A DNA stretch of 64,000 nucleotides from an uncultured Bacteroidia bacterium (GTDB taxonomy: Bacteria > Bacteroidota > Bacteroidia > Bacteroidales > Prolixibacteraceae), in the NCBI GenBank assembly GCA_903927965.1, contig CAIYPA010000258.1, positions 1 to 64,000 of the forward strand, in the 5' to 3' direction. The translations under genes were made by a program, and so were the position numbers. Shown one piece after another: positions 1 through 64,000 of this stretch. The number at the start of each line of letters is the position of its first letter. Within the stretch, counting starts at the first letter, position 1. The notes below the pieces were generated by a model, which made no database searches, was not told where the DNA came from, and saw only the letters and a list, made by a program, of their open reading frames with translations.

Positions 1-591
1 GATCCTGAAATTAAGTTGGTCAGCCTGACGGGCAAAGCAGGGACCGGGAAAACATTGCTTGCCCTTGCAGCGGCGATCGCGCAACATAACCTATACGAAA
101 ATATCTTGTTGGCCCGACCTATTGTTGCCCTTAGCAATAGGGATATTGGTTTCTTACCAGGCGATGCAGAAGAGAAAGTCTCACCTTATATGCAACCGTT
201 ATTTGATAACCTGGCAGTGATCAAGCGTTGTTTCAGTCCTATGAGTTCAGAATATAAATTGATTGAAGATCTTAAAAAAGATGAACGATTGGTAATCAGT
301 CCATTGGCATTTATCAGGGGGCGCAGTCTTTCTAACTGCTATTTTATCATCGATGAAGCACAGAATCTCACACCACATGAGGTAAAGACCATCATTACCA
401 GGGCAGGAGAAGGGACAAAAATGATCTTTACCGGTGATATCCAACAAATCGACTCTCCTTACCTTGATATGCAATCGAATGGTCTGGCTTACCTGACTGA
501 CCGGATGAAGGGACAGGACCTATTTGCACATGTTAACCTTGTGAAAGGAGAAAGAAGTTACCTTGCGGAGCTGGCCAGTAATTTGTTGTAG
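1..591 (+). CDS. PhoH family ATPase (C-terminal part, truncated by window start)
   Basis: Frame open from base 1; Walker [53 protein letters not shown] typical of PhoH. Confidence 0.93.
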
Positions 592-660
592 TATGTTGAA
601 ATATGTTGAAATATGTTGAAATATGTTGAAATATGTTGAAATATGTTGAAATATGTTGAA
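591..660. repeat. 10-bp tandem repeat, 7 copies of (a/g)tatgttgaa
   Basis: Read directly: gtatgttgaa followed by six exact atatgttgaa units, starting at the phoH stop codon. Confidence 0.98.
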
Positions 661-724
661 ATAAAAAAAATCGAAATTTATTGAAATACAATTAATTGAA
701 TTTTAATACAATAATAAAAACAAC

Positions 725-1006
725 ATGTTAAGAGTAAACGAGTATTTTGGGGGGAGTGTAAAATCGATTGCAGTTGAAAATGAAGAAGGAACAGCAACCG
801 TTGGTGTTATGGAAGCCGGTGAGTATGAGTTTGGGACGTCAACCATTGAAATAATGACCATTACAGGCGGAATCCTCGAAGTGATTTTACCAGGTCAAAC
901 CCAATGGAAAACTTATCAAAAAGGGGATATTTTTGAGGTTGAAAAGGATACCAAGTTCAAGGTAAAAGCCAATAAACCAGTGGCATATCATTGTCTTTAT
1001 AAATAG
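725..1006 (+). CDS. ppnP: Pyrimidine/purine nucleoside phosphorylase (PpnP / DUF1255 cupin)
   Basis: 93 aa, EYFGGSVKSIA...GVMEAGEYEFGTSTIEIMTITGG...W..Y..GD.F.V. Confidence 0.9.
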   Translation: MLRVNEYFGGSVKSIAVENEEGTATVGVMEAGEYEFGTSTIEIMTITGGILEVILPGQTQWKTYQKGDIFEVEKDTKFKVKANKPVAYHCLYK

Positions 1007-1085
1007 CAACAGAGTTTAAGAGGCTGTTCAAAATTAGGCCATCGGGACAAATTGGACAACCTTCTTACAAAACCTATCTAAGAAT

Positions 1086-1628
1086 CTACTTTTCAAGAAT
1101 TTCCTTAAGTTTGTTCAGGCCATCTTCAAAATCTTTCGCCATCAATTTTTCCATATCCATGGTCAACAACATCAGGTTCAATGGATATTTCATTTTGCCT
1201 GAGAAACCCCATTTTACTTTTGTTGTGGTCCTGTTTACAGTCGAAGTTTCAAACCATGCTTTAGATGTGGAAGCAAAAGGCTTTATAAACCGAAGTTCAA
1301 AATCAATCCGGTATAAATCCTGAATTTTCTTAATCTCCTGCTCCCCTTTGCCAACATCTTTCATTTTACTCTCCCAAGTCGAAACCGCACCGACAGTCCC
1401 GTCAGTACCCAGTAATCCTTTAATCATTTCCGGATCTTTCCTGGACCAAACACTGAAATTATCCTGGTTCCTCAAAAGCAATATGTAATTGAAAACATCC
1501 GGTTTGGTTTGATTGATAACAATTTCGCGAACAAGGCCATAATTCTTTTTGGTAAACAAAGCAACAATCAACAAAATGCCGATAATACATAGAAGGCCGA
1601 TTATCAAGCCAAAGATATAAAACTTCAT
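1086..1628 (-). CDS. SRPBCC / polyketide cyclase-like protein with N-terminal TM helix
   Basis: N-terminal hydrophobic helix then VREIVINQTKPDVFNYILLLRNQDNFSVWSRKDP, WGFSGKMKYPLNLM. Confidence 0.75.
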   Translation of the reverse strand: MKFYIFGLIIGLLCIIGILLIVALFTKKNYGLVREIVINQTKPDVFNYILLLRNQDNFSVWSRKDPEMIKGLLGTDGTVGAVSTWESKMKDVGKGEQEIKKIQDLYRIDFELRFIKPFASTSKAWFETSTVNRTTTKVKWGFSGKMKYPLNLMLLTMDMEKLMAKDFEDGLNKLKEILEK

Positions 1629-1685
1629 AATTACAATATTAATAGGTTATACCTTGTTAAACGAAAATAGAATAAAAAAGTTTTG

Positions 1686-3341
1686 TTATTGATTCGTTAT
1701 TTTGAACTCAGCCTTACAATACCGTATTCCTAAAGCGTCGTACCGTTTAACTTGTTCAAGCAACCGTTTCCTGAACCACGCATAATCTTTGCCCACTTTG
1801 GGGGACCAAACGACTTCAGCCAATGCCGCAGCTCGGGGAAATACCATATATTCTACATATTCAGGTGTTTTCATATATTGGGTCCAGACATTTGCCTGTG
1901 CTCCAATGATGTATTTTGCTTCCTGTGAAGACAAATCAGAAGGAACAGGTTCATAATTGTAAACCTGCTCAAGGGTCAATAGTCCGCCTACAGCCAATGG
2001 TTCAGTTTTGGGATCAGACTGATATTGATCGAAATTGCAAATTCTAGCTGGCGACATTACAGTCAGGAGTTTTCTCCCAACTGAATTAATGGCGGTCGAT
2101 TCATTTCGCCACGACATTACGACCCCTTTTGAAAGGAGTGTATCTTTGGCTATCTCATCCCATCCAACAAGTTCCTTACCGAGGGAGTCAAGCACGGAGC
2201 CCATCCTGCGTACAAAGTAATTGTGCAAATCATGAGTTGTGCCCAAACTGTCGGTTTTCATCTTCAACTGGCAGGCTGAACATTGTTCCCACCGCGTTTC
2301 GGAGCAATCCGCACCTCCAATATGAAAGTATCTTCCAGGAAAAAGTGTTGACATTTCTGTGAGCACATCCCTAAGAAATGTATAAGTATTCTCTTTGCCC
2401 GGACAAAAAACGTCATTAAAAGTTCCCCATCGTGTAGCGACTTCGTAGGGCACACCAAGACAACCCAACTCCGGATAAGCCGCGAGTGCAGCCAATGCAT
2501 GACCTGGCATCCCGATTCCAGGAACAATTGTAATGTAACGGTCAGCTGCGTAAGAGACAATCTCACGAATATCGTTTCTTGTATAATATCCACCACTTTG
2601 GATTGTATCATAACCCACCGGATGATTACCATGACCCATTAATGTCTTTTTCCGGACAGATCCAACTTCGGTTAGCTTAGGATATTTATTGATCTCAATC
2701 CTCCACCCCTGATCATCGGAAAGCTGCCATTGAAAGGTATTAAATTTATGCATGGCCATATAGTCTATATATTTCATTATAAACTCTTTAGGCATATAAT
2801 GACGACTAACGTCAAGGTGAAGCCCACGCCATGAAAAGCGGGGGGTATCTTTAATTTCAATGGCCGGAAGGACAATCCCTGACAATTGTTTCGGAGTTGG
2901 CGGCATTAATTGAAGCAGGGTTTGAATACCGTAGAAAAGGCCGTTGGGAGCAGCAGCTTCGATCACAACACCTCTTTTGCTAACGACCAGATGGTAATCT
3001 TCCTTACCCATTTTAAGGTTTTCGTCCAATTTAATGAATATTGATTCATCTTCCTGATTATCAGAAACTGTTACAGGAATACTGATTCCATAGTATTTTT
3101 CAGTATGATTGTTTATGAAAGCTCCGATCTGCCGAAGTTGATCGGAATTGTTACTAATCATTATTTTAGTGGCGGGGGTAACTATAAAAATACCCTTTTG
3201 TTCGGCTACATGTGCAGGTAAAGGGATAAGCCGGACAACAGGCCGGGGCGGAGGTTCTTTGCAGGAAAACAAAAGAAAGACTGTGACTAAAATAAGAGGT
3301 ATTTGGAAAAACTTCATTTTCTGGTTGATTTGTTTTGTCAA
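1686..3341 (-). CDS. GH20 beta-N-acetylhexosaminidase, lipoprotein
   Basis: Lipobox LLFSC; WRGLHLDVSRHYMPKEFIMKYIDYMAMHKFNTFQWQLSDDQGWR; FHIGGADCSETRW; GH20 domains. Confidence 0.93.
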   Translation of the reverse strand: MTKQINQKMKFFQIPLILVTVFLLFSCKEPPPRPVVRLIPLPAHVAEQKGIFIVTPATKIMISNNSDQLRQIGAFINNHTEKYYGISIPVTVSDNQEDESIFIKLDENLKMGKEDYHLVVSKRGVVIEAAAPNGLFYGIQTLLQLMPPTPKQLSGIVLPAIEIKDTPRFSWRGLHLDVSRHYMPKEFIMKYIDYMAMHKFNTFQWQLSDDQGWRIEINKYPKLTEVGSVRKKTLMGHGNHPVGYDTIQSGGYYTRNDIREIVSYAADRYITIVPGIGMPGHALAALAAYPELGCLGVPYEVATRWGTFNDVFCPGKENTYTFLRDVLTEMSTLFPGRYFHIGGADCSETRWEQCSACQLKMKTDSLGTTHDLHNYFVRRMGSVLDSLGKELVGWDEIAKDTLLSKGVVMSWRNESTAINSVGRKLLTVMSPARICNFDQYQSDPKTEPLAVGGLLTLEQVYNYEPVPSDLSSQEAKYIIGAQANVWTQYMKTPEYVEYMVFPRAAALAEVVWSPKVGKDYAWFRKRLLEQVKRYDALGIRYCKAEFKITNQ

Positions 3342-3359
3342 GGGTGCAAAAATACAAAA

Positions 3360-4772
3360 TTAATAGTTGACTGGCTCATTTGGTCGATGATCTGGTTTAA
3401 CCTGATTGAAAATCAATTTATTGGATTTGCCAATAAAGAGGATCATTGCATTAACGACAAATGCCATTATAATCAAACTGTTACCTATCCGATTGTTCCA
3501 GTTTAGTGCGATTATCTTCCCAGTTAAGGCAATTGCCCCGCCAGCTACCATAGCGGTTCCACTTCGGATTTTACTTGCTTTGTAATTGAAAAGTCCGGCG
3601 ATCGTGGGAACAATAAACGATCCAGAGAAAATTGTCAGGGCAATCAGCAAAGACTGGATAATGGACTGCACTCCTAAAGAGAGTAAAATACTTAACAACC
3701 CAATGATCAACATGATGATTTTTGTATTCCGACGTGAATTTTTTTGTACTAATCCCTTTGAAATAGGGTCACTGATAATCGTCGAAGAGGTCATCAAAGC
3801 CGTGGAACCTGATGACATGACTGCCGAAAGGAGTGCGGCAATCAACAAACCGACTCCCCAATCTGGCAAGGCAGATTGCATGACTTGTATCAGTACTGAA
3901 CCTTTTTGTTGATGCAATTCTGGAAATTTATAGGCTGAAAAAACACCAAGAAATGTGATGCACAACGAAAATGGGATCAAAACAATGGCACTGATCACGA
4001 CGCTTTTTCGTGCAATTTGCTCATCCTTAGCACAAAAAATACGTGAATAAATATCCGGACCAACAATAAAAGTGCTCGAATAGGTCAAAATCAACACGAT
4101 CAGGTCGAAAGGATGGAACCCTTCATTGAATGGGAAATTCAGGGTAGTCATTTTTAATGGGGAAACCGGCTCAATAAAAAGGATGTATAAAGCGGTTATA
4201 AGAATTCCGAATATGATAATCACAGACTGGTAAAGGTCGGTTTTCAATACCGATATCTGACCTCCAATAATCGTATAAAAAATAAAAACCGCCCCTGCTC
4301 CCCAGACGCCTAACGAATAATCCAATCCGGTAAAGCCTGTCATAATTTTGGCAGCACCGATGATTTGGGCTGCAATGATTCCGATCCATGCAAATGAAAT
4401 GATAAATGAGGAGATCATTTTGGCTTCAGATCCGTAAAAATCGCCAATCATTTGTGGCAGAGTATATTTCCCTTTGTATCTTATCTTCATTGAAACTGGG
4501 ACGAGGAGGAACAATCCCGCCGATGCACTTAACAACAACCAGGATGCTGCCCATCCCTGGGTCAGTGTAAGATCTGCGGTACCTAGGATGGCCGAACTTC
4601 CCAGAATGGTAGCCAATAACGAACCTGTAATCTGCCAAAGATTCCCACGCTTTCCGGCCAAATAATAATCGCTATCAGACTTGATTTTATTGGAGGAGAT
4701 GATCCCGATCAGGATCATCAATATAAAATAGAGAAAAATAATTAAATACTTGACCATTAGTTGAATGTTCAA
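3360..4772 (-). CDS. Sodium:solute symporter family protein
   Basis: Multi-TM; SDYYLAGKRGNLWQITGSLLATILGSSAILGT typical of SSS family. Confidence 0.88.
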   Translation of the reverse strand: MNIQLMVKYLIIFLYFILMILIGIISSNKIKSDSDYYLAGKRGNLWQITGSLLATILGSSAILGTADLTLTQGWAASWLLLSASAGLFLLVPVSMKIRYKGKYTLPQMIGDFYGSEAKMISSFIISFAWIGIIAAQIIGAAKIMTGFTGLDYSLGVWGAGAVFIFYTIIGGQISVLKTDLYQSVIIIFGILITALYILFIEPVSPLKMTTLNFPFNEGFHPFDLIVLILTYSSTFIVGPDIYSRIFCAKDEQIARKSVVISAIVLIPFSLCITFLGVFSAYKFPELHQQKGSVLIQVMQSALPDWGVGLLIAALLSAVMSSGSTALMTSSTIISDPISKGLVQKNSRRNTKIIMLIIGLLSILLSLGVQSIIQSLLIALTIFSGSFIVPTIAGLFNYKASKIRSGTAMVAGGAIALTGKIIALNWNNRIGNSLIIMAFVVNAMILFIGKSNKLIFNQVKPDHRPNEPVNY

Positions 4773-5698
4773 GTTTGCGCTTCAAATATTGGTTCTGATT
4801 CCTTTACTGGAACAGGTTCTTTTCTGAACGGTGGGAAGAAAACCCAATATACACCGCCTAAAGAAAGGATCGAGGAAATAAGGAAGCTCATTAAACTGAG
4901 AGCGATGCACAATTCATTGTTTAAGAGCAAAACCTTTGCGCTGAGCAGAAAAACTATTTCGCGTGCCCCAAACCCACCGATTGTGATTGGAACTGCAGTA
5001 GCAATAGCTGAAACAAAAAAGAGAAAAAGGTAGTCGAACAGGTCAGTTGTCTGGTGAAAAGAGAATAGGATGAATAAGGCAGCAATAAATTGCATCATTT
5101 GCAATGCCATCGACCACCAGAATAACCCTGCATGAATATTCAGGAAACTTTTAAAAAAATATTTTAATACGAAAATATATAAACCGTAAATCAGAGGTGC
5201 TGCAAGCCATGCTGCTTTGCCGTACACAATGTGAAGTCCTGATAAATAATACAATACGACAGTGATCATCCCTATCGCCACCAAACCAGCAATCCGGTTG
5301 ACAAGCATTGTACCAATATTCTTTTTGACACCATTTTTACGGTATTTGTTTACAAGATAAACCTTCATTCCATCGCCACCTATGCCTCCTGGCAGGAACA
5401 GATTGTAGAACATTCCTAGCCAGAATAGTTTGATATTCAACTGTTGGGAAAGATTGGCTCCTGTATTGCGGAAAGAGAGGTTTTGCCTGAAAGCAGAAAG
5501 TAAAAAGAAAAGCCCAAAGAAAATAAATGCCCCAATCAGGTAATAAAAATTGGATGTAGAATAGAATTTCAAAACCTCCGTGAATGAAATTTGCGACATG
5601 ACCCACCAGATGGCTGCCACCGATACGCCAAGTTTCAGCAGGTTGATGCCAAATTTCTTAATTTTTTTTTTCATGTGCGAACCACCTGTTTGAATCAA
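4769..5698 (-). CDS. Lysylphosphatidylglycerol synthase TM region / UPF0104-like membrane protein
   Basis: Multi-TM; FYNLFLPGGIGGDGMKVYLVNKY, PITIGGFGAREIVF; 4-bp overlap with downstream symporter gene. Confidence 0.8.
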   Translation of the reverse strand: MIQTGGSHMKKKIKKFGINLLKLGVSVAAIWWVMSQISFTEVLKFYSTSNFYYLIGAFIFFGLFFLLSAFRQNLSFRNTGANLSQQLNIKLFWLGMFYNLFLPGGIGGDGMKVYLVNKYRKNGVKKNIGTMLVNRIAGLVAIGMITVVLYYLSGLHIVYGKAAWLAAPLIYGLYIFVLKYFFKSFLNIHAGLFWWSMALQMMQFIAALFILFSFHQTTDLFDYLFLFFVSAIATAVPITIGGFGAREIVFLLSAKVLLLNNELCIALSLMSFLISSILSLGGVYWVFFPPFRKEPVPVKESEPIFEAQT

Positions 5699-5912
5699 TT
5701 ATATATTTCAAATAATATCAAGTCTGATTCCAGACTAGTTTTACTTTAGTCGGCAAAAGTATTGATTATTGAAGGATCACAAAAGGTAAAATGGTTAAAA
5801 AACAGTTAAAAAAACCATGATTGAAATCCACTAACAAAAGTTAATTGAAAATTCAATCATGGCTATTTAATAAGACCCAAAAGTCCCTCCGACCAATTCA
5901 GATGAGACCAGA

Positions 5913-8900
5913 CTATTTCTTGATGATACTGATGTCTTTTAACCTGATGTTCCTGAACTTAACAACAGATCCATGTCCAAGGAATCCGATATGCCCTTTT
6001 TTGTTGAGCAAACCGGGGTGTTGTTTGTGGTCCATGGTGGCTGTATTATTTTTGGACGCTTCCTTGATATCGCCATCCATAATCACCTCACCATTAAGTG
6101 TAACCGTGATGTGATTTCCTTTGGCGACCACTTCCTCATAATTCCACTGACCTATAGGTTTGAGGAATCCCCTTTTGGCCGGAATTACCCCATAAACAGA
6201 ACCATGGTATTGGTAAGGTTGCAACTGGGCATAAATAGGGTCTTCATTATCGAGGATTTGAAGTTCCATGCCAACATATGCTGCATCACCAGATAGTGGG
6301 GCACGGATACCAAGGCCATTGTTGGCAGCAGGAGTCAACTGAAATTCAAAACGATAGATGAAATCGCTGTATTCGTCTGAGGTATAAAGGTTTCCATGCG
6401 ACGGGCCATTGTCGATGTGAAGAACAATCTCCCCATTTTCGGCATGATAATCGGTAGTATTTCCTGTCCAACCTTCAAAATTTTTTCCATTGAACAATGG
6501 TTTGAAACCATCGGCTGCTTCAGCTTCAGAAACATTATAATTGTCGTTGTTCAATTCCTGGACATAAATGTCACGGAATGCCAAGTCTGTTCCATGTGCC
6601 TGTAATTCAATAGCTTCCTTTGAAAAGATAGGTATATTACGGTCCCAGTAATTCTCAAGTACCACATTGTCAACAACCAGTTCGCCATTCAGATGAACAG
6701 TTACTTTTTCACCAACCATTTTAATCCTGAATGTATTCCAGTCACCAACAGGATTATCGGCAACTTTCAATGGTTTTGACTGGTTTTTCTGGTTGTTGTA
6801 AAGTCCGCCTGAACCCACTTGTGCACCAACATCAACACGAGAAGTGTCCCAGATCTGGACCTGTGGCGAACCTCTCAAATAAATACCGCTGTCACCTTTT
6901 TTCGTGATCCTCCAGTCAACAACCATCTCAAAATCACCATATTTCTTAACCGAACAAAGATTATCGCCGTTACCGTTGAATACAATGCACCCATCTTTCA
7001 CGGCCCAGTTGGTGGCAATTTTTTGATTGGCCTCTTGTTGTTTCAATTCAAGGTCTTTTGGAGCCATTTTTTGCCTTGTAACAGGGTTTCCTACCAACGC
7101 CTGCCATCCTGTAAGGTCTTTACCGTTGAACATAGGAACAAGGCCGTCCTCGTATGACATTCCGGCAAGATACTGAAGGATTTTTGCTTTGTCGTATTCG
7201 CTTTCACTACCTGAAAGACTTTTGGAGGCTTTTGTCAAAGCATCTCGAACGATCACTCCGGTCATGCCACTTTTTGAATCGGTTGGAAGTGCGATCTCCA
7301 TCACCGATTGGGCAGCATCCGCCTTCAAATCGTTATTTTCGAGAAAAGAAGCAGTTGTCACAAGGGCAAGGAATGTTTTAATTTGTCCAATTGATCTTAT
7401 AATCAATGATTTATCCCTATTATTTGCAGCAAGTGGGATCATTTTGCGATATTGCAGCAACTTTTGGTCATCTGGCAGTGCTGAACTTCTGATCTGACGC
7501 ACAAACCCTTTCAAAGCATTTGACTGTTTTTCGCCCGTCGAAGTTTTGCAAATTTCGTACAATGCAGCCGATGCGGTATAGTCTTTCCAATTGATCAAAG
7601 CATTAAAAGCAGCTTCTTTTTCAACTGTATTGGCAGAATTTGTAAAACCTGTTACTGCTTTGAGTGCCTTTGCACCACCTATCCTCGGTAGGATTTCAAG
7701 GATACGTTCTTTTTTGGGTGCACTGCCCAATTTTGCCAGGATAGGCAATGAGCGTTTGTCGGCATCTTTGATTTCTGAAGTGGCATTTACAATACCGTCC
7801 TGAATATTGGCAACTTTTTCCTTATCATCCGTTGAGAAAAGAAGTTCAAGCATTTGATCTACAACTGTCTGTGAACCAATATTTTTCATTGCAGCATAAG
7901 CGGCTGACTTAATCGCTGCATCTGAACTTGTTGTATAGCTTTTCACCTGATCAAAGAAACGGGCACCAGATTTGGCTCCGATAATCCCAATGATTTCACT
8001 TTTTGAAGTGGCCGGTGCGGTGGCAAGCAAAGCCACAAACGGATCAAGTCCTTTCTCATCAACAAGCGACAACAATGCTTTTGCTGCTAATCCAGGATAT
8101 GTTCCTTTCTTAAAAAGCGCAGTAAGATCGGCAACCGCAGCTTTACCTTTCAGTTTGGCATACGATGCAATAGCTGCTTCACCAACTATCGGATTTTTAT
8201 CGGCAAGTTGTGATTTGATAAAGTCGGAAACCGAAAGGTCTCCTTTTTTGCCAAGCATTGTTATGATTTCAGCTTTTTGTTCCGGTTGGGCTTTCTTTGC
8301 TTTGGCAACCCAAAGTTTTGTCGAAGCTTTAGCACTCTTGCCAACAAGGTTCAAAACAGCAAACCGATAAGGTTTATCGGTATTGTCGAACGCTTTGAGA
8401 AGTTTGGGTTGTGCATCGGCCTCAAAATATTGGTTATAAATTGCCAGTGCGGAAGAGTTCGTGTGCAATTGCGCCGGTGTGAGACAGATGTTCAGGATGT
8501 CGTTGCAGGCGTCGCCGCACAACTTAAGGCTCCCTTTTTCACCCAACCGTTGAGTATAAGTTACAAATGCCTGCGCTGCATTTGTTGGTTCATAAACAAA
8601 CCCTGCTTTTACAGCAGCATCCAAAAGAGGCTGATACGATTCCTCAGCTGCTATGTTTGCAAGTGCTGCCAAAGTAACTTTTTTCAGGCTGGCATTGTCA
8701 GTAGCAAGATTTTTTAGGATTTCTTTGTTTGCGGATGAAACCTTAAGTTCCCCAAGGGCTTTTGTAATGGCAATCTGGGAAACGTTTTTGGCTCCAGGCA
8801 AAGCTTTGGCAAGCTCAACTTTGGCAAGTTCGTTGTTGATAAAGGAGAGGGTAAAAACTGCTGGTTCAGCCAAATGGTTCTGAGTGAGGTAGGGCGCTAC

Positions 8901-9317
8901 CGCTTTAACCGCCACATCTTTTCCAACTAATTGCAATTGCCTCATAAAAAAGCTCTTAACTTCGATATCAGTTGCCTTTTCCAATGCATTGACAAAGCAC
9001 CTTTCAGCAAATACCCTTTTATCTTCCCTACCCGGCTGGGAAGCGTAACGTGTCAGGCCATTTAAAGCATAGGCAATGGCCGTGTTGTCACCTTTTCCTG
9101 ACGGAACCATACGCTCAGCAATTTTCTGAAATCCTAAATCACCAAACGAAATCAGCTCCTCCATTAATTTATCACGCTGATTCAATTTGTTTGCCGGCAT
9201 CTGTGCCAGAAAATCGGCTATTTTCGTATCGATTGTACGGGTGTCCTGAGCCTGTAAGATTGGGGCGATCATCAACAAGACAATCACAACCAAAAGAGAA
9301 TTGAATATCTTCTTCAT
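5913..9317 (-). CDS. HEAT-repeat protein fused to two C-terminal DUF1080 (3-keto-disaccharide hydrolase) domains
   Basis: Signal peptide; alpha-helical repeats; two DUF1080 starts: VPMFNGKDLTGWQ and KPLFNGKNFEGWTG, each with a D(S/N)GI/GLGI(Y)LRG-like strand. Confidence 0.88.
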   Translation of the reverse strand: MKKIFNSLLVVIVLLMIAPILQAQDTRTIDTKIADFLAQMPANKLNQRDKLMEELISFGDLGFQKIAERMVPSGKGDNTAIAYALNGLTRYASQPGREDKRVFAERCFVNALEKATDIEVKSFFMRQLQLVGKDVAVKAVAPYLTQNHLAEPAVFTLSFINNELAKVELAKALPGAKNVSQIAITKALGELKVSSANKEILKNLATDNASLKKVTLAALANIAAEESYQPLLDAAVKAGFVYEPTNAAQAFVTYTQRLGEKGSLKLCGDACNDILNICLTPAQLHTNSSALAIYNQYFEADAQPKLLKAFDNTDKPYRFAVLNLVGKSAKASTKLWVAKAKKAQPEQKAEIITMLGKKGDLSVSDFIKSQLADKNPIVGEAAIASYAKLKGKAAVADLTALFKKGTYPGLAAKALLSLVDEKGLDPFVALLATAPATSKSEIIGIIGAKSGARFFDQVKSYTTSSDAAIKSAAYAAMKNIGSQTVVDQMLELLFSTDDKEKVANIQDGIVNATSEIKDADKRSLPILAKLGSAPKKERILEILPRIGGAKALKAVTGFTNSANTVEKEAAFNALINWKDYTASAALYEICKTSTGEKQSNALKGFVRQIRSSALPDDQKLLQYRKMIPLAANNRDKSLIIRSIGQIKTFLALVTTASFLENNDLKADAAQSVMEIALPTDSKSGMTGVIVRDALTKASKSLSGSESEYDKAKILQYLAGMSYEDGLVPMFNGKDLTGWQALVGNPVTRQKMAPKDLELKQQEANQKIATNWAVKDGCIVFNGNGDNLCSVKKYGDFEMVVDWRITKKGDSGIYLRGSPQVQIWDTSRVDVGAQVGSGGLYNNQKNQSKPLKVADNPVGDWNTFRIKMVGEKVTVHLNGELVVDNVVLENYWDRNIPIFSKEAIELQAHGTDLAFRDIYVQELNNDNYNVSEAEAADGFKPLFNGKNFEGWTGNTTDYHAENGEIVLHIDNGPSHGNLYTSDEYSDFIYRFEFQLTPAANNGLGIRAPLSGDAAYVGMELQILDNEDPIYAQLQPYQYHGSVYGVIPAKRGFLKPIGQWNYEEVVAKGNHITVTLNGEVIMDGDIKEASKNNTATMDHKQHPGLLNKKGHIGFLGHGSVVKFRNIRLKDISIIKK

Positions 9318-9335
9318 ATTTAACTTTTTTGAATA

Positions 9336-10607
9336 TTAGATAAATGTCCAGGCTGCACGCATGGGTTGATGAATAAGCCTGTTTGCAGCTTCATCGTTGA
9401 TAAACTGCTGTTTATCAGGGTCAAAATTCAAGGTGCGACCCAATCTGACTGCTAGTATCCCCAGGTTTACCAATGTACAGGAACGGTATCCGTTCATCTC
9501 GTTAAGCGCAAATTTCTGGCGTGTCCTTACGGATTCTGAAAAAGTCGTGATCCGTGGTTCCGGATCAGGAAGGGTTTCGATAAACTTGTTCAGATTCGGG
9601 ATATCCGACTCGAATCCCTTAAAGATCTTACCATGGGGCCCTTCAATATAAGCCGCATTCACATCTTTGTTTTCACCGTCGAGGATAATCTTGCAACCGT
9701 CGGCATAGGTGTATTCGACCCTGCGCCAGGTGCCCACAGCATCTTCGTGTTGCTGAGGTGCATCCACCTCTATCTTCACAGGGCTGGTATTGTCTTTACC
9801 CAATAGATATTGTACAGGATCGAGGTAATGTTGGCCCATATCGCCAAGTCCGCCTCCATCATAATCCCAATATCCACGGAATTTGGAATGGACGCGTTCC
9901 ACATTATAAGGACGGTACGGTGCAGGTCCCAACCAAAAATCGTAATCCAGCTCATCAGGAACCGGCATTGGTTGAAGATTGGTCTCGCCCCTCCAGTAGA
10001 ATTTCCAATCGAAACCTGTAATTCCACTAACTGTTACTTTCAATGGCCATCCAAGAATCCCACTTTCAATTACTTTTTTCAATGGCTTGACCTCTGTTCC
10101 AAGGCCATAGAAATTATCCTTAAACCTGAACCAGGTGTTCAACCTGAACATTCGGCCATGTTTGTTCACCTCTTCAACAACTTTCATCCCCTCCCCTATT
10201 GTGCGCGTCATCGGTTTTTCGCACCAGATGTCTTTACCTGCCCTTGCTGCTTCGATGGCCATCAAACCATGCCAGTGTGGAGGTGTCGCAATGTGGACAA
10301 CATCAATATCAGGCTGTAGCAAAAGTTCCCGGTAGTCGTGGTAAGTCTTAACCGAGTTACTAATCAGTGATTGAGCCAATTGCATGTGTTTTTTATCAAC
10401 ATCGCACACGGCAATCACTTTTGTCCCTTCATAAGGGATATGCCCGCGACCCATGCCGCCAGTACCAATAATCGCCTTTGTAAGTTGGTCACTTGGAGCG
10501 GTAAAGCCCGGTCCTCCCAATACATGGCGTGGGATAATCATCATCCCCGCAGCCAAAGCTGCCGAAGACTTAAGGAAATCTCTTCGATTTGCCGATTTCT
10601 TTTCCAT
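9336..10607 (-). CDS. Gfo/Idh/MocA family oxidoreductase with Tat-like signal
   Basis: RRDFLKSSAALAAGMMIIPRHVLGG; AIIGTGGMGRGHI; IWCEKPMTRTIGEG. Confidence 0.92.
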   Translation of the reverse strand: MEKKSANRRDFLKSSAALAAGMMIIPRHVLGGPGFTAPSDQLTKAIIGTGGMGRGHIPYEGTKVIAVCDVDKKHMQLAQSLISNSVKTYHDYRELLLQPDIDVVHIATPPHWHGLMAIEAARAGKDIWCEKPMTRTIGEGMKVVEEVNKHGRMFRLNTWFRFKDNFYGLGTEVKPLKKVIESGILGWPLKVTVSGITGFDWKFYWRGETNLQPMPVPDELDYDFWLGPAPYRPYNVERVHSKFRGYWDYDGGGLGDMGQHYLDPVQYLLGKDNTSPVKIEVDAPQQHEDAVGTWRRVEYTYADGCKIILDGENKDVNAAYIEGPHGKIFKGFESDIPNLNKFIETLPDPEPRITTFSESVRTRQKFALNEMNGYRSCTLVNLGILAVRLGRTLNFDPDKQQFINDEAANRLIHQPMRAAWTFI

Positions 10608-10877
10608 ATTGTTTAATTATGATGTGTTAAAAAGTCTATTACAATCAAGCAAAAATAAGGTTTACTGCGATATAGTCCACAAAATTCCGAAAGTATTTTA
10701 TGGGAAAGGAGATTTTTTGGATGAAATGGGTTTCCAACACCATTTGTTACTGAATGTTTTCTTTCATTGATATTTGATCATGGACAGGATCCTTATAAAT
10801 TGCTTTCGGAAAGTGCCTTGATTTTGTAAAACAAAATGGTTGGCACTCATTTGATCATGACGATCTACCTTAAGAAG

Positions 10878-11068
10878 CTGTCATTGCGAATCAAACGTCA
10901 GTATATTAAATGGTTAGCAGTTGTATGTGTTTGATGCGGCAATCCCACAATTTGAAGCACAGTCGGGAACAGTGTTTTTGGTACAATGCTTCCTAGGATG
11001 GGATTGCTTTGTCGTGCAGAGAATTGCCTTTCAAATTTAGTTCCGTTCCGCACTCCGCGCAATGACAG
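10878..11068. repeat. Nested inverted repeat, REP/MITE-like
   Basis: Outer arms CTGTCATTGCG (10878-10888) / CGCAATGACAG (11058-11068); inner arms GCAATCCCA (10939-10947) / TGGGATTGC (10999-11007). Confidence 0.85.
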
Positions 11069-11321
11069 GTCATGAGATAGAAATTACTGAAATGTTGTTT
11101 GTGATCTTCATCCAAAATTTGAAATTTTGTGGCGCAATCCAAAATTTCGGAAGCGTTTCAAAATCCACCTATGATCAATTCCATTCAAGGGATACATTTC
11201 AAACTGAGATATTTGGGTTTGGCATTTGCTGTACATCGCGAACTCATGTTACAATTACCAGTTTTATCTTAAATCCAGAAAATGTCGACAAAGCTTATCT
11301 GGAAATTGAATAACGATCCGA

Positions 11322-12557
11322 TCACTTTTCCCCAATACAAAACAAATGTTTAGTTCCCCTGATATAGATCCTTCCATTGCTGATGGCAGGTGAGGCGAAC
11401 ATCGTTTCACCAATGTCGTTTTTGGAAACGGCTTCAAATGCAGGTCCAGGTTTGATTACTGTGATAATTCCCTTATCACAAGGCATGTAAAGCAATCCGT
11501 TGATCAGGACTCCTGAAGCATATTGTTTGCCAAGGTTTTCCTTCCAAAGGATCTTTCCGGTCGCAGCTTCGATGCAATGCACTATTCCACTGGTCATTGT
11601 GCTTAATAAATATTCACCAACTGTAACAGGAGAAGGTACATAATAGGCACCCTCGGTTGAACGCCAGGCAATTTTTGTACTTGAAACATCCCCACTTCCG
11701 TCTGGCTTAATTGCCAAAAGGTGGCGTTGTGGCCAGGCACTGCTTACCAATACCAAACCGCTCTTTTCATTGTAAACCGGACTTGAACAAAAATCTTCGG
11801 ATGGCCCGGCTATTGTCCAATATTTCGACCCATCTTCCGGATTGTATGAGGCAATTTCTTTATTCCCCAAAAATATCATTTGCATCTTCCCGGCCAACTC
11901 CCTGAAAATGGGTGTACTAAAACTGTGGGCAGGATTTCCGTGTTTGACTTTCCAAATCGTATGTCCATCAGCTTTACTCAATGCAGCCACAAATGAATCC
12001 CCTTGACTGTCGCCATTGATAATCACTTTGTCTTTATAAATCACTGGTGAACAGCTATATCCATGAGGGCTTGAAAAAGTGCCGGGCTTCTTCAACCAGA
12101 TTTGTTTTCCTGAAAAGTCATAGGCTGCCACGACCACCGAATCACCGTTCAGGAAAGAAACATAAACAGCCGAACCGTCTGTTGCCGGTGTACCAGATGC
12201 GAAGCTGTTGTCGTTGTGCTTCTGTTCAAATGGAGTCTTAAGGACGGTGACTTGCCACAACAAGTTGCCAGTCTTTACATCGTAGCAAAGGAGCAGTTTT
12301 TCCTGTGTTTCTTGTAAAGCAGTAACGGTGAAGAGTTTGTTTTCCCAAACAATTGGCGAAGCGTAACCGGACCCCGGAATTTCTGTTTTCCAGATCATGT
12401 TTGTCGTTGCATCCCATTTTATTGGCAAGTTGGTTTCATTGGAAGTACCATCACCATTTGGGCCACGGAACTTTGGCCAGTTTTCTGCCCACAAAACGTT
12501 CGATACTAACAACAACATGATAATGAAAAACGCACCTATAATCCTAAAACTCTTCAT
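11322..12557 (-). CDS. PQQ-binding-like beta-propeller repeat protein
   Basis: Signal peptide; WPKFRGPNGDGTSNETNLPIKWD; repeated G..LW/IYVSF..D blades. Confidence 0.9.
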   Translation of the reverse strand: MKSFRIIGAFFIIMLLLVSNVLWAENWPKFRGPNGDGTSNETNLPIKWDATTNMIWKTEIPGSGYASPIVWENKLFTVTALQETQEKLLLCYDVKTGNLLWQVTVLKTPFEQKHNDNSFASGTPATDGSAVYVSFLNGDSVVVAAYDFSGKQIWLKKPGTFSSPHGYSCSPVIYKDKVIINGDSQGDSFVAALSKADGHTIWKVKHGNPAHSFSTPIFRELAGKMQMIFLGNKEIASYNPEDGSKYWTIAGPSEDFCSSPVYNEKSGLVLVSSAWPQRHLLAIKPDGSGDVSSTKIAWRSTEGAYYVPSPVTVGEYLLSTMTSGIVHCIEAATGKILWKENLGKQYASGVLINGLLYMPCDKGIITVIKPGPAFEAVSKNDIGETMFASPAISNGRIYIRGTKHLFCIGEK

Positions 12558-12630
12558 CGCAGCAATATTTATTTCTTATAACACTTGTCACAAAAGAAAG
12601 GAATAAAAACAGAAAAACAAAATAACTTAA

Positions 12631-12677
12631 AACTCTGTAAGAGTTCCCCATAAATAACCTTCGGTTTCAACCGGAGG
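12631..12677. repeat. Two adjacent intergenic hairpins
   Basis: AACTCT-gta-AGAGTT (12631-12645) and CCTTCGGTT-tc-AACCGGAGG (12658-12677, one wobble). Confidence 0.75.
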
Positions 12678-12737
12678 AAAGTCCGAAAGGAAAACTCTCA
12701 ACACAAATCTAAGTAGATGATGCCCTTTTGTTATCCG

Positions 12738-15224
12738 CTATCTGAACCTAAAATTCTTTGCTGAAAAAGCAGCACTAAGTTTCAACATTGCTTCGCTTTT
12801 TACATTGTCGGCATTGGAAATAGTACTCCATATACGGACTGTCAACAAACAGGCAACAGATGTCACCTTTGTATATAAAATCACAGGTGGTTTTGTCACT
12901 ATTACATTCTCAATACCATCGAGTGTATTGTTGATCACCTCGTTGATCACATTGGCATCCAGCTCATTCCCTGATATCGTAAAGGTGAGGATCACCCTTT
13001 TTTCGTTGTTCGTAAAAGTCCAGTTGACAATGTTCGACGAGAGGATGCTTCCGTTCGGAATAATGACGTCCGCTCCATCAGAAGTGGTCAGGGTACTGGC
13101 ACGAAGTCCAATCTCTTTTACTTTCCCGGCCTGACCGGTCACCTCGATCTCATCGCCAATCTGCAACGTACCATCGAAAATAAGGATAATCCCCGACACA
13201 ACATTGTTTACGATGTGTTGTAATCCCATACCGATACCTACGCCCAAAGCCCCAAGCAAAAAGGTGAGCTTGTCAATTGGTAATCCAGAAGCCGCAATCG
13301 CCAGTAAATAACCTCCAATCAGTACGACCAAACGTGAAATCAGCAACCGTGAGTGCTGCCCTTTTGAGGTTTTGGTCGTCACAACTTCTTCGGACTCCGA
13401 ATCTCCAAAAATAAAGTTGACCATTCGTTGCAGAAGATGCGCAATCCAGATGATCACGATAAACAACAATACACTTAGCCATTGAAAAGTAATACTGCCA
13501 ATTGTTCTGGTACTTGTCAACGAAACCATTACATAATTGCTGATCGAATGGAAAAGATTTAAATTCGAAGTAACCATGATCAACCAAACCAACAAGGCAA
13601 TAAAAATCAAGGGCTGTTTGATTTTTTGAATTTTGGCATCAACATCAAATGGTTGGTTGTTCCCTCTTTTTAAACGGCTCACCTGCAATTGAACCAGGTA
13701 AATTTCGGCAATGACATCAATAAAAATGGTCAGAATGATAGCCTGAGTCACGGCATATATACTTGCAATCCCGACGATCCCCGATAAAGAGAACCTGCCA
13801 AAAAGGTTCAGAATGATTGCAAAACCTGCCAAGATACTACCAACCAACGAAGCCCATCTAAGAAAACGGTAATAAGGAATCTGTTTTTGAAGCGACATGT
13901 AGAACCGGACACTAAAAAACAAAATGCCGGAATGTAGGGCCAACAGCAGCAACCGTTCAACAAATGTCGGCTCTATTAAAAAATAGGCAACCACAACAAC
14001 TACAAAAAACGTTACCAGGGCAATCCAGTTAAGGAAAAAATTTCGGGAATTGCTGGTCATTAAAATCAAAGTGGTTACAATCAACAAAATAAGGTGTACA
14101 ATTGAAATATAGGAAGTTGGTGCATAGCCATCGAAGAAGGGCATCGTGCAAAATAAAATAAGTATTAGAGAGAGGACTGGTCTTTTATTCAGGTATTCAA
14201 GATTTAGATACTTATATGTATCCTGCTGAATTACAATCATTCTTAGCAGTTTCCGTTGAAGGAACAGCCAGATAAAAAGGAGGATTCCCAAAATTATCAG
14301 AAACAGTTTGCCCATCGATACCTGGTTCACGAAATATCCGATAGCATTCAGTTCGCTTATTACAATTGTTGAGGATAATTTGGACGTTGTCCCGGTTGGG
14401 ATCACCACAGTTTGCTTTCCCCATAGTGGGACAACTTCTTGTCCGAAGAGATTGGATGCTGCCTTGTCCATCTTCCTATCGAGGCTGTTCAATGTGGTGG
14501 ATAAATTGACAGAATTATCTGATAATCTGACTTTTAAAGCGTTTAAACTGTCAACATTTGCACGGGTTGTGCTATCGGTCCTCAGGTATTTCTTCTCCAA
14601 CCTGACCAGCTGCTGATCAAAAGTGGTCCTTAACTTCTTATCGGAGTATAACTTACGAAAGATGGAATCCGAAAGGGCCAACTTCAGGTTTTTCTTGGCT
14701 TGAAAAACGGTTTGGTACAACTTGTCAACCTGAGCCTGAATCTGGTTGGTTTCATCATACAGCCGTGCAGAATAACTCTGGTAAAGGTATAGGTTTTTGA
14801 TATTGATCACAGTATTTCGACCCTTTACATTTTGACGGATCCGTTGGACGTCTTCTGTCATTGTACCAATCCTTCTCCCCATTCTCACCACATCAAAACC
14901 CAGTTTGGCACTGTCGCTGATTGTATTCAGGTTGTCGTTTACCCGTTCGATGCTCAGGGTATAATCGCTCATTGTTAGTGAATCGACCGAAAGGATAAAT
15001 TTGTTTCGCAGTTTACCTTTTGCATCATCCGGGACCATCATTTTCAGGTAGTTTGCCCAGAAAGCTTCCGATGCTTTTTTCGCACTATCTGTCAAAACAG
15101 GTTTTATATCCGAAGTTTGTGAACCCTGCCTTTGATTGGATTGGGCAAAAACGCCAATACTCAACAGCAGAAGGCTGAAAGTAAAGATCAATTGTTTCAT
15201 GGAAGTGATGCTTAAATAACTCAT
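12738..15224 (-). CDS. MscS-family mechanosensitive ion channel with long N-terminal periplasmic/TM region
   Basis: C-terminal GALGVGIGMGLQHIVNNVVSGIILIFDGTLQIGDEIEVTGQAGKVKEIGLRAST; probable signal peptide MKQLIFTFSLLLLSIGVFAQ. Confidence 0.93.
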   Translation of the reverse strand: MSYLSITSMKQLIFTFSLLLLSIGVFAQSNQRQGSQTSDIKPVLTDSAKKASEAFWANYLKMMVPDDAKGKLRNKFILSVDSLTMSDYTLSIERVNDNLNTISDSAKLGFDVVRMGRRIGTMTEDVQRIRQNVKGRNTVINIKNLYLYQSYSARLYDETNQIQAQVDKLYQTVFQAKKNLKLALSDSIFRKLYSDKKLRTTFDQQLVRLEKKYLRTDSTTRANVDSLNALKVRLSDNSVNLSTTLNSLDRKMDKAASNLFGQEVVPLWGKQTVVIPTGTTSKLSSTIVISELNAIGYFVNQVSMGKLFLIILGILLFIWLFLQRKLLRMIVIQQDTYKYLNLEYLNKRPVLSLILILFCTMPFFDGYAPTSYISIVHLILLIVTTLILMTSNSRNFFLNWIALVTFFVVVVVAYFLIEPTFVERLLLLALHSGILFFSVRFYMSLQKQIPYYRFLRWASLVGSILAGFAIILNLFGRFSLSGIVGIASIYAVTQAIILTIFIDVIAEIYLVQLQVSRLKRGNNQPFDVDAKIQKIKQPLIFIALLVWLIMVTSNLNLFHSISNYVMVSLTSTRTIGSITFQWLSVLLFIVIIWIAHLLQRMVNFIFGDSESEEVVTTKTSKGQHSRLLISRLVVLIGGYLLAIAASGLPIDKLTFLLGALGVGIGMGLQHIVNNVVSGIILIFDGTLQIGDEIEVTGQAGKVKEIGLRASTLTTSDGADVIIPNGSILSSNIVNWTFTNNEKRVILTFTISGNELDANVINEVINNTLDGIENVIVTKPPVILYTKVTSVACLLTVRIWSTISNADNVKSEAMLKLSAAFSAKNFRFR

Positions 15225-15385
15225 TGAATGTCCTTAAATCTTGGATCCAACAGAATATGGAGAACTTTTTTATATCCGCCGAAGATAAAGACTTTTATAA
15301 AAAGAATGATGATGATGAGAAAATATAATAAAAAATATGGATGCTTCCTTTGAAAATCAATCTTACCATTACTTTATTGAACCGA

Positions 15386-16033
15386 TCATCCAACCGACCA
15401 TTCCATATAAAATTGGTCAAGGAACCGGACCATAAACTCGTGCCTTTGTTCTGCTATTTTTCTCCCTGTGGGGGTCTGCATCCGGTCTTTCAGAAGCAAC
15501 AATTTCTCATAGAAATGATTGACTGTGGTTCCAATACTCTTTTTGTAATGGTCAAAATCGGTATGCAGAACAGGTTGTATTTCAGGATCATAAATCTTCC
15601 GCCCACGACTACCACCATAGGCAAATGCCCTGGCAATTCCAATGGCTCCTATGGCATCGAGCCTGTCGGCATCCTGTAGAACCTTACATTCAAGGTCGTT
15701 GGTTTCTGTACCGACACCTGCCCCTTGAAAACTGACCCCCTCTATGATGGAACAAACCCTGTTAATTATATCCTCTTTAATATCAAGGCTTTGCAACCAT
15801 AGTTTTGCTTTGGGCTGTCCACCCTCATTTTCAGAAAGTTTCCAGTCGTCAATATCGTGCAACATGGCTGACAGTTCCACCAGAAACAAATCTGCACCTT
15901 CCGATTTTGCAATTTTCAATGCCATTCCCCTTACCCGTTGGATATGCCACCAGTCGTGCCCCGATGGATCGCTTTCGAGGAGCGATTTCACAAAATCTTC
16001 AGTTTTAGACAATACCAGTACTTTTTCCATCAA
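15386..16033 (-). CDS. HD-domain phosphohydrolase
   Basis: HDWWHIQRVRGMALKIA...ELSAMLHDIDDWK...VLQDADRLDAIGAIGIARAFAYGG. Confidence 0.88.
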   Translation of the reverse strand: MMEKVLVLSKTEDFVKSLLESDPSGHDWWHIQRVRGMALKIAKSEGADLFLVELSAMLHDIDDWKLSENEGGQPKAKLWLQSLDIKEDIINRVCSIIEGVSFQGAGVGTETNDLECKVLQDADRLDAIGAIGIARAFAYGGSRGRKIYDPEIQPVLHTDFDHYKKSIGTTVNHFYEKLLLLKDRMQTPTGRKIAEQRHEFMVRFLDQFYMEWSVG

Positions 16034-16036
16034 TTC

Positions 16037-16471
16037 TCAGTTCGGTTTTATTTTTTCTATAATAGTATAGGCCACTTTAAATCCCTCCTGAATGATCGAA
16101 ACATTCTTTTCTCCTTCATAATATCCGGCCAAATGAAGTATCTCGTAAATTGTCTTAAAATAATTCAACAGTTTTTTGTCAAGTTCTGTAAGGGCCTTTT
16201 CGTAATACTGCTTGTCTTTTCTGTGCCCTTTCTTTACAGGTAGAACTTCCTTTAAGATTAAATAACAGTCCAATGCTTTAAGAACTCCATTATAGGCAGT
16301 TCCACAGGCTGTTTTAACATATTTATCATCATTATAATAGTCATCCTCTTTGCCTGCAGATTTTAATGTAGCTTTGGCGTTGTCCATATAACGAATAGCT
16401 TCGCTATAATATTTTATTTTCAATTGATTTTGCTCATCCAATCCCATAACTTTAAATTTTATGATGTACAA
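16037..16471 (-). CDS. DUF5618-like small helical protein
   Basis: EAIRYMDNAKATLKSAGKEDDYYNDDKYVKTACGTAYNGVLKALDCYL; adjacent to HD-hydrolase on same strand. Confidence 0.6.
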   Translation of the reverse strand: MYIIKFKVMGLDEQNQLKIKYYSEAIRYMDNAKATLKSAGKEDDYYNDDKYVKTACGTAYNGVLKALDCYLILKEVLPVKKGHRKDKQYYEKALTELDKKLLNYFKTIYEILHLAGYYEGEKNVSIIQEGFKVAYTIIEKIKPN

Positions 16472-16564
16472 ATATACAAAATGTTAACTTCAAAAGGAAT
16501 CAAAATTCTTTTGGTTTCAAGTGTTGATCAATTTTTCCTTAGCTTTGTACGTTAATTATAAACA

Positions 16565-18076
16565 ATGATCCACAAAAAATACAAAACCAACTGGTCGCAG
16601 CAAGTAGTCGTCAAGCAGGAAATCGACAAATACCTGGTTGATGGTAAAGATTTTATTGATGAAGGAATGATCTTTCATCAACTCAAAAATGCACAAAATC
16701 CTGATCCACAATTGATCAGGGACATCCTTCAGAAATCGCTTTCGATCAATATACTGACACCAGAGGAAACTGCAACGCTGTTGAATGTCACCTCACCCGA
16801 TCTTTGGGACGAGATCAATCATACAGCCCTTGAAGTTAAAAAGAAGGTTTACGATAACAGGATCGTCTTCTTTGCACCTCTTTACTGCTCCAACCTCTGT
16901 GTCAACAATTGTGCCTATTGCGGTTTCAGGGAAGCCAACCATCACGAAGTCAGGAGGATATTAACCGAAGAGGAAATCAGGCGCGAAACATCCTCGGTTT
17001 TGAACGAAGGGCATAAGCGGTTGATCCTTGTTTTCGGCGAACATGAGAAATCGGATATTGATTATATGGTTTCAGCTGTAAAAGCTGTTTATAGTGTGGA
17101 GGAGAAAGCCCCTATTTCTGGCCATCCTTCATCAATAAGGCGTGTGAACATCAACGCTGCCCCAATGGAAACGGCCAAGCTGAAACTGCTTAAAGAGGCA
17201 GGTATTGGCACATATCAGGTTTTTCAGGAGACCTACCATCATGAAACTTATCAGCGCGTACATCCAACCAACACTTTGAAAGGCGATTACCAATGGCGGC
17301 TTTATGCGCTGCACCGCGCCATTGATGCCGGCCTCGATGATGTGGCCATTGGTGCCCTATTTGGACTTTATGATTGGCGGTTTGAAGTGATGGGATTGTT
17401 ATATCATGCAATCGACCTGGAAAGACAGTTCGGTATCGGGCCGCATACCATCTCTTTTCCACGTATGACCCCAGCTTTGGGGTCTGAACTAAGTAATGAA
17501 TCGCCTTTCCGCGTTTCAGACACCGATTTCAAAAAATTAGTTGCAGTCCTTCGTCTTTCTGTTCCGAAAGCCGGGATGATCGTCACTGCACGCGAGAAGG
17601 CCGATATAAAAAAGGAAGTGCTCCAATTGGGCTGTACACAGACCGATGCTTCAACCCGCATTGGGATAGGTGCTTACAGCGACCAGAAATCGGAAATCAA
17701 CCTGGGCAACAAACAATTTACGATTGGCGATCCGCGCGACCTCGACGATGTTACCCGGGAAGTCGCCCAACTTGGGTATATCTCTTCATTTTGCACCGCA
17801 GGTTACCGTTGCGGGCGGACCGGCGAAACAATCATGGGGATGCTGGGGAATTGTGTGGAAGGGAAATTCTGCAAATTGAATGCTGTCCTCACCTTCAGGG
17901 AATATTTGAGCGATTACGCCTCCGAAGCTACGCGTGAGATTGGCGAGCCTTTGATCTTAAAAGAGATACAGGAAATTGAGTCGATGGATTATTTTCGCAA
18001 TAAACCACATCTTTTGGAAAAATTTCGTAACGATTATCGTGATACATTGAATGGCAAAAGGGATCTGTATCTTTAA
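16565..18076 (+). CDS. hydG: HydG-like radical SAM tyrosine lyase ([FeFe]-hydrogenase H-cluster maturase family), variant C-terminal Cys motif
   Basis: Radical SAM CVNNCAYCGF; HydG-type C-terminus FCTAGYRCGRTGETIMGMLGNCVEGKFCKLNAVLTF. Confidence 0.88.
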   Translation: MIHKKYKTNWSQQVVVKQEIDKYLVDGKDFIDEGMIFHQLKNAQNPDPQLIRDILQKSLSINILTPEETATLLNVTSPDLWDEINHTALEVKKKVYDNRIVFFAPLYCSNLCVNNCAYCGFREANHHEVRRILTEEEIRRETSSVLNEGHKRLILVFGEHEKSDIDYMVSAVKAVYSVEEKAPISGHPSSIRRVNINAAPMETAKLKLLKEAGIGTYQVFQETYHHETYQRVHPTNTLKGDYQWRLYALHRAIDAGLDDVAIGALFGLYDWRFEVMGLLYHAIDLERQFGIGPHTISFPRMTPALGSELSNESPFRVSDTDFKKLVAVLRLSVPKAGMIVTAREKADIKKEVLQLGCTQTDASTRIGIGAYSDQKSEINLGNKQFTIGDPRDLDDVTREVAQLGYISSFCTAGYRCGRTGETIMGMLGNCVEGKFCKLNAVLTFREYLSDYASEATREIGEPLILKEIQEIESMDYFRNKPHLLEKFRNDYRDTLNGKRDLYL

Positions 18077-18110
18077 GAATTAAGAATTAAGAATTAAGAA
18101 TTAAGAATTA
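18073..18110. repeat. 7-bp tandem repeat, about 5 copies of ttaagaa
   Basis: Read directly; overlaps the hydG stop codon. Confidence 0.97.
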
Positions 18111-18132
18111 TTAAAATAATTACTATAACTAT

Positions 18133-20067
18133 ATGAATTTCAATCTAATTACCCTTAGTTTAATTGTTTTAGCAATGGCATCTGTTTGTAGGGCACAGGA
18201 TTATCAGGTAAAATCGCCTGATCAGAAAATAGCTGTTTCTTTAAAAAATGGGGACGAACTCAGCTATTCAGTCCTTTTTAATGGCAAATCTGTTTTGCTG
18301 GAATCTGAACTTGGGTTTGAGCTGAAGGTCGAAGCCCCAATGAACAAAGGTTTTGCAGTAATCGGCAAGAAGGAGCAGACCATCAATGAAACCTGGAAAC
18401 CGGTCGTGAAATCAAAACATGCCGAAGTGCTCAATTACTGTAACGAATTGACATTGTTATTAAAGGAGAAAACCGGTCCGATGCGCCAGATGGAACTCAC
18501 AATCCGCGTTTACAACGATGGGATCGCTTTTCGCTCCAAACTTTTTCGCAGTGAAAAGAATGGTCACCGGCAAATTACAAAGGAACTCACAACATTTAAC
18601 ATTCCCGGAACCCCCAAAGCATGGGTTGTGGAATATGGCAAATATTCAAGCTCCCAGGAGTCGGAATTCTTCGAACGTCCATTAAGCTATGTTACAGATA
18701 AGACGATTGCCGGTTTGCCTTTCCTGATGGATTATGGCAACAATTGCTGGGTAGCAATTACAGAAGCTGTAATCGACAATTATCCTGCATTTTACATTGG
18801 AACTAACGGTAAGGAAAATGATCTCACAACCAAATTGGCGCCCCTTCCGGGAGAAGATGCCTCTGGTGTGAAAGCCCGTTTTGACGATGAAGTTTATACG
18901 CCCTGGAGGGTGGTGATGATCGGTGAAACTCCTGGAGTATTGATCGAATCAGAAATCATCCAGAACCTGAATGCCCCTTGCGCCATTGCCGATCCGTCCT
19001 GGATCAAACCGGGGATCAGCGCCTGGGACCATTGGTGGAGCGGTGAAGTAAAAATGGAAATGCCTGTAATTAAGCAATATATCGATTTGGCATCACAAAT
19101 GGGATGGCCTTATATGTTGGTTGACTGGCAGTGGTATGGGAAATTCAATACCCCCGAAGCTGATATCACGAAATGGGCGCCACAAATCGATATGCCGGAG
19201 ATCATCAGTTATGCAAAATCGAAAAATGTCAAAATACTTGTTTGGTTGTACAACAGCGATGTAAACAGAAATTCAGCCTATAAAAAAGCATTCCCGATTT
19301 ATCAGAAATGGGGGATTGCAGGTGTGAAAATCGACTTTATGGACCGTGACGATCAGGACATGGTCAACTGGTACCACGACATTATAAAATGTGCCGCCGA
19401 AAACCATTTGATGGTCGATTTTCATGGGGCATACAAACCGGATGGGATCATACGCACTTATCCCAATATGATTACACGTGAAGGGGTCATGGGGAACGAA
19501 TATTACAAATTTTCAGAGAAGATGAGCCCCGAACACAATGTCAAGCTGGCGTTTACAAGGATGCTTGCCGGCCAGATGGACTATACTCCCGGTGCTTTCC
19601 TTAATGTGACCAAGGAGCAATTCAAAAAACAGGTTCCTGCAATCGTCTGGAATACAAGGGCTGCCGAACTATCCAAGTTCGTGATTTATGAAAGTCCGCT
19701 CACAGTGGTTTGCGATCATCCTGATCATATCTTAAATCAACCGGGCTCCGATTTTCTGAAAATCGTTCCGACAACATGGGACGATATCCGGTTTCTTGCC
19801 GGTTATCCGGGTGAATTTGTGTCCATTGCAAAAAAAACCGGCAGTGATTGGTTTGTAGGTGTAATGAACAACAGCAAAGAGAAAGAAGTCACTATAAAAC
19901 TCGATTTTATCAAAGCAGGTGAACACGTTATCGACATCTGGGCTGATGCAAAAGATGCCAACAAGGAACCAAAAAACCTGAAAATCTCATCACAAAAAGT
20001 AAAAGCAGGTGATTTGCTGAAAATCAAATTGGCAAACAACGGAGGTTGGGTCGCGAGGATCAAGTAA
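18133..20067 (+). CDS. GH97 family glycoside hydrolase
   Basis: SPDQKIAVSLKNGDELSYSV; WDHWWSGEVKMEMPVIKQYIDLASQMGWPYMLVDWQWYG; VKIDFMDRDDQDMVNWYHDI. Confidence 0.93.
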   Translation: MNFNLITLSLIVLAMASVCRAQDYQVKSPDQKIAVSLKNGDELSYSVLFNGKSVLLESELGFELKVEAPMNKGFAVIGKKEQTINETWKPVVKSKHAEVLNYCNELTLLLKEKTGPMRQMELTIRVYNDGIAFRSKLFRSEKNGHRQITKELTTFNIPGTPKAWVVEYGKYSSSQESEFFERPLSYVTDKTIAGLPFLMDYGNNCWVAITEAVIDNYPAFYIGTNGKENDLTTKLAPLPGEDASGVKARFDDEVYTPWRVVMIGETPGVLIESEIIQNLNAPCAIADPSWIKPGISAWDHWWSGEVKMEMPVIKQYIDLASQMGWPYMLVDWQWYGKFNTPEADITKWAPQIDMPEIISYAKSKNVKILVWLYNSDVNRNSAYKKAFPIYQKWGIAGVKIDFMDRDDQDMVNWYHDIIKCAAENHLMVDFHGAYKPDGIIRTYPNMITREGVMGNEYYKFSEKMSPEHNVKLAFTRMLAGQMDYTPGAFLNVTKEQFKKQVPAIVWNTRAAELSKFVIYESPLTVVCDHPDHILNQPGSDFLKIVPTTWDDIRFLAGYPGEFVSIAKKTGSDWFVGVMNNSKEKEVTIKLDFIKAGEHVIDIWADAKDANKEPKNLKISSQKVKAGDLLKIKLANNGGWVARIK

Positions 20068-20143
20068 AGAAACCAATTTTCAATTATTTAAATTACCGAT
20101 TACAAACAGTTATATTTGCATCAAATTATATACATAGCAATAT

Positions 20144-20845
20144 ATGAACGTACAAATCGAAAAACTCAACCAGAAATACAAGGATGCAACTGCTGAAGAA
20201 CTGCTGGAAGGCTTTCTGGGCCAATTTAAAGGGACAATTGCATTGTCAAGTAGCTTAAGCATTGAAGATCAAGCACTAACCCATATTGTTTGCAGCATCG
20301 ACAAAACAACAAAAATTTTCACCCTCGATACCGGAAGGCTTTTTCCTGAAACTTATGACCTGATCCATAGGACGAACCATAAATTCGGGATTAAGATGAA
20401 CGTCTATTTCCCTGACGCTGCCCAGGTGGAGGAGATGGTTAACACAAAAGGGATCAACCTGTTTTTCGAAAGCATCGAAAATCGTAAATTCTGCTGTAAC
20501 CTTCGGAAAATAAAACCTTTAAAACGGGCATTTCAAGGCTTGGAGGTTTGGATCTGTGGATTGCGCCGTGAGCAATCTATTACGCGACAAGATATGCAAC
20601 GGATCGAATGGGACGAAGCGAACGGAATGATCAAGCTCAACCCGCTGATCGATTGGACGGAAGAGCAGGTCAAGGATTTTATCAAAATAAATGGGATCCC
20701 TTATAACCCCTTGCAGGATAAAGGATTCCCAAGTATTGGATGTCAACCATGCACACGGGCTATTTTCCCTGGCGAAGACATTAGGGCCGGACGTTGGTGG
20801 TGGGAAAGTCCCGATACCAAAGAGTGTGGCCTTCACAAACGGTAA
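20144..20845 (+). CDS. cysH: Adenylyl/phosphoadenylyl-sulfate reductase (Fe-S APS-reductase type)
   Basis: SSSLSIEDQALTH, KFCCNLRKIKPLKRA, GCQPCTRAIFPGEDIRAGRWWWE..KECGLH: CC and CxxC pairs typical of 4Fe-4S type. Confidence 0.92.
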   Translation: MNVQIEKLNQKYKDATAEELLEGFLGQFKGTIALSSSLSIEDQALTHIVCSIDKTTKIFTLDTGRLFPETYDLIHRTNHKFGIKMNVYFPDAAQVEEMVNTKGINLFFESIENRKFCCNLRKIKPLKRAFQGLEVWICGLRREQSITRQDMQRIEWDEANGMIKLNPLIDWTEEQVKDFIKINGIPYNPLQDKGFPSIGCQPCTRAIFPGEDIRAGRWWWESPDTKECGLHKR

Positions 20846-20851
20846 CAGATA

Positions 20852-21757
20852 TTATATAAGCCCAATCATGGCTGAAGTCGTGTGCAATTCTCCCGGTTGA
20901 AGGCTGATTACATCATCGAATGCGTTTACAGCTTCGATGCAAACAAAAGTCTTGTACCCGTCATCCGGTAGGTCATTGATTTGGGCACAGGTTTCGGACC
21001 ATGGGTTCCAAACCGTTGTAATTTTGCTACCTGCCTTTGCTACCTGAATATTCCTTCCGAAGTTTGGGTCTTCAATATAGCATGTCGATTCGGTATTGTG
21101 GAAATGTCGTGTCTCGGCTTTATGGATTTCAATTTTGGCCGATTCCTGTACAAAATCGTTGGGTTCATCCAGAAGCTGGCTGTGATAATGCGCTCCCTGT
21201 AATCCTGATATTTTAACATTCTCAATATCAGAGATATTGTAATAGGAATGTAACGCACAGGTATAATCAAAAACCTCATTTGACTGGTTAATTACACGCA
21301 GGCTGATTTCAAGTTTTGCACCTACAACGACTGCAATTGTCGCACAAAAATCATTCGGAAAATAAATTTTAGTTTCTTCCGAAGAACAAAGTCTCAGATT
21401 GACAAAAGTTTCCCCTCCCAGTTTTGTGCCAGTTTCAACAACTTCCCAAACCACCAGGCGTCCAAAGCCATGTTGTGGTTTCTTTGGGTCAGACTTATGC
21501 GGACCGAACCATGGAAAACAAACAGGTATGCCTCCCCTGATCGGTTTACCAACTTCGAAATTGCTGTCAGGGCTCATCCACAGAATGTCACGTGAATTGT
21601 TAGGCCGGTAACTCGTTACGTGTGCACCATACAAGCAAATACTTGCAGTTGCAAATTTGTTCCTAAAGTCCAGAAAAACAAATCCATTTTCCGATTTCGT
21701 AAATATCAGTTCCCCCTCAATTCCGAACTGCTCACTCAATTTTTTAATGTCTGACAT
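20852..21757 (-). CDS. D-hexose-6-phosphate mutarotase / aldose 1-epimerase family
   Basis: ICLYGAHVTSYRPNNSRDILWMSPDSNFEVGKPIRGGIPVCFPWFGPH. Confidence 0.92.
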   Translation of the reverse strand: MSDIKKLSEQFGIEGELIFTKSENGFVFLDFRNKFATASICLYGAHVTSYRPNNSRDILWMSPDSNFEVGKPIRGGIPVCFPWFGPHKSDPKKPQHGFGRLVVWEVVETGTKLGGETFVNLRLCSSEETKIYFPNDFCATIAVVVGAKLEISLRVINQSNEVFDYTCALHSYYNISDIENVKISGLQGAHYHSQLLDEPNDFVQESAKIEIHKAETRHFHNTESTCYIEDPNFGRNIQVAKAGSKITTVWNPWSETCAQINDLPDDGYKTFVCIEAVNAFDDVISLQPGELHTTSAMIGLI

Positions 21758-21903
21758 GAATATTTTAATTATTAATTATATATCTGATTATTAAATATCT
21801 ATAATTTGTTTTTATATTTCACTATTCAAATATTTCCATTTATTTCTTTATTTCAACGTTTATCCCCATTTCTTCATTACTTAATTTTTAATTCTTTTAT
21901 TCC

Positions 21904-24198
21904 TCATTTTCCCCTCCTGTTAAACAGCATATAACCAAAACTTGCCTGGAGATAAAATTTTGGGTCACCGCTACTGTAATAATTCAACAATAAACTTGCA
22001 GGACCAAACCGGGTATGTACCACAAACCCGCCACACCCTAAAAACTGATTGGAGGTGAAAAGGTTTGTGTTGTAATAGGACCTATTGTTTTCAGTTCTTA
22101 ACAAATCCTGAAATGGCTGAAAATAATAACCTTCGAGGCGAATGTGGGTTGAAGGAGAAACCGGGATGATTGCCTTTAAACCTCCTGCAAAATAATGGTC
22201 AGCCCTGAGGTATGGTAAGTACCTTATTGAACTGTTAACTGTGGGAGAAAAATCTTTTGCTGAAATAATTGATGAAGTGTAGTTATTGTATAGAGTTTTG
22301 GTCGAAAAATATGAATCAGTGACAATTCCAAGCGTCAGCCATTTGGCTGTTTTAAAGTACCGTTCATAACTTAGCTCCAACTCTATATAATTATGCTTAT
22401 TCCTCACAAATGGTTTGCCCTGACTGGTTGAACCCGGGCGCTCCTTTTCAGTCCCAAATAGATAATTGGCTTCAAATTTCAACATTTTGCCCTCAGTTGG
22501 ATACTGCTTACTATTAAAGGTTTTTACTTCAAATAAGGATTGTAAATTGCCGGCAGTAAAAGTTGTGTGGTCAGGTTCATCATTCCTGGTATAGTTTGTT
22601 GTTTGAAAATATTCGTCAATCCGGTTAAGGAAATTTATCCCGACCTCCCATTTTGAGGAGGTTTTTGCTGGAAAGCAGATGTTCAGTTGAAGGTTGTCCT
22701 CATTCCTGATCACATAATGTGGCCGGTTGTCCTCAAAGAAAAGTTCGGTTGATCCTGAAAAATAATTCCATCTGTTTTTGATATAATAGGCTTCGAGTGC
22801 GAAAAGATGTTTTGTGGTAAAATTCAATCGTGATCCCAACAGAAAAGAACTATAAAATTTACCAATGTGAAGATTGGATTGGATAGTAATCGGGAGATTG
22901 TTGAAAAGCCTGTAATCGAGGCCAATATAACCCTGATTGACGTCTGAGAGCGAAAAATACCCACCAACACCCACTGCCAATGGGTTTTGCTGTTCGGCTT
23001 TAAGTTGCAGGCCATAATATCCGGTTAATGTGTCATAATCGGCAGTTGGCAAAAGCGATTTGATTTTATCATCGGCCAGAATTTTGAAATATTCACTTTT
23101 TAATTCGTCGAGGTTAAATGTTTTCGATTTATGACGAATGGACCTGATAATGTAATATCTCTGTGATCCATCGACACCCGATACTTGTATGTTGTTAAAG
23201 ATCATAGTGGGGCATCTGTCTTGAAATTGTTTGCGTTTGCGGTCAATCTCTTCAATATTGGTTGTCCGGCTTACCCGAGATTTAATCTCCTCCATATGTG
23301 ACATTGTAGTCTCATATCCAATTTTCACAGTCTCTTCGGCCTTGTCAAAATCGAGAAGAGGAATATGCCTGACAGGTGATGTGATCATAATTCCCAGACT
23401 ATCAGGTATTGAATATTTTGTTTTACGCATCATCAAATTTTCAATCTGAAGCAATAGGTCATCCTTAAATGGTTTTTTGTCCTTGAAATCTGCAGCACTT
23501 CCAATTAAAATATCAGGATTAAAATTTTGCCTCATTACATCGGTTGGAAAGTTATTTAAGATGCCGCCATCGAAAAGCAAAACACTGTCGATTTCAATGG
23601 GTTTAAAATAGAAGGGAATTGTCATTGAAGCCCTTATCGCTGATCCAAGGTCACCCCTGCGGAAATTTACCGTGTCGTTGCGGTAAATATCGGTGGCCAC
23701 ACAGCGAAATGGGACAAACAGTTTGTCAAAATCGCCTTTCGCTTGTGTTGACGCAGGACTGAACAAATTCATAAAAGCAAAATCCATTTGACTTGGAGGG
23801 ACTACATTGGTCGGAAGTGACAATTTCATCTTTTCGTCCTTTTTTGCAAAGTCAAGATCGATAAATGAAGGGTTTTCATCAAGTTGCTTGAAATAATAGA
23901 TGTACTTTGGCGGAATAATACCTGTTGACCAATGTTTGAAATCTTCTGATTTAAATAGTTCTTCCATTTGTTTGGGCGAATAACCTGACGCATACAGGCC
24001 TCCAATAATTGCACCCATGGAAGTACCTGTAATATAATCGATTGGAACATTGTTCTCTTCAAGTGCCTTAATTACGCCAATGTGGACAAGACCTTTCGCT
24101 CCTCCCCCACTTAACACAAGCCCGACTTTCTGAGCAATTCCTGTTAATGGAATAATGTAAACAAATATCAAAATAAACAAAAACCTAATGGTCTTCAT
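21904..24198 (-). CDS. Patatin-like phospholipase with C-terminal outer-membrane beta-barrel
   Basis: GLVLSGGGAKGLVHIGVIKALEENNVPIDYITGTSMGAIIGGLYASGY; DGGILNNFPTDV; barrel-like C-terminus. Confidence 0.92.
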   Translation of the reverse strand: MKTIRFLFILIFVYIIPLTGIAQKVGLVLSGGGAKGLVHIGVIKALEENNVPIDYITGTSMGAIIGGLYASGYSPKQMEELFKSEDFKHWSTGIIPPKYIYYFKQLDENPSFIDLDFAKKDEKMKLSLPTNVVPPSQMDFAFMNLFSPASTQAKGDFDKLFVPFRCVATDIYRNDTVNFRRGDLGSAIRASMTIPFYFKPIEIDSVLLFDGGILNNFPTDVMRQNFNPDILIGSAADFKDKKPFKDDLLLQIENLMMRKTKYSIPDSLGIMITSPVRHIPLLDFDKAEETVKIGYETTMSHMEEIKSRVSRTTNIEEIDRKRKQFQDRCPTMIFNNIQVSGVDGSQRYYIIRSIRHKSKTFNLDELKSEYFKILADDKIKSLLPTADYDTLTGYYGLQLKAEQQNPLAVGVGGYFSLSDVNQGYIGLDYRLFNNLPITIQSNLHIGKFYSSFLLGSRLNFTTKHLFALEAYYIKNRWNYFSGSTELFFEDNRPHYVIRNEDNLQLNICFPAKTSSKWEVGINFLNRIDEYFQTTNYTRNDEPDHTTFTAGNLQSLFEVKTFNSKQYPTEGKMLKFEANYLFGTEKERPGSTSQGKPFVRNKHNYIELELSYERYFKTAKWLTLGIVTDSYFSTKTLYNNYTSSIISAKDFSPTVNSSIRYLPYLRADHYFAGGLKAIIPVSPSTHIRLEGYYFQPFQDLLRTENNRSYYNTNLFTSNQFLGCGGFVVHTRFGPASLLLNYYSSGDPKFYLQASFGYMLFNRRGK

Positions 24199-24304
24199 GG
24201 TCTAATGTCTTAGGTTGCAAAACGAAATTTTAAATCCCTAAAATCTATTTCTATTACCTATTTCCTTTCTTCCCGAATAATTCTGTTGGAAACTCAAGCC
24301 CGTT

Positions 24305-24330
24305 GCTCCATGCCCCAAGCTCCATGCCCC
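24305..24330. repeat. 14-bp direct repeat gctccatgccccaa x2
   Basis: Read directly: GCTCCATGCCCC at 24305-24316 and 24319-24330. Confidence 0.95.
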
Positions 24331-24353
24331 TTACCCCGTTCTCCCGTTTCCCC

Positions 24354-25277
24354 TTAAACATCCTCAATCTTATGCCTCAACGATTTAAACCCTTCCCCAA
24401 GGATTTCACTGGCATCCATTATTGTAATAAATGCATGAGGATCAATACTATTAATGAATTCTTCAAGAACAGCAACTTCTCTACGGGTGACTACGGTAAA
24501 TATAATGTTTTTCTCCAAATTGGTAAACATTCCCTGTCCTTTTAGATAAGTGCCTCCCCGTTCGAGATCAACGATGATTTTTTGCCTGATCTCTACATGA
24601 TGGTCGGAAATAATGATCAATGCTTTGTTATAGTTTGCACCTTCAAGGATCAGGTCGATTGCCCGGCCAGTAATAAATATCGTGATCATACTGTAAAGCG
24701 GTATCTGCCAGTCCTTAAACGCTGCCAACGCAACCAATACGATAGCAGTATCCACCCAGATCAGCATCTGACCAATCGGGATCCTGGTATAACGTGTTAT
24801 GATCATTGCAATAATATCGCTTCCTCCCGAAGTGGCCTTTGCTTTAAAGATCAATCCCAGTCCGATTCCGGTCAATACACCTCCAAAGATGCACGAAAGC
24901 AAAACATCCTTAACCAAAGGTGCGTCTCCGACTTCACGCATCATGGTGATCGCATCCATAAAAATGGAAGATGAAACAAACCCATAGATAGTTTTTATTC
25001 CAAAGCGCGAACCCAAAAGTTTGATTCCAAAGTAAGTTAATGGAATATTTACCAATAAGTTGAACAGTCCAATGGGAAACCCTCCAGGCCAAAATGACAT
25101 CCCTTTCGACAAGTAATATACAATAATTCCCAAACCATAAACACCACCAGGAACGATCTTGTGCGGAGTGACGAAGAAGACATACCCAACTGCCATGATG
25201 AATGAACCTACGGTGATAAATCCATAGTCCACAAACCACTGTTTGCTGAACAACTTTTCCTTGATTATAAACGACAT
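24354..25277 (-). CDS. YitT family membrane protein (DUF2179 C-terminus)
   Basis: Multi-TM; KATSGGSDIIAMIITRYTRIPIGQMLIWVDTAIVL; C-terminal RGGTYLKGQGMFT..VVTRREVAVLEEFINSIDPHAFITIMDA. Confidence 0.92.
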   Translation of the reverse strand: MSFIIKEKLFSKQWFVDYGFITVGSFIMAVGYVFFVTPHKIVPGGVYGLGIIVYYLSKGMSFWPGGFPIGLFNLLVNIPLTYFGIKLLGSRFGIKTIYGFVSSSIFMDAITMMREVGDAPLVKDVLLSCIFGGVLTGIGLGLIFKAKATSGGSDIIAMIITRYTRIPIGQMLIWVDTAIVLVALAAFKDWQIPLYSMITIFITGRAIDLILEGANYNKALIIISDHHVEIRQKIIVDLERGGTYLKGQGMFTNLEKNIIFTVVTRREVAVLEEFINSIDPHAFITIMDASEILGEGFKSLRHKIEDV

Positions 25278-25311
25278 ATACTGTCCATAATTTTTTCGAA
25301 AATTAGCAAAA

Positions 25312-25341
25312 AAAAAGGATTCCTTTTGAGGAATCCTTTTT
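25312..25341 (-). terminator. Rho-independent terminator of rplS
   Basis: aaaaaggattcc-ttttga-ggaatccttttt perfect stem with flanking A/T runs. Confidence 0.88.
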
Positions 25342-25356
25342 AAAATGTTTTTGTTC

Positions 25357-25710
25357 TTAGAATCTTTTTTCCTTGATCCTGGCTTTTTTACCGGTCAGAT
25401 CGCGAAGATAGAACAGGCGTGCACGGCGTACACGGCCCATACGGTTGACTTCTACGCCATCTATAAAAGGGGAAAAGAATGGAAAAATCCTTTCAACACC
25501 AATGTTTCCTGACATTTTACGAACCGTGAATGTCTTTGTTGTTCCTGTGCCTTTAATCTGAATCACAGTACCTTTGTAATTCTGGATTCTTTCTTTGGCA
25601 CCCTCAACGATTTTGTAACGAACTGTGATAGTGTCGCCTGCGTGAAATGAAGGCAATTCTTTCTGCTCACCTAAAAACGCATTTTCTGCAATTTTAATCA
25701 GATCCATCAT
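25357..25710 (-). CDS. rplS: 50S ribosomal protein L19
   Basis: [35 protein letters not shown]...[46 protein letters not shown]. Confidence 0.98.
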
Positions 25711-25950
25711 GATTGATTTTATCTATAATATTAACGAACGCAATATGCACAGTGTCTAATTGTTGACTGTCAGAGATTGCGTACGGAACTGGCCGCAAAA
25801 GTAGATAAAATATTTGGTAAAAAAATCTATTCTTAAAAAAAAACGATCATTGGTGTGCAGAAGAGAGTTGAGAGCAGTTTTTCATTGATTTTCCCATCCA
25901 ATCACTTATCTTTGCATCTTGATGTTTAAGCAACTAAAAAACGGTTTAGT

Positions 25951-27513
25951 ATGTACCAGTCAATTAACACAAGCAATTACACTTTTGAAGATACGATTCG
26001 GGGCAATTATCTATACGTTGACAAAACTGTTTTTTTTCATCAATTGGTTAACGAAGAAAAGGGGTTCTATTTCCTTTCCCGCCCCCGCCGTTTTGGAAAA
26101 TCTTTATCCGTGTCTATTCTTAAAAATATCTTTAAAGGCAACAAAGAATTTTTCGTAGGGCTTAAAATCTATGATATGCCATACGATTGGAAGCCATATC
26201 CCGTTATTAACCTGAATATTTCAAAAGCAGACTGTTCGTCTGCCCAGCAACTCAACAAAGGATTGTGCATTATTTTACAGGATAAGGCCCGTGAATTGGG
26301 AATTGAGCTTTCTGGTGAAACAAAATCTGGCTATCTTTTTGGAGAGTTGATCAATAAAGCCAAAGACCTGGGCAAAGTAGTCATCCTTATTGACGAATAC
26401 GACAAACCTCTGGTCGAAAATATCTATGCCCCTCATATTGAAGAGATTCGACAGGTACTCGAAAACTTCTATATCAACATCAAAGCTTCGGACGAAAACC
26501 TGCGGTTTGTTTTTATGACGGGTGTCACCAAATTCTCCAAAGTGTCGGTTTTCTCGAAACTGAACAACTTGCGCGATATTTCTATGAGCGAAGCTTTTGC
26601 GACGATGTATGGCTATACCCAAGATGAAGTCGAACATTATTTTGGCGATAGAATAGATTTGTTGGCAGATAAAAACAAAGTTGACAGAACTAATTACCGT
26701 GAAAGAATCCAAAAGTGGTACAATGGATTCCGATTTCACGAAGATGCGCCTACAGTTTATAACCCTGTGTCGTTGGGAATGTTTCTTAACGAAGGGGGTA
26801 GGTTCAATAATTTTTGGTTTTCGACAGGTAGCCCTTCCTTTATCTTCAAAGTTTTAAAACGGCAGAACATCGATTTTTTTGATACGTTGTTCAATCCGGT
26901 TGACAGTGTAATCCTCGACTCATTCGATGTGGCCAATATGGAGGCAGCACCACTTTTGCTCCAGACAGGCTACTTAACCATCGATAGGGTTGAAATACTG
27001 ATGAACGAGCCTGTTTATTTTCTGCGTTTTCCCAATATGGAAATTGAAACAGCTTTTGAGAAACATTTGGTAAGTTCGATGGCAGAACGGAGCCTTGAAG
27101 TTGTAACCTCCGAAATCAAACAGTTGCAGATGGCATTGGTTACCAACAATACAAAGGATATTGAACGCATCCTGAAAAGCCACATTGCAGCAATACCGTA
27201 TGCCAATCGCAGCGACATGGAAGAAAATTACCAAAACATTATCTATTCCGTTTTCAGGTTGTTAGGGGCTGAAATCCACAACGAAGTGCATATGAACAAT
27301 GGCCGCATCGATGCTGTCATTGTGAACCGCGACCATATCTATATTTTTGAATTCAAAATGGACCAACCTGCAAAAATCGCCATTGACCAGATCAAAGAAA
27401 AAGGTTATGCCATACCCTATCTCAACAGTGGCAAACCCATTACCCTTATCGGCATCAATTTTTCACGTGAAGTAAGGAACATTGTGGAGTGGATGGAGGA
27501 GGATTTGGCTTGA
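25951..27513 (+). CDS. AAA-ATPase-like / PD-(D/E)XK nuclease family protein
   Basis: YVDKTVFFHQLVNEEKGFYFLSRPRRFGKSLSVSILK; VVILIDEYDKPL; C-terminal GRIDAVIVNRDHIYIFEFKMDQPA. Confidence 0.92.
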   Translation: MYQSINTSNYTFEDTIRGNYLYVDKTVFFHQLVNEEKGFYFLSRPRRFGKSLSVSILKNIFKGNKEFFVGLKIYDMPYDWKPYPVINLNISKADCSSAQQLNKGLCIILQDKARELGIELSGETKSGYLFGELINKAKDLGKVVILIDEYDKPLVENIYAPHIEEIRQVLENFYINIKASDENLRFVFMTGVTKFSKVSVFSKLNNLRDISMSEAFATMYGYTQDEVEHYFGDRIDLLADKNKVDRTNYRERIQKWYNGFRFHEDAPTVYNPVSLGMFLNEGGRFNNFWFSTGSPSFIFKVLKRQNIDFFDTLFNPVDSVILDSFDVANMEAAPLLLQTGYLTIDRVEILMNEPVYFLRFPNMEIETAFEKHLVSSMAERSLEVVTSEIKQLQMALVTNNTKDIERILKSHIAAIPYANRSDMEENYQNIIYSVFRLLGAEIHNEVHMNNGRIDAVIVNRDHIYIFEFKMDQPAKIAIDQIKEKGYAIPYLNSGKPITLIGINFSREVRNIVEWMEEDLA

Positions 27514-27723
27514 CTTCACGAAGCACCTGATAATGTTTTATTTCCCAATCTGTTTTTTTGCTGTAAACCTCGATCCAAAGTGAGACAACCGAATTCAATC
27601 GGTTAAGAACAATTGAAATTCTGGGTTGCGCCACAGACTTTTAATGGAATTGCTATACCCGTCCGAGAGGAGTTTTGCACTTTTCCAAACCTTTGATCGC
27701 GGACGGTTTTGTTGCCGCATCTT

Positions 27724-28029
27724 TTCCCTGGGTTGTGCGGTCCCTTTTCCCAGGGTGGCACGGTCCCAGAATCTTTTGCGCATTTATCGGATTGTGGATC
27801 GGGACCGCTTACCCTGGGTTAGGATATGCTGCCCCTTCAGGGTGTGGACCTCAGAAGGAATTTGAAAGGCTTCCAAAAGTTTGAATTTTAATTGATTGTG
27901 CTATCAACTTTGCCTTGCACCAACATAATCCCGGCACAATCAACAGGCTGAATGCCTAACATACCCTAGCCCAATGGCAACGCCTTGGGAAACGATGAAA
28001 CAACAACCCAATGGCATCGCCTTGGGAAA
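27724..28029. repeat. REP-like intergenic repeat cluster
   Basis: Near-identical pair TTCCCTGGGTTGTGCGGTCCC (27724-27744)/TTCCCAGGGTGGCACGGTCCC (27747-27767); 23-bp pair cccaatggca(a/t)cgccttgggaaa (27970-27992, 28007-28029), each foldable. Confidence 0.75.
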
Positions 28030-28196
28030 ACAATCAAAATTGTGGATTATGCCCCAAAATTTTAAAAATTGGGGGAGGGATGTTCTCAAAAACAGGATAA
28101 ACTGTTCAAACGGGATTTCAAGTTGGGTCTTGCAGACAACATGAAGTCCTATTTATTAGCAGTGTGTTTACTCTCGTTGATTTTAGTATTTTGTTA

Positions 28197-28775
28197 CTAA
28201 CTAATCCAGCTTTCAACACAAATTATTTTTGACCATTTGTTGGCAATCTTCCTAAATATGAATGTTCCACCGTAAGCACTCAGTCGGCCTGACGAACAAG
28301 AAAATTTTAGTATGACAACACAATGATTTCGAGAGAACAATGGCATGCTGATTGTCCAAAATCCACCTAGTCCATTTTTTTCTCTAAACTTAACCCAGAA
28401 ATCATCTCGACTATTAAATTCTGCCAAAACATCACCAGATATAAGTACTTTATTTTTAAAACATTCGCCAACATTGAACTTAATAGAATTGCTGTTTTGA
28501 TCAAAAATAAAATCAAGATCATCTTTTGAAAATATCGTGTCTAATCTTATTATCTGTAGCGAATCATTAGGACTAAGCACCTTCCATCGCACTTGATCCA
28601 CTAATCTGTCACAATGTTTGAATTCCGAAATTATTGTATCGTTTAAAATATAGTTTAACGTTTCGCAAACTATGGTATCAGGAACTAAACCTTTATTTCT
28701 AAAATTGTTTCCTGTCAATGTCTTGTTACTAGAAAGGATCGCACAAATAATTATAATGAATACGTATTTGAACAT
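28197..28775 (-). CDS. Hypothetical protein with N-terminal signal/TM
   Basis: 192-aa ORF with hydrophobic N-terminus; no family recognised. Confidence 0.6.
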   Translation of the reverse strand: MFKYVFIIIICAILSSNKTLTGNNFRNKGLVPDTIVCETLNYILNDTIISEFKHCDRLVDQVRWKVLSPNDSLQIIRLDTIFSKDDLDFIFDQNSNSIKFNVGECFKNKVLISGDVLAEFNSRDDFWVKFREKNGLGGFWTISMPLFSRNHCVVILKFSCSSGRLSAYGGTFIFRKIANKWSKIICVESWIS

Positions 28776-28921
28776 TTTATTCCCAAATAAGAAGCGACTT
28801 TACAACTCAGTTTTGAAATTACTGTCAAAAAGAATATCTATTCACCTCAAACTTTAAGATGGTGAACAATGCCTTCTAAAATCAGCGTGCTTAATGCAAC
28901 TTTTATTAGTTTCATAGTCAA

Positions 28922-28986
28922 ATTGCCAGCAGCAAGCCGCAAGTTGCAAGCCGCAAGTTGCCAGTTGCCAGCCGCTAATTGCCAGC
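28922..28986. repeat. Degenerate (a)gttgcc/agc tandem array
   Basis: ttgccagcagcaagccgcaagttgcaagccgcaagttgccagttgccagccgctaattgccagcc, ends at C1 peptidase stop codon. Confidence 0.85.
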
Positions 28987-30195
28987 CTACAGCTTCAGCT
29001 TCTTCCTGATCCCATCTGGCAAAGCAGCCTTATTGATCAATATCGATGTTGTTTTGTAACGGAAATAGGGTTGTGAGCAATAAAAATAACCTTTGTAGCT
29101 ATTGTAACTGCCCCAAGAATTCTTCACCTTGTAGTAAGGAGTACCGTTTTGATCCTTTGCCAATCCAACAATATGCATTGCATGGTCATCGGTCGTTTCT
29201 AGGTTGTCGAAAGCCAATTGCCTGATTTCTTGTGTGATCACCCTTTCTTTGCCAGGTTTGTCAAACTTGTAAATTGCCGCATCCTTCTCTTTTTCGGAAA
29301 GAGAATCCCATTTTGCAATTTCTGCCCCGGTGATGTTCGCGGGAATCTTATCGGGTACAACAGCGATCCCTTTTTGAGAAGTGGCGAATCCTTTGTCGCT
29401 CGAATCGGCTGCCCAAAGTACCGAATAACCTTTATTAAGCGAATAATCGACAATTTCCTGAAGTTCGTCAAGTGGAACATTGTAATAACTACTCCACAAC
29501 CAATTGTCAGGAACTTCAAGGATAAACTGTTGATAAAATGGGTGGTGCGAAAATGATGTCAATTGAATGTAATCGTCACTTTTAAGGCCGCAATATTCCG
29601 ATGCAAACGATTTGGGAGTATAGGTCTTATTCTTGTATTCAAAACTTAATGGAAGTTGGCCAAGGTACGAGTCGATTGTTTGATTGAACGCTGAATCCCA
29701 AACTGGCGTCAATTTCCTATTTTTGTTCTCAACAACTGCTTCTACCATTTTCAGCAGCACTTCGTCCATTTCGCCATGAACATGTTTGTCTTCACCATAT
29801 TTTAGGCCAGAATATATATTCTCAGGAGCAAGGCCATAATTGTCAAGAACATAAAGCGCATCATAAGGTTCTCCACCACCGCCAAAGTTGGTCTTTCCAG
29901 TCATCCTGACATATTTTACAGCTTTATCACGATAGCAGTTGTTCACTACAAACATTTCAGACAAGTCAACCTCGGGCTTGCCCATACGCAACATCTCGGA
30001 TTCAAAAAACGACATGGACGAAAATGCCCAACATGTTCCGGTCCGGTTTTGGTTCTTTACAGGAGTATTGGGAACCTCCTTGATCAATTCAAATTTATAA
30101 CCATCCTGATTGGCCTTTTGGGCGTTCGAAGAAAGTATGATCAGTAATAGCGACAGTGTAAGAAAGAATCTCTTGCTGGTAACTTTCATATTCAT
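28987..30195 (-). CDS. C1-family (papain/bleomycin hydrolase-like) peptidase, secreted
   Basis: Signal peptide; PVKNQNRTGTCWAFSSMSFFESE; DDHAMHIVGLA; KVKNSWG. Confidence 0.9.
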   Translation of the reverse strand: MNMKVTSKRFFLTLSLLLIILSSNAQKANQDGYKFELIKEVPNTPVKNQNRTGTCWAFSSMSFFESEMLRMGKPEVDLSEMFVVNNCYRDKAVKYVRMTGKTNFGGGGEPYDALYVLDNYGLAPENIYSGLKYGEDKHVHGEMDEVLLKMVEAVVENKNRKLTPVWDSAFNQTIDSYLGQLPLSFEYKNKTYTPKSFASEYCGLKSDDYIQLTSFSHHPFYQQFILEVPDNWLWSSYYNVPLDELQEIVDYSLNKGYSVLWAADSSDKGFATSQKGIAVVPDKIPANITGAEIAKWDSLSEKEKDAAIYKFDKPGKERVITQEIRQLAFDNLETTDDHAMHIVGLAKDQNGTPYYKVKNSWGSYNSYKGYFYCSQPYFRYKTTSILINKAALPDGIRKKLKL

Positions 30196-30267
30196 AATAG
30201 GTGATTTGTTTTGTTGCGCAAAATAGAAAAATCATTTGACTTAGAACATGCTTTTTTTCACAATTTG

Positions 30268-31572
30268 TCAATACTTTGTATGATTAGGGCGGTTCCACAA
30301 TTGATAAAGGTTTTCGATCGGATGATCGGTCCCATTGTAAATGATCTGATTCACAAATCCTGATGATTTCTGGGGGACAAAACCAATGGCTCCGGTTGAG
30401 ATGTAATTGACAGCAGCTTTCAGGCACTCGTCATTCAAATCACCCCAATCTTGTGTGGGACTGTCATTTACAGCAAAGTCCACAGGTATCCCATCAAAAT
30501 AATCGGTAAATCCCACCGAATTTGTATTTCGGAAACTGATTGGTGCAACAGCCAGGTTGAGGGTCGTATTCCCTTCAATGTTCATTCCCACCGGTTTTCC
30601 ATGGGTTTTTGACCCGATCAATTTGATGTTCAGATATGGTTTCAACCCGCTTATTACCAATTCACTTGCGGAAGCAGTTCCGGAAGTTGTAATAATGACC
30701 AGCTTATCCAATTGAATACTATTGTATTTCAAACCAATTTTGTACGAATAACCCATTCTTGTATGTTTGTTGTTATACGTCAGCGTATTGTAAATTTTAT
30801 CCTTGTTTGGTTTTCCGGCAATCAAAGCTACAAGTGAATCGGCACAATCCAAAGTTCCCCCACCATTGTAACGCATATCAAGTATCATATCAGTAACTCC
30901 TTGACTGACAAACTTATCAAATGTAGTATTAAGCTCCTTGACCGAGCTTCCCAGAAAATCGCTAAAAACGAAGTACCCAATTTTTTTTGCCCCCCTGGAA
31001 AAAACGGTTGAGTATTGCACCGAATTGATCCCGATTACCCCTTTGGTCATCTGAATGGACGTTTCAGTCCCATCGTTTTTAATAAATACAAATGTGTTTG
31101 TGGTATTGGCAAGGGCAGTATTAAAGTCAGCCGAAGTCATTGCAGATACAGGGCTTCCATTGATCGACTTCATTACCCATCCGCGTTTTACCCCGGCTCT
31201 GCCCATTGCACTATTGTCATACACAAAAAAAATCCGAAGGTTTTTGAGGTTGTCATAACCAAATCCAAAACCCCATCCTGTTGTTTCACCATCCTGCAAC
31301 AATTTCATCATATCTGTATAGGGCATTGTAAAGCTCCACCGGTCCTGTGAATAACGGATTTTATTGATATAATCATCAGGAGTTGAAATGGAAGGTAGAT
31401 CGACTGTTGGCATGGATTCATACCAGAGATACAGATCATTGAATGTATCCGCCGTATATTGTACTTTGGGATCAATTGTCAATGCTTCAGATTGTTGTGG
31501 GTCTTTTTTGCATCCCAATACCAGGACCGCACAAACAATGAAAACCAAGAATTTTAATTTGTTCATTACCAA
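30268..31572 (-). CDS. S41 family peptidase lipoprotein with PDZ-like domain
   Basis: Lipobox VLGCKK; DMILDMRYNGGGTLDCADSL; ITTSGTASASELVISGLKPY. Confidence 0.9.
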   Translation of the reverse strand: MVMNKLKFLVFIVCAVLVLGCKKDPQQSEALTIDPKVQYTADTFNDLYLWYESMPTVDLPSISTPDDYINKIRYSQDRWSFTMPYTDMMKLLQDGETTGWGFGFGYDNLKNLRIFFVYDNSAMGRAGVKRGWVMKSINGSPVSAMTSADFNTALANTTNTFVFIKNDGTETSIQMTKGVIGINSVQYSTVFSRGAKKIGYFVFSDFLGSSVKELNTTFDKFVSQGVTDMILDMRYNGGGTLDCADSLVALIAGKPNKDKIYNTLTYNNKHTRMGYSYKIGLKYNSIQLDKLVIITTSGTASASELVISGLKPYLNIKLIGSKTHGKPVGMNIEGNTTLNLAVAPISFRNTNSVGFTDYFDGIPVDFAVNDSPTQDWGDLNDECLKAAVNYISTGAIGFVPQKSSGFVNQIIYNGTDHPIENLYQLWNRPNHTKY

Positions 31573-31752
31573 TTAATTTGAAATAAAGACCTTAACTCCA
31601 AAGAAAAGGAAGATGTTGATCCGCCAAAACTTTCAAGGTAAATAGACGGTTTAAGAGCAATTTTCGTGCAAATTTTTGATGACTGGGAGAATTATAGGAA
31701 TATTTAACAATCACGGCCCTAACCCACCCTGTCAGCACTAAATAATTGACAA

Positions 31753-33840
31753 TCAATGAAGTTTTTCAGGGTACGTAATTCTGACGTGATAAATGTTGTG
31801 CAGTTTTTCAAGGAAAATTTCTTTTAACAAGGTAATATCCCTGAAAGTGAGAGGTGCAAAATCAAGCTGACCCGCTTCTATTTTCAGTTTGAAAATATGA
31901 TCAATCAGTTTTACAAAGTTCTCATTGTTTTTTTTATCAAGGCTCCTGGATGCTGCTTCGATACTGTCGGCAAGCATAACGACAGCCGTTTCGCGTGTTG
32001 CAGGTACCGGCCCGGGATAAGTAAAGCGTGCCTCGTCTATTTCACTTTTACTTTTTTTGTTCAATTGGATATAATAATACCCGGTCTTGGTGGTACCATG
32101 GTGCGTGCTGATAAAGTCGATAATTTGTTCCGGTATTTTGTGCTGATGAGCAAGTTCGACACCTAACCGGACATGTTCCATGATTTTTTGGGCACTCTCC
32201 TCAAAAGTGAGCTGGTCATGAGGATTGATCCCTATTGCCTGATTTTCAGTAAAATACTGAGGATTCAGCAATTTGCCGATATCATGGTATAGTGCCCCTG
32301 CCCTAACCAATAAAGGATTGCCCCCCAATCTTAAAATGGCTTCCTCTGCTAGATTGGCCACCTGCAAGGAATGTTGAAAAGTGCCGGGTGCTTCCTCTGC
32401 CAATTTTCGGAGCAACTTCTGGTTAGAATAGGACAACTCGATCAGAGTAACATCCGAGACAAATCCAAACGATTTCTCGATCAAAAAAACAACGATATAA
32501 GTGATCAGCGTAAGGACTGCATTGATCAGGAACCATTTCATCATCGACCAGTCGATCGCGGCAAAACTGGCTTCCTGGATCAGTGATATACTGATATAAG
32601 TTGCTGCATAAACGAAGAAGATAATGATCGAAGTAAGGATCAATTGGTCGCGCCGCTGTAGGTTGTTCTGGCTGATTACAGCAATACTTCCGGCAGGAAT
32701 AGAAAGAAGAATGAATTCATACCCATTGGGAACCATAAATCCGACAATAATGGCAGTAATGGTGTTCACAAAGATTGCAAGCCTCGCATCAAGAAAGGTA
32801 CGGATAATCAAGGCAAGGGCAGTAAATGGAACAATATAAACTGGGAAATTATTTGCAGATACAATGAACCGGCAGAACAGGACCATCAACGTCATCATAA
32901 ACAGGGTGAAGGTAACATCACGCTTTGACTTAAGTAACTTACGCCTGATATTGTAGATAAACAAAAACAACGTTAGCAACAACATACTAATAAACAATGC
33001 CTTACCTATTACTATCAGATAATATTTTGTCAGATCGCCCCGACTTTTCTCGAATGCCGATTTCAATGAATCAAGTATGATATATGTTCTGGCTGAAATC
33101 ACATCCCCTTGTGATACAATACGTTCACCTTCCTGGACGACACCATAGGTTGTCGAAAGGTTTTCAAGAATTTTTTGCTCCTCTGCCTTCGTTTTCTCGG
33201 CATCATAAGTCAGATTGGCTGACAAGTATTCTTCAGGATGCAATTTATCTATGATTTTTTTATAATCGGGATCACCTTTTTTAAGTTGGGTCAACAAAAC
33301 GTTCGCTTCTGAATAAGCCCTTTTTAATGAATATAACTGACCTACCGCAACCTTCTCGGCAAGGTTGTTCCTAATTTTCAATAATTCCCGTTTCCCTGCA
33401 AGAGGTGGATAATTGCTGATGTCCTGTTCGAGGATTCCTGAATTGTAGATTTTTTCAAATAGGATAACCACTTTGCTTTTTACGATTCTCGAATAGTAGA
33501 TCTCAGTGTTCTCCTTAAGTGTAATTTCATCAAGTTTTAATGACAACAAGTTAATTTGCTGATTTTTAATCGAATCATGTAAAATATAAAATGGCGTTAG
33601 TGATTTTAGTAAGGAATCGTGTTCCTGTTTGATTGCATCATCCGATTTAAGGATAGCAAAATTGAAAGGGGCAATCAAAGTCGCGTGCATCCAGGGTCTC
33701 CCTTTTTGAAATTCATAACGGAACCTTCCCTCCTGAGGCATCGCAAAGTAGAGGATAACACCAGTAAAGATGAAAATCAACGTCAAATAGATTGAATGCC
33801 AGCTTGAGGTTTCAAACCAATTGTTCTTCCTTAGATCCAT
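31753..33840 (-). CDS. 7TM-HD (PgpH-like) cyclic-di-AMP phosphodiesterase family
   Basis: 7TMR-HDED-like N-terminus, multi-TM, HD: APGTFQHSLQVANLAEEAILRLGGNPLLVRAGALYHDIGKLLNP. Confidence 0.9.
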   Translation of the reverse strand: MDLRKNNWFETSSWHSIYLTLIFIFTGVILYFAMPQEGRFRYEFQKGRPWMHATLIAPFNFAILKSDDAIKQEHDSLLKSLTPFYILHDSIKNQQINLLSLKLDEITLKENTEIYYSRIVKSKVVILFEKIYNSGILEQDISNYPPLAGKRELLKIRNNLAEKVAVGQLYSLKRAYSEANVLLTQLKKGDPDYKKIIDKLHPEEYLSANLTYDAEKTKAEEQKILENLSTTYGVVQEGERIVSQGDVISARTYIILDSLKSAFEKSRGDLTKYYLIVIGKALFISMLLLTLFLFIYNIRRKLLKSKRDVTFTLFMMTLMVLFCRFIVSANNFPVYIVPFTALALIIRTFLDARLAIFVNTITAIIVGFMVPNGYEFILLSIPAGSIAVISQNNLQRRDQLILTSIIIFFVYAATYISISLIQEASFAAIDWSMMKWFLINAVLTLITYIVVFLIEKSFGFVSDVTLIELSYSNQKLLRKLAEEAPGTFQHSLQVANLAEEAILRLGGNPLLVRAGALYHDIGKLLNPQYFTENQAIGINPHDQLTFEESAQKIMEHVRLGVELAHQHKIPEQIIDFISTHHGTTKTGYYYIQLNKKSKSEIDEARFTYPGPVPATRETAVVMLADSIEAASRSLDKKNNENFVKLIDHIFKLKIEAGQLDFAPLTFRDITLLKEIFLEKLHNIYHVRITYPEKLH

Positions 33841-33919
33841 AATTTTTTTTCTTATCTTAAAATAAAAGCCGCAACCAATTATTTTATATTTTTGGATAAA
33901 TCAAAAGTAGTTATTTTTA

Positions 33920-34729
33920 ATGAGATACGGGATTTCCAACCTCAGCATTGTTCCAATGCGTTCAGAGCCACGCGAAGATAGCGAAATGTGTTCTCAAATA
34001 CTTTTTGGTGAGCACTATACAATAAATCAACTTAAGGACAAGTGGTGCCGGATTACCCTTGCATTCGATGGTTATGAAGGGTGGATTGACCGTAAAATGA
34101 TCAATGAAATCGATGAAAAGTACTTTCTCTTACTGGCCAAAGTTCCGATTGTTGTGACGACCGACCCAGTTAACAGGGTTCAGGTCAAGTCAGGTAATGA
34201 TGGATTTTTCATTGTTGCCGGAAGTTCATTGCCGCATTACAAGCCATTTGCCCAAACTTTTAAACTTGGGAAGATGGCCTATAAGTTAAAGCCTAAAATG
34301 AAAACTGGCCCCGATGGAGATATTCGCGAACTCCTGATCGGAAACGCACTTAATTTCTACAATGTGCCCTATCTTTGGGGAGGCCGTTCTCCTTTTGGGA
34401 TTGATTGTTCGGGATTTTCACAGATATTATACAAAATGGCCGGTATTCCAATCCCGCGAGATGTAGCACAGCAAGCCCTTATTGGCGAAAATCTTAGCTT
34501 CGTGGAAGAGGCTTTACCAGGTGACCTTGCCTTTTTTGACAACGATGAAGGTGTTGTTGTCCATGTTGGTATCATTTGGACCGAGAAAAAAATTATTCAC
34601 TGTTCAGGCAAAGTTAGGATCGACAAAGTTGATCAGTTTGGAATCTATAATGTCGATACAAAGAGATATACCCATCAAATGAGGTTGATGCGCCGAATAA
34701 TTGGTGTTGTAAATAACCCACAAGGATGA
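33920..34729 (+). CDS. NlpC/P60 family peptidase with SH3-like N-terminus
   Basis: NVPYLWGGRSPFGIDCSGFSQILYKMAGIPIPRDVAQQ; VVHVGIIW. Confidence 0.93.
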   Translation: MRYGISNLSIVPMRSEPREDSEMCSQILFGEHYTINQLKDKWCRITLAFDGYEGWIDRKMINEIDEKYFLLLAKVPIVVTTDPVNRVQVKSGNDGFFIVAGSSLPHYKPFAQTFKLGKMAYKLKPKMKTGPDGDIRELLIGNALNFYNVPYLWGGRSPFGIDCSGFSQILYKMAGIPIPRDVAQQALIGENLSFVEEALPGDLAFFDNDEGVVVHVGIIWTEKKIIHCSGKVRIDKVDQFGIYNVDTKRYTHQMRLMRRIIGVVNNPQG

Positions 34730-34778
34730 TATACGATTGATTTGCAGGCATACAAGGAATTATTAACTACATATAAAT

Positions 34779-34871
34779 ATGGGACATCTTGATATATTAG
34801 GTTATCTGTTTGCCATTTTAGTTGTGGTTTACATCGTATATCGCACCTCCGATAAAAAAAAGGAAGAATAA
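34779..34871 (+). CDS. Predicted 30-aa single-pass membrane peptide (absent from ORF track)
   Basis: ATG..TAA reading MGHLDILGYLFAILVVVYIVYRTSDKKKEE: hydrophobic helix plus charged tail, 18 bp before NUDIX start. Confidence 0.5.
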   Translation: MGHLDILGYLFAILVVVYIVYRTSDKKKEE

Positions 34872-34889
34872 CAACAAACAAATTGACTT

Positions 34890-35333
34890 ATGACCAGTCC
34901 TGAATTGAAATTCTGTTACAAGTATCCCCGTGCCGCCTTTACTGTTGACGCTATCATTGTCGCAAGTGACCACTGCGAAGATATGATTTTGCTGATCCTA
35001 CGTAAATATAACCCGTATGCCGGTAAATGGGCGTTACCTGGTGGATTTTTTGAAATGGATGAAACCTTGGAAGACGCCTGTAAGCGCGAGCTATTTGAAG
35101 AGACTGGGGTCAAAAATGTCACCCTTCATCAGTTTTTTACCTTCGATGCAATCAACAGGGATCCGCGCGATCGGACAATTACGACTGTTTTTCATGGAAG
35201 AATGCCAGAGCCTATTCCTGTTACCGGAGGCGATGATGCCGCTACAGCACGATGGTTCCCGATTATCTCCTTACCAGAAATGGCATTCGACCACGCTGAA
35301 ATCCTTAGGAAATTTGTAAAAGAGAAAATTTGA
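34890..35333 (+). CDS. NUDIX hydrolase
   Basis: GGFFEMDETLEDACKRELFEETGV NUDIX box. Confidence 0.95.
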   Translation: MTSPELKFCYKYPRAAFTVDAIIVASDHCEDMILLILRKYNPYAGKWALPGGFFEMDETLEDACKRELFEETGVKNVTLHQFFTFDAINRDPRDRTITTVFHGRMPEPIPVTGGDDAATARWFPIISLPEMAFDHAEILRKFVKEKI

Positions 35334-35380
35334 ATCGGATCAAAAAAAAGATTCCGAAATTAATATTGACAGAAAATCCT

Positions 35381-36046
35381 TCATCTGATGCACAATCTAA
35401 GATTTCCAACAGTTTCTGGACCTTCATTGAACAGTAAATCAAGAATGCTCAGGTTAGGTACAAACCCAAATTTTTCCTGGAATACCTGAGTATATGGGGT
35501 AGGAATAAAGTGAGGGTCAACACTTTGTTTCACTGTTTTAGGATGGATTTGATATCTTAAATCATCAATTGTTTCAGGAACTTTCCCGACAGGCAAGTAT
35601 TCCTCCGTAAATTTTAAATCTTTTTTGATATCAAGACATTCAAAAAGGATCCTTTGGATTTCCATATTAAAATCAAATAAATACTTCCATCTTTTTTCGT
35701 GATAATAGGGTGCAAGATCGTCTGCATAATATTCAAAGAAGGGTGAATTATTGTAAGCTGACGAAATTCCGCGCCAATGGATCTGTTGCCATTGATGATC
35801 GTAAGACAATTTGATATCCCTAATGGGCCCTTTAGCCCTGGGACCATCGACTACTGGCAGAGACAGTTGAATGGGGCTATTGGCAGTCAATATGATTGTA
35901 CGGTTACGATAAGTCTGCTTGAGATAGCTTTCACAAGTTTCGACCTGGACTTCACTGTATCCAACCAACTTTGTAAAATACTGTATTGGTGCGAGATACG
36001 CGCAACTCAATAATACTGCTGTTTTTCTGTTTTCGATATCCATCAC
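35381..36046 (-). CDS. WbqC-like family protein
   Basis: LLSCAYLAPIQYFTKL..ETCESYLKQTYRNRTIILTANSPIQLSLPV. Confidence 0.85.
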   Translation of the reverse strand: MMDIENRKTAVLLSCAYLAPIQYFTKLVGYSEVQVETCESYLKQTYRNRTIILTANSPIQLSLPVVDGPRAKGPIRDIKLSYDHQWQQIHWRGISSAYNNSPFFEYYADDLAPYYHEKRWKYLFDFNMEIQRILFECLDIKKDLKFTEEYLPVGKVPETIDDLRYQIHPKTVKQSVDPHFIPTPYTQVFQEKFGFVPNLSILDLLFNEGPETVGNLRLCIR

Positions 36047-36144
36047 CCTCTATCCAATATTGAACGAAAATACACTTTTTTATTCTCGAAATTCACCAGG
36101 CTAATTTTTTAATTATTATTAGGTTCGATTGCAGGATTTTATTG

Positions 36145-36200
36145 AGTTGCAAGCCAGTTGCCAGAAACCAGTTGCCAGTCGCCAAAAACCAATACCAGTC
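36145..36200. repeat. Degenerate gttgccag array
   Basis: gttgcaagccagttgccagaaaccagttgccagtcgccaaaaaccaataccag; same core as the 28.9-kb array. Confidence 0.75.
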
Positions 36201-36300
36201 ATTATTTGCCAATATTAATTTAATCAATCAATTCCTTTGATTTCAAATACATTAAATATAATTTTGGGGGACAGATTTCTGACAACCAAAAAAAATTACC

Positions 36301-37887
36301 ATGGAAAAATCGATGAATCAAAATTCAAAAAACAAACGTCCCTTAAAAATCGGAGAAGTTGCAACTACGGAGTTTTCAACAGTAAACAGAAGGAATTTTT
36401 TGGGTACAATTGCTGCTTCGGCAGCTGCATTTACAATTGTGCCACGTCATGTCATGGGTGGAAATGGTTTTGTTGCACCGAATGATAAGACAACACTTGC
36501 CTATATCGGAGTGGGCACACAAGGTATGAGGGAGCTGCTCCAAATTCTGGATATCCCTGAATTACAAATAATTGCAGTTTGTGATCCACAAAAGGAAGCA
36601 ATTGGCTATTTTGATTGGTCGAAAATTGGGCTCAGAGATGATATCCGTAAAAAATTAAATAATCCGGGGTGGACTTCAGGGGGCGACAATACTGTTCCTG
36701 GAGGCCGTGAGAATGGGAAAGCGATTGTGGATGAATATTACCGGAAATTCCGACCTGATCAAAAGCTCAGTAGTTGCAATGCCTATGCCGATTTCAGGGA
36801 GATGTTCCAAAAAGAAAAGGACCTGGATGCTGTTAAAGTGATGACCCCCGATCATTTGCATGGCCTGCTTGCTACTGCTGCAATTAAACGGGGAATCCAC
36901 ATATCTATTCATAAGCCATTATCAAACAGATTATTAGAAGGCAGAAAAGTGATTGAACTAGCCCGTAATAATCCTAAAGTGACTACCCATCTGATTCCTT
37001 GGGATTCCAACGGTTCGATGGAACAGGTAATGAAATGGATCAGTGAAGGTCAAATTGGAACCCTTAAAGAAGTACACAACTGGTCGAACCGACCAGTGTG
37101 GCCTCAATATCCCACAATACCACTCGACAAACCAGCAATTCCTAAAGGTTTCGACTGGGATTTGTGGCTTGGTCCGGAAGCTGAACGTACTTACCACCCA
37201 AATTATACAAATATGGTTTTCAGGGGATGGTACGATTTTGGTGGCGGTTCGATGGCCGATATGGGGCATTACAGTTTGTGGACTGTATTTAAGGCACTTG
37301 AACTTGAAGCCCCGAAGATTATAGAACCCAATCTTAGCCATGTTTGTGGTATAAAAGATAGTTCCGCCTTTCAGATCAAAAATGATTTCTCCTTTCCGAT
37401 GGCTTCCTCTGTCCGGTTTAAATATCCTGCAAAGGGATCCCGCCCACCGGTTGACTTGATATGGTATGATGGTGGAATACGCCCACCTGTTCCAGTTGAA
37501 TTGTATGAGGATAACCAGGAGTTTACACCAGAAGGGATGATGTTCGTTGGGGATAAGGGGAAAATTCTCGCTGGATTTCATGTCGATGATCCAAAACTGA
37601 TCCCTGAAAAACGGATGAAAGGAATTGAGGTTCCCAAGACCACAAAGGAAGCCAAACCTAACGGTTTTCAATTGTTCCTTAATGCTTTGCGTGCCGGAAA
37701 ACAATGTCCGGGAAGTTTTACTGAGGCAGTACATATCACTGAGGCAGTCAACTTGTATGCCGCATCTTTAAGGACAGGGCGAATGCTGAAATACGATGCT
37801 TCCCAAATGAAAATTACAAATGTCCCGGAAGCCAATAAATACCTTGTTCGAGATTACCGTAAAGGCTGGAATCCGGAGACGATTTAG
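36301..37887 (+). CDS. Gfo/Idh/MocA family oxidoreductase with Tat-like signal
   Basis: NRRNFLGTIAASAAAFTIVPRHVMGG; LAYIGVGTQGMRELLQ; ISIHKPLSNRLLEG. Confidence 0.92.
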   Translation: MEKSMNQNSKNKRPLKIGEVATTEFSTVNRRNFLGTIAASAAAFTIVPRHVMGGNGFVAPNDKTTLAYIGVGTQGMRELLQILDIPELQIIAVCDPQKEAIGYFDWSKIGLRDDIRKKLNNPGWTSGGDNTVPGGRENGKAIVDEYYRKFRPDQKLSSCNAYADFREMFQKEKDLDAVKVMTPDHLHGLLATAAIKRGIHISIHKPLSNRLLEGRKVIELARNNPKVTTHLIPWDSNGSMEQVMKWISEGQIGTLKEVHNWSNRPVWPQYPTIPLDKPAIPKGFDWDLWLGPEAERTYHPNYTNMVFRGWYDFGGGSMADMGHYSLWTVFKALELEAPKIIEPNLSHVCGIKDSSAFQIKNDFSFPMASSVRFKYPAKGSRPPVDLIWYDGGIRPPVPVELYEDNQEFTPEGMMFVGDKGKILAGFHVDDPKLIPEKRMKGIEVPKTTKEAKPNGFQLFLNALRAGKQCPGSFTEAVHITEAVNLYAASLRTGRMLKYDASQMKITNVPEANKYLVRDYRKGWNPETI

Positions 37888-37896
37888 AAAGACAGA

Positions 37897-37928
37897 GAAT
37901 GAAGAAATGAAAGAATGAAGAAATGAAG
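37897..37928. repeat. 16-bp tandem repeat gaatgaagaaatgaa(a/g) x2
   Basis: Read directly, 10 bp after the preceding stop codon. Confidence 0.9.
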
Positions 37929-38040
37929 GGAAAATATGGCTCACAAAAAGGATGTAATTAGAAGATTAAATCCTTGCACTTCAAAAGAAATGACAATAAA
38001 ATTGAGATGATAATATTGAAAATTAATTAATTGAAATACT

Positions 38041-38910
38041 ATGAACGAAATAAACAGAAGGCAATTTATTGGGAAGACCTTATACGGATTAGGATCAGCT
38101 GCGGTGATTTCGCAGGTTCCATTTGAAAGTTTTGGTTCACATCCTGCTGGGAGAACAAAACATCCGCTTGGATTTCAGGTCTATACGATCAGGGAAATGC
38201 TCGTAAAGGATTTTGCGGGAACATTAAAGATGATGGCAAACCTGGGTTATTCCGGCGTTGAGATGTGTTCCCCTTCCGGATACATCTCATCTGGGTTTGA
38301 GCCCCTTGTGAAGATGAAATCAGGTGATATGCGCAAAATAATCAACGATTCTGGCCTTGTATGCGAAAGTTCACACTTTACTTTCGGGGAATTAAAGGAC
38401 AATCTCGATGACCGGATAGAATTTGCCAAACAATTGGGAATGAGCCAGATGATTTGTTCAAGCTTTTGGTTGCCCAAAAACGCCACAATGAGCGACTGGG
38501 TGAAAGCCTGCGATCAACTGAATGAAATCGGGACGAAGACTAAAAAAGCTGGCTTGCAAATGGGATATCACAACCACCATATGGAATTTGAGAAGATCGA
38601 CGGTGTTTTGATCTATGATGAATTGATGAAGCAACTTGATCCCGATCTCGTCAAAATGCAATTTCAGGTAGCGGTCATATCGATTGGATATAAGGCATCC
38701 TCCTACTTTTTGAAGTATCCAAAACGGTTTATTTCTGCCCATCTTGCCGACTGGTCAACAACTGAAAACAAGCAGGTTCCTGTTGGACAAGGTGTTGTAG
38801 ATTGGAAGGAATTTTATGCTGCTGCTGAAAAAACAGGTGTTAAAAATTTCTTTGTTGAGATGGACCTGGATAAATTTAAACCGAGTGCAGAATACATTAA
38901 GTCACTTTAA
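38041..38910 (+). CDS. Sugar phosphate isomerase/epimerase (TIM barrel), Tat-like signal
   Basis: RRQFIGKTLYGLGSAAV; MANLGYSGVEMCSPSGY; KAGLQMGYHNHHMEFEKIDG. Confidence 0.88.
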   Translation: MNEINRRQFIGKTLYGLGSAAVISQVPFESFGSHPAGRTKHPLGFQVYTIREMLVKDFAGTLKMMANLGYSGVEMCSPSGYISSGFEPLVKMKSGDMRKIINDSGLVCESSHFTFGELKDNLDDRIEFAKQLGMSQMICSSFWLPKNATMSDWVKACDQLNEIGTKTKKAGLQMGYHNHHMEFEKIDGVLIYDELMKQLDPDLVKMQFQVAVISIGYKASSYFLKYPKRFISAHLADWSTTENKQVPVGQGVVDWKEFYAAAEKTGVKNFFVEMDLDKFKPSAEYIKSL

Positions 38911-39153
38911 CCTGTTGGATTTCGATCTTTGAGTCAATCAACATATTGATTATCAGGTTACTAAAAATTAAATGGAATAATGCCGGTCTGGTATTGAAAA
39001 ATACTGGCCGGCATTTGGTTTTAGATCAATGTGAATTTTCAAGTAGTATTTATGGGGTATTGTTGGGATGGCTCAGCTCTGATTTATAAAACTTTCCAAA
39101 AAAGACTTGAATATCAAGAAAACCTAATAATTGAGAGGGTAAACATTACAAAA

Positions 39154-39182
39154 AAGGCTGAAAGCATTAAGCTCTCAGCCTT
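39154..39182. terminator. Rho-independent terminator
   Basis: aaggctgaaagc-attaa-gctctcagcctt stem flanked by A and T runs, 3' of the M16 gene (minus strand). Confidence 0.75.
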
Positions 39183-39225
39183 AATTTTTAATCTATATTA
39201 TTAATATACAATATTTTATACCAAT

Positions 39226-42156
39226 TTAATAGTTGAATATATCCTTTAATGTAAGTTCTGTGACGGGTCCAACTTTCTTTAATTGGGTCTGGTCCGCATC
39301 CTTTTTATTGCCTACAATCATGTAAGTGTATTTTTTATCCTTAAACCGCTCATCAAAGAATTTTTGAATATCGTTGATCGTAACAGTCTTAGCATTGTCA
39401 TAATAATCTTTGCGGATATCATAATCTATACCTAATTTCTTGTTTTGAAGCCAGTTATAGAAAATATTGCTTTTGATGATCCGCTCGGTCTGTATGCTTT
39501 TAATTACGCTCTCTTTTGCAATATTGAACGATTTCTCATCAACGATCATTTTGGAAAACAACCCGTTCATAGCCCCGATCGCATCCATCATTTTATTGGC
39601 CTGTGTATAAACAGCCCCATAAATATAAAAGGAATTCTCCTTTTTGGTTGGGCGTTGATAATTGCACCATGCCGAATAAGCCAAAGCCCTTGCTTCACGA
39701 ATCTCCTGAAATACAACAGAACTCATTGAATTTCCATAATATTCATTGAATACCCTTGAGTTTACCAACGTTTTAGGGTCAAAAGGGAGGTCACGCGACA
39801 TCAAAATGATGTCCACCTGCGATTTATCGTAATCAACAAAAAACACTTTGTTCTGATCGGTTTTCTGCTCAGTAAATACCTTTTCTGACGGAATAGGCAG
39901 CACTTTTGGAACAAGGAGGTGATTTTCGGCTACAAGAGCCTTTGACTTGGCAAATTCGGTTGGACCATAGTAAAATACCCTATGCGGATAACTGCAGAAT
40001 TTGTGGATCAGATCGGTAAGGGTAACCGGGTCGATGCTTCTAAGTTCCTCTTCTGAAATGATATTCGAGAATGGGGATTCCTTGCCATATTTGCCATAAT
40101 TACCGAGTGCTGTTGAAATCATGTTCTGGTCTTTTTTCTGGTTTTCCCTTTCCTTGATGATTCCGTCAATAAATTTGTTGTATGCTTCCTTATCAGCTTT
40201 GGCTCCGGCAAGTAATTGTTCAAGTAATTTTAAACCTGCCTGACTGTTCTGATCCAATCCGCTGATCGTCACAACCGACCTGTCAGTTTCGGTGTTCACG
40301 CTTAATGAGACTCCCAGTTTATAAAGCTCTTTCTTGAATTGCTCCGCATTCATCGTTCCTGTACCAAGGTATGGCAGATATTTAACTGCAAGGGCAAGTT
40401 TGGGATCATTGTTCGTTCCGATTTCGGCAACATAATTGAGCGAGAACAATTCGTTCGTTGCGTTTTGGATGTAATCGAAATTGACGTTGTCGTTCAATTT
40501 CTCCTCCTTGATGGCTGCTGAATAATTCACAAAAACAGGTTCAAGTGGTGTAGCACCCTGATTGATAAATGTTTTCAAATATTCAGATTGGTCGGCGCGA
40601 TTGATGGCGATTGGCGTTATGATTGGTTTTTCTACCTTTACAAGTCCCTGGGCAGGTCCGGTCCTTTTAAATACGATTACATAGTTGTCCTTATAGTTCG
40701 CATTTGCAAATTCGACTAGTTGCGCTTTTGTAATTTTAGCCAATTCATCATTATATGCCAATTCAGTTGCCCAATCAGAATTCCTTACAAACGACTCAAG
40801 GAATGTGAAAGCTCTTCCATTGGTCTCGTTCTGACGGATCTTTTGCAATTTCAGGTTGTTAACAGATGCCTGTATCAACCATTCGTCAAACTCCCCTTTT
40901 TTTACCTTTTCAATTTCAGCAAGTAGCAGATCCCGTACCTCCTCGAGTTTTTGTCCCTGACGTGGTGTCCCTGAAAAAAGATGATACCCATAATCTGATT
41001 CAAAATTGCTACCACTACTGGCTTTAAGCACCTTTTGTTGTTGGTTAAGGTCCAAATCGATTAACCCGGCCACCGAATTTGAAAGTATATAATCAATTAG
41101 GGTTACAAATTTTCGGTCGCTTGATTGATAACCATTGAACCGATATGCAAACTGGACTTGTTCAGCTTCGGGACCAACAACCTCCTTGACAATCGGAGCA
41201 GTGATGGCCGCCTCTTTGGGGAACTCATTCTTTGGCAGTTCCTTTGATTCATATTTTCCAAAAGTACCATCGATAATTTTAATAGTTTCATCACAATCCA
41301 AATCACCGCTTAAAACAAAAACCATGTTATTGGGTACATACCAGGTATGGTAAAATTTCATAATGTTCACCATCGAAGGGTTTTTCAAGTGTTCCGGAAA
41401 TCCGATAATGTCGCGTCCCAGAGGGTGTGTAGGATAAAGTCCCGACATTAATGCGTTGTTCAAACGCATGTCATCCATATCCTGGTACATGTTAAACTCT
41501 TCGTAAACGGTTTCCAATTCGGTATGGAAAAGCCTGAGTATAGGATTACGGAAACGTTCGCTTTCCATCCCTATCCATTTTTTCAGTTCATTCACTGGGA
41601 TGTCGTTCATGTATGCAGTAACGCTGTAGTTTGTGAAAGCGTTTGTGCTTTTGGCACCAATAGATGCAGACATTTTATCATATTCATTTGGAATAGCAAA
41701 TTTGGAGGCAGCCTGTGATGCTTGATCGATTTGTTTGTAAATTTCTTTTTTTACCACCGGATCCTTTACTCCTTTGTATTTTTCAAAAAGATTGGAAATA
41801 CTGTCGAGCAAAACTTTTTCATTTGCCCAATTTGTCGTGCCAAATTGATCGGTTCCTTTAAACATCATGTGCTCAAGATAGTGGGCTAATCCAGTTGTTT
41901 CGACTGGGTCATTGATCGAACCCGCCCTGACACCAATTAACCCCATGGCTCTGGGTTCATCCTTATTTACAGACAGATAGACTTTTAATCCATTTTTAAG
42001 GGTATAAATCCTTGTCTTCAATGGATCGTTTGTGACTTGCTCGTAGGTGTAACCATTTTTATCGGTGACGACCTCTTTCGTGTACCTTGAATTATTACAC
42101 GAAAACAAAAAGCCCAGCATAATCAGGGCAGGAAGAATTCGGATCAAAGTTTTCAT
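39226..42156 (-). CDS. M16 family metallopeptidase (insulinase-like), lipoprotein
   Basis: Lipobox LFSC; GLAHYLEHMMFKGT (HxxEH) and downstream E; two M16 halves. Confidence 0.95.
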   Translation of the reverse strand: MKTLIRILPALIMLGFLFSCNNSRYTKEVVTDKNGYTYEQVTNDPLKTRIYTLKNGLKVYLSVNKDEPRAMGLIGVRAGSINDPVETTGLAHYLEHMMFKGTDQFGTTNWANEKVLLDSISNLFEKYKGVKDPVVKKEIYKQIDQASQAASKFAIPNEYDKMSASIGAKSTNAFTNYSVTAYMNDIPVNELKKWIGMESERFRNPILRLFHTELETVYEEFNMYQDMDDMRLNNALMSGLYPTHPLGRDIIGFPEHLKNPSMVNIMKFYHTWYVPNNMVFVLSGDLDCDETIKIIDGTFGKYESKELPKNEFPKEAAITAPIVKEVVGPEAEQVQFAYRFNGYQSSDRKFVTLIDYILSNSVAGLIDLDLNQQQKVLKASSGSNFESDYGYHLFSGTPRQGQKLEEVRDLLLAEIEKVKKGEFDEWLIQASVNNLKLQKIRQNETNGRAFTFLESFVRNSDWATELAYNDELAKITKAQLVEFANANYKDNYVIVFKRTGPAQGLVKVEKPIITPIAINRADQSEYLKTFINQGATPLEPVFVNYSAAIKEEKLNDNVNFDYIQNATNELFSLNYVAEIGTNNDPKLALAVKYLPYLGTGTMNAEQFKKELYKLGVSLSVNTETDRSVVTISGLDQNSQAGLKLLEQLLAGAKADKEAYNKFIDGIIKERENQKKDQNMISTALGNYGKYGKESPFSNIISEEELRSIDPVTLTDLIHKFCSYPHRVFYYGPTEFAKSKALVAENHLLVPKVLPIPSEKVFTEQKTDQNKVFFVDYDKSQVDIILMSRDLPFDPKTLVNSRVFNEYYGNSMSSVVFQEIREARALAYSAWCNYQRPTKKENSFYIYGAVYTQANKMMDAIGAMNGLFSKMIVDEKSFNIAKESVIKSIQTERIIKSNIFYNWLQNKKLGIDYDIRKDYYDNAKTVTINDIQKFFDERFKDKKYTYMIVGNKKDADQTQLKKVGPVTELTLKDIFNY

Positions 42157-42302
42157 AGGATAAAAAATGAGTTGTTAATAAAGAATTTTAAGCGGCCTAA
42201 AATTAGTGATTTGCAAATACAATTATTCAAATCTGTAGATGCTTATTGTACAAATTTTCGGGCTAAGTTTTGCCAAATGAAGCAACCTTATAAAAGAAGG
42301 AA

Positions 42303-42326
42303 CCTGCCGGATGGCGGTCCGGCAGG
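42303..42326 (-). terminator. Hairpin terminator
   Basis: CCTGCCGGA-tggcgg-TCCGGCAGG perfect stem 3' of the 42392-42886 gene. Confidence 0.75.
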
Positions 42327-42391
42327 CTTTTGGAATTTTGTGCAGTCATCGCTGCAGCTGGGGTTATCATTGATAGACTCAATTTCTTCTT

Positions 42392-42886
42392 TTAGTTGAG
42401 CAGTTTTGGGCTCTTCAACAGGTCGGGAAAATAACTTGCGATCAGGCTCAATGCCGAAGCTACTGGCAAACCACCTTCTGAAATCTTTTGCTGCCTTGAA
42501 AATTCTTCCTGTGCCATATATAGGGAATTCAATGAAGGATCATATTTCATGTGTTTTCCGCTTAAAAGCTCGGTTCCAAACGATGATTTTTTGCAGGCAT
42601 AGCGGATTTCCAAATTATTGGAGCGAACAATATAGTCTTTGCAATTTGCACGTTCGTCCAAATAAATCAATACTTTTTTCTGAGCTCTTTCGTAAGTTAC
42701 TTCAAATGTGCGCATCAACTCGCCATCAACAGTCGTTGGGGCAAGTTCCTTAACCTCGTATTTACCGAATGAAGTATTGGAGTCACCTTTCAAATTGATC
42801 GAATTGCCGGCTAAATCGGTTGCTGAAGCCGTTGTGGCAAAAAGTGTAACCATCAGGATTGCAAAAAGTAATTTTAAATTTTTCAT
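42392..42886 (-). CDS. Secreted 164-aa protein, paralog 1
   Basis: Signal peptide MKNLKLLFAILMVTLFATTASA; nearly identical to 43753-44247 product. Confidence 0.85.
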   Translation of the reverse strand: MKNLKLLFAILMVTLFATTASATDLAGNSINLKGDSNTSFGKYEVKELAPTTVDGELMRTFEVTYERAQKKVLIYLDERANCKDYIVRSNNLEIRYACKKSSFGTELLSGKHMKYDPSLNSLYMAQEEFSRQQKISEGGLPVASALSLIASYFPDLLKSPKLLN

Positions 42887-43009
42887 GGTAAATAAGTATT
42901 AAATTGTTATTGTTTTTAATGTTTACATCAACCTCTTAACAATACACGTGCCAAAATATGTACAACACTGATATATTGATATATACAAGTAATCATAGCC
43001 TCATTTCCC

Positions 43010-43063
43010 TGTACGATTGTGAAAAACTGATGTTCATAAACGAACGATTGCCATCAATATGTT
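43010..43063. promoter_or_regulatory. Conserved upstream element, copy 1
   Basis: tgtacgattgtgaaaaactgatgttcataaacgaacgattgccatcaatatgtt; matches element at 44386-44439. Confidence 0.55.
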
Positions 43064-43154
43064 TAATAGATAGAATTTGGAGAAACTTTTACTGGTCATT
43101 TTTTTTTAATTTGCTAATTTTTAACTTAGTTTGTTCCCAGAAATCACATTGCAC

Positions 43155-43616
43155 ATGAAAATATTGAAGAAGATTTCGATCCTGATTACAATGTTCCTTT
43201 TATTTGGCTGTAGTGTCCATAAAAAAATATGTCCTTGTCAGGCTCCTGCCGTACTAAAACTGGGCAAGAAAGAGATTTCGATCAAGGCGAAGCTAAGTGA
43301 ATCAGATAGTTTAGGTTCGACCGGAATGAAAATAGGTATCCTGCTTTCTACACTCGACCAAAGTAGTTTTCCTTCTGGCATTTCTGCCGATTATTATTAC
43401 CTCCGTTCATCCAATCTTGAGCGCGAAGCTTTCACCGGCCATTTCTCTAAGATTAATCTCGACTATGCAAATGGATCATTGGAACTTGGTGCATTCAATG
43501 ATCTCAAATGGGGAAAAGATGAATTAATTGATGTTGCGGTCCATCTGGTCCAGAAACATGGGAAAAAGCTGTTCATCAAGCGAGAGGCAGTACAGATTCA
43601 ATCAAATGGTCACTAA
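43155..43616 (+). CDS. Hypothetical lipoprotein
   Basis: MKILKKISILITMFLLFGCSVHKK lipobox; internal ATG used in the 43131 ORF. Confidence 0.7.
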   Translation: MKILKKISILITMFLLFGCSVHKKICPCQAPAVLKLGKKEISIKAKLSESDSLGSTGMKIGILLSTLDQSSFPSGISADYYYLRSSNLEREAFTGHFSKINLDYANGSLELGAFNDLKWGKDELIDVAVHLVQKHGKKLFIKREAVQIQSNGH

Positions 43617-43664
43617 AAGGCAACTGTTTTAAACTTTCGATACAGCTTTGATATAAAAAAAGAA

Positions 43665-43690
43665 ACCTGCCGGAAAACTCTCCGGCAGGT
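43665..43690 (-). terminator. Hairpin terminator
   Basis: ACCTGCCGGA-aaactc-TCCGGCAGGT perfect stem 3' of the 43753-44247 gene; same stem as 42303-42326. Confidence 0.75.
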
Positions 43691-43752
43691 GTTGTGAACA
43701 TTTAGCAATCTGATCTATTGCTGTATATATCTTTGGATTATCGGGTATTTTC

Positions 43753-44247
43753 TTAGTTGAGCAGATTTGTGTTCTTCAAAAGGTCGGGATAGTAGCTGGC
43801 GATCAGGCTCAATGCTGATGTCACTGGCAAACCACCTTCCGAAATCTTTTGTTGCCTTGCAAATTCATCTTGTGCCAAATAAAGCGAATTCAAAGAAGGA
43901 TTGTATTTCATGTGTTTTCCGGCTAAAATCTCGGTCCCAAATGATGATTTTTTACAAGCATAACGAATTTCCAGGTTATTTGAGCGGACGATATAATCGC
44001 GGCATTTTGCACGTTGGTCTAAATAGACCAGGACGGTTTTTTGAGCTTTTTCATAGGTTACCTCAAATGTGCGCATCAACTCACCATCAACAGTTGCAGG
44101 TGCAAGTTCTTTAACCTCGTATTTTCCAAACGGGGTATTGGAATCCCCTTTCAGGTTGATCGAATTACCGGCTAAATCGGTTGCAGAGGCAGTAGTGGCA
44201 AATAAGGTGACCATCAGAATCGCAAAAAGAAAAGTTAAATTTTTCAT
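43753..44247 (-). CDS. Secreted 164-aa protein, paralog 2
   Basis: Same length and nearly identical sequence to 42392-42886 product. Confidence 0.85.
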   Translation of the reverse strand: MKNLTFLFAILMVTLFATTASATDLAGNSINLKGDSNTPFGKYEVKELAPATVDGELMRTFEVTYEKAQKTVLVYLDQRAKCRDYIVRSNNLEIRYACKKSSFGTEILAGKHMKYNPSLNSLYLAQDEFARQQKISEGGLPVTSALSLIASYYPDLLKNTNLLN

Positions 44248-44385
44248 GACAAATAAGTATTAAATTGTTTTTTGTTTTTTAATTGATAACGCTTAGCCTA
44301 GTTACAATAGGCGTGCCAAAGATATTATCTTATTGATTTACTTGCATATAATATTTGCTTGCATTGGAATTGAGTTGGGTTTGCA

Positions 44386-44439
44386 TGTACGGTAGCGAAA
44401 AATTGGTGTCCATAAACGAACGATCAGGACTAATATGTT
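44386..44439. promoter_or_regulatory. Conserved upstream element, copy 2
   Basis: tgtacggtagcgaaaaattggtgtccataaacgaacgatcaggactaatatgtt. Confidence 0.55.
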
Positions 44440-44752
44440 AAGGACATATTTTTATTGGAATTTTTTCTGACTCTTTTTTTGTAGGCATTGCACAATTGAA
44501 ATTTCAATAAAAAAAATCCAGTTTGGTCTCCGCATACTTCATTGAATTGACAGGGAACTAACCAAAGGTTAAGTTACTGAAAGTGGAAAATTCCTCAGTA
44601 CTATAGATTAAATAATTGAAATTTAGATATTTAACTAATAGTTTCGCATTTGAAGCCAAGTTTTGGGAATTATTGTTTATAAAATAAAAAAATCTCCTAC
44701 TTTTGTGCGTGAATTTTGGGCATAAAAAATGTCCGCACTGAAATTCCGATCA

Positions 44753-44840
44753 GGAGAGATGTCCGAGTGGTCGAAGGAGCACGCCTGGAAAGTGTGTGTA
44801 CTCCAAAAGGGTACCGTGGGTTCGAATCCCACTCTCTCCG
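44753..44840 (+). tRNA. tRNA-Ser (anticodon GGA)
   Basis: GGAGAGA...TCTCTCC acceptor with discriminator G; CTGGAAA anticodon loop; GGTTCGAATCC T-arm; long variable arm. Confidence 0.95.
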
Positions 44841-44850
44841 CTGAAAATGA

Positions 44851-44881
44851 GGTTGTTAACGAAAGTTGGCAACCTTTTTTT
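44851..44881 (+). terminator. Rho-independent terminator after tRNA-Ser
   Basis: GGTTGTTAAC-GAAA-GTTGGCAACC (10-bp stem incl. two G-U pairs, GAAA loop) then T7. Confidence 0.88.
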
Positions 44882-44942
44882 ATGAATTTTTCAGAAAAAA
44901 TTTGCTAATAATTGCAAAGATTTGCGTATATTTGAGGGAAAA

Positions 44943-45060
44943 TACTCGCGAAATACTCGCGAAAACAACAAACACTCGCGAAATACTCGCGGAAAACTCG
45001 CGAAAAAAGAGGGGTATTTTAACTGAAAATGGATGTAAAACTCGCGAAATACTCGCGAAA
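44943..45060. repeat. Seven ACTCGCGAAA-like direct repeats upstream of integrase
   Basis: CTCGCG at 44945, 44956, 44975, 44986, 44997, 45041, 45052; four of six intervals are 11 bp. Confidence 0.92.
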
Positions 45061-45072
45061 AATTTGAACATA

Positions 45073-46206
45073 ATGAATATTTCTCCTGCAATTAAAAAAA
45101 CCGAAGTAACGAAAAATGGAAAAGTAAATATTAAAATCCGTATCTCTCATAAAGGAGCATCACGATTTATTGCAACTGAGTTTTATGTTGATCCTTCACA
45201 TTTCAAAGAAAGCGGTACTGTTTCAAGCATTCATCCAAATTCCTCATTTATCAATCTGGAATTAAAACAAATTTTGTTGGCGTACGAAAGAAAACTGATC
45301 AGTGTCGACACTCAAAATTATTCTATTGGTAGAATAGTAGAATTATTGACTGAAAAAGCTGCTATCAACGACTTCTTTTCTTTTTATGAAAAGTTCATTG
45401 CTGAAAAGAAACTGGTGAATATACGGACTTCAGAAATTCATCAAGCCACACTTAATAAGATAAAAAAGTTTGATCAGCGTTTGCCGCTCATGTTTGAAGA
45501 CATTAATGCAGGATGGTTGAAAAAATTTGAAAATTTCATGACCGTTGAAGGTGCAAAAGTAAATGCTGCTGCAATTCATTTTCGAAACATCCGGACGGTG
45601 TTTAATTCAGCAATTGATAATGAAATCATCAATTTGAATATTTATCCTTTCCGTAGATTTAAAATTAAGAGTGCTGAAACTGAAAAAAGATCAATAACGA
45701 TCGATCAACTTAAGGCCATTCGTGACTTTGAAACAAATTGGGAGATAACTGCCCTGGCACGCGATTTTTTTATGTTGTCTTTCTACCTGATTGGAACGAA
45801 TAATGCCGACCTTTATAACCTTAAGACCATGAATGCAGGACGAATCACCTATTCACGCGCTAAAACCCATCGGAAATATTCGATAAAAGTGGAGCCGGAA
45901 GCAGAATTATTGATTAAAAAACTTCAGGGGGAAAATAAGCTGATCATGGTTTCGGAGCATTATGATACAGTTCATAAAATGACACACCAACTGAACAAAG
46001 CGTTAAAAAGAATAATGCCCGACCTTACCATGTACCATGCACGTCATACCTGGGCAACTATTGCTAAAAACAAATGTCGTGCTTCGGAAGAAGATATTGC
46101 TGCAGCACTGGGGCATTCACGTAAAACCGTAACCCAGATCTATATTAACCGTGATCCTTCAATTGTTGACCGTTTGAATCGTGAGGTGATTGATTGTCTC
46201 AAATAA
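45073..46206 (+). CDS. Tyrosine recombinase/integrase (Bacteroidetes mobile-element type)
   Basis: Phage_int_SAM-like mid region; YHARHTWATIAKNKCRASEEDIAAALGHSRKTVTQIYI (R-H-xxR-H..Y). Start moved to ATG 45073 from TTG 44866. Confidence 0.93.
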   Translation: MNISPAIKKTEVTKNGKVNIKIRISHKGASRFIATEFYVDPSHFKESGTVSSIHPNSSFINLELKQILLAYERKLISVDTQNYSIGRIVELLTEKAAINDFFSFYEKFIAEKKLVNIRTSEIHQATLNKIKKFDQRLPLMFEDINAGWLKKFENFMTVEGAKVNAAAIHFRNIRTVFNSAIDNEIINLNIYPFRRFKIKSAETEKRSITIDQLKAIRDFETNWEITALARDFFMLSFYLIGTNNADLYNLKTMNAGRITYSRAKTHRKYSIKVEPEAELLIKKLQGENKLIMVSEHYDTVHKMTHQLNKALKRIMPDLTMYHARHTWATIAKNKCRASEEDIAAALGHSRKTVTQIYINRDPSIVDRLNREVIDCLK

Positions 46207-46286
46207 GTACTCAATAAAATGATTTTGGAAATCTGATTCTTGATCCGATGCATATATTATTTACATCGTTAAGATAACGCAATTTG

Positions 46287-46949
46287 CTAAAGCATTGTTG
46301 TTTTTGATATTACAGCCTTGATTACAAAGATCTTGTGTATCTTTGATAAATGGAATTCCCTTGGTTCATATTGCTGGTTTTCACTAGCAAGTTGCCAATG
46401 TTGTGAATCTTTTCCTTTGTGAATGTACTTAAGGTATGCTTCCCCATTACCCATCTGGATTACGTAAGCATGACCATAAACGACATATTCACTTCTTACT
46501 TCTTTAATTCCTATAATCTGTCCACTACAATATTTGGGGTACATCGAATCCCCGAAAACATTAATAAAGGCTTGCACATCCAGGTTGGGAATACATATTG
46601 GAATACTGTTATTTAGTTCATTATCTGTTAAAAAATCAAGCCCCGCGCTCACATTAATATCAGGAAAATAGGGAACCGTAACCAAGGGTTTTTCAAACTT
46701 CTGGCTATTACCGACTAATGGTTTATCCTTTAATAACGAACCTATTCCGGTAAGCAGCCAGTCATTTGAAATATCCGAAAAAGCGTATGCAATACCCTGT
46801 ATTACATTTAAACCTGCTCCTTTCTTGTTGTTCAATACTTCATTGACAGTGGTATTAGAAACCCCAATTCTTTCTGCAAAGTCTCTTTGATTTAAACCAC
46901 TGTAAATCTGCACTTCCTTAACTCTTTTGTTGATCTCTATATCAGACAT
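46287..46949 (-). CDS. XRE HTH + S24 peptidase (CI/LexA-like) repressor
   Basis: LNQRDFAERIGVSNTTVNEVLNNKKGAGLNVIQGIAYAF; FGDSMYPKYCSGQIIGI; GEAYLKYI. Confidence 0.9.
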   Translation of the reverse strand: MSDIEINKRVKEVQIYSGLNQRDFAERIGVSNTTVNEVLNNKKGAGLNVIQGIAYAFSDISNDWLLTGIGSLLKDKPLVGNSQKFEKPLVTVPYFPDINVSAGLDFLTDNELNNSIPICIPNLDVQAFINVFGDSMYPKYCSGQIIGIKEVRSEYVVYGHAYVIQMGNGEAYLKYIHKGKDSQHWQLASENQQYEPREFHLSKIHKIFVIKAVISKTTML

Positions 46950-46977
46950 TTTATTTATATTAATTATAAACTGCGTA

Positions 46978-46999
46978 AAATACTATTTTTGTAGTATTT
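46978..46999. promoter_or_regulatory. Candidate repressor operator palindrome
   Basis: AAATACTA-tttttg-TAGTATTT perfect 8-6-8 inverted repeat 29 bp upstream of repressor ATG. Confidence 0.6.
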
Positions 47000-47006
47000 G
47001 CTTTTG

Positions 47007-47038
47007 TTGGTTATGTGGTACGCTTTTGTTTAAATTTG
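47007..47038 (+). promoter_or_regulatory. Candidate Bacteroidetes-type promoter for the element's rightward genes
   Basis: TAAATTTG (47031-47038) matches -7 TAnnTTTG; TTGG at 47007 is 20 bp upstream. Confidence 0.45.
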
Positions 47039-47333
47039 CAACTCAGTCAATAATGTAACTAAGATGAAAACAAAGAACAAAAATCCGAAGATTAAACAGG
47101 CAATTACAACCAGCTTTTCGAAACCTCTAAACAACAGACTTTTAAAGATTCATTTAAGGCTTATCCTTATAAAAAATGCTATTCTTTCATCAGCAAAGAA
47201 CCTTAAATTTAATTGTCATTATCAACTTAAATACTTGAATAATATGGATTTTCCATAAGCGATTCTTTAAATACCTAACCCAAAAATAATGTTTCAAATG
47301 TAAACAAGAATCTATATTAATACAATACTATAA

Positions 47334-47564
47334 ATGGCACATAAAGGTAATTTCAAAAGAGCATACGGCAAATTAAAAGTAAAAGAAGCACCTATCGTAA
47401 AGGAAACAATTATGAAAAGGTGCAATTGGTCCAATCAGACCTTCAGTCACAAAAAAGATGGTAAAAGGAGTTATACATTGGATGAGATCGATACAGTTGC
47501 GATTACTTTCAGAGCTTTTGGTCTTGATGCCTGGTCAGGGGAAGAAATCATGCTAAACTCTTGA
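47334..47564 (+). CDS. Small hypothetical protein (phage-type, possible regulator)
   Basis: 76 aa, basic; first ORF of rightward block. Confidence 0.6.
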   Translation: MAHKGNFKRAYGKLKVKEAPIVKETIMKRCNWSNQTFSHKKDGKRSYTLDEIDTVAITFRAFGLDAWSGEEIMLNS

Positions 47565-47568
47565 ATCC

Positions 47569-47805
47569 ATGGTAATAGACACCCCAAGACTAACCAAAGC
47601 CGAAGACCAGATTGTACGGCTAAAATTGCAGGGTCTGACTCGAAAACAGATTGCTGAATTCACAAAACGTTCAAAGGGAACCATTCAAAGGCACTTTCAA
47701 AATGTTTATGAAAAATTAAATATACAGAGTGAGATTGATCTTTATAACTGGTATGCTGAAAATGTTCTTAAGATCAACATCCGCAATTTATTACATAAGG
47801 ACTAG
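47569..47805 (+). CDS. LuxR/GerE-type HTH protein
   Basis: LTKAEDQIVRLKLQGLTRKQIAEFTKRSKGTIQRHFQNVYEKLNI. Confidence 0.8.
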   Translation: MVIDTPRLTKAEDQIVRLKLQGLTRKQIAEFTKRSKGTIQRHFQNVYEKLNIQSEIDLYNWYAENVLKINIRNLLHKD

Positions 47806-47846
47806 CTCTAACCTTTATTTAATTAATTATAATTCAATGCTTTACA

Positions 47847-48143
47847 GTGATTATGAAAAATGAAAACGCAATTAGCGATGATTATTTGTCGGATTTGATG
47901 ATCCGAACAGCAAATCTTGGAGCAAAAATAGCCTTGCAGGATGCAGGTGTGATTAAAAATACAATCACTCTTGCTGAGATCAAAAAATTGAACGGTGTTA
48001 AAATGGCAAATGCCGCCCGGATAGCTCCAGGAATAAAGTGGAAACCAATTGGTAAAGGTGGGAGAACCTCTGGAGTATATTGTCTCCGAACCGAGTTTGA
48101 AAAGTTTTTGTTTTCAAGGGAATTTGACTTTAACAAAAAATAA
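47847..48143 (+). CDS. Hypothetical protein, possible DNA-binding
   Basis: 98-aa ORF in rightward block. Confidence 0.55.
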   Translation: MIMKNENAISDDYLSDLMIRTANLGAKIALQDAGVIKNTITLAEIKKLNGVKMANAARIAPGIKWKPIGKGGRTSGVYCLRTEFEKFLFSREFDFNKK

Positions 48144-48257
48144 TCAATGAGATATCCAGTATTTTTTAAAATTTCAATTGTGATTTGATTCTAATTCAAC
48201 ACCTTCAATGCCACAGGTTTGTAACCAGGCAAGCAGAAATCTTATTAATAAAAAACA

Positions 48258-48590
48258 ATGAAGAAGAACTACACATTGAACAATTTTTACTCGCAGGTGA
48301 AATCCCTGATCGAAAAACACAATTGCACCGATCCAGGATGCAACATAAGGGTACAGTTTGAGATAGCCGAGGACCTCAAGAAGAATGGCCGGCCACGCCT
48401 CGATTGTACCGTCTCATATGAGAGGGACCATGAATTCGTGTTTTTTTCATCTGCCAGTACCCCTGAAACGGCACTTTGCAAATTCGAGGAAGAACTCACA
48501 GAAGCACGTGGCCATATGCCACAAACCGTTTCGGTCGATCTGGACGCCGGCCCTGCTTTGCAGGAAATTTTGGCCGTCCAGGAAAACTGA
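48258..48590 (+). CDS. Hypothetical protein
   Basis: 110-aa ORF in rightward block. Confidence 0.55.
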   Translation: MKKNYTLNNFYSQVKSLIEKHNCTDPGCNIRVQFEIAEDLKKNGRPRLDCTVSYERDHEFVFFSSASTPETALCKFEEELTEARGHMPQTVSVDLDAGPALQEILAVQEN

Positions 48591-48593
48591 TTA

Positions 48594-48692
48594 CCCCACG
48601 GTGGGGCAAAGCCGTCGTTCTTTAATTAAATCCCATGGCGGTGGGGAAAATGGCCATTCGGGCCGGAGGTTTAACGCTCCGGTCCATGGCCA
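48594..48692. other. Structured intergenic DNA: palindrome plus nested hairpin
   Basis: CCCCAC-g-GTGGGG (48594-48606); TGGCCAT(48651)...GGCCGGAG-gtttaacg-CTCCGGTC...ATGGCCA(48692). Confidence 0.75.
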
Positions 48693-48756
48693 AATTTCAA
48701 GCTACGGGACTAAATCAATAAATTTTCATCAATACACACTAAAACAAACAATTACA

Positions 48757-49107
48757 ATGGACTACAACATTTATAAATTCCTTAAACAAACCTTTAACCC
48801 CAGGTTGACAACACGGGACATGGAGACCAGCCCAACAAGGTGCGGATGTGAATACAGGATCAGCACAATGGATTTTGAGGACGACAAGCCCCATTTCCCT
48901 ACACTGGCCGTTGGTGCAATCAACACCGGTCAGGGGTGGACCATCAGGGCCACCTGGAACCAATATGGCGAATGTACGGTCGAAAACAGAAGGATAAAAT
49001 CATTTGACTTGGTCACCCCTGCACAGAAAGAGATCAACGATGCAAAGCCTGTGTTCATATTTTTTGCGGCTTTTATAATATTTATAATCATCTCAATATT
49101 AGGATAA
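48757..49107 (+). CDS. Hypothetical protein with C-terminal TM helix
   Basis: 116 aa from ATG 48757; C-terminus VFIFFAAFIIFIIISILG. Confidence 0.6.
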   Translation: MDYNIYKFLKQTFNPRLTTRDMETSPTRCGCEYRISTMDFEDDKPHFPTLAVGAINTGQGWTIRATWNQYGECTVENRRIKSFDLVTPAQKEINDAKPVFIFFAAFIIFIIISILG

Positions 49108-49415
49108 TGAATATAGCAGTTATTGGCGATTACGAATCGCAGGAGTACAAGCTGTTGCTTGAGCGCGTCAAAATATTAAAGTGCGAAGAGGATGTAATCG
49201 ACCTTTCGCGGCACCTGAGGTTGGTATGGCACAAAAAGAACGAAGCCCGTTTTGCCGACATCAAAAATGCCCACCAAATTGTCATTTGTGGCGACTGGGA
49301 CAATTATATCGATGCAAAAAGGGATATTACCTATGCACAAACCCTGAACAAAGAGTGTTTTGTCGAATATGGCGGACAGTTCCTTCCATTCCCCCAATAT
49401 GCCAGAAGGTTATGA
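49107..49415 (+). CDS. Hypothetical protein, possibly nucleoside-deoxyribosyltransferase/DUF4406-like fold
   Basis: MNIAVIGDYES..; start overlaps previous stop (TAATG). Confidence 0.55.
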   Translation: MNIAVIGDYESQEYKLLLERVKILKCEEDVIDLSRHLRLVWHKKNEARFADIKNAHQIVICGDWDNYIDAKRDITYAQTLNKECFVEYGGQFLPFPQYARRL

Positions 49416-49663
49416 AAAAACTTGCAACAGTGTTCGCCACAGGGTTTGCCCAGGTCTTTTTGGTCTCGGCAAACACTTATTTTATCAGCCGCACTACCTG
49501 GATTGGGATCGCCTTTTGTGGATTTGGCATATCCTATTTATGGACTGTCAATGTCAGAAGGGTGTCCATCGGTACCAAGGCCGAGCAATTTGTCTATTCA
49601 TCAGGTGCCATGCTTGGAGGGCTGACCGGAGTGCTGTTGGCCAAAAATATCAAACCGAACTGA
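49412..49663 (+). CDS. Small membrane protein (two predicted TM segments)
   Basis: MKKLATVFATGFAQVFLVSANTYFISRTTWIGIAFCGFGISYLW; ATGA overlap with previous gene. Confidence 0.6.
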   Translation: MKKLATVFATGFAQVFLVSANTYFISRTTWIGIAFCGFGISYLWTVNVRRVSIGTKAEQFVYSSGAMLGGLTGVLLAKNIKPN

Positions 49664-49678
49664 CAAAAACATCCGACC

Positions 49679-50347
49679 ATGCCATCGATCAACATTAGAA
49701 AAAGCTTTGCGCCGGGAATTTTGGCTTCTATCGACAAGGGGTACGCAAAACGGACAGGGATAAAACCAACGGTTGCCACAATCCGGATAAACCGCCCATT
49801 AAGAAAGGCAAATGATCTGGATAGTGTTATAATTGAGGATTTTCCAACTGGTTCAATTCGGACAAAGGAGAGAAAAGCGATAAAAAAGGGGGACACATTG
49901 CGCTTTTTTACCGGTTACCGGACAAAAAAAGTGCGGTTCCTTGGCAAAGTGGCCTGCCTCAAAACAGAGAAGGTCGTTTTTCAGGAAACTGCCCCTGGTA
50001 TTTTCTCCCTCGAATTGGATGGTATCGGACTTAATGACATGAAAATACAGAAAATTGCCGTTGAAAGTGGGTTTGTCTCGTCAAAGGCAATGTTTGATTG
50101 GTTGCCCAAAACAATGGGGTCTCCAATCACAGGAGAAAGGATCCACCTTGCAAATTCGTACAACCGCAAATACTATCTGCACAAACGGACAAAGGAGCTT
50201 GGTGTCAGGATACAATTGACCAAATGTGGTCGGACCATTGAAGTGGAAACCGACCAGGTCGATACCGTAATGAAAAGCAAGCACGTCTCGGAGCTTGCCA
50301 ACAAGCACAGCTATGGCATACAAGTCATTAACCCATTATTCAAATGA
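49679..50347 (+). CDS. Hypothetical protein
   Basis: 222-aa ORF between coupled neighbours. Confidence 0.6.
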   Translation: MPSINIRKSFAPGILASIDKGYAKRTGIKPTVATIRINRPLRKANDLDSVIIEDFPTGSIRTKERKAIKKGDTLRFFTGYRTKKVRFLGKVACLKTEKVVFQETAPGIFSLELDGIGLNDMKIQKIAVESGFVSSKAMFDWLPKTMGSPITGERIHLANSYNRKYYLHKRTKELGVRIQLTKCGRTIEVETDQVDTVMKSKHVSELANKHSYGIQVINPLFK

Positions 50348-50568
50348 ACAATCCAAATTTACTACATATCGAACTTGACCCGGTCGATGCGATGCTGATC
50401 ATGAGCGTCCTTCAAATGGTAAGGGACCCATCCTTCCCTTTTAAGGGCTTGACCAGGGCAATTGACAACTACAATGCCACAGTGGTCAAAAACATTTCGC
50501 CAGAACAGGTCCGGGAGGCAAACGATGCATTGGCAATGTACCAGTTATTGGCGCAAGCAGGGCTATGA
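50344..50568 (+). CDS. Hypothetical protein
   Basis: 74 aa; ATGA coupling to both neighbours. Confidence 0.6.
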   Translation: MNNPNLLHIELDPVDAMLIMSVLQMVRDPSFPFKGLTRAIDNYNATVVKNISPEQVREANDALAMYQLLAQAGL

Positions 50569-50870
50569 AAGAGATAGTCACAATATATCAGGGACGTCCG
50601 CGGCCTTCCTATTTCTATATCATACAGCCGGTCCCTGGCCTTGAGTTTTTTGTCAACCAGGAAATCAGGTGCGTCCATCCAAGGACAATGCAGGAAACCT
50701 TTGGCACAGTAACGGAGTTCTTCTGGACCTTCGACTGGGAGGAACCGCCCCGTGGTTTTTTGATGGGAATTTTTGGCGTTGAGCCGGCACTCCTGCGCGA
50801 GGTCCTTTTGGCAACAGATCCCGGATACAAAGACAGTTGGGCCAGGTTGATCCTGATCAAAGAAAAATAA
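50565..50870 (+). CDS. Hypothetical protein
   Basis: 101 aa; ATGA coupling to previous gene. Confidence 0.6.
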   Translation: MKEIVTIYQGRPRPSYFYIIQPVPGLEFFVNQEIRCVHPRTMQETFGTVTEFFWTFDWEEPPRGFLMGIFGVEPALLREVLLATDPGYKDSWARLILIKEK

Positions 50871-50880
50871 AAAGCTTTTT

Positions 50881-53800
50881 ATGATTGCAAACGGACTTGT
50901 CCAACAAATAAAGGGCGCGGCCCAGATCGAAAGTATTATTGGCGAATACATTGGACTGAAACGCTTCGGTGCCAACTATAAGGCTTGCTGCCCTTTCCAT
51001 GACGAAAACACCAGCAGTTTTGTCGTTTCCCCATCAAAAGGCATCTACAAATGTTTTGGTTGCGGAAAGGGCGGCGATGCTGTCCATTTTGTGCAGGAAT
51101 TCGAGAAGGTCTCCTTTCCACAGGCACTGAAAATTGTTGCAAAAAAATACAATATTGATGTCCCGGAGCGTGAACTTTCACCTGAAGAACTTGCATCTGC
51201 CAAACGTAGGGAAAACTCATTGGCGATGCTGGACAAAAACAACAGAACCTTTCGGGAGGCTTTGACAAGGCATAGTCCCGCAATGGACTATTTGACCGGC
51301 AGGGGGATCAAACAGGAAACCATTGACAAATGGGGCCTGGGCTGGGCTTCTGGTGGGTTCTTTGCCGGACGGGTCACCTATCCGATACACAACATGAACG
51401 GTGACATCTGTGGGTTTACCGGGAGGGCCTTGTCCGACCAGGTGCAGCCCAAGTACAAAAACAGCCCTGAAGACGAGCTGTTCAAAAAGTCCGACCTGCT
51501 GTTTGGCCTTTACCATGCCAAAATGAAGATCAACAAGGCCAACAAATGCTACATCGTGGAAGGCCAGCACGATGTCCTGCAGATGTGGCAAATTGGTTTT
51601 GAAAACACGGTTGCCCCAAGCGGCACTGCCTTGACGGTCCAGCAGATCAGGCTGATCAAACGCTTCACAAAAAACATCGTGCTGCTTCTCGATGCCGATG
51701 CCCCTGGGATCAAAGCTGCTATCAAAAATATTTCACCCCTCCTGACGGAACAGGCCGGCCTTCGGATCATTGTCCTGCCCGATGGTGAAGATCCCGACAG
51801 TTATATAAGAAAGTCGCTGGCCTCCCCCACCGGTCCCGATAAGGGAAAAATGGCAGTCAGGGATTTTATCGAGAATGGGGAGATCGATTTTATCGAATTC
51901 AAAACGCAACAGTTCCAAAAGGAGATCAAAACCGATCCCAACAAGAAAGGGGAACTCCTCACCGAAATTACCGCCGACATCAGCCTTGTGCACGACAAGA
52001 ATGCGAGGCGGGCCTATATCCAGCAATGTTCTTCCATCTTCGGGATCAAGGAAAACGAACTGGTAAAGGATATCCGGCAGTTGCGCGAAAAGATGGAGCT
52101 GAAAACCCAAGATGGGGTGTTCTTTGCATTTGACGAAGCTGCACCCGAAATCAAGGAGAAGGAACAGGCCAACATCCTTTCAGATTATGACGGTGTGATC
52201 GGCCATCATTTGGACGGCAACCGCAATTATATCGGCATAAATACCTCCCCGCTCCAAAAGGACGAGATACTGAAGCTGAAGAAGCTCACCAAAACAGCGG
52301 TCTATGATGAACTGGTGGCAAAATTCTACGATGAGAAAAGCAAGGACGAATCGCCAACGGTGAAAAACCTGAAACGGCTGATCAGTTTTGGCATCGATGT
52401 GAGGATGAGGGAAGAATACGAGGTTGAATTTGACGAGGAGACCGGCGACATCAACGAGGTCCGGTACATCAACTTTACCGACTGGTACCTGAACAAAATC
52501 ACCGAGCTTTTGTCGCCTGCGGATGACCTGTTCACCAGTTCTGCCATCGAACATATCGCGGAGCTTCTGTCGTTCCTTCCCGAGAGTTCCCGGATGGTCA
52601 AGATCAACAATGCACAGGCTGCCTTTAAGAACAGGGGCGTCAAGCTGATCATCGGCGATTTTAAGAAGATACTTGCAACCTTCCTGAAAAAGAACGCCAA
52701 AGCGTTCGAACCGAACAGTGGGCCCGTTGACATTACCGGAGACAACCCGATGGACCTGGACAAGCAGCAGTTCAACGACCTTAACCGGTACCAGCACTAT
52801 TTCGAAAAGAACGCGATCCACCATATATCAAAGACCGGACAGATCGCAAAGGTTTCAAATTTTGTGATCGTACCTATCATCCATTCCAATACATCGACGG
52901 GCCATTTTAAGCTGTTCGAGATGACCAACGAATTTGGGTTCAAGGTCAACCTGTCGCTGGACACCAAGGACCTGAACGATGTGCGAAGGTTCAAATGTGC
53001 CATCGAAGAAAAAGGCAATTTTGTGTTCAAGGGGACACAGGTCGAGCTCGACAACATCAAGGAGCGGCTGTACTCCAATACCACCTATTCGAATGAAATC
53101 GAACAATTGGGATGGCAAAGCGAAGGTTTCTGGGCTTGGGCCGATGGATTGACCACCCTTGACGAGAAATTCACCAAAACGGACAGCAACGGCCTGATCA
53201 CCTTTGGCGAAAAGAACTACCTGATCAAACCTTTCTCCAACCTGTATGCCGGTGACAAGACCGCTTACCTGAACGAAAAGAAATTCCTGCACAAAACCTG
53301 TGGTGCGACCTTTTCGGATTGGGGCCAAAGGTATGTAAATGTGTTCGGCGACAATGCGATGTTGAGCATCTGTGCCCTTTTGACCTGTTTCTATTCCGAT
53401 GCCATCTTCAAGCTCGTCCATGGGGAACTGCCAATGGTCAACTTTTTTGGCCCAAAAGGGACAGGGAAAACGCAACAGGCAGACAGCCTAATGGCCTTTT
53501 TCGGGGAGAAGCAGCCGATCAACAACCTGTCAAAGGTGACGATCTATGGCCTTTCCCACACGCTCAAATCGTTCCACAATGCCTTTTGCCTGATCGACGA
53601 ATACAAGAACTCCATCGATATGAAGTTCATCGAATTTTTGAAATCGGTTTACAACAGGCAGGGGAAGATACAGGGCAATTTTGCGCAGCAGGGCACCAAG
53701 ACGGAGCACATCCCGATCAACCAAATGGTATTGATCTGCGGACAGGACCTGCCGACCCTCGATGTGGCGTTGTTGGAGCGTTGCATCTGCCTTACCGCGT

Positions 53801-54618
53801 ACAAGAACGATTATACCAACGAGGAAGTTGACAGGTACAAGGAGTTGAAGGACATGGAAGAGAAGGGGTTTGCCCACCTAACCGACGGGTTCCTGAAATA
53901 CAGGGAAATGGTGATCGAGAAATTTCCCGAAAGCAACAGCCTGGTGCAGACAATGGTATCCAAAGAATGCAAGGACGTGTCGGTCAGGCTGCAAAAGAAC
54001 CTCACCACGATGCTCACAAGTTTTTATATCCTCAAGGACCATTTTGAATTCCCGTTCACCTTTGAGCGCGTCCTTGGTTTTGGGATCAGGGTGATCAGCG
54101 AGCAGCAGAAGTTCATCGAGAGCAGCGACGACCTCAAGAATTTCTGGAGCATCTTTGCCACTTTGATCGAACAGGACAGGATCAAGGAAGGGCGGAACTA
54201 CATCCTGCACGATGTTTGCGAGGTCCGCTACATCGGGAACGATGAACCGGCCCGTTACCACAAGGGGATGATGTGCATGTTCCTGCGATGGGACGGCCTT
54301 TATCCGATGTATGCCGAGTACTCGCGCCGAAGCAACATGGTCGCCCTGGGTGAAAAGACCATCCAGTTCTACCTCGAAAAGACCAAATATTACCAGGGGA
54401 AGATCAAGAGCAAAAAATTCCGGGACAAACTGACCGGACAGGAATGGGTCAACCAGGCATACTGCTTCGACTATGACAAGATGGACATCAACCTGATCAA
54501 GAGCAACAATATCGAGTTCGGCAACCTGGACATGACCCCAAACAGCGCAGATCCCGAAATTGAAGCAAGTAAAATGTTCGATGGCCTGGCAAAAGCAAAG
54601 GAAGGCTTGCCATTTTAA
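50881..54618 (+). CDS. DnaG-type primase (CHC2 zinc finger + Toprim) fused to a P-loop ATPase/helicase-like domain
   Basis: ACCPFHDENTSSFVVSPSKGIYKCFGCGKGGDAVHF; CYIVEGQHDVLQMWQIGFENTVAPSGTALT; NIVLLLDADAPG; later Walker A FGPKGTGKTQQADSL. Confidence 0.92.
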   Translation: MIANGLVQQIKGAAQIESIIGEYIGLKRFGANYKACCPFHDENTSSFVVSPSKGIYKCFGCGKGGDAVHFVQEFEKVSFPQALKIVAKKYNIDVPERELSPEELASAKRRENSLAMLDKNNRTFREALTRHSPAMDYLTGRGIKQETIDKWGLGWASGGFFAGRVTYPIHNMNGDICGFTGRALSDQVQPKYKNSPEDELFKKSDLLFGLYHAKMKINKANKCYIVEGQHDVLQMWQIGFENTVAPSGTALTVQQIRLIKRFTKNIVLLLDADAPGIKAAIKNISPLLTEQAGLRIIVLPDGEDPDSYIRKSLASPTGPDKGKMAVRDFIENGEIDFIEFKTQQFQKEIKTDPNKKGELLTEITADISLVHDKNARRAYIQQCSSIFGIKENELVKDIRQLREKMELKTQDGVFFAFDEAAPEIKEKEQANILSDYDGVIGHHLDGNRNYIGINTSPLQKDEILKLKKLTKTAVYDELVAKFYDEKSKDESPTVKNLKRLISFGIDVRMREEYEVEFDEETGDINEVRYINFTDWYLNKITELLSPADDLFTSSAIEHIAELLSFLPESSRMVKINNAQAAFKNRGVKLIIGDFKKILATFLKKNAKAFEPNSGPVDITGDNPMDLDKQQFNDLNRYQHYFEKNAIHHISKTGQIAKVSNFVIVPIIHSNTSTGHFKLFEMTNEFGFKVNLSLDTKDLNDVRRFKCAIEEKGNFVFKGTQVELDNIKERLYSNTTYSNEIEQLGWQSEGFWAWADGLTTLDEKFTKTDSNGLITFGEKNYLIKPFSNLYAGDKTAYLNEKKFLHKTCGATFSDWGQRYVNVFGDNAMLSICALLTCFYSDAIFKLVHGELPMVNFFGPKGTGKTQQADSLMAFFGEKQPINNLSKVTIYGLSHTLKSFHNAFCLIDEYKNSIDMKFIEFLKSVYNRQGKIQGNFAQQGTKTEHIPINQMVLICGQDLPTLDVALLERCICLTAYKNDYTNEEVDRYKELKDMEEKGFAHLTDGFLKYREMVIEKFPESNSLVQTMVSKECKDVSVRLQKNLTTMLTSFYILKDHFEFPFTFERVLGFGIRVISEQQKFIESSDDLKNFWSIFATLIEQDRIKEGRNYILHDVCEVRYIGNDEPARYHKGMMCMFLRWDGLYPMYAEYSRRSNMVALGEKTIQFYLEKTKYYQGKIKSKKFRDKLTGQEWVNQAYCFDYDKMDINLIKSNNIEFGNLDMTPNSADPEIEASKMFDGLAKAKEGLPF

Positions 54619-54661
54619 ACCAAACTTTCTGTTCACCAATCACATTCAATAAAATAAACAC

Positions 54662-54695
54662 GTAAGAAACCGTCCGGCAAACCGGATATTCTTAC
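54662..54695. other. Nested hairpin 3' of the primase gene
   Basis: GTAAGAA(54662)..TCCGG-caaa-CCGGA..TTCTTAC(54695). Confidence 0.7.
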
Positions 54696-54749
54696 TTGCC
54701 TTATTGTCAAATTTTAAAATAACCGGGACAAAGCTTGTACAAGGGAATT

Positions 54750-54860
54750 TCCCACTACTTAAACTACTTTCACTACTTTGTTATATATCAATATTTTATA
54801 ATCATTTTTTATTCGATATAAGGTAGTGGAAAGTAGTGAAATGTAGTGGGGGTAGTGAAA
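54750..54860. other. Candidate replication origin: inverted iteron clusters flanking AT-rich spacer
   Basis: Three inverted (c/a)actac at 54753, 54762, 54771; AT-rich 54777-54821; four gtagtg at 54823, 54833, 54843, 54852. Confidence 0.6.
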
Positions 54861-55054
54861 GAAGCGGCGGTGGTGAAAAATACATACGGGGTTGTGCGGA
54901 GAGAAAAAAAATAATCTTTTAAAATCTGGTCGGGAGAAGCTTTCCTGGCCGAAAATCAACAGGTGTTCCAAATAGCATGAAAAAAAATACATCCCTTTTT
55001 AAACCAAAAAATATTTGATTATATTGACATCAAAATAATGATCATTATATAATC

Positions 55055-55858
55055 ATGTGCAAAAAGTTTGTTTTGGCCAGTACCCTTGAAACCATTGAAG
55101 GCAGGTTCAATTCCCGTCTTGGTCCGGGAACAATTGAGATTCCCAGGATGTATTCGGTCGGTAGTGGGGACAGTTCATATGTGATTACAAGTGGGGAACC
55201 CCATATGATTCAGGTGTATAAGTTTGGGATGACCCCTTTTTATTCCGAGACACAAATGGGACTAATCAATGCCAGGGCCGAGGGGGACAAGAACCTGAAA
55301 GACGACCCTTGTTACAGTGGGTCGAAGGCCATCTTTTTGAAACCGGCTTTCCGCAAACCTGTCCAGTTCCAAAGGTGCATCGTCATTGCCGATGCCTATT
55401 ATGAGTGGACTGATAAAAACCTGCCCTATTTGGTTTTCCTTCAAAACCGGGACAGGCCATTTGGGATGGCCGGTATTTATGACCAGTGGAAGGATCCCCA
55501 AACAAAGGAGGACGTTTTTGCCTTTGCGGTTATCACCACAAGTGCCAACCGTTTGTTGCAAAGTATCGGGGCCAAGCGGATGCCGGTGATCCTTTCACGG
55601 TCTGGTGAAAGCCACTGGGTGAAACCTTCAAGTTCTTTGGCCGATGTGCTAAGGCTCTTAAACCCTTATCCATATGACAAAATGAACGCCTATCCGGTTT
55701 CCGATATGATCGAAAGGCCCTATTTCAATGACCCTTCCCTATTAACACCCGCAGGGGAAAAGCTTATAAAAGAATCAGCCCCAACCGTGGTTACGGCAAG
55801 CTACAAGCCCCACAAGATGAAAACCCAATCTGACAAGCCCTGGTTTAAGGAAAACTAG
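55055..55858 (+). CDS. SRAP-domain (YedK/HMCES-like) protein, variant active site
   Basis: Starts MC; INARAEGD; DAYYEWT; RMPVIL. Confidence 0.88.
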   Translation: MCKKFVLASTLETIEGRFNSRLGPGTIEIPRMYSVGSGDSSYVITSGEPHMIQVYKFGMTPFYSETQMGLINARAEGDKNLKDDPCYSGSKAIFLKPAFRKPVQFQRCIVIADAYYEWTDKNLPYLVFLQNRDRPFGMAGIYDQWKDPQTKEDVFAFAVITTSANRLLQSIGAKRMPVILSRSGESHWVKPSSSLADVLRLLNPYPYDKMNAYPVSDMIERPYFNDPSLLTPAGEKLIKESAPTVVTASYKPHKMKTQSDKPWFKEN

Positions 55859-55969
55859 GAGAACTGAACAAAGTCGGGGTAATTGATTTCCCGAAATAGT
55901 TTGGATTTTTTTTGCTTATTTTAAATCCTGGCCCTTGTTAAATTCAAATGCAATTGGTATATTTGTCAC

Positions 55970-55998
55970 AGGTTAGGTTTAGGTTAGGTTAGGTTTAG
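55970..55998. repeat. AGGTT/AGGTTT short tandem repeat
   Basis: aggttaggtttaggttaggttaggtttag. Confidence 0.95.
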
Positions 55999-55999
55999 T

Positions 56000-56034
56000 A
56001 AAAAGGATGAAACCGCTCGGTTTTATCCTTTTTT
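56000..56034 (+). terminator. Rho-independent terminator
   Basis: aaaaaggatgaaacc-gctc-ggttttatccttttt stem followed by T-rich tract. Confidence 0.85.
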
Positions 56035-56495
56035 ATTTTTTAAATCGGTTTTCTTTCCTGTAAAACAAAAAATATTGCAAGAATAATAAGGCTCGTCTAT
56101 AGAAACCATAAATTTCGACCGCATAAAAACAACACCAATAAACATATGGATTTAATTGACTATTATGTACTTAATTTAGGTTGAATCGTAGAGGATGTAT
56201 GATAAATGAGCTTATAATCTTTCAGAGCCAAGTATAAATCTTTTTTGGGTACCAACTACCATCGTAAAGTATTTTAGGCATTTTTATTAGTTGCGAAAAG
56301 CTCATTGGGGTTACTGATCGGAGATGTCTTTTGTTAAAATCATATCCATAGATAAACTCAAATAATACTGTTTTCATTCCTTAAAACATGCAGCAAAAGT
56401 ATTAAAAATTACCTTGTCAAAAATATAAGTGATACTAATGCGATTTAATTAAAACTTTATTAATTTTGCACACATATAAATATTTATAACAGGAG

Positions 56496-57140
56496 ATGGA
56501 TTATTCGGCAATCAATATCAGGTATGGGGAATTGGCAAGTTCGCAATGTTGCCTTTCCTGTGGAGGCGCGATCAATTATGCCCTACCAAAAACAGGCGAA
56601 GTATGTGTCGATTTGGGAAGTGGCAGGGGAACGGATGCCTTGCGGATGGCAGATCAGGTTGGTGAAACAGGTTTTGTATATGGGATCGACATTTCGGAAG
56701 GTATGCTCGAAAAAGCACGACAGAATGCTTCCAAACTAGAAGTAAGGAATGTGAAATTCCTGCACAATACATTGGATAAAATTGAGTTGGCAGACAAAAC
56801 TGTCGATCTGGTTATTTCGAACTGTACAATCAACCACGCATCCAATAAGGATGCAGTCTGGGGAGAAGTTTTCCGGATCCTCAAAAAAGGTGGACGTTTT
56901 GTGGTGAGCGACATTTATGCAACAAGCCCGATTTCAGAAGAATACCGCAACGATCCCGTTGCCATTGCCGAATGTTGGGCCGGTTCAGTTACCCGGGAAG
57001 AATACCTTGAAACATTAAACAGGATTGGTTTCACAGGGATTGAGATCATCGAAGAATCAAAACCCTATCCAAAAGGAAAAGCAGAAGTAGCAAGCATTAC
57101 AATTGCAGGTTTAAAACCCAAAGGTGGATGCTGCTGCTAA
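56496..57140 (+). CDS. ArsM-like class I SAM methyltransferase with Cys tail
   Basis: VCVDLGSGRGTDALRMADQVGETGFVYGIDISEGMLEKA; ends KPKGGCCC. Confidence 0.82.
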   Translation: MDYSAINIRYGELASSQCCLSCGGAINYALPKTGEVCVDLGSGRGTDALRMADQVGETGFVYGIDISEGMLEKARQNASKLEVRNVKFLHNTLDKIELADKTVDLVISNCTINHASNKDAVWGEVFRILKKGGRFVVSDIYATSPISEEYRNDPVAIAECWAGSVTREEYLETLNRIGFTGIEIIEESKPYPKGKAEVASITIAGLKPKGGCCC

Positions 57141-57204
57141 CAATAAACCTTTCCAAACATAGTAGGGAAAGGCCTTTCAACAACGTTTAATTAATTATTT
57201 TTTT

Positions 57205-57300
57205 ATGAAAAGTCTTATTAAAAAAAGGGAGCCTAAAAAGGTTGAAGTTGCGCAATGTTGCGCAAAAACCTCCAGGACAGTTGTTGGTTGTCATGACTAA
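57205..57300 (+). CDS. Predicted 31-aa Cys-rich peptide (absent from ORF track)
   Basis: MKSLIKKREPKKVEVAQCCAKTSRTVVGCHD, ATG..TAA between methyltransferase and TsaA genes. Confidence 0.5.
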   Translation: MKSLIKKREPKKVEVAQCCAKTSRTVVGCHD

Positions 57301-57424
57301 TTCATGATCATTGATGGGGGGTGCCGGAATTTGTAAAATAAAGGCATTCCCCAATTAATTAGCACGTTAATCTGTATAACATGGTGAAGACCATCAATGT
57401 AACCATTAATAAGCACGAGAGAAA

Positions 57425-57919
57425 GTGGACAAAAAAAATCAATCAATTTTATATCATCCAATAGGCATAATACATACGCCTTATAAGGAAGCCAGTGGGA
57501 CACCTATTCAACCGATAGCTGCACCAGAGAGCGAAGCTACAATTGAAGTTTTTTTCGAGTATGCAGAAGGTTTGACCGATATTGGGGAGTTTTCGCACCT
57601 GATCCTGATTTATCACATGCATTTGGTAAAAACTTCACAATTAAAATTGATTCCTTTTCTTTCAAACGAAGAACATGGAGTGTTTTCTACACGTGCTCCT
57701 GGGCGGCCAAATCCCATCGGTTTTTCGGTCGTCAAACTCGAAAAGGTTAATGGAAACCTACTTTTTATAACTGGAATAGACATCATTGACGGCTCCCCTT
57801 TGCTGGATATTAAACCATTTATACCAGCCTTTGATGGAAGAAGTGCAGACAAAACAGGTTGGTTTCATGAAACAATAGATAAAATATCCAAGATCAAAGA
57901 TGATGGAAGATTCTGTTAA
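57425..57919 (+). CDS. TsaA/TrmO-like SAM-dependent methyltransferase
   Basis: GTG start; PIGIIHTPYKEASGTPIQP; TRAPGRPNPIGFSVVKL. Confidence 0.88.
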   Translation: MDKKNQSILYHPIGIIHTPYKEASGTPIQPIAAPESEATIEVFFEYAEGLTDIGEFSHLILIYHMHLVKTSQLKLIPFLSNEEHGVFSTRAPGRPNPIGFSVVKLEKVNGNLLFITGIDIIDGSPLLDIKPFIPAFDGRSADKTGWFHETIDKISKIKDDGRFC

Positions 57920-58397
57920 ACCTCTAATTGGAGATAATATTAAAGATCTGTACAACAAGCAATCGCTTGAAATTATGCAGACAGCGGAAGATGCTTATGA
58001 GAAAGGATCGAACAGGGTTTATGAATTGAAGAACTTTGCCCGTAAGGCTGGAATCAAAAGAATTGGGATTGCCCATTGTGTGTCAATGCCAAAAGAAGCT
58101 GATTCCGTAAAACAGTTCCTTTCGGATGAATTTGATGTTTATACTGTTGATTGTAAATGCGGCAAAGTTTCCAAGCACGAAATGCTTGGCTGTGAAGGAA
58201 AAGGAATTATGTGCAACCCTGCCGGCCAAGCTGAATATTTGAGAGAAAACAATACGGAATTGAATATTTCGATGGGTTTATGTGTCGGCCATGATATGAT
58301 TTTCAACCAGAAATCAGCTTCCCCGGTATCAACATTGGTCGTAAAAGACAGGCCGACCCAAAACAATCCCATGGAAAGCATTCATAATTTAAAGTAA
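57900..58397 (+). CDS. DUF1847 family (metal-binding-like) protein
   Basis: CNPAGQAEYLRENNTELNISMGLCVGHDMIFNQKSASPVSTLVVKDRPTQNNP. Confidence 0.82.
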   Translation: MMEDSVKPLIGDNIKDLYNKQSLEIMQTAEDAYEKGSNRVYELKNFARKAGIKRIGIAHCVSMPKEADSVKQFLSDEFDVYTVDCKCGKVSKHEMLGCEGKGIMCNPAGQAEYLRENNTELNISMGLCVGHDMIFNQKSASPVSTLVVKDRPTQNNPMESIHNLK

Positions 58398-58403
58398 AAT
58401 AAA

Positions 58404-59003
58404 ATGAGCGAATTCGACTCCCGGGCCCGTCAATGGGACAAAGATAAAATGCACATGGAACGTTCTTTGGCAATTGCTGCCGAACTCGAAAAAATGGTCC
58501 CTTTGGACCCATCCATGAAAGTCCTTGAATATGGGGCAGGTACAGGAATTCTGAGTTTTTTGTTAAAGGACAGATTTTCAGAAATTACCCTGATGGACAG
58601 TTCCCAAGAGATGATCAATGTCTGCATCGAAAAGGTGGAATATCACCAAGCCAGCCAGATTTTTCCTCTTTGGTTTAACCTTGAGCAAAAGAACTTTGAT
58701 GGTAAATTTGACCTGATCTACAATCAGATGGTATTACATCATGTAAATGATTATGAGGCAATAATCAACACATTTTATTCGTTGTTGAATCCTGATGGAT
58801 ATTTGGCAATAGCAGACTTGTACCCTGAAGATGGTTCATTTCATGGAATTGATGTAAAAGTGCATTTGGGCTTTGATCCTGAGAAGCTTACTGAAATTGC
58901 TAAAAAAGCAGGTTTCCAAAATATTGAATACAAAACCTGTTTCGAGGTAAAACGCGATACTGGTAAAAAATATCCGGTATTTTTATTGGTTGCTAAAAAA
59001 TAA
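58404..59003 (+). CDS. Class I SAM-dependent methyltransferase
   Basis: MKVLEYGAGTGILSFLLKDRFSEITLMDSSQEMI; NQMVLHHVNDY. Confidence 0.9.
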   Translation: MSEFDSRARQWDKDKMHMERSLAIAAELEKMVPLDPSMKVLEYGAGTGILSFLLKDRFSEITLMDSSQEMINVCIEKVEYHQASQIFPLWFNLEQKNFDGKFDLIYNQMVLHHVNDYEAIINTFYSLLNPDGYLAIADLYPEDGSFHGIDVKVHLGFDPEKLTEIAKKAGFQNIEYKTCFEVKRDTGKKYPVFLLVAKK

Positions 59004-59215
59004 GTACCACTAATTTAAATTCATTTTAATTTATACAAAAACATTAAATGTATAAAATTGATAATGTGATATTTAATCAAAATAAGCACCTACCATTATT
59101 AAAATCATTTTGAACATATGTTTATAATATAACCGCGTATTGATATATCATTATATTTGCATTTTATTTTGAAATGAACAAATGCTCATAATGAATATAA
59201 AATACGTGGGATATT

Positions 59216-60820
59216 ATGATTAGAACCTTGCTAATAATAGTTTTAGGCACTATTTTTACTTTGATATTGGTTAATCTATTCCATCAGGAAGATAACTACA
59301 ACCTCAAACTCGAAACACTCCGTCATAATTACGCGTTAAAAGCGGTCCCTTCAGTTAATCACAACATATTACCTGCTTTACAAAGAGACTTCAAGACACC
59401 GCAGGAAGTGACAGAAGCTTGCCTGACATGTCATACTGAAACACATAAAGAGGTGATGGCTTCTTCGCATTGGAATTGGGAACGGGCATCATACGTTGAA
59501 GGACGAGGCATCTCTTCTGTAGGAAAGAAAAATGTGATGAATAATTTTTGCCTCGGGACCAATTCCAACCAACAGTCGTGTGCCAAATGTCATATTGGTT
59601 TCGGAATGACGAGCAGCCATTTCGACTTTAATAATGCAAGAAATGTCGATTGTATGGTTTGCCATGACAATAGTGAAGAATATCTGAAAGGGGCTTCAAT
59701 GGCCGGCTATCCTGATCGAACTGTAAATCTTGAAAACGTAGCCCGGAGTGTAGGTTCCCCACGAAAAAGCAACTGTGGTTCGTGCCACTCATTTGGTGGA
59801 GGTGGCAATAATGTGAAACATGGTGACCTTGATGTGGCCTTAAACTCTTGTAGTCGTGAGGTTGACGTTCACATGGGGGCAAATGGGATGAACCTGGAAT
59901 GTGTTGCCTGTCATACTGCAAAAAACCATAATATTATTGGTAAACTGTATTCGGTTTCTACCGATAATACCAATCGGGCAACTTGTGAACAATGTCATAC
60001 TACCACACCCCATTTGAGGGAGGTGCTTAATCGTCATGATTCTCGGGTTTCTTGTCAGGCTTGCCATATTCCAATTTATGCCAAAGTAAATTCAACAAAA
60101 ATGTCGTGGAAATGGTCTGATGCCGGAAAATTGAGGGATGGCAAACCTTATGAGGAGGAGGATTCTCTGGGCAACCATAGTTACATGTCAATCAAGGGTT
60201 CATTTGTTTGGGCACGGAATGTTAAGCCGGATTATATTTGGTTTAATGGAACTGCTGACCAGTATATATTAGGTGATACGATTAAATCGGTTCCTGTAAA
60301 AATGAATACCCTGAATGGTTCATATCATGATCGGTCATCAAAAATAATTCCGGTAAAAATTCATATTGGCGACCAAATTTACGATAAGGTTTATAACAGG
60401 TTGGTTCAACCCAAATTATATGGCGAAACTCAAGGCGATAGTGCCTACTGGAAAGATTTTAAATGGGACGAAGCTGTTGCAGCCGGAATGAAAGAATCCG
60501 GTTTCCGGTACAGCGGTCAGTATGGTTTTGTGGAAACAGTAATGTATTGGCCAGTAAATCACATGGTTTCTCCAAAAGAACAAGCTGTAGGTTGTGCTGA
60601 ATGTCATACCCGGAACAATGGCAGGCTCGCGAAATTGACCGGCTTTTACCTTCCGGGTCGTGATCAGAATAAATCGCTCGATTTTCTAGGTTATTGGATG
60701 TTTATCTTTGCGTTGATTGCTGTTTTCGGTCATGCAACCATTCGCATTTCAACGAAAATTTTAAAAAATAAGTTTGAGAAACAGATCATCAACTATGATG
60801 AAGATAAGCCAACCGATTAA
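59216..60820 (+). CDS. Octaheme c-type cytochrome, tetrathionate reductase (OTR)-like, with C-terminal TM helix
   Basis: Eight CXXCH: CLTCH, CAKCH, CMVCH, CGSCH, CVACH, CEQCH, CQACH, CAECH. Confidence 0.88.
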   Translation: MIRTLLIIVLGTIFTLILVNLFHQEDNYNLKLETLRHNYALKAVPSVNHNILPALQRDFKTPQEVTEACLTCHTETHKEVMASSHWNWERASYVEGRGISSVGKKNVMNNFCLGTNSNQQSCAKCHIGFGMTSSHFDFNNARNVDCMVCHDNSEEYLKGASMAGYPDRTVNLENVARSVGSPRKSNCGSCHSFGGGGNNVKHGDLDVALNSCSREVDVHMGANGMNLECVACHTAKNHNIIGKLYSVSTDNTNRATCEQCHTTTPHLREVLNRHDSRVSCQACHIPIYAKVNSTKMSWKWSDAGKLRDGKPYEEEDSLGNHSYMSIKGSFVWARNVKPDYIWFNGTADQYILGDTIKSVPVKMNTLNGSYHDRSSKIIPVKIHIGDQIYDKVYNRLVQPKLYGETQGDSAYWKDFKWDEAVAAGMKESGFRYSGQYGFVETVMYWPVNHMVSPKEQAVGCAECHTRNNGRLAKLTGFYLPGRDQNKSLDFLGYWMFIFALIAVFGHATIRISTKILKNKFEKQIINYDEDKPTD

Positions 60821-60850
60821 AATCATCAACTATCAGTCAAACAATATATT

Positions 60851-61504
60851 ATGCATAAAGTATATATTTACAAACGATTTGAACGATTCTGGCACTGGGT
60901 CCAGGCATCTTTGATCATTTTTCTGGCAGTTACCGGATTCGAAGTCCATGGTGCTTTTAAAATATTTGGTTTTGAGAAAGCTGCTGAATTTCATCGGATT
61001 GCCTCCTGGATGCTGATCGGGTTGATCATCTTCGCGATTTTCTGGCATTTAACAACGGGCGAATGGAGACAGTACATTCCAACAACAACACAACTAAAGG
61101 AGCAGGTCATTTATTATATTTCAGGGATTTTCAAAGGTGGCCACCATCCTACTGAAAAAACGGGGCTTAGTAAGCTAAATCCCTTGCAACGAATTGTTTA
61201 TTTAGGATTTAAGCTTGTACTTGTCCCGATTACGATTGGTTCGGGTATCCTCTATATGCTCTATAAAACCTTCGATCAGAACAACTTAATTGTGATTGAA
61301 GATTATCCATTGGCATCCATTGCTTTCTGGCATACACTTGGAGCAATATTGCTCATGATATTTCTGGTGGTTCATGTCTATATGACAACAACAGGCAAAA
61401 CCCCAACTTCAAATATCAAGGCAATGATCACAGGGTATGAAGAAATTGAAGAGGAGCAAGAGGAACTTATTGTAGAAAACGATCATAATCAAAATTTAGG
61501 ATGA
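60851..61504 (+). CDS. Membrane cytochrome b (b561 / Ni-Fe hydrogenase cytochrome b type)
   Basis: RFERFWHWVQASLIIFLAVTGFEVHG; EFHRIASWMLIGLIIFAIFWHL; IAFWHTLGAILLMIFLVVHVYM. Confidence 0.88.
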   Translation: MHKVYIYKRFERFWHWVQASLIIFLAVTGFEVHGAFKIFGFEKAAEFHRIASWMLIGLIIFAIFWHLTTGEWRQYIPTTTQLKEQVIYYISGIFKGGHHPTEKTGLSKLNPLQRIVYLGFKLVLVPITIGSGILYMLYKTFDQNNLIVIEDYPLASIAFWHTLGAILLMIFLVVHVYMTTTGKTPTSNIKAMITGYEEIEEEQEELIVENDHNQNLG

Positions 61505-62019
61505 AGCCACAGAAATATATGAACCCTTACCTTGCAGGTTTTTTGTTGGGGCTTGTTTTATTGGGAACGATTTATGTTACAGGACGGGGTTTAGGTGCCA
61601 GCGGAGCTGTAAAAAGCGTTGTTCTTTCAACTGTTATAAAAGTAGCCCCGGAACATTCAGCAAATACACCTTTCATTAAAACATTTAACGAGGAGCATCC
61701 TGATGGCCCTTTAAAAGATTGGCTTGTCTTTGAAGTGATTGGAGTCATGATCGGTGCTTTTTTATCAGGTGTGATCTCCAACCGTGTCGGGATTAAATTG
61801 GAGCGGGGTCCCAATATTACCAATAAAACCAGAATTATTGCCGCGATCATAGGTGGCATCCTTTTTGGGTTTGGAGCACAGCTTGGACGGGGATGTACAA
61901 GCGGGGCTGCCCTTAGCGGAATGGCAGTGATGTCGTTTGGTGGGATTATTACAATGTTTGCCATTTTCGGATCGGGTTATGCCGTTGCCTATTTTTTTAG
62001 AAAACTTTGGTTAAAATAA
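61501..62019 (+). CDS. YeeE/YedE family (thiosulfate/sulfur transport) protein
   Basis: GGILFGFGAQLGRGCTSGAALSGMAVMSFGG. Confidence 0.88.
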   Translation: MKPQKYMNPYLAGFLLGLVLLGTIYVTGRGLGASGAVKSVVLSTVIKVAPEHSANTPFIKTFNEEHPDGPLKDWLVFEVIGVMIGAFLSGVISNRVGIKLERGPNITNKTRIIAAIIGGILFGFGAQLGRGCTSGAALSGMAVMSFGGIITMFAIFGSGYAVAYFFRKLWLK

Positions 62020-62024
62020 TTGAT

Positions 62025-63221
62025 ATGGGACCATTAGTACCATTTATTATCAGCAATGAGTTCAACTTGGTCATTGCTTTGATTGCCGGAATCGGGTTTG
62101 GTTTTGTTTTGGAACAGGCGGGGTTTTCATCGACCAAAAAATTGGTTGGGTTGTTCTATGGGTACGATTTCACAGTGTTGAAAGTATTCTTCACAGCCGG
62201 AGTTACGGCAATGATTGGTGTTTTGTTACTTGCTCATTGGGGATTGCTTGATTTGAACCTGATTTACATCAACCCAACATTTCTGTGGTCAGCACTGCTC
62301 GGAGGATCAATAATGGGTGTTGGGTTTATTATTGGAGGTTTTTGTCCCGGAACCAGTATCTGCGCTGCTTCAATCGGAAAACTAGATGGTTTGGCTTTTG
62401 TCTTTGGTGGGGGAATCGGCGTACTTCTATTTGCCGAACTTTATCCTATGGTCAAAAACATCTTCCTTTCCAAGGCCTGGGGCGGCGTATTGATCAATGA
62501 AATGTTGGGAATGTCGAAAACTACTTTTGCATTTCTTCTAACCACGGTTGCTATTGTTGCTTTTTATGTCACAGGACTGATCGAAAATAGGGTGAATGGC
62601 GTTCCCTCTTCTGTCGATAAAAAAAAGAGGGCTATATATAAATCGGCGATTGGACTGGCATTTTTCACATTGTCTATAATCGCTTTCCTCCCGGATAGCA
62701 ATGGCCAAATGGAGGCAAGAATCATCAAAGAGCTTAAAAAGAAGAATTTTGAGTCAGTATTGATTCAATCGGATAAACTTGCAAGTGAAATTGTAAATAA
62801 TTATTTCCGGATCAATATTATTGACGTAAGAGATACGGCAGCTTTCAGGGCATACCATCTTCCATTCGCAATCAATATCCCGATTGAGAAAATGAGTGAC
62901 CGGCAGTGGAAGAAAATCCTGGACCAGAAACATAAGGCCAATTATTTTTATGCCGTTGATCAGCAAGCGGCAGAGAAGGCTTGGTTAATAGCCGGATATT
63001 TGGGCAAATCGGAGAATTACATACTCAACGAATCGCCACTGAGTTTCCGGAAGTTATTCTCGGATCTTGTCCCTCCTGGTCCTGATGCCAATAAAAAAGA
63101 AATCAATACCTTCAATTTCAGGAAAAAAGCTGCCACAGATATGAAGATGCTAATAGAAGCACTTAAAAATTCGACTGAACCTGTTGTGGTAAAAACCAAT
63201 AAAATAAAAGGTGGATGTTGA
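62025..63221 (+). CDS. YeeE/YedE family protein fused to C-terminal rhodanese-like domain
   Basis: GFGFVLEQAGFSSTKKLVGLFYGYDFTVLKVFFTA; GGFCPGTSICAASIGKLDG; NIIDVRDTAAFRAYHLPFAINIP. Start placed at ATG 62025. Confidence 0.88.
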   Translation: MGPLVPFIISNEFNLVIALIAGIGFGFVLEQAGFSSTKKLVGLFYGYDFTVLKVFFTAGVTAMIGVLLLAHWGLLDLNLIYINPTFLWSALLGGSIMGVGFIIGGFCPGTSICAASIGKLDGLAFVFGGGIGVLLFAELYPMVKNIFLSKAWGGVLINEMLGMSKTTFAFLLTTVAIVAFYVTGLIENRVNGVPSSVDKKKRAIYKSAIGLAFFTLSIIAFLPDSNGQMEARIIKELKKKNFESVLIQSDKLASEIVNNYFRINIIDVRDTAAFRAYHLPFAINIPIEKMSDRQWKKILDQKHKANYFYAVDQQAAEKAWLIAGYLGKSENYILNESPLSFRKLFSDLVPPGPDANKKEINTFNFRKKAATDMKMLIEALKNSTEPVVVKTNKIKGGC

Positions 63222-63334
63222 AGGGAAAGATTTGGGGATATTTCTAAAGTAATCAAAAAAAACTGGCAATGTTTAAACATTGCCAGAGAAAATCAGAGAA
63301 GATTTTGAATTCTAGAAAAATTGGCTTAAAAAAA

Positions 63335-64000
63335 CTATCCTTTGACTTTGATCGCATCCATAACTTTTTCTTCCGATAATTCTTTGGTGCAGAAGAACCA
63401 ATCGTAGCACGTTTTGCCCTCTTCTTTGGTTTCCATACGCTCTTTGGCAACGCCGCATGATCCGGCAGGTGGAATAATTACAGCATCCCCAGGTCTCCAG
63501 TCGGCAGGCATGGCAACGCCAAAACTGTCAGCTGCCTGAAGGGCAATAATTACCCGTTTCAGTTCATCAAAATTGCGTCCCAACGAAAGGGGATAATAGA
63601 TCATGGCACGGATAATTCCTTTCGGATCGATAAAGAACACAGCGCGGACTGCCTTGGTGTTACTTTCACCTGGCTGGATCATGCCATATTTCTTGGCAAC
63701 CTCCATGGTTATGTCTTCAATCAGGGGGAAATTGACTTCGACGTTCTTCATTCCCTTGTATTCGATCTTCTCTTTGATCGTGCGTAACCATGCAATGTGA
63801 CTGTATAACCCATCGACTGACAATCCAACTAAATCACAATTAAACGCTTTAAACTCGTTTTCCATCGAAGCAAAAGTCATGAACTCTGATGTGCAAACAG
63901 GTGTAAAATCAGCAGGATGGCTAAACAGAATAACCCATTTGCCCTCGTAATCACCCGGGAAATTAATAGGTCCCTGGGTTGTTACAGCTTTAAAATTAGG
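63335..64000 (-). CDS. Peroxiredoxin (Prx6/1-Cys-like; N-terminus beyond window end)
   Basis: Frame continues upstream to 64000 as PNFKAVTTQGPINFPGDYEGKWVILFSHPADFTPVCTSEFM; PVCT active site. Confidence 0.92.
   Translation of the reverse strand, partial: PNFKAVTTQGPINFPGDYEGKWVILFSHPADFTPVCTSEFMTFASMENEFKAFNCDLVGLSVDGLYSHIAWLRTIKEKIEYKGMKNVEVNFPLIEDITMEVAKKYGMIQPGESNTKAVRAVFFIDPKGIIRAMIYYPLSLGRNFDELKRVIIALQAADSFGVAMPADWRPGDAVIIPPAGSCGVAKERMETKEEGKTCYDWFFCTKELSEEKVMDAIKVKG

Follow-up and report, generated by a model that had tools for sequence, protein, structure and literature searches.

The window, which is the whole 64-kb stretch of DNA analysed, contains an element with its left attachment site at a tRNA-Ser(GGA) gene, and within this element the gene of a 1245-aa primase-helicase is followed by short repeats mirrored around an AT-rich core. 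The features are listed below with their coordinates in the window, their strand and the means by which they were identified.

44753..44841, plus strand: tRNA-Ser(GGA), left attachment site of the element
44866..46206, plus strand: tyrosine integrase (domain search)
46287..46949, minus strand: S24/HTH phage repressor (domain search)
47569..47805, plus strand: LuxR-type HTH regulator (domain search)
50881..54618, plus strand: primase-helicase of 1245 aa, proposed initiator (ORF, domain and homology searches)
50893..51807, plus strand: DnaG-type primase half of this protein with CHC2 zinc finger, DNAG_N and Toprim (aa 5-309; domain search)
53224..53679, plus strand: DUF927-related ATPase core (about aa 782-933; domain search), with the Walker A motif GPKGTGKT at 53449-53472
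54607..54615, plus strand: C-terminal LPF, like the tip of the host SSB (...EEDDLPF; sequence comparison)
54753..54776, minus strand: left iteron arm, CACTAC at 54753, AACTAC at 54762 and CACTAC at 54771, 9-bp spacing (GTAGTG on the minus strand)
54777..54822, no strand: AT-rich core of 46 bp, 87% AT, putative unwinding region
54786..54798, plus strand: candidate IHF-like site inside the core, TATCAATATTTTA, recognised post hoc as fitting WATCAANNNNTTR, the E. coli IHF consensus, exactly
54823..54857, plus strand: right iteron arm, GTAGTG at 54823, 54833, 54843 and 54852, spacing 10/10/9
54870..54875, plus strand: degenerate iteron GTGGTG (sequence read directly)
55055..55858, plus strand: SRAP/HMCES-type protein, first gene after the putative origin, not conserved at this place in homologues

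The tRNA-Ser, integrase, repressor and LuxR-type regulator are followed by early genes that are common to two related loci (L034/L036) and precede the primase; in Duneviridae phages a LuxR-type gene likewise lies between repressor and primase. Several ctcgcgaaa repeats at 44930-45055, between the tRNA-Ser and the body of the integrase, are possible integrase arm-binding sites. No structural genes were found at 44.7-64 kb of the window, and no right attachment site was found anywhere on C258, the contig that includes the window. A stretch of 106 bp beside an endolysin gene on contig C209 (33092-33197; L108 7092-7197) is a copy (99%) of the 3' end of the tRNA plus the sequence downstream of it, and is likely the right attachment site of the tRNA-Ser prophage, which probably ends on C209 because the copy adjoins the endolysin gene there. 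PICIs are mobile elements that lack a structural module and depend on a helper phage. A satellite or PICI reading, raised by the absent structural genes, is weakened by this copy and by the structural genes present in relatives L035/L036, and the element probably belongs to a prophage rather than being a satellite. Contig C189 of the same genome (G000, L115) was considered as the continuation of the prophage and rejected, as it holds a different prophage with another replication module. The early genes of the C189 prophage are 74-88% identical to window positions 48258-49626, and the difference between the two prophages is a swap of the replication cassette. Contig C258 switches to host-like DNA near 56.0 kb (55900-56400) by rearrangement or misassembly. 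In relatives, the tRNA-Ser and the arsM-like locus (56.5 kb in the window) are on different contigs. The switch does not affect the array, which at 54.75 kb lies deep in phage-type sequence. Short aggttaggttt repeats at 55971-56041 are followed by a terminator-like sequence found at several places in genomes of the genus.

The DUF927 match of the window protein scored 16.3 bits, under the curated cut-off of 22.6. The domain was matched by 11/20 family members, and in L086, whose alignment to the window protein spans 815 aa (E = 2e-105), DNAG_N, Toprim and DUF927 were all above their cut-offs (DUF927 29.8 bits). The helicases Rep of SaPIbov1 and Cch of SCC belong to DUF927 (PMC7581432, PMC10061031). 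From its sequence, the window protein is therefore best read as a DnaG-type primase fused to a DUF927-related helicase that resembles SaPIbov1 Rep and would load itself. A sequence search of solved structures gave weak P-loop matches only, and no DNA-binding domain was assignable in the AlphaFold model of the C-terminal half (pLDDT 32); analogy makes it likely that the C-terminus carries a winged helix. About ten family members end in PF, mostly [LIPT]PF (GLPF in the window, SLPF in L036 and DDNIPF in L086, with EEDDLPF in the host SSB), which suggests that the C-termini of these primase-helicases may mimic the SSB tip. SSB-like tips, with [LIP]PF often after acidic residues, were seen in the window, L036, L086, L009, L055, L048, L044 and L022.

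The first iteron starts 135 bp 3' of the primase stop codon. The repeat positions and spacings, the additional GTGGTG copy and the AT-rich middle described in the first-pass annotation were confirmed by direct reading, and the imperfect inverted repeat of about 30 nt that it reported has arms that are only ~70% complementary. The AT content is 87% in the core versus 59% across the window. The array thus consists of short phased direct repeats adjoining an AT-rich putative unwinding region, with two iteron sets placed around that region immediately 3' of the proposed initiator gene. GTAGTG was counted 14 times in the window against 10.4 expected, so the hexamer is not enriched overall, as a chance repeat cluster would have it, and the signal lies in the phased, mirrored arrangement. 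This arrangement was scored using a de novo scanner with no preset word, which looks for a core with a 6-mer recurring at 8-12 bp spacing to one side and repeats of the reverse complement of that 6-mer to the other. The window array scored 6.5, the highest value in the 64 kb (runner-up 3.5), dinucleotide shuffles of the local region reached a maximum of 3.0, and 0/200 shuffles equalled the array. Three phased GTAGTG copies occur at a single place in the 7.57-Mb genome, which is the array. A chance cluster has next to no probability and is refuted by the presence of the array in all close homologues. Three-copy GTAGTG places were also found in relatives G036, G015 and G018, and at that of G036 there was no family member within the 3 kb read.

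The close homologues comprise four loci of the same genus (L034, L035, L008 and L036) encoding proteins 66-75% identical to the window primase, and in 4/4 the array layout lies in the gap between the stop codon of the primase gene and the gene that follows. The L034 array has CACTAC x3, a 36-bp core and GTAGTG-type x4; the array regions of L035 and L008 are nearly identical to each other; and in L036 GTTGTG replaces GTAGTG in both arms with the spacing unchanged. The array could instead be a set of repressor or activator sites controlling the downstream gene, here SRAP, as it lies upstream of 55055 on the same strand and phage regulators are encoded nearby. This operator reading is improbable, since the array keeps to the primase, whereas the gene on its far side is SRAP, DnaA domain-IV-like, a sensor kinase or hypothetical, depending on the homologue. 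A stand-alone DnaA domain IV (Bac_DnaA_C) is encoded right after the putative origin in L035 (3408-3770; 38.4 bits, above the cut-off), and also in L008 and L034; it is a possible origin accessory or DnaA competitor. Two large sensor/chemotaxis-type genes at 14473-19265 of L036, between the putative origin and the phage structural genes, are probably a later insertion.

Searches with the C-terminal half of the protein extended the family, at 21-31% identity, to phages and further Bacteroidota, and mirrored arrays with other repeat words were found just 3' of the primase in many of these distant homologues. The words are GTTGGA in L022, TGTAGG in L043, GTTGTA in L058, TGTACC in L009, GTTGAG in L046 (Flavobacterium phage laban6-1), a GTTGAG/CAACAT type in L047 (phage 1H), GTTACT in L011 and TGTAGT in L086. 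The comparison set consisted of 28 homologues, cleared of the most obvious duplicates, and 364 segments of the same loci were used as controls. An array scoring at least 3.5 was present no further than 500 bp from the stop in 12/28 homologues, and in 4/364 control segments (Fisher p = 2e-12, nominal); a score of at least 4 was reached in 9/28 and 0/364. The very small Mann-Whitney and Fisher values are descriptive, because there is kinship among these loci and the window was used to tune the scanner. For 16/28 homologues no array of at least 3.5 was found within 500 bp, some having an array 1-3 kb away and others none found. With the same scanner no array above 3.5 was found at 22 chromosomal dnaG loci. 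A divergent family member in the same genome (L004, contig C553 of G000) has TTTTGTGT/ACACAAAA repeats after position 3156, which the scanner did not detect at up to 500 bp from the stop. Of six phage records scanned in full, five have their best array downstream of the primase, at a distance of 0.2-3 kb: the rank 1 array adjoins the primase in laban6-1, phage 2A and the gut contig MT835875 (a partial contig), and lies ~2 kb downstream in Porphyromonas phage 017a and ~3 kb downstream in Microcystis phage Mea-Yong924-1. The downstream array of Cellulophaga phage Ingeline, intergenic and 2.4 kb from the primase, only ties with others. The nearest thing to a prospective test of the link between array and primase is L086, which was found afterwards by a Pfam DUF927 search; its array scored 7.0, has TGTAGT iterons on both sides of the core and starts ~30 bp after the primase stop.

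The first-pass annotation had proposed a cis origin of the 1245-aa primase/ATPase and had made this depend on conservation of the arrangement downstream of primase homologues. In 4/4 close and many distant homologues the array lies 3' of the primase, either adjoining it or at a distance of a few kb, and this conservation supports the proposal. Beside the homologous genes repeat words are replaced, and the cores are AT-rich. Judged from sequence comparison, the array is very probably the cis replication origin of a phage replicon with the adjacent primase-helicase as its initiator. Partition, incompatibility and packaging sites are also iterated, and the array could be one of these instead of an origin; no partition gene adjoins it, the link to a primase and the AT-rich core are better explained by an origin, and such a site is very improbable.

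The IHF-type motif was noticed post hoc, after inspecting the cores. An exact WATCAANNNNTTR match is present in the cores of the window, L036 and L046, that is in 3/14 cores versus 0.13 expected in shuffled cores, and the consensus is E. coli-type and may not be that of Bacteroidota. Three matching cores were reached in 0/1000 shuffles.

In the archaeal plasmid pRN1 and in phage BIP-1 a stem-loop 3' of the primase-helicase gene has been proposed as the origin, and pRN1 requires its stem-loop (PMC4234260), so the recognised feature at the window array could be a cruciform of the inverted arms and not the repeats. Strong hairpins were predicted by single-stranded DNA folding of the array region (z = -4.6, and z = -5.9 in a second computation), and most homologues were below -2.5. 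Against this, mirrored iterons fold anyway, the arms are imperfectly complementary, and L011 (z = -1.0) and L059 (z = -0.5) keep phased repeats with almost no hairpin signal, for which reason iterons are a better common denominator than a hairpin. The feature common to the loci is phasing at 8-12 bp, and both arms of the window array hold phased direct repeats, whereas the pRN1 type has a conserved long stem-loop without iterons. For Cch2, binding was abolished by deleting direct repeats and not inverted repeats (PMC7581432). A stem-loop origin is therefore unlikely, by a hair less so than the operator reading.

With the array as an iteron origin, the C-terminal part of the protein would bind the GTAGTG iterons from both sides, at about one per helical turn. 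Two oriented oligomers would then assemble facing the 46-bp core, aided by an IHF/HU-type bend as the IHF-consensus match suggests. The core would be opened by an ATP-driven step, to judge from the helicase family, and the exposed strands would be primed by the fused primase, going by its domains. The host replisome would take over and might, speculatively, be recruited via the SSB-like C-terminal tip. There is a slight balance in favour of a widespread class of Bacteroidota phage replicons in which a DnaG-primase/DUF927-helicase has its own downstream iteron/AT/iteron origin, with words repeatedly diversified (GTAGTG, GTTGTG, GTTGGA, GTTGAG, TGTAGG, TGTAGT, GTTGTA) and spacing kept; in this class the core would hold an IHF-type site, and the host replisome would be recruited by a tail of the protein that mimics SSB. 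If such a class exists, an origin plan held to be unique to PICIs and said to be exclusive to phage-inducible islands would be shared with complete phages and extended to a different primase. Bacteroidota phages (Duneviridae as well as Porphyromonas and gut phages) would have concrete, testable origins. With iteron words that vary naturally from one homologous initiator to the next, initiator-origin specificity would be readable by swapping, and a primase-origin pair could serve as a replicon for genetic tools in laboratory Bacteroidota.

Among known systems, pRN1 ORF904 is likewise a primase-helicase with an essential cis site just downstream (PMC4234260); it differs in its AEP primase and in having a stem-loop and no iterons. 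Phage P4 alpha, with ori/crr iterons, resembles the window protein by description, as a single protein with a Toprim primase, a helicase and also a repeat-binding winged helix (PMC4234260), whereas the window helicase is DUF927-related and not P4-type, its putative origin is directly 3' of the gene and the iterons are different. The Duneviridae (Flavobacterium phages laban6-1, 1H and 2A) have a homologous primase-helicase, a LuxR-type regulator upstream and inverted iterons directly after the gene, and differ in having GTTGAG-like iterons and a helicase half of ~25% identity; no origin is annotated in the records of these three phages and none was found in the literature searched. Of the SCCmec helicases, Cch is DUF927, and Cch2 has its binding site, direct repeats of 5 nt, downstream of the gene that encodes it (PMC7581432), but these proteins are without a fused DnaG primase, the Cch2 site has three iterons only and SCCmec origins are putative. 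SaPI/PICI origins are immediately 3' of the initiator gene and always have two iteron sets flanking an AT-rich region (PMC6092414), and in SaPI Rep and Cch2 the repeats are recognised by the C-terminal domain (PMC7581432). The comparison with SaPI-type origins made in the first-pass annotation holds for the layout, and it extends to the protein, whose C-terminal ATPase is related to DUF927, the family of SaPIbov1 Rep. The likeness to the SaPIbov1 Rep type covers the iteron/AT/iteron plan, the position of the origin 3' of rep and, probably, the DUF927-family helicase (PMC6092414, PMC7581432). The primases of SaPIbov1 and SaPI5 are AEP (PMC7581432), whereas the window protein has, in place of the AEP-type primase of PICIs, a DnaG-type primase with CHC2 zinc finger and Toprim fused to the helicase, and its family is found in Bacteroidota hosts with carriers that include complete phages.
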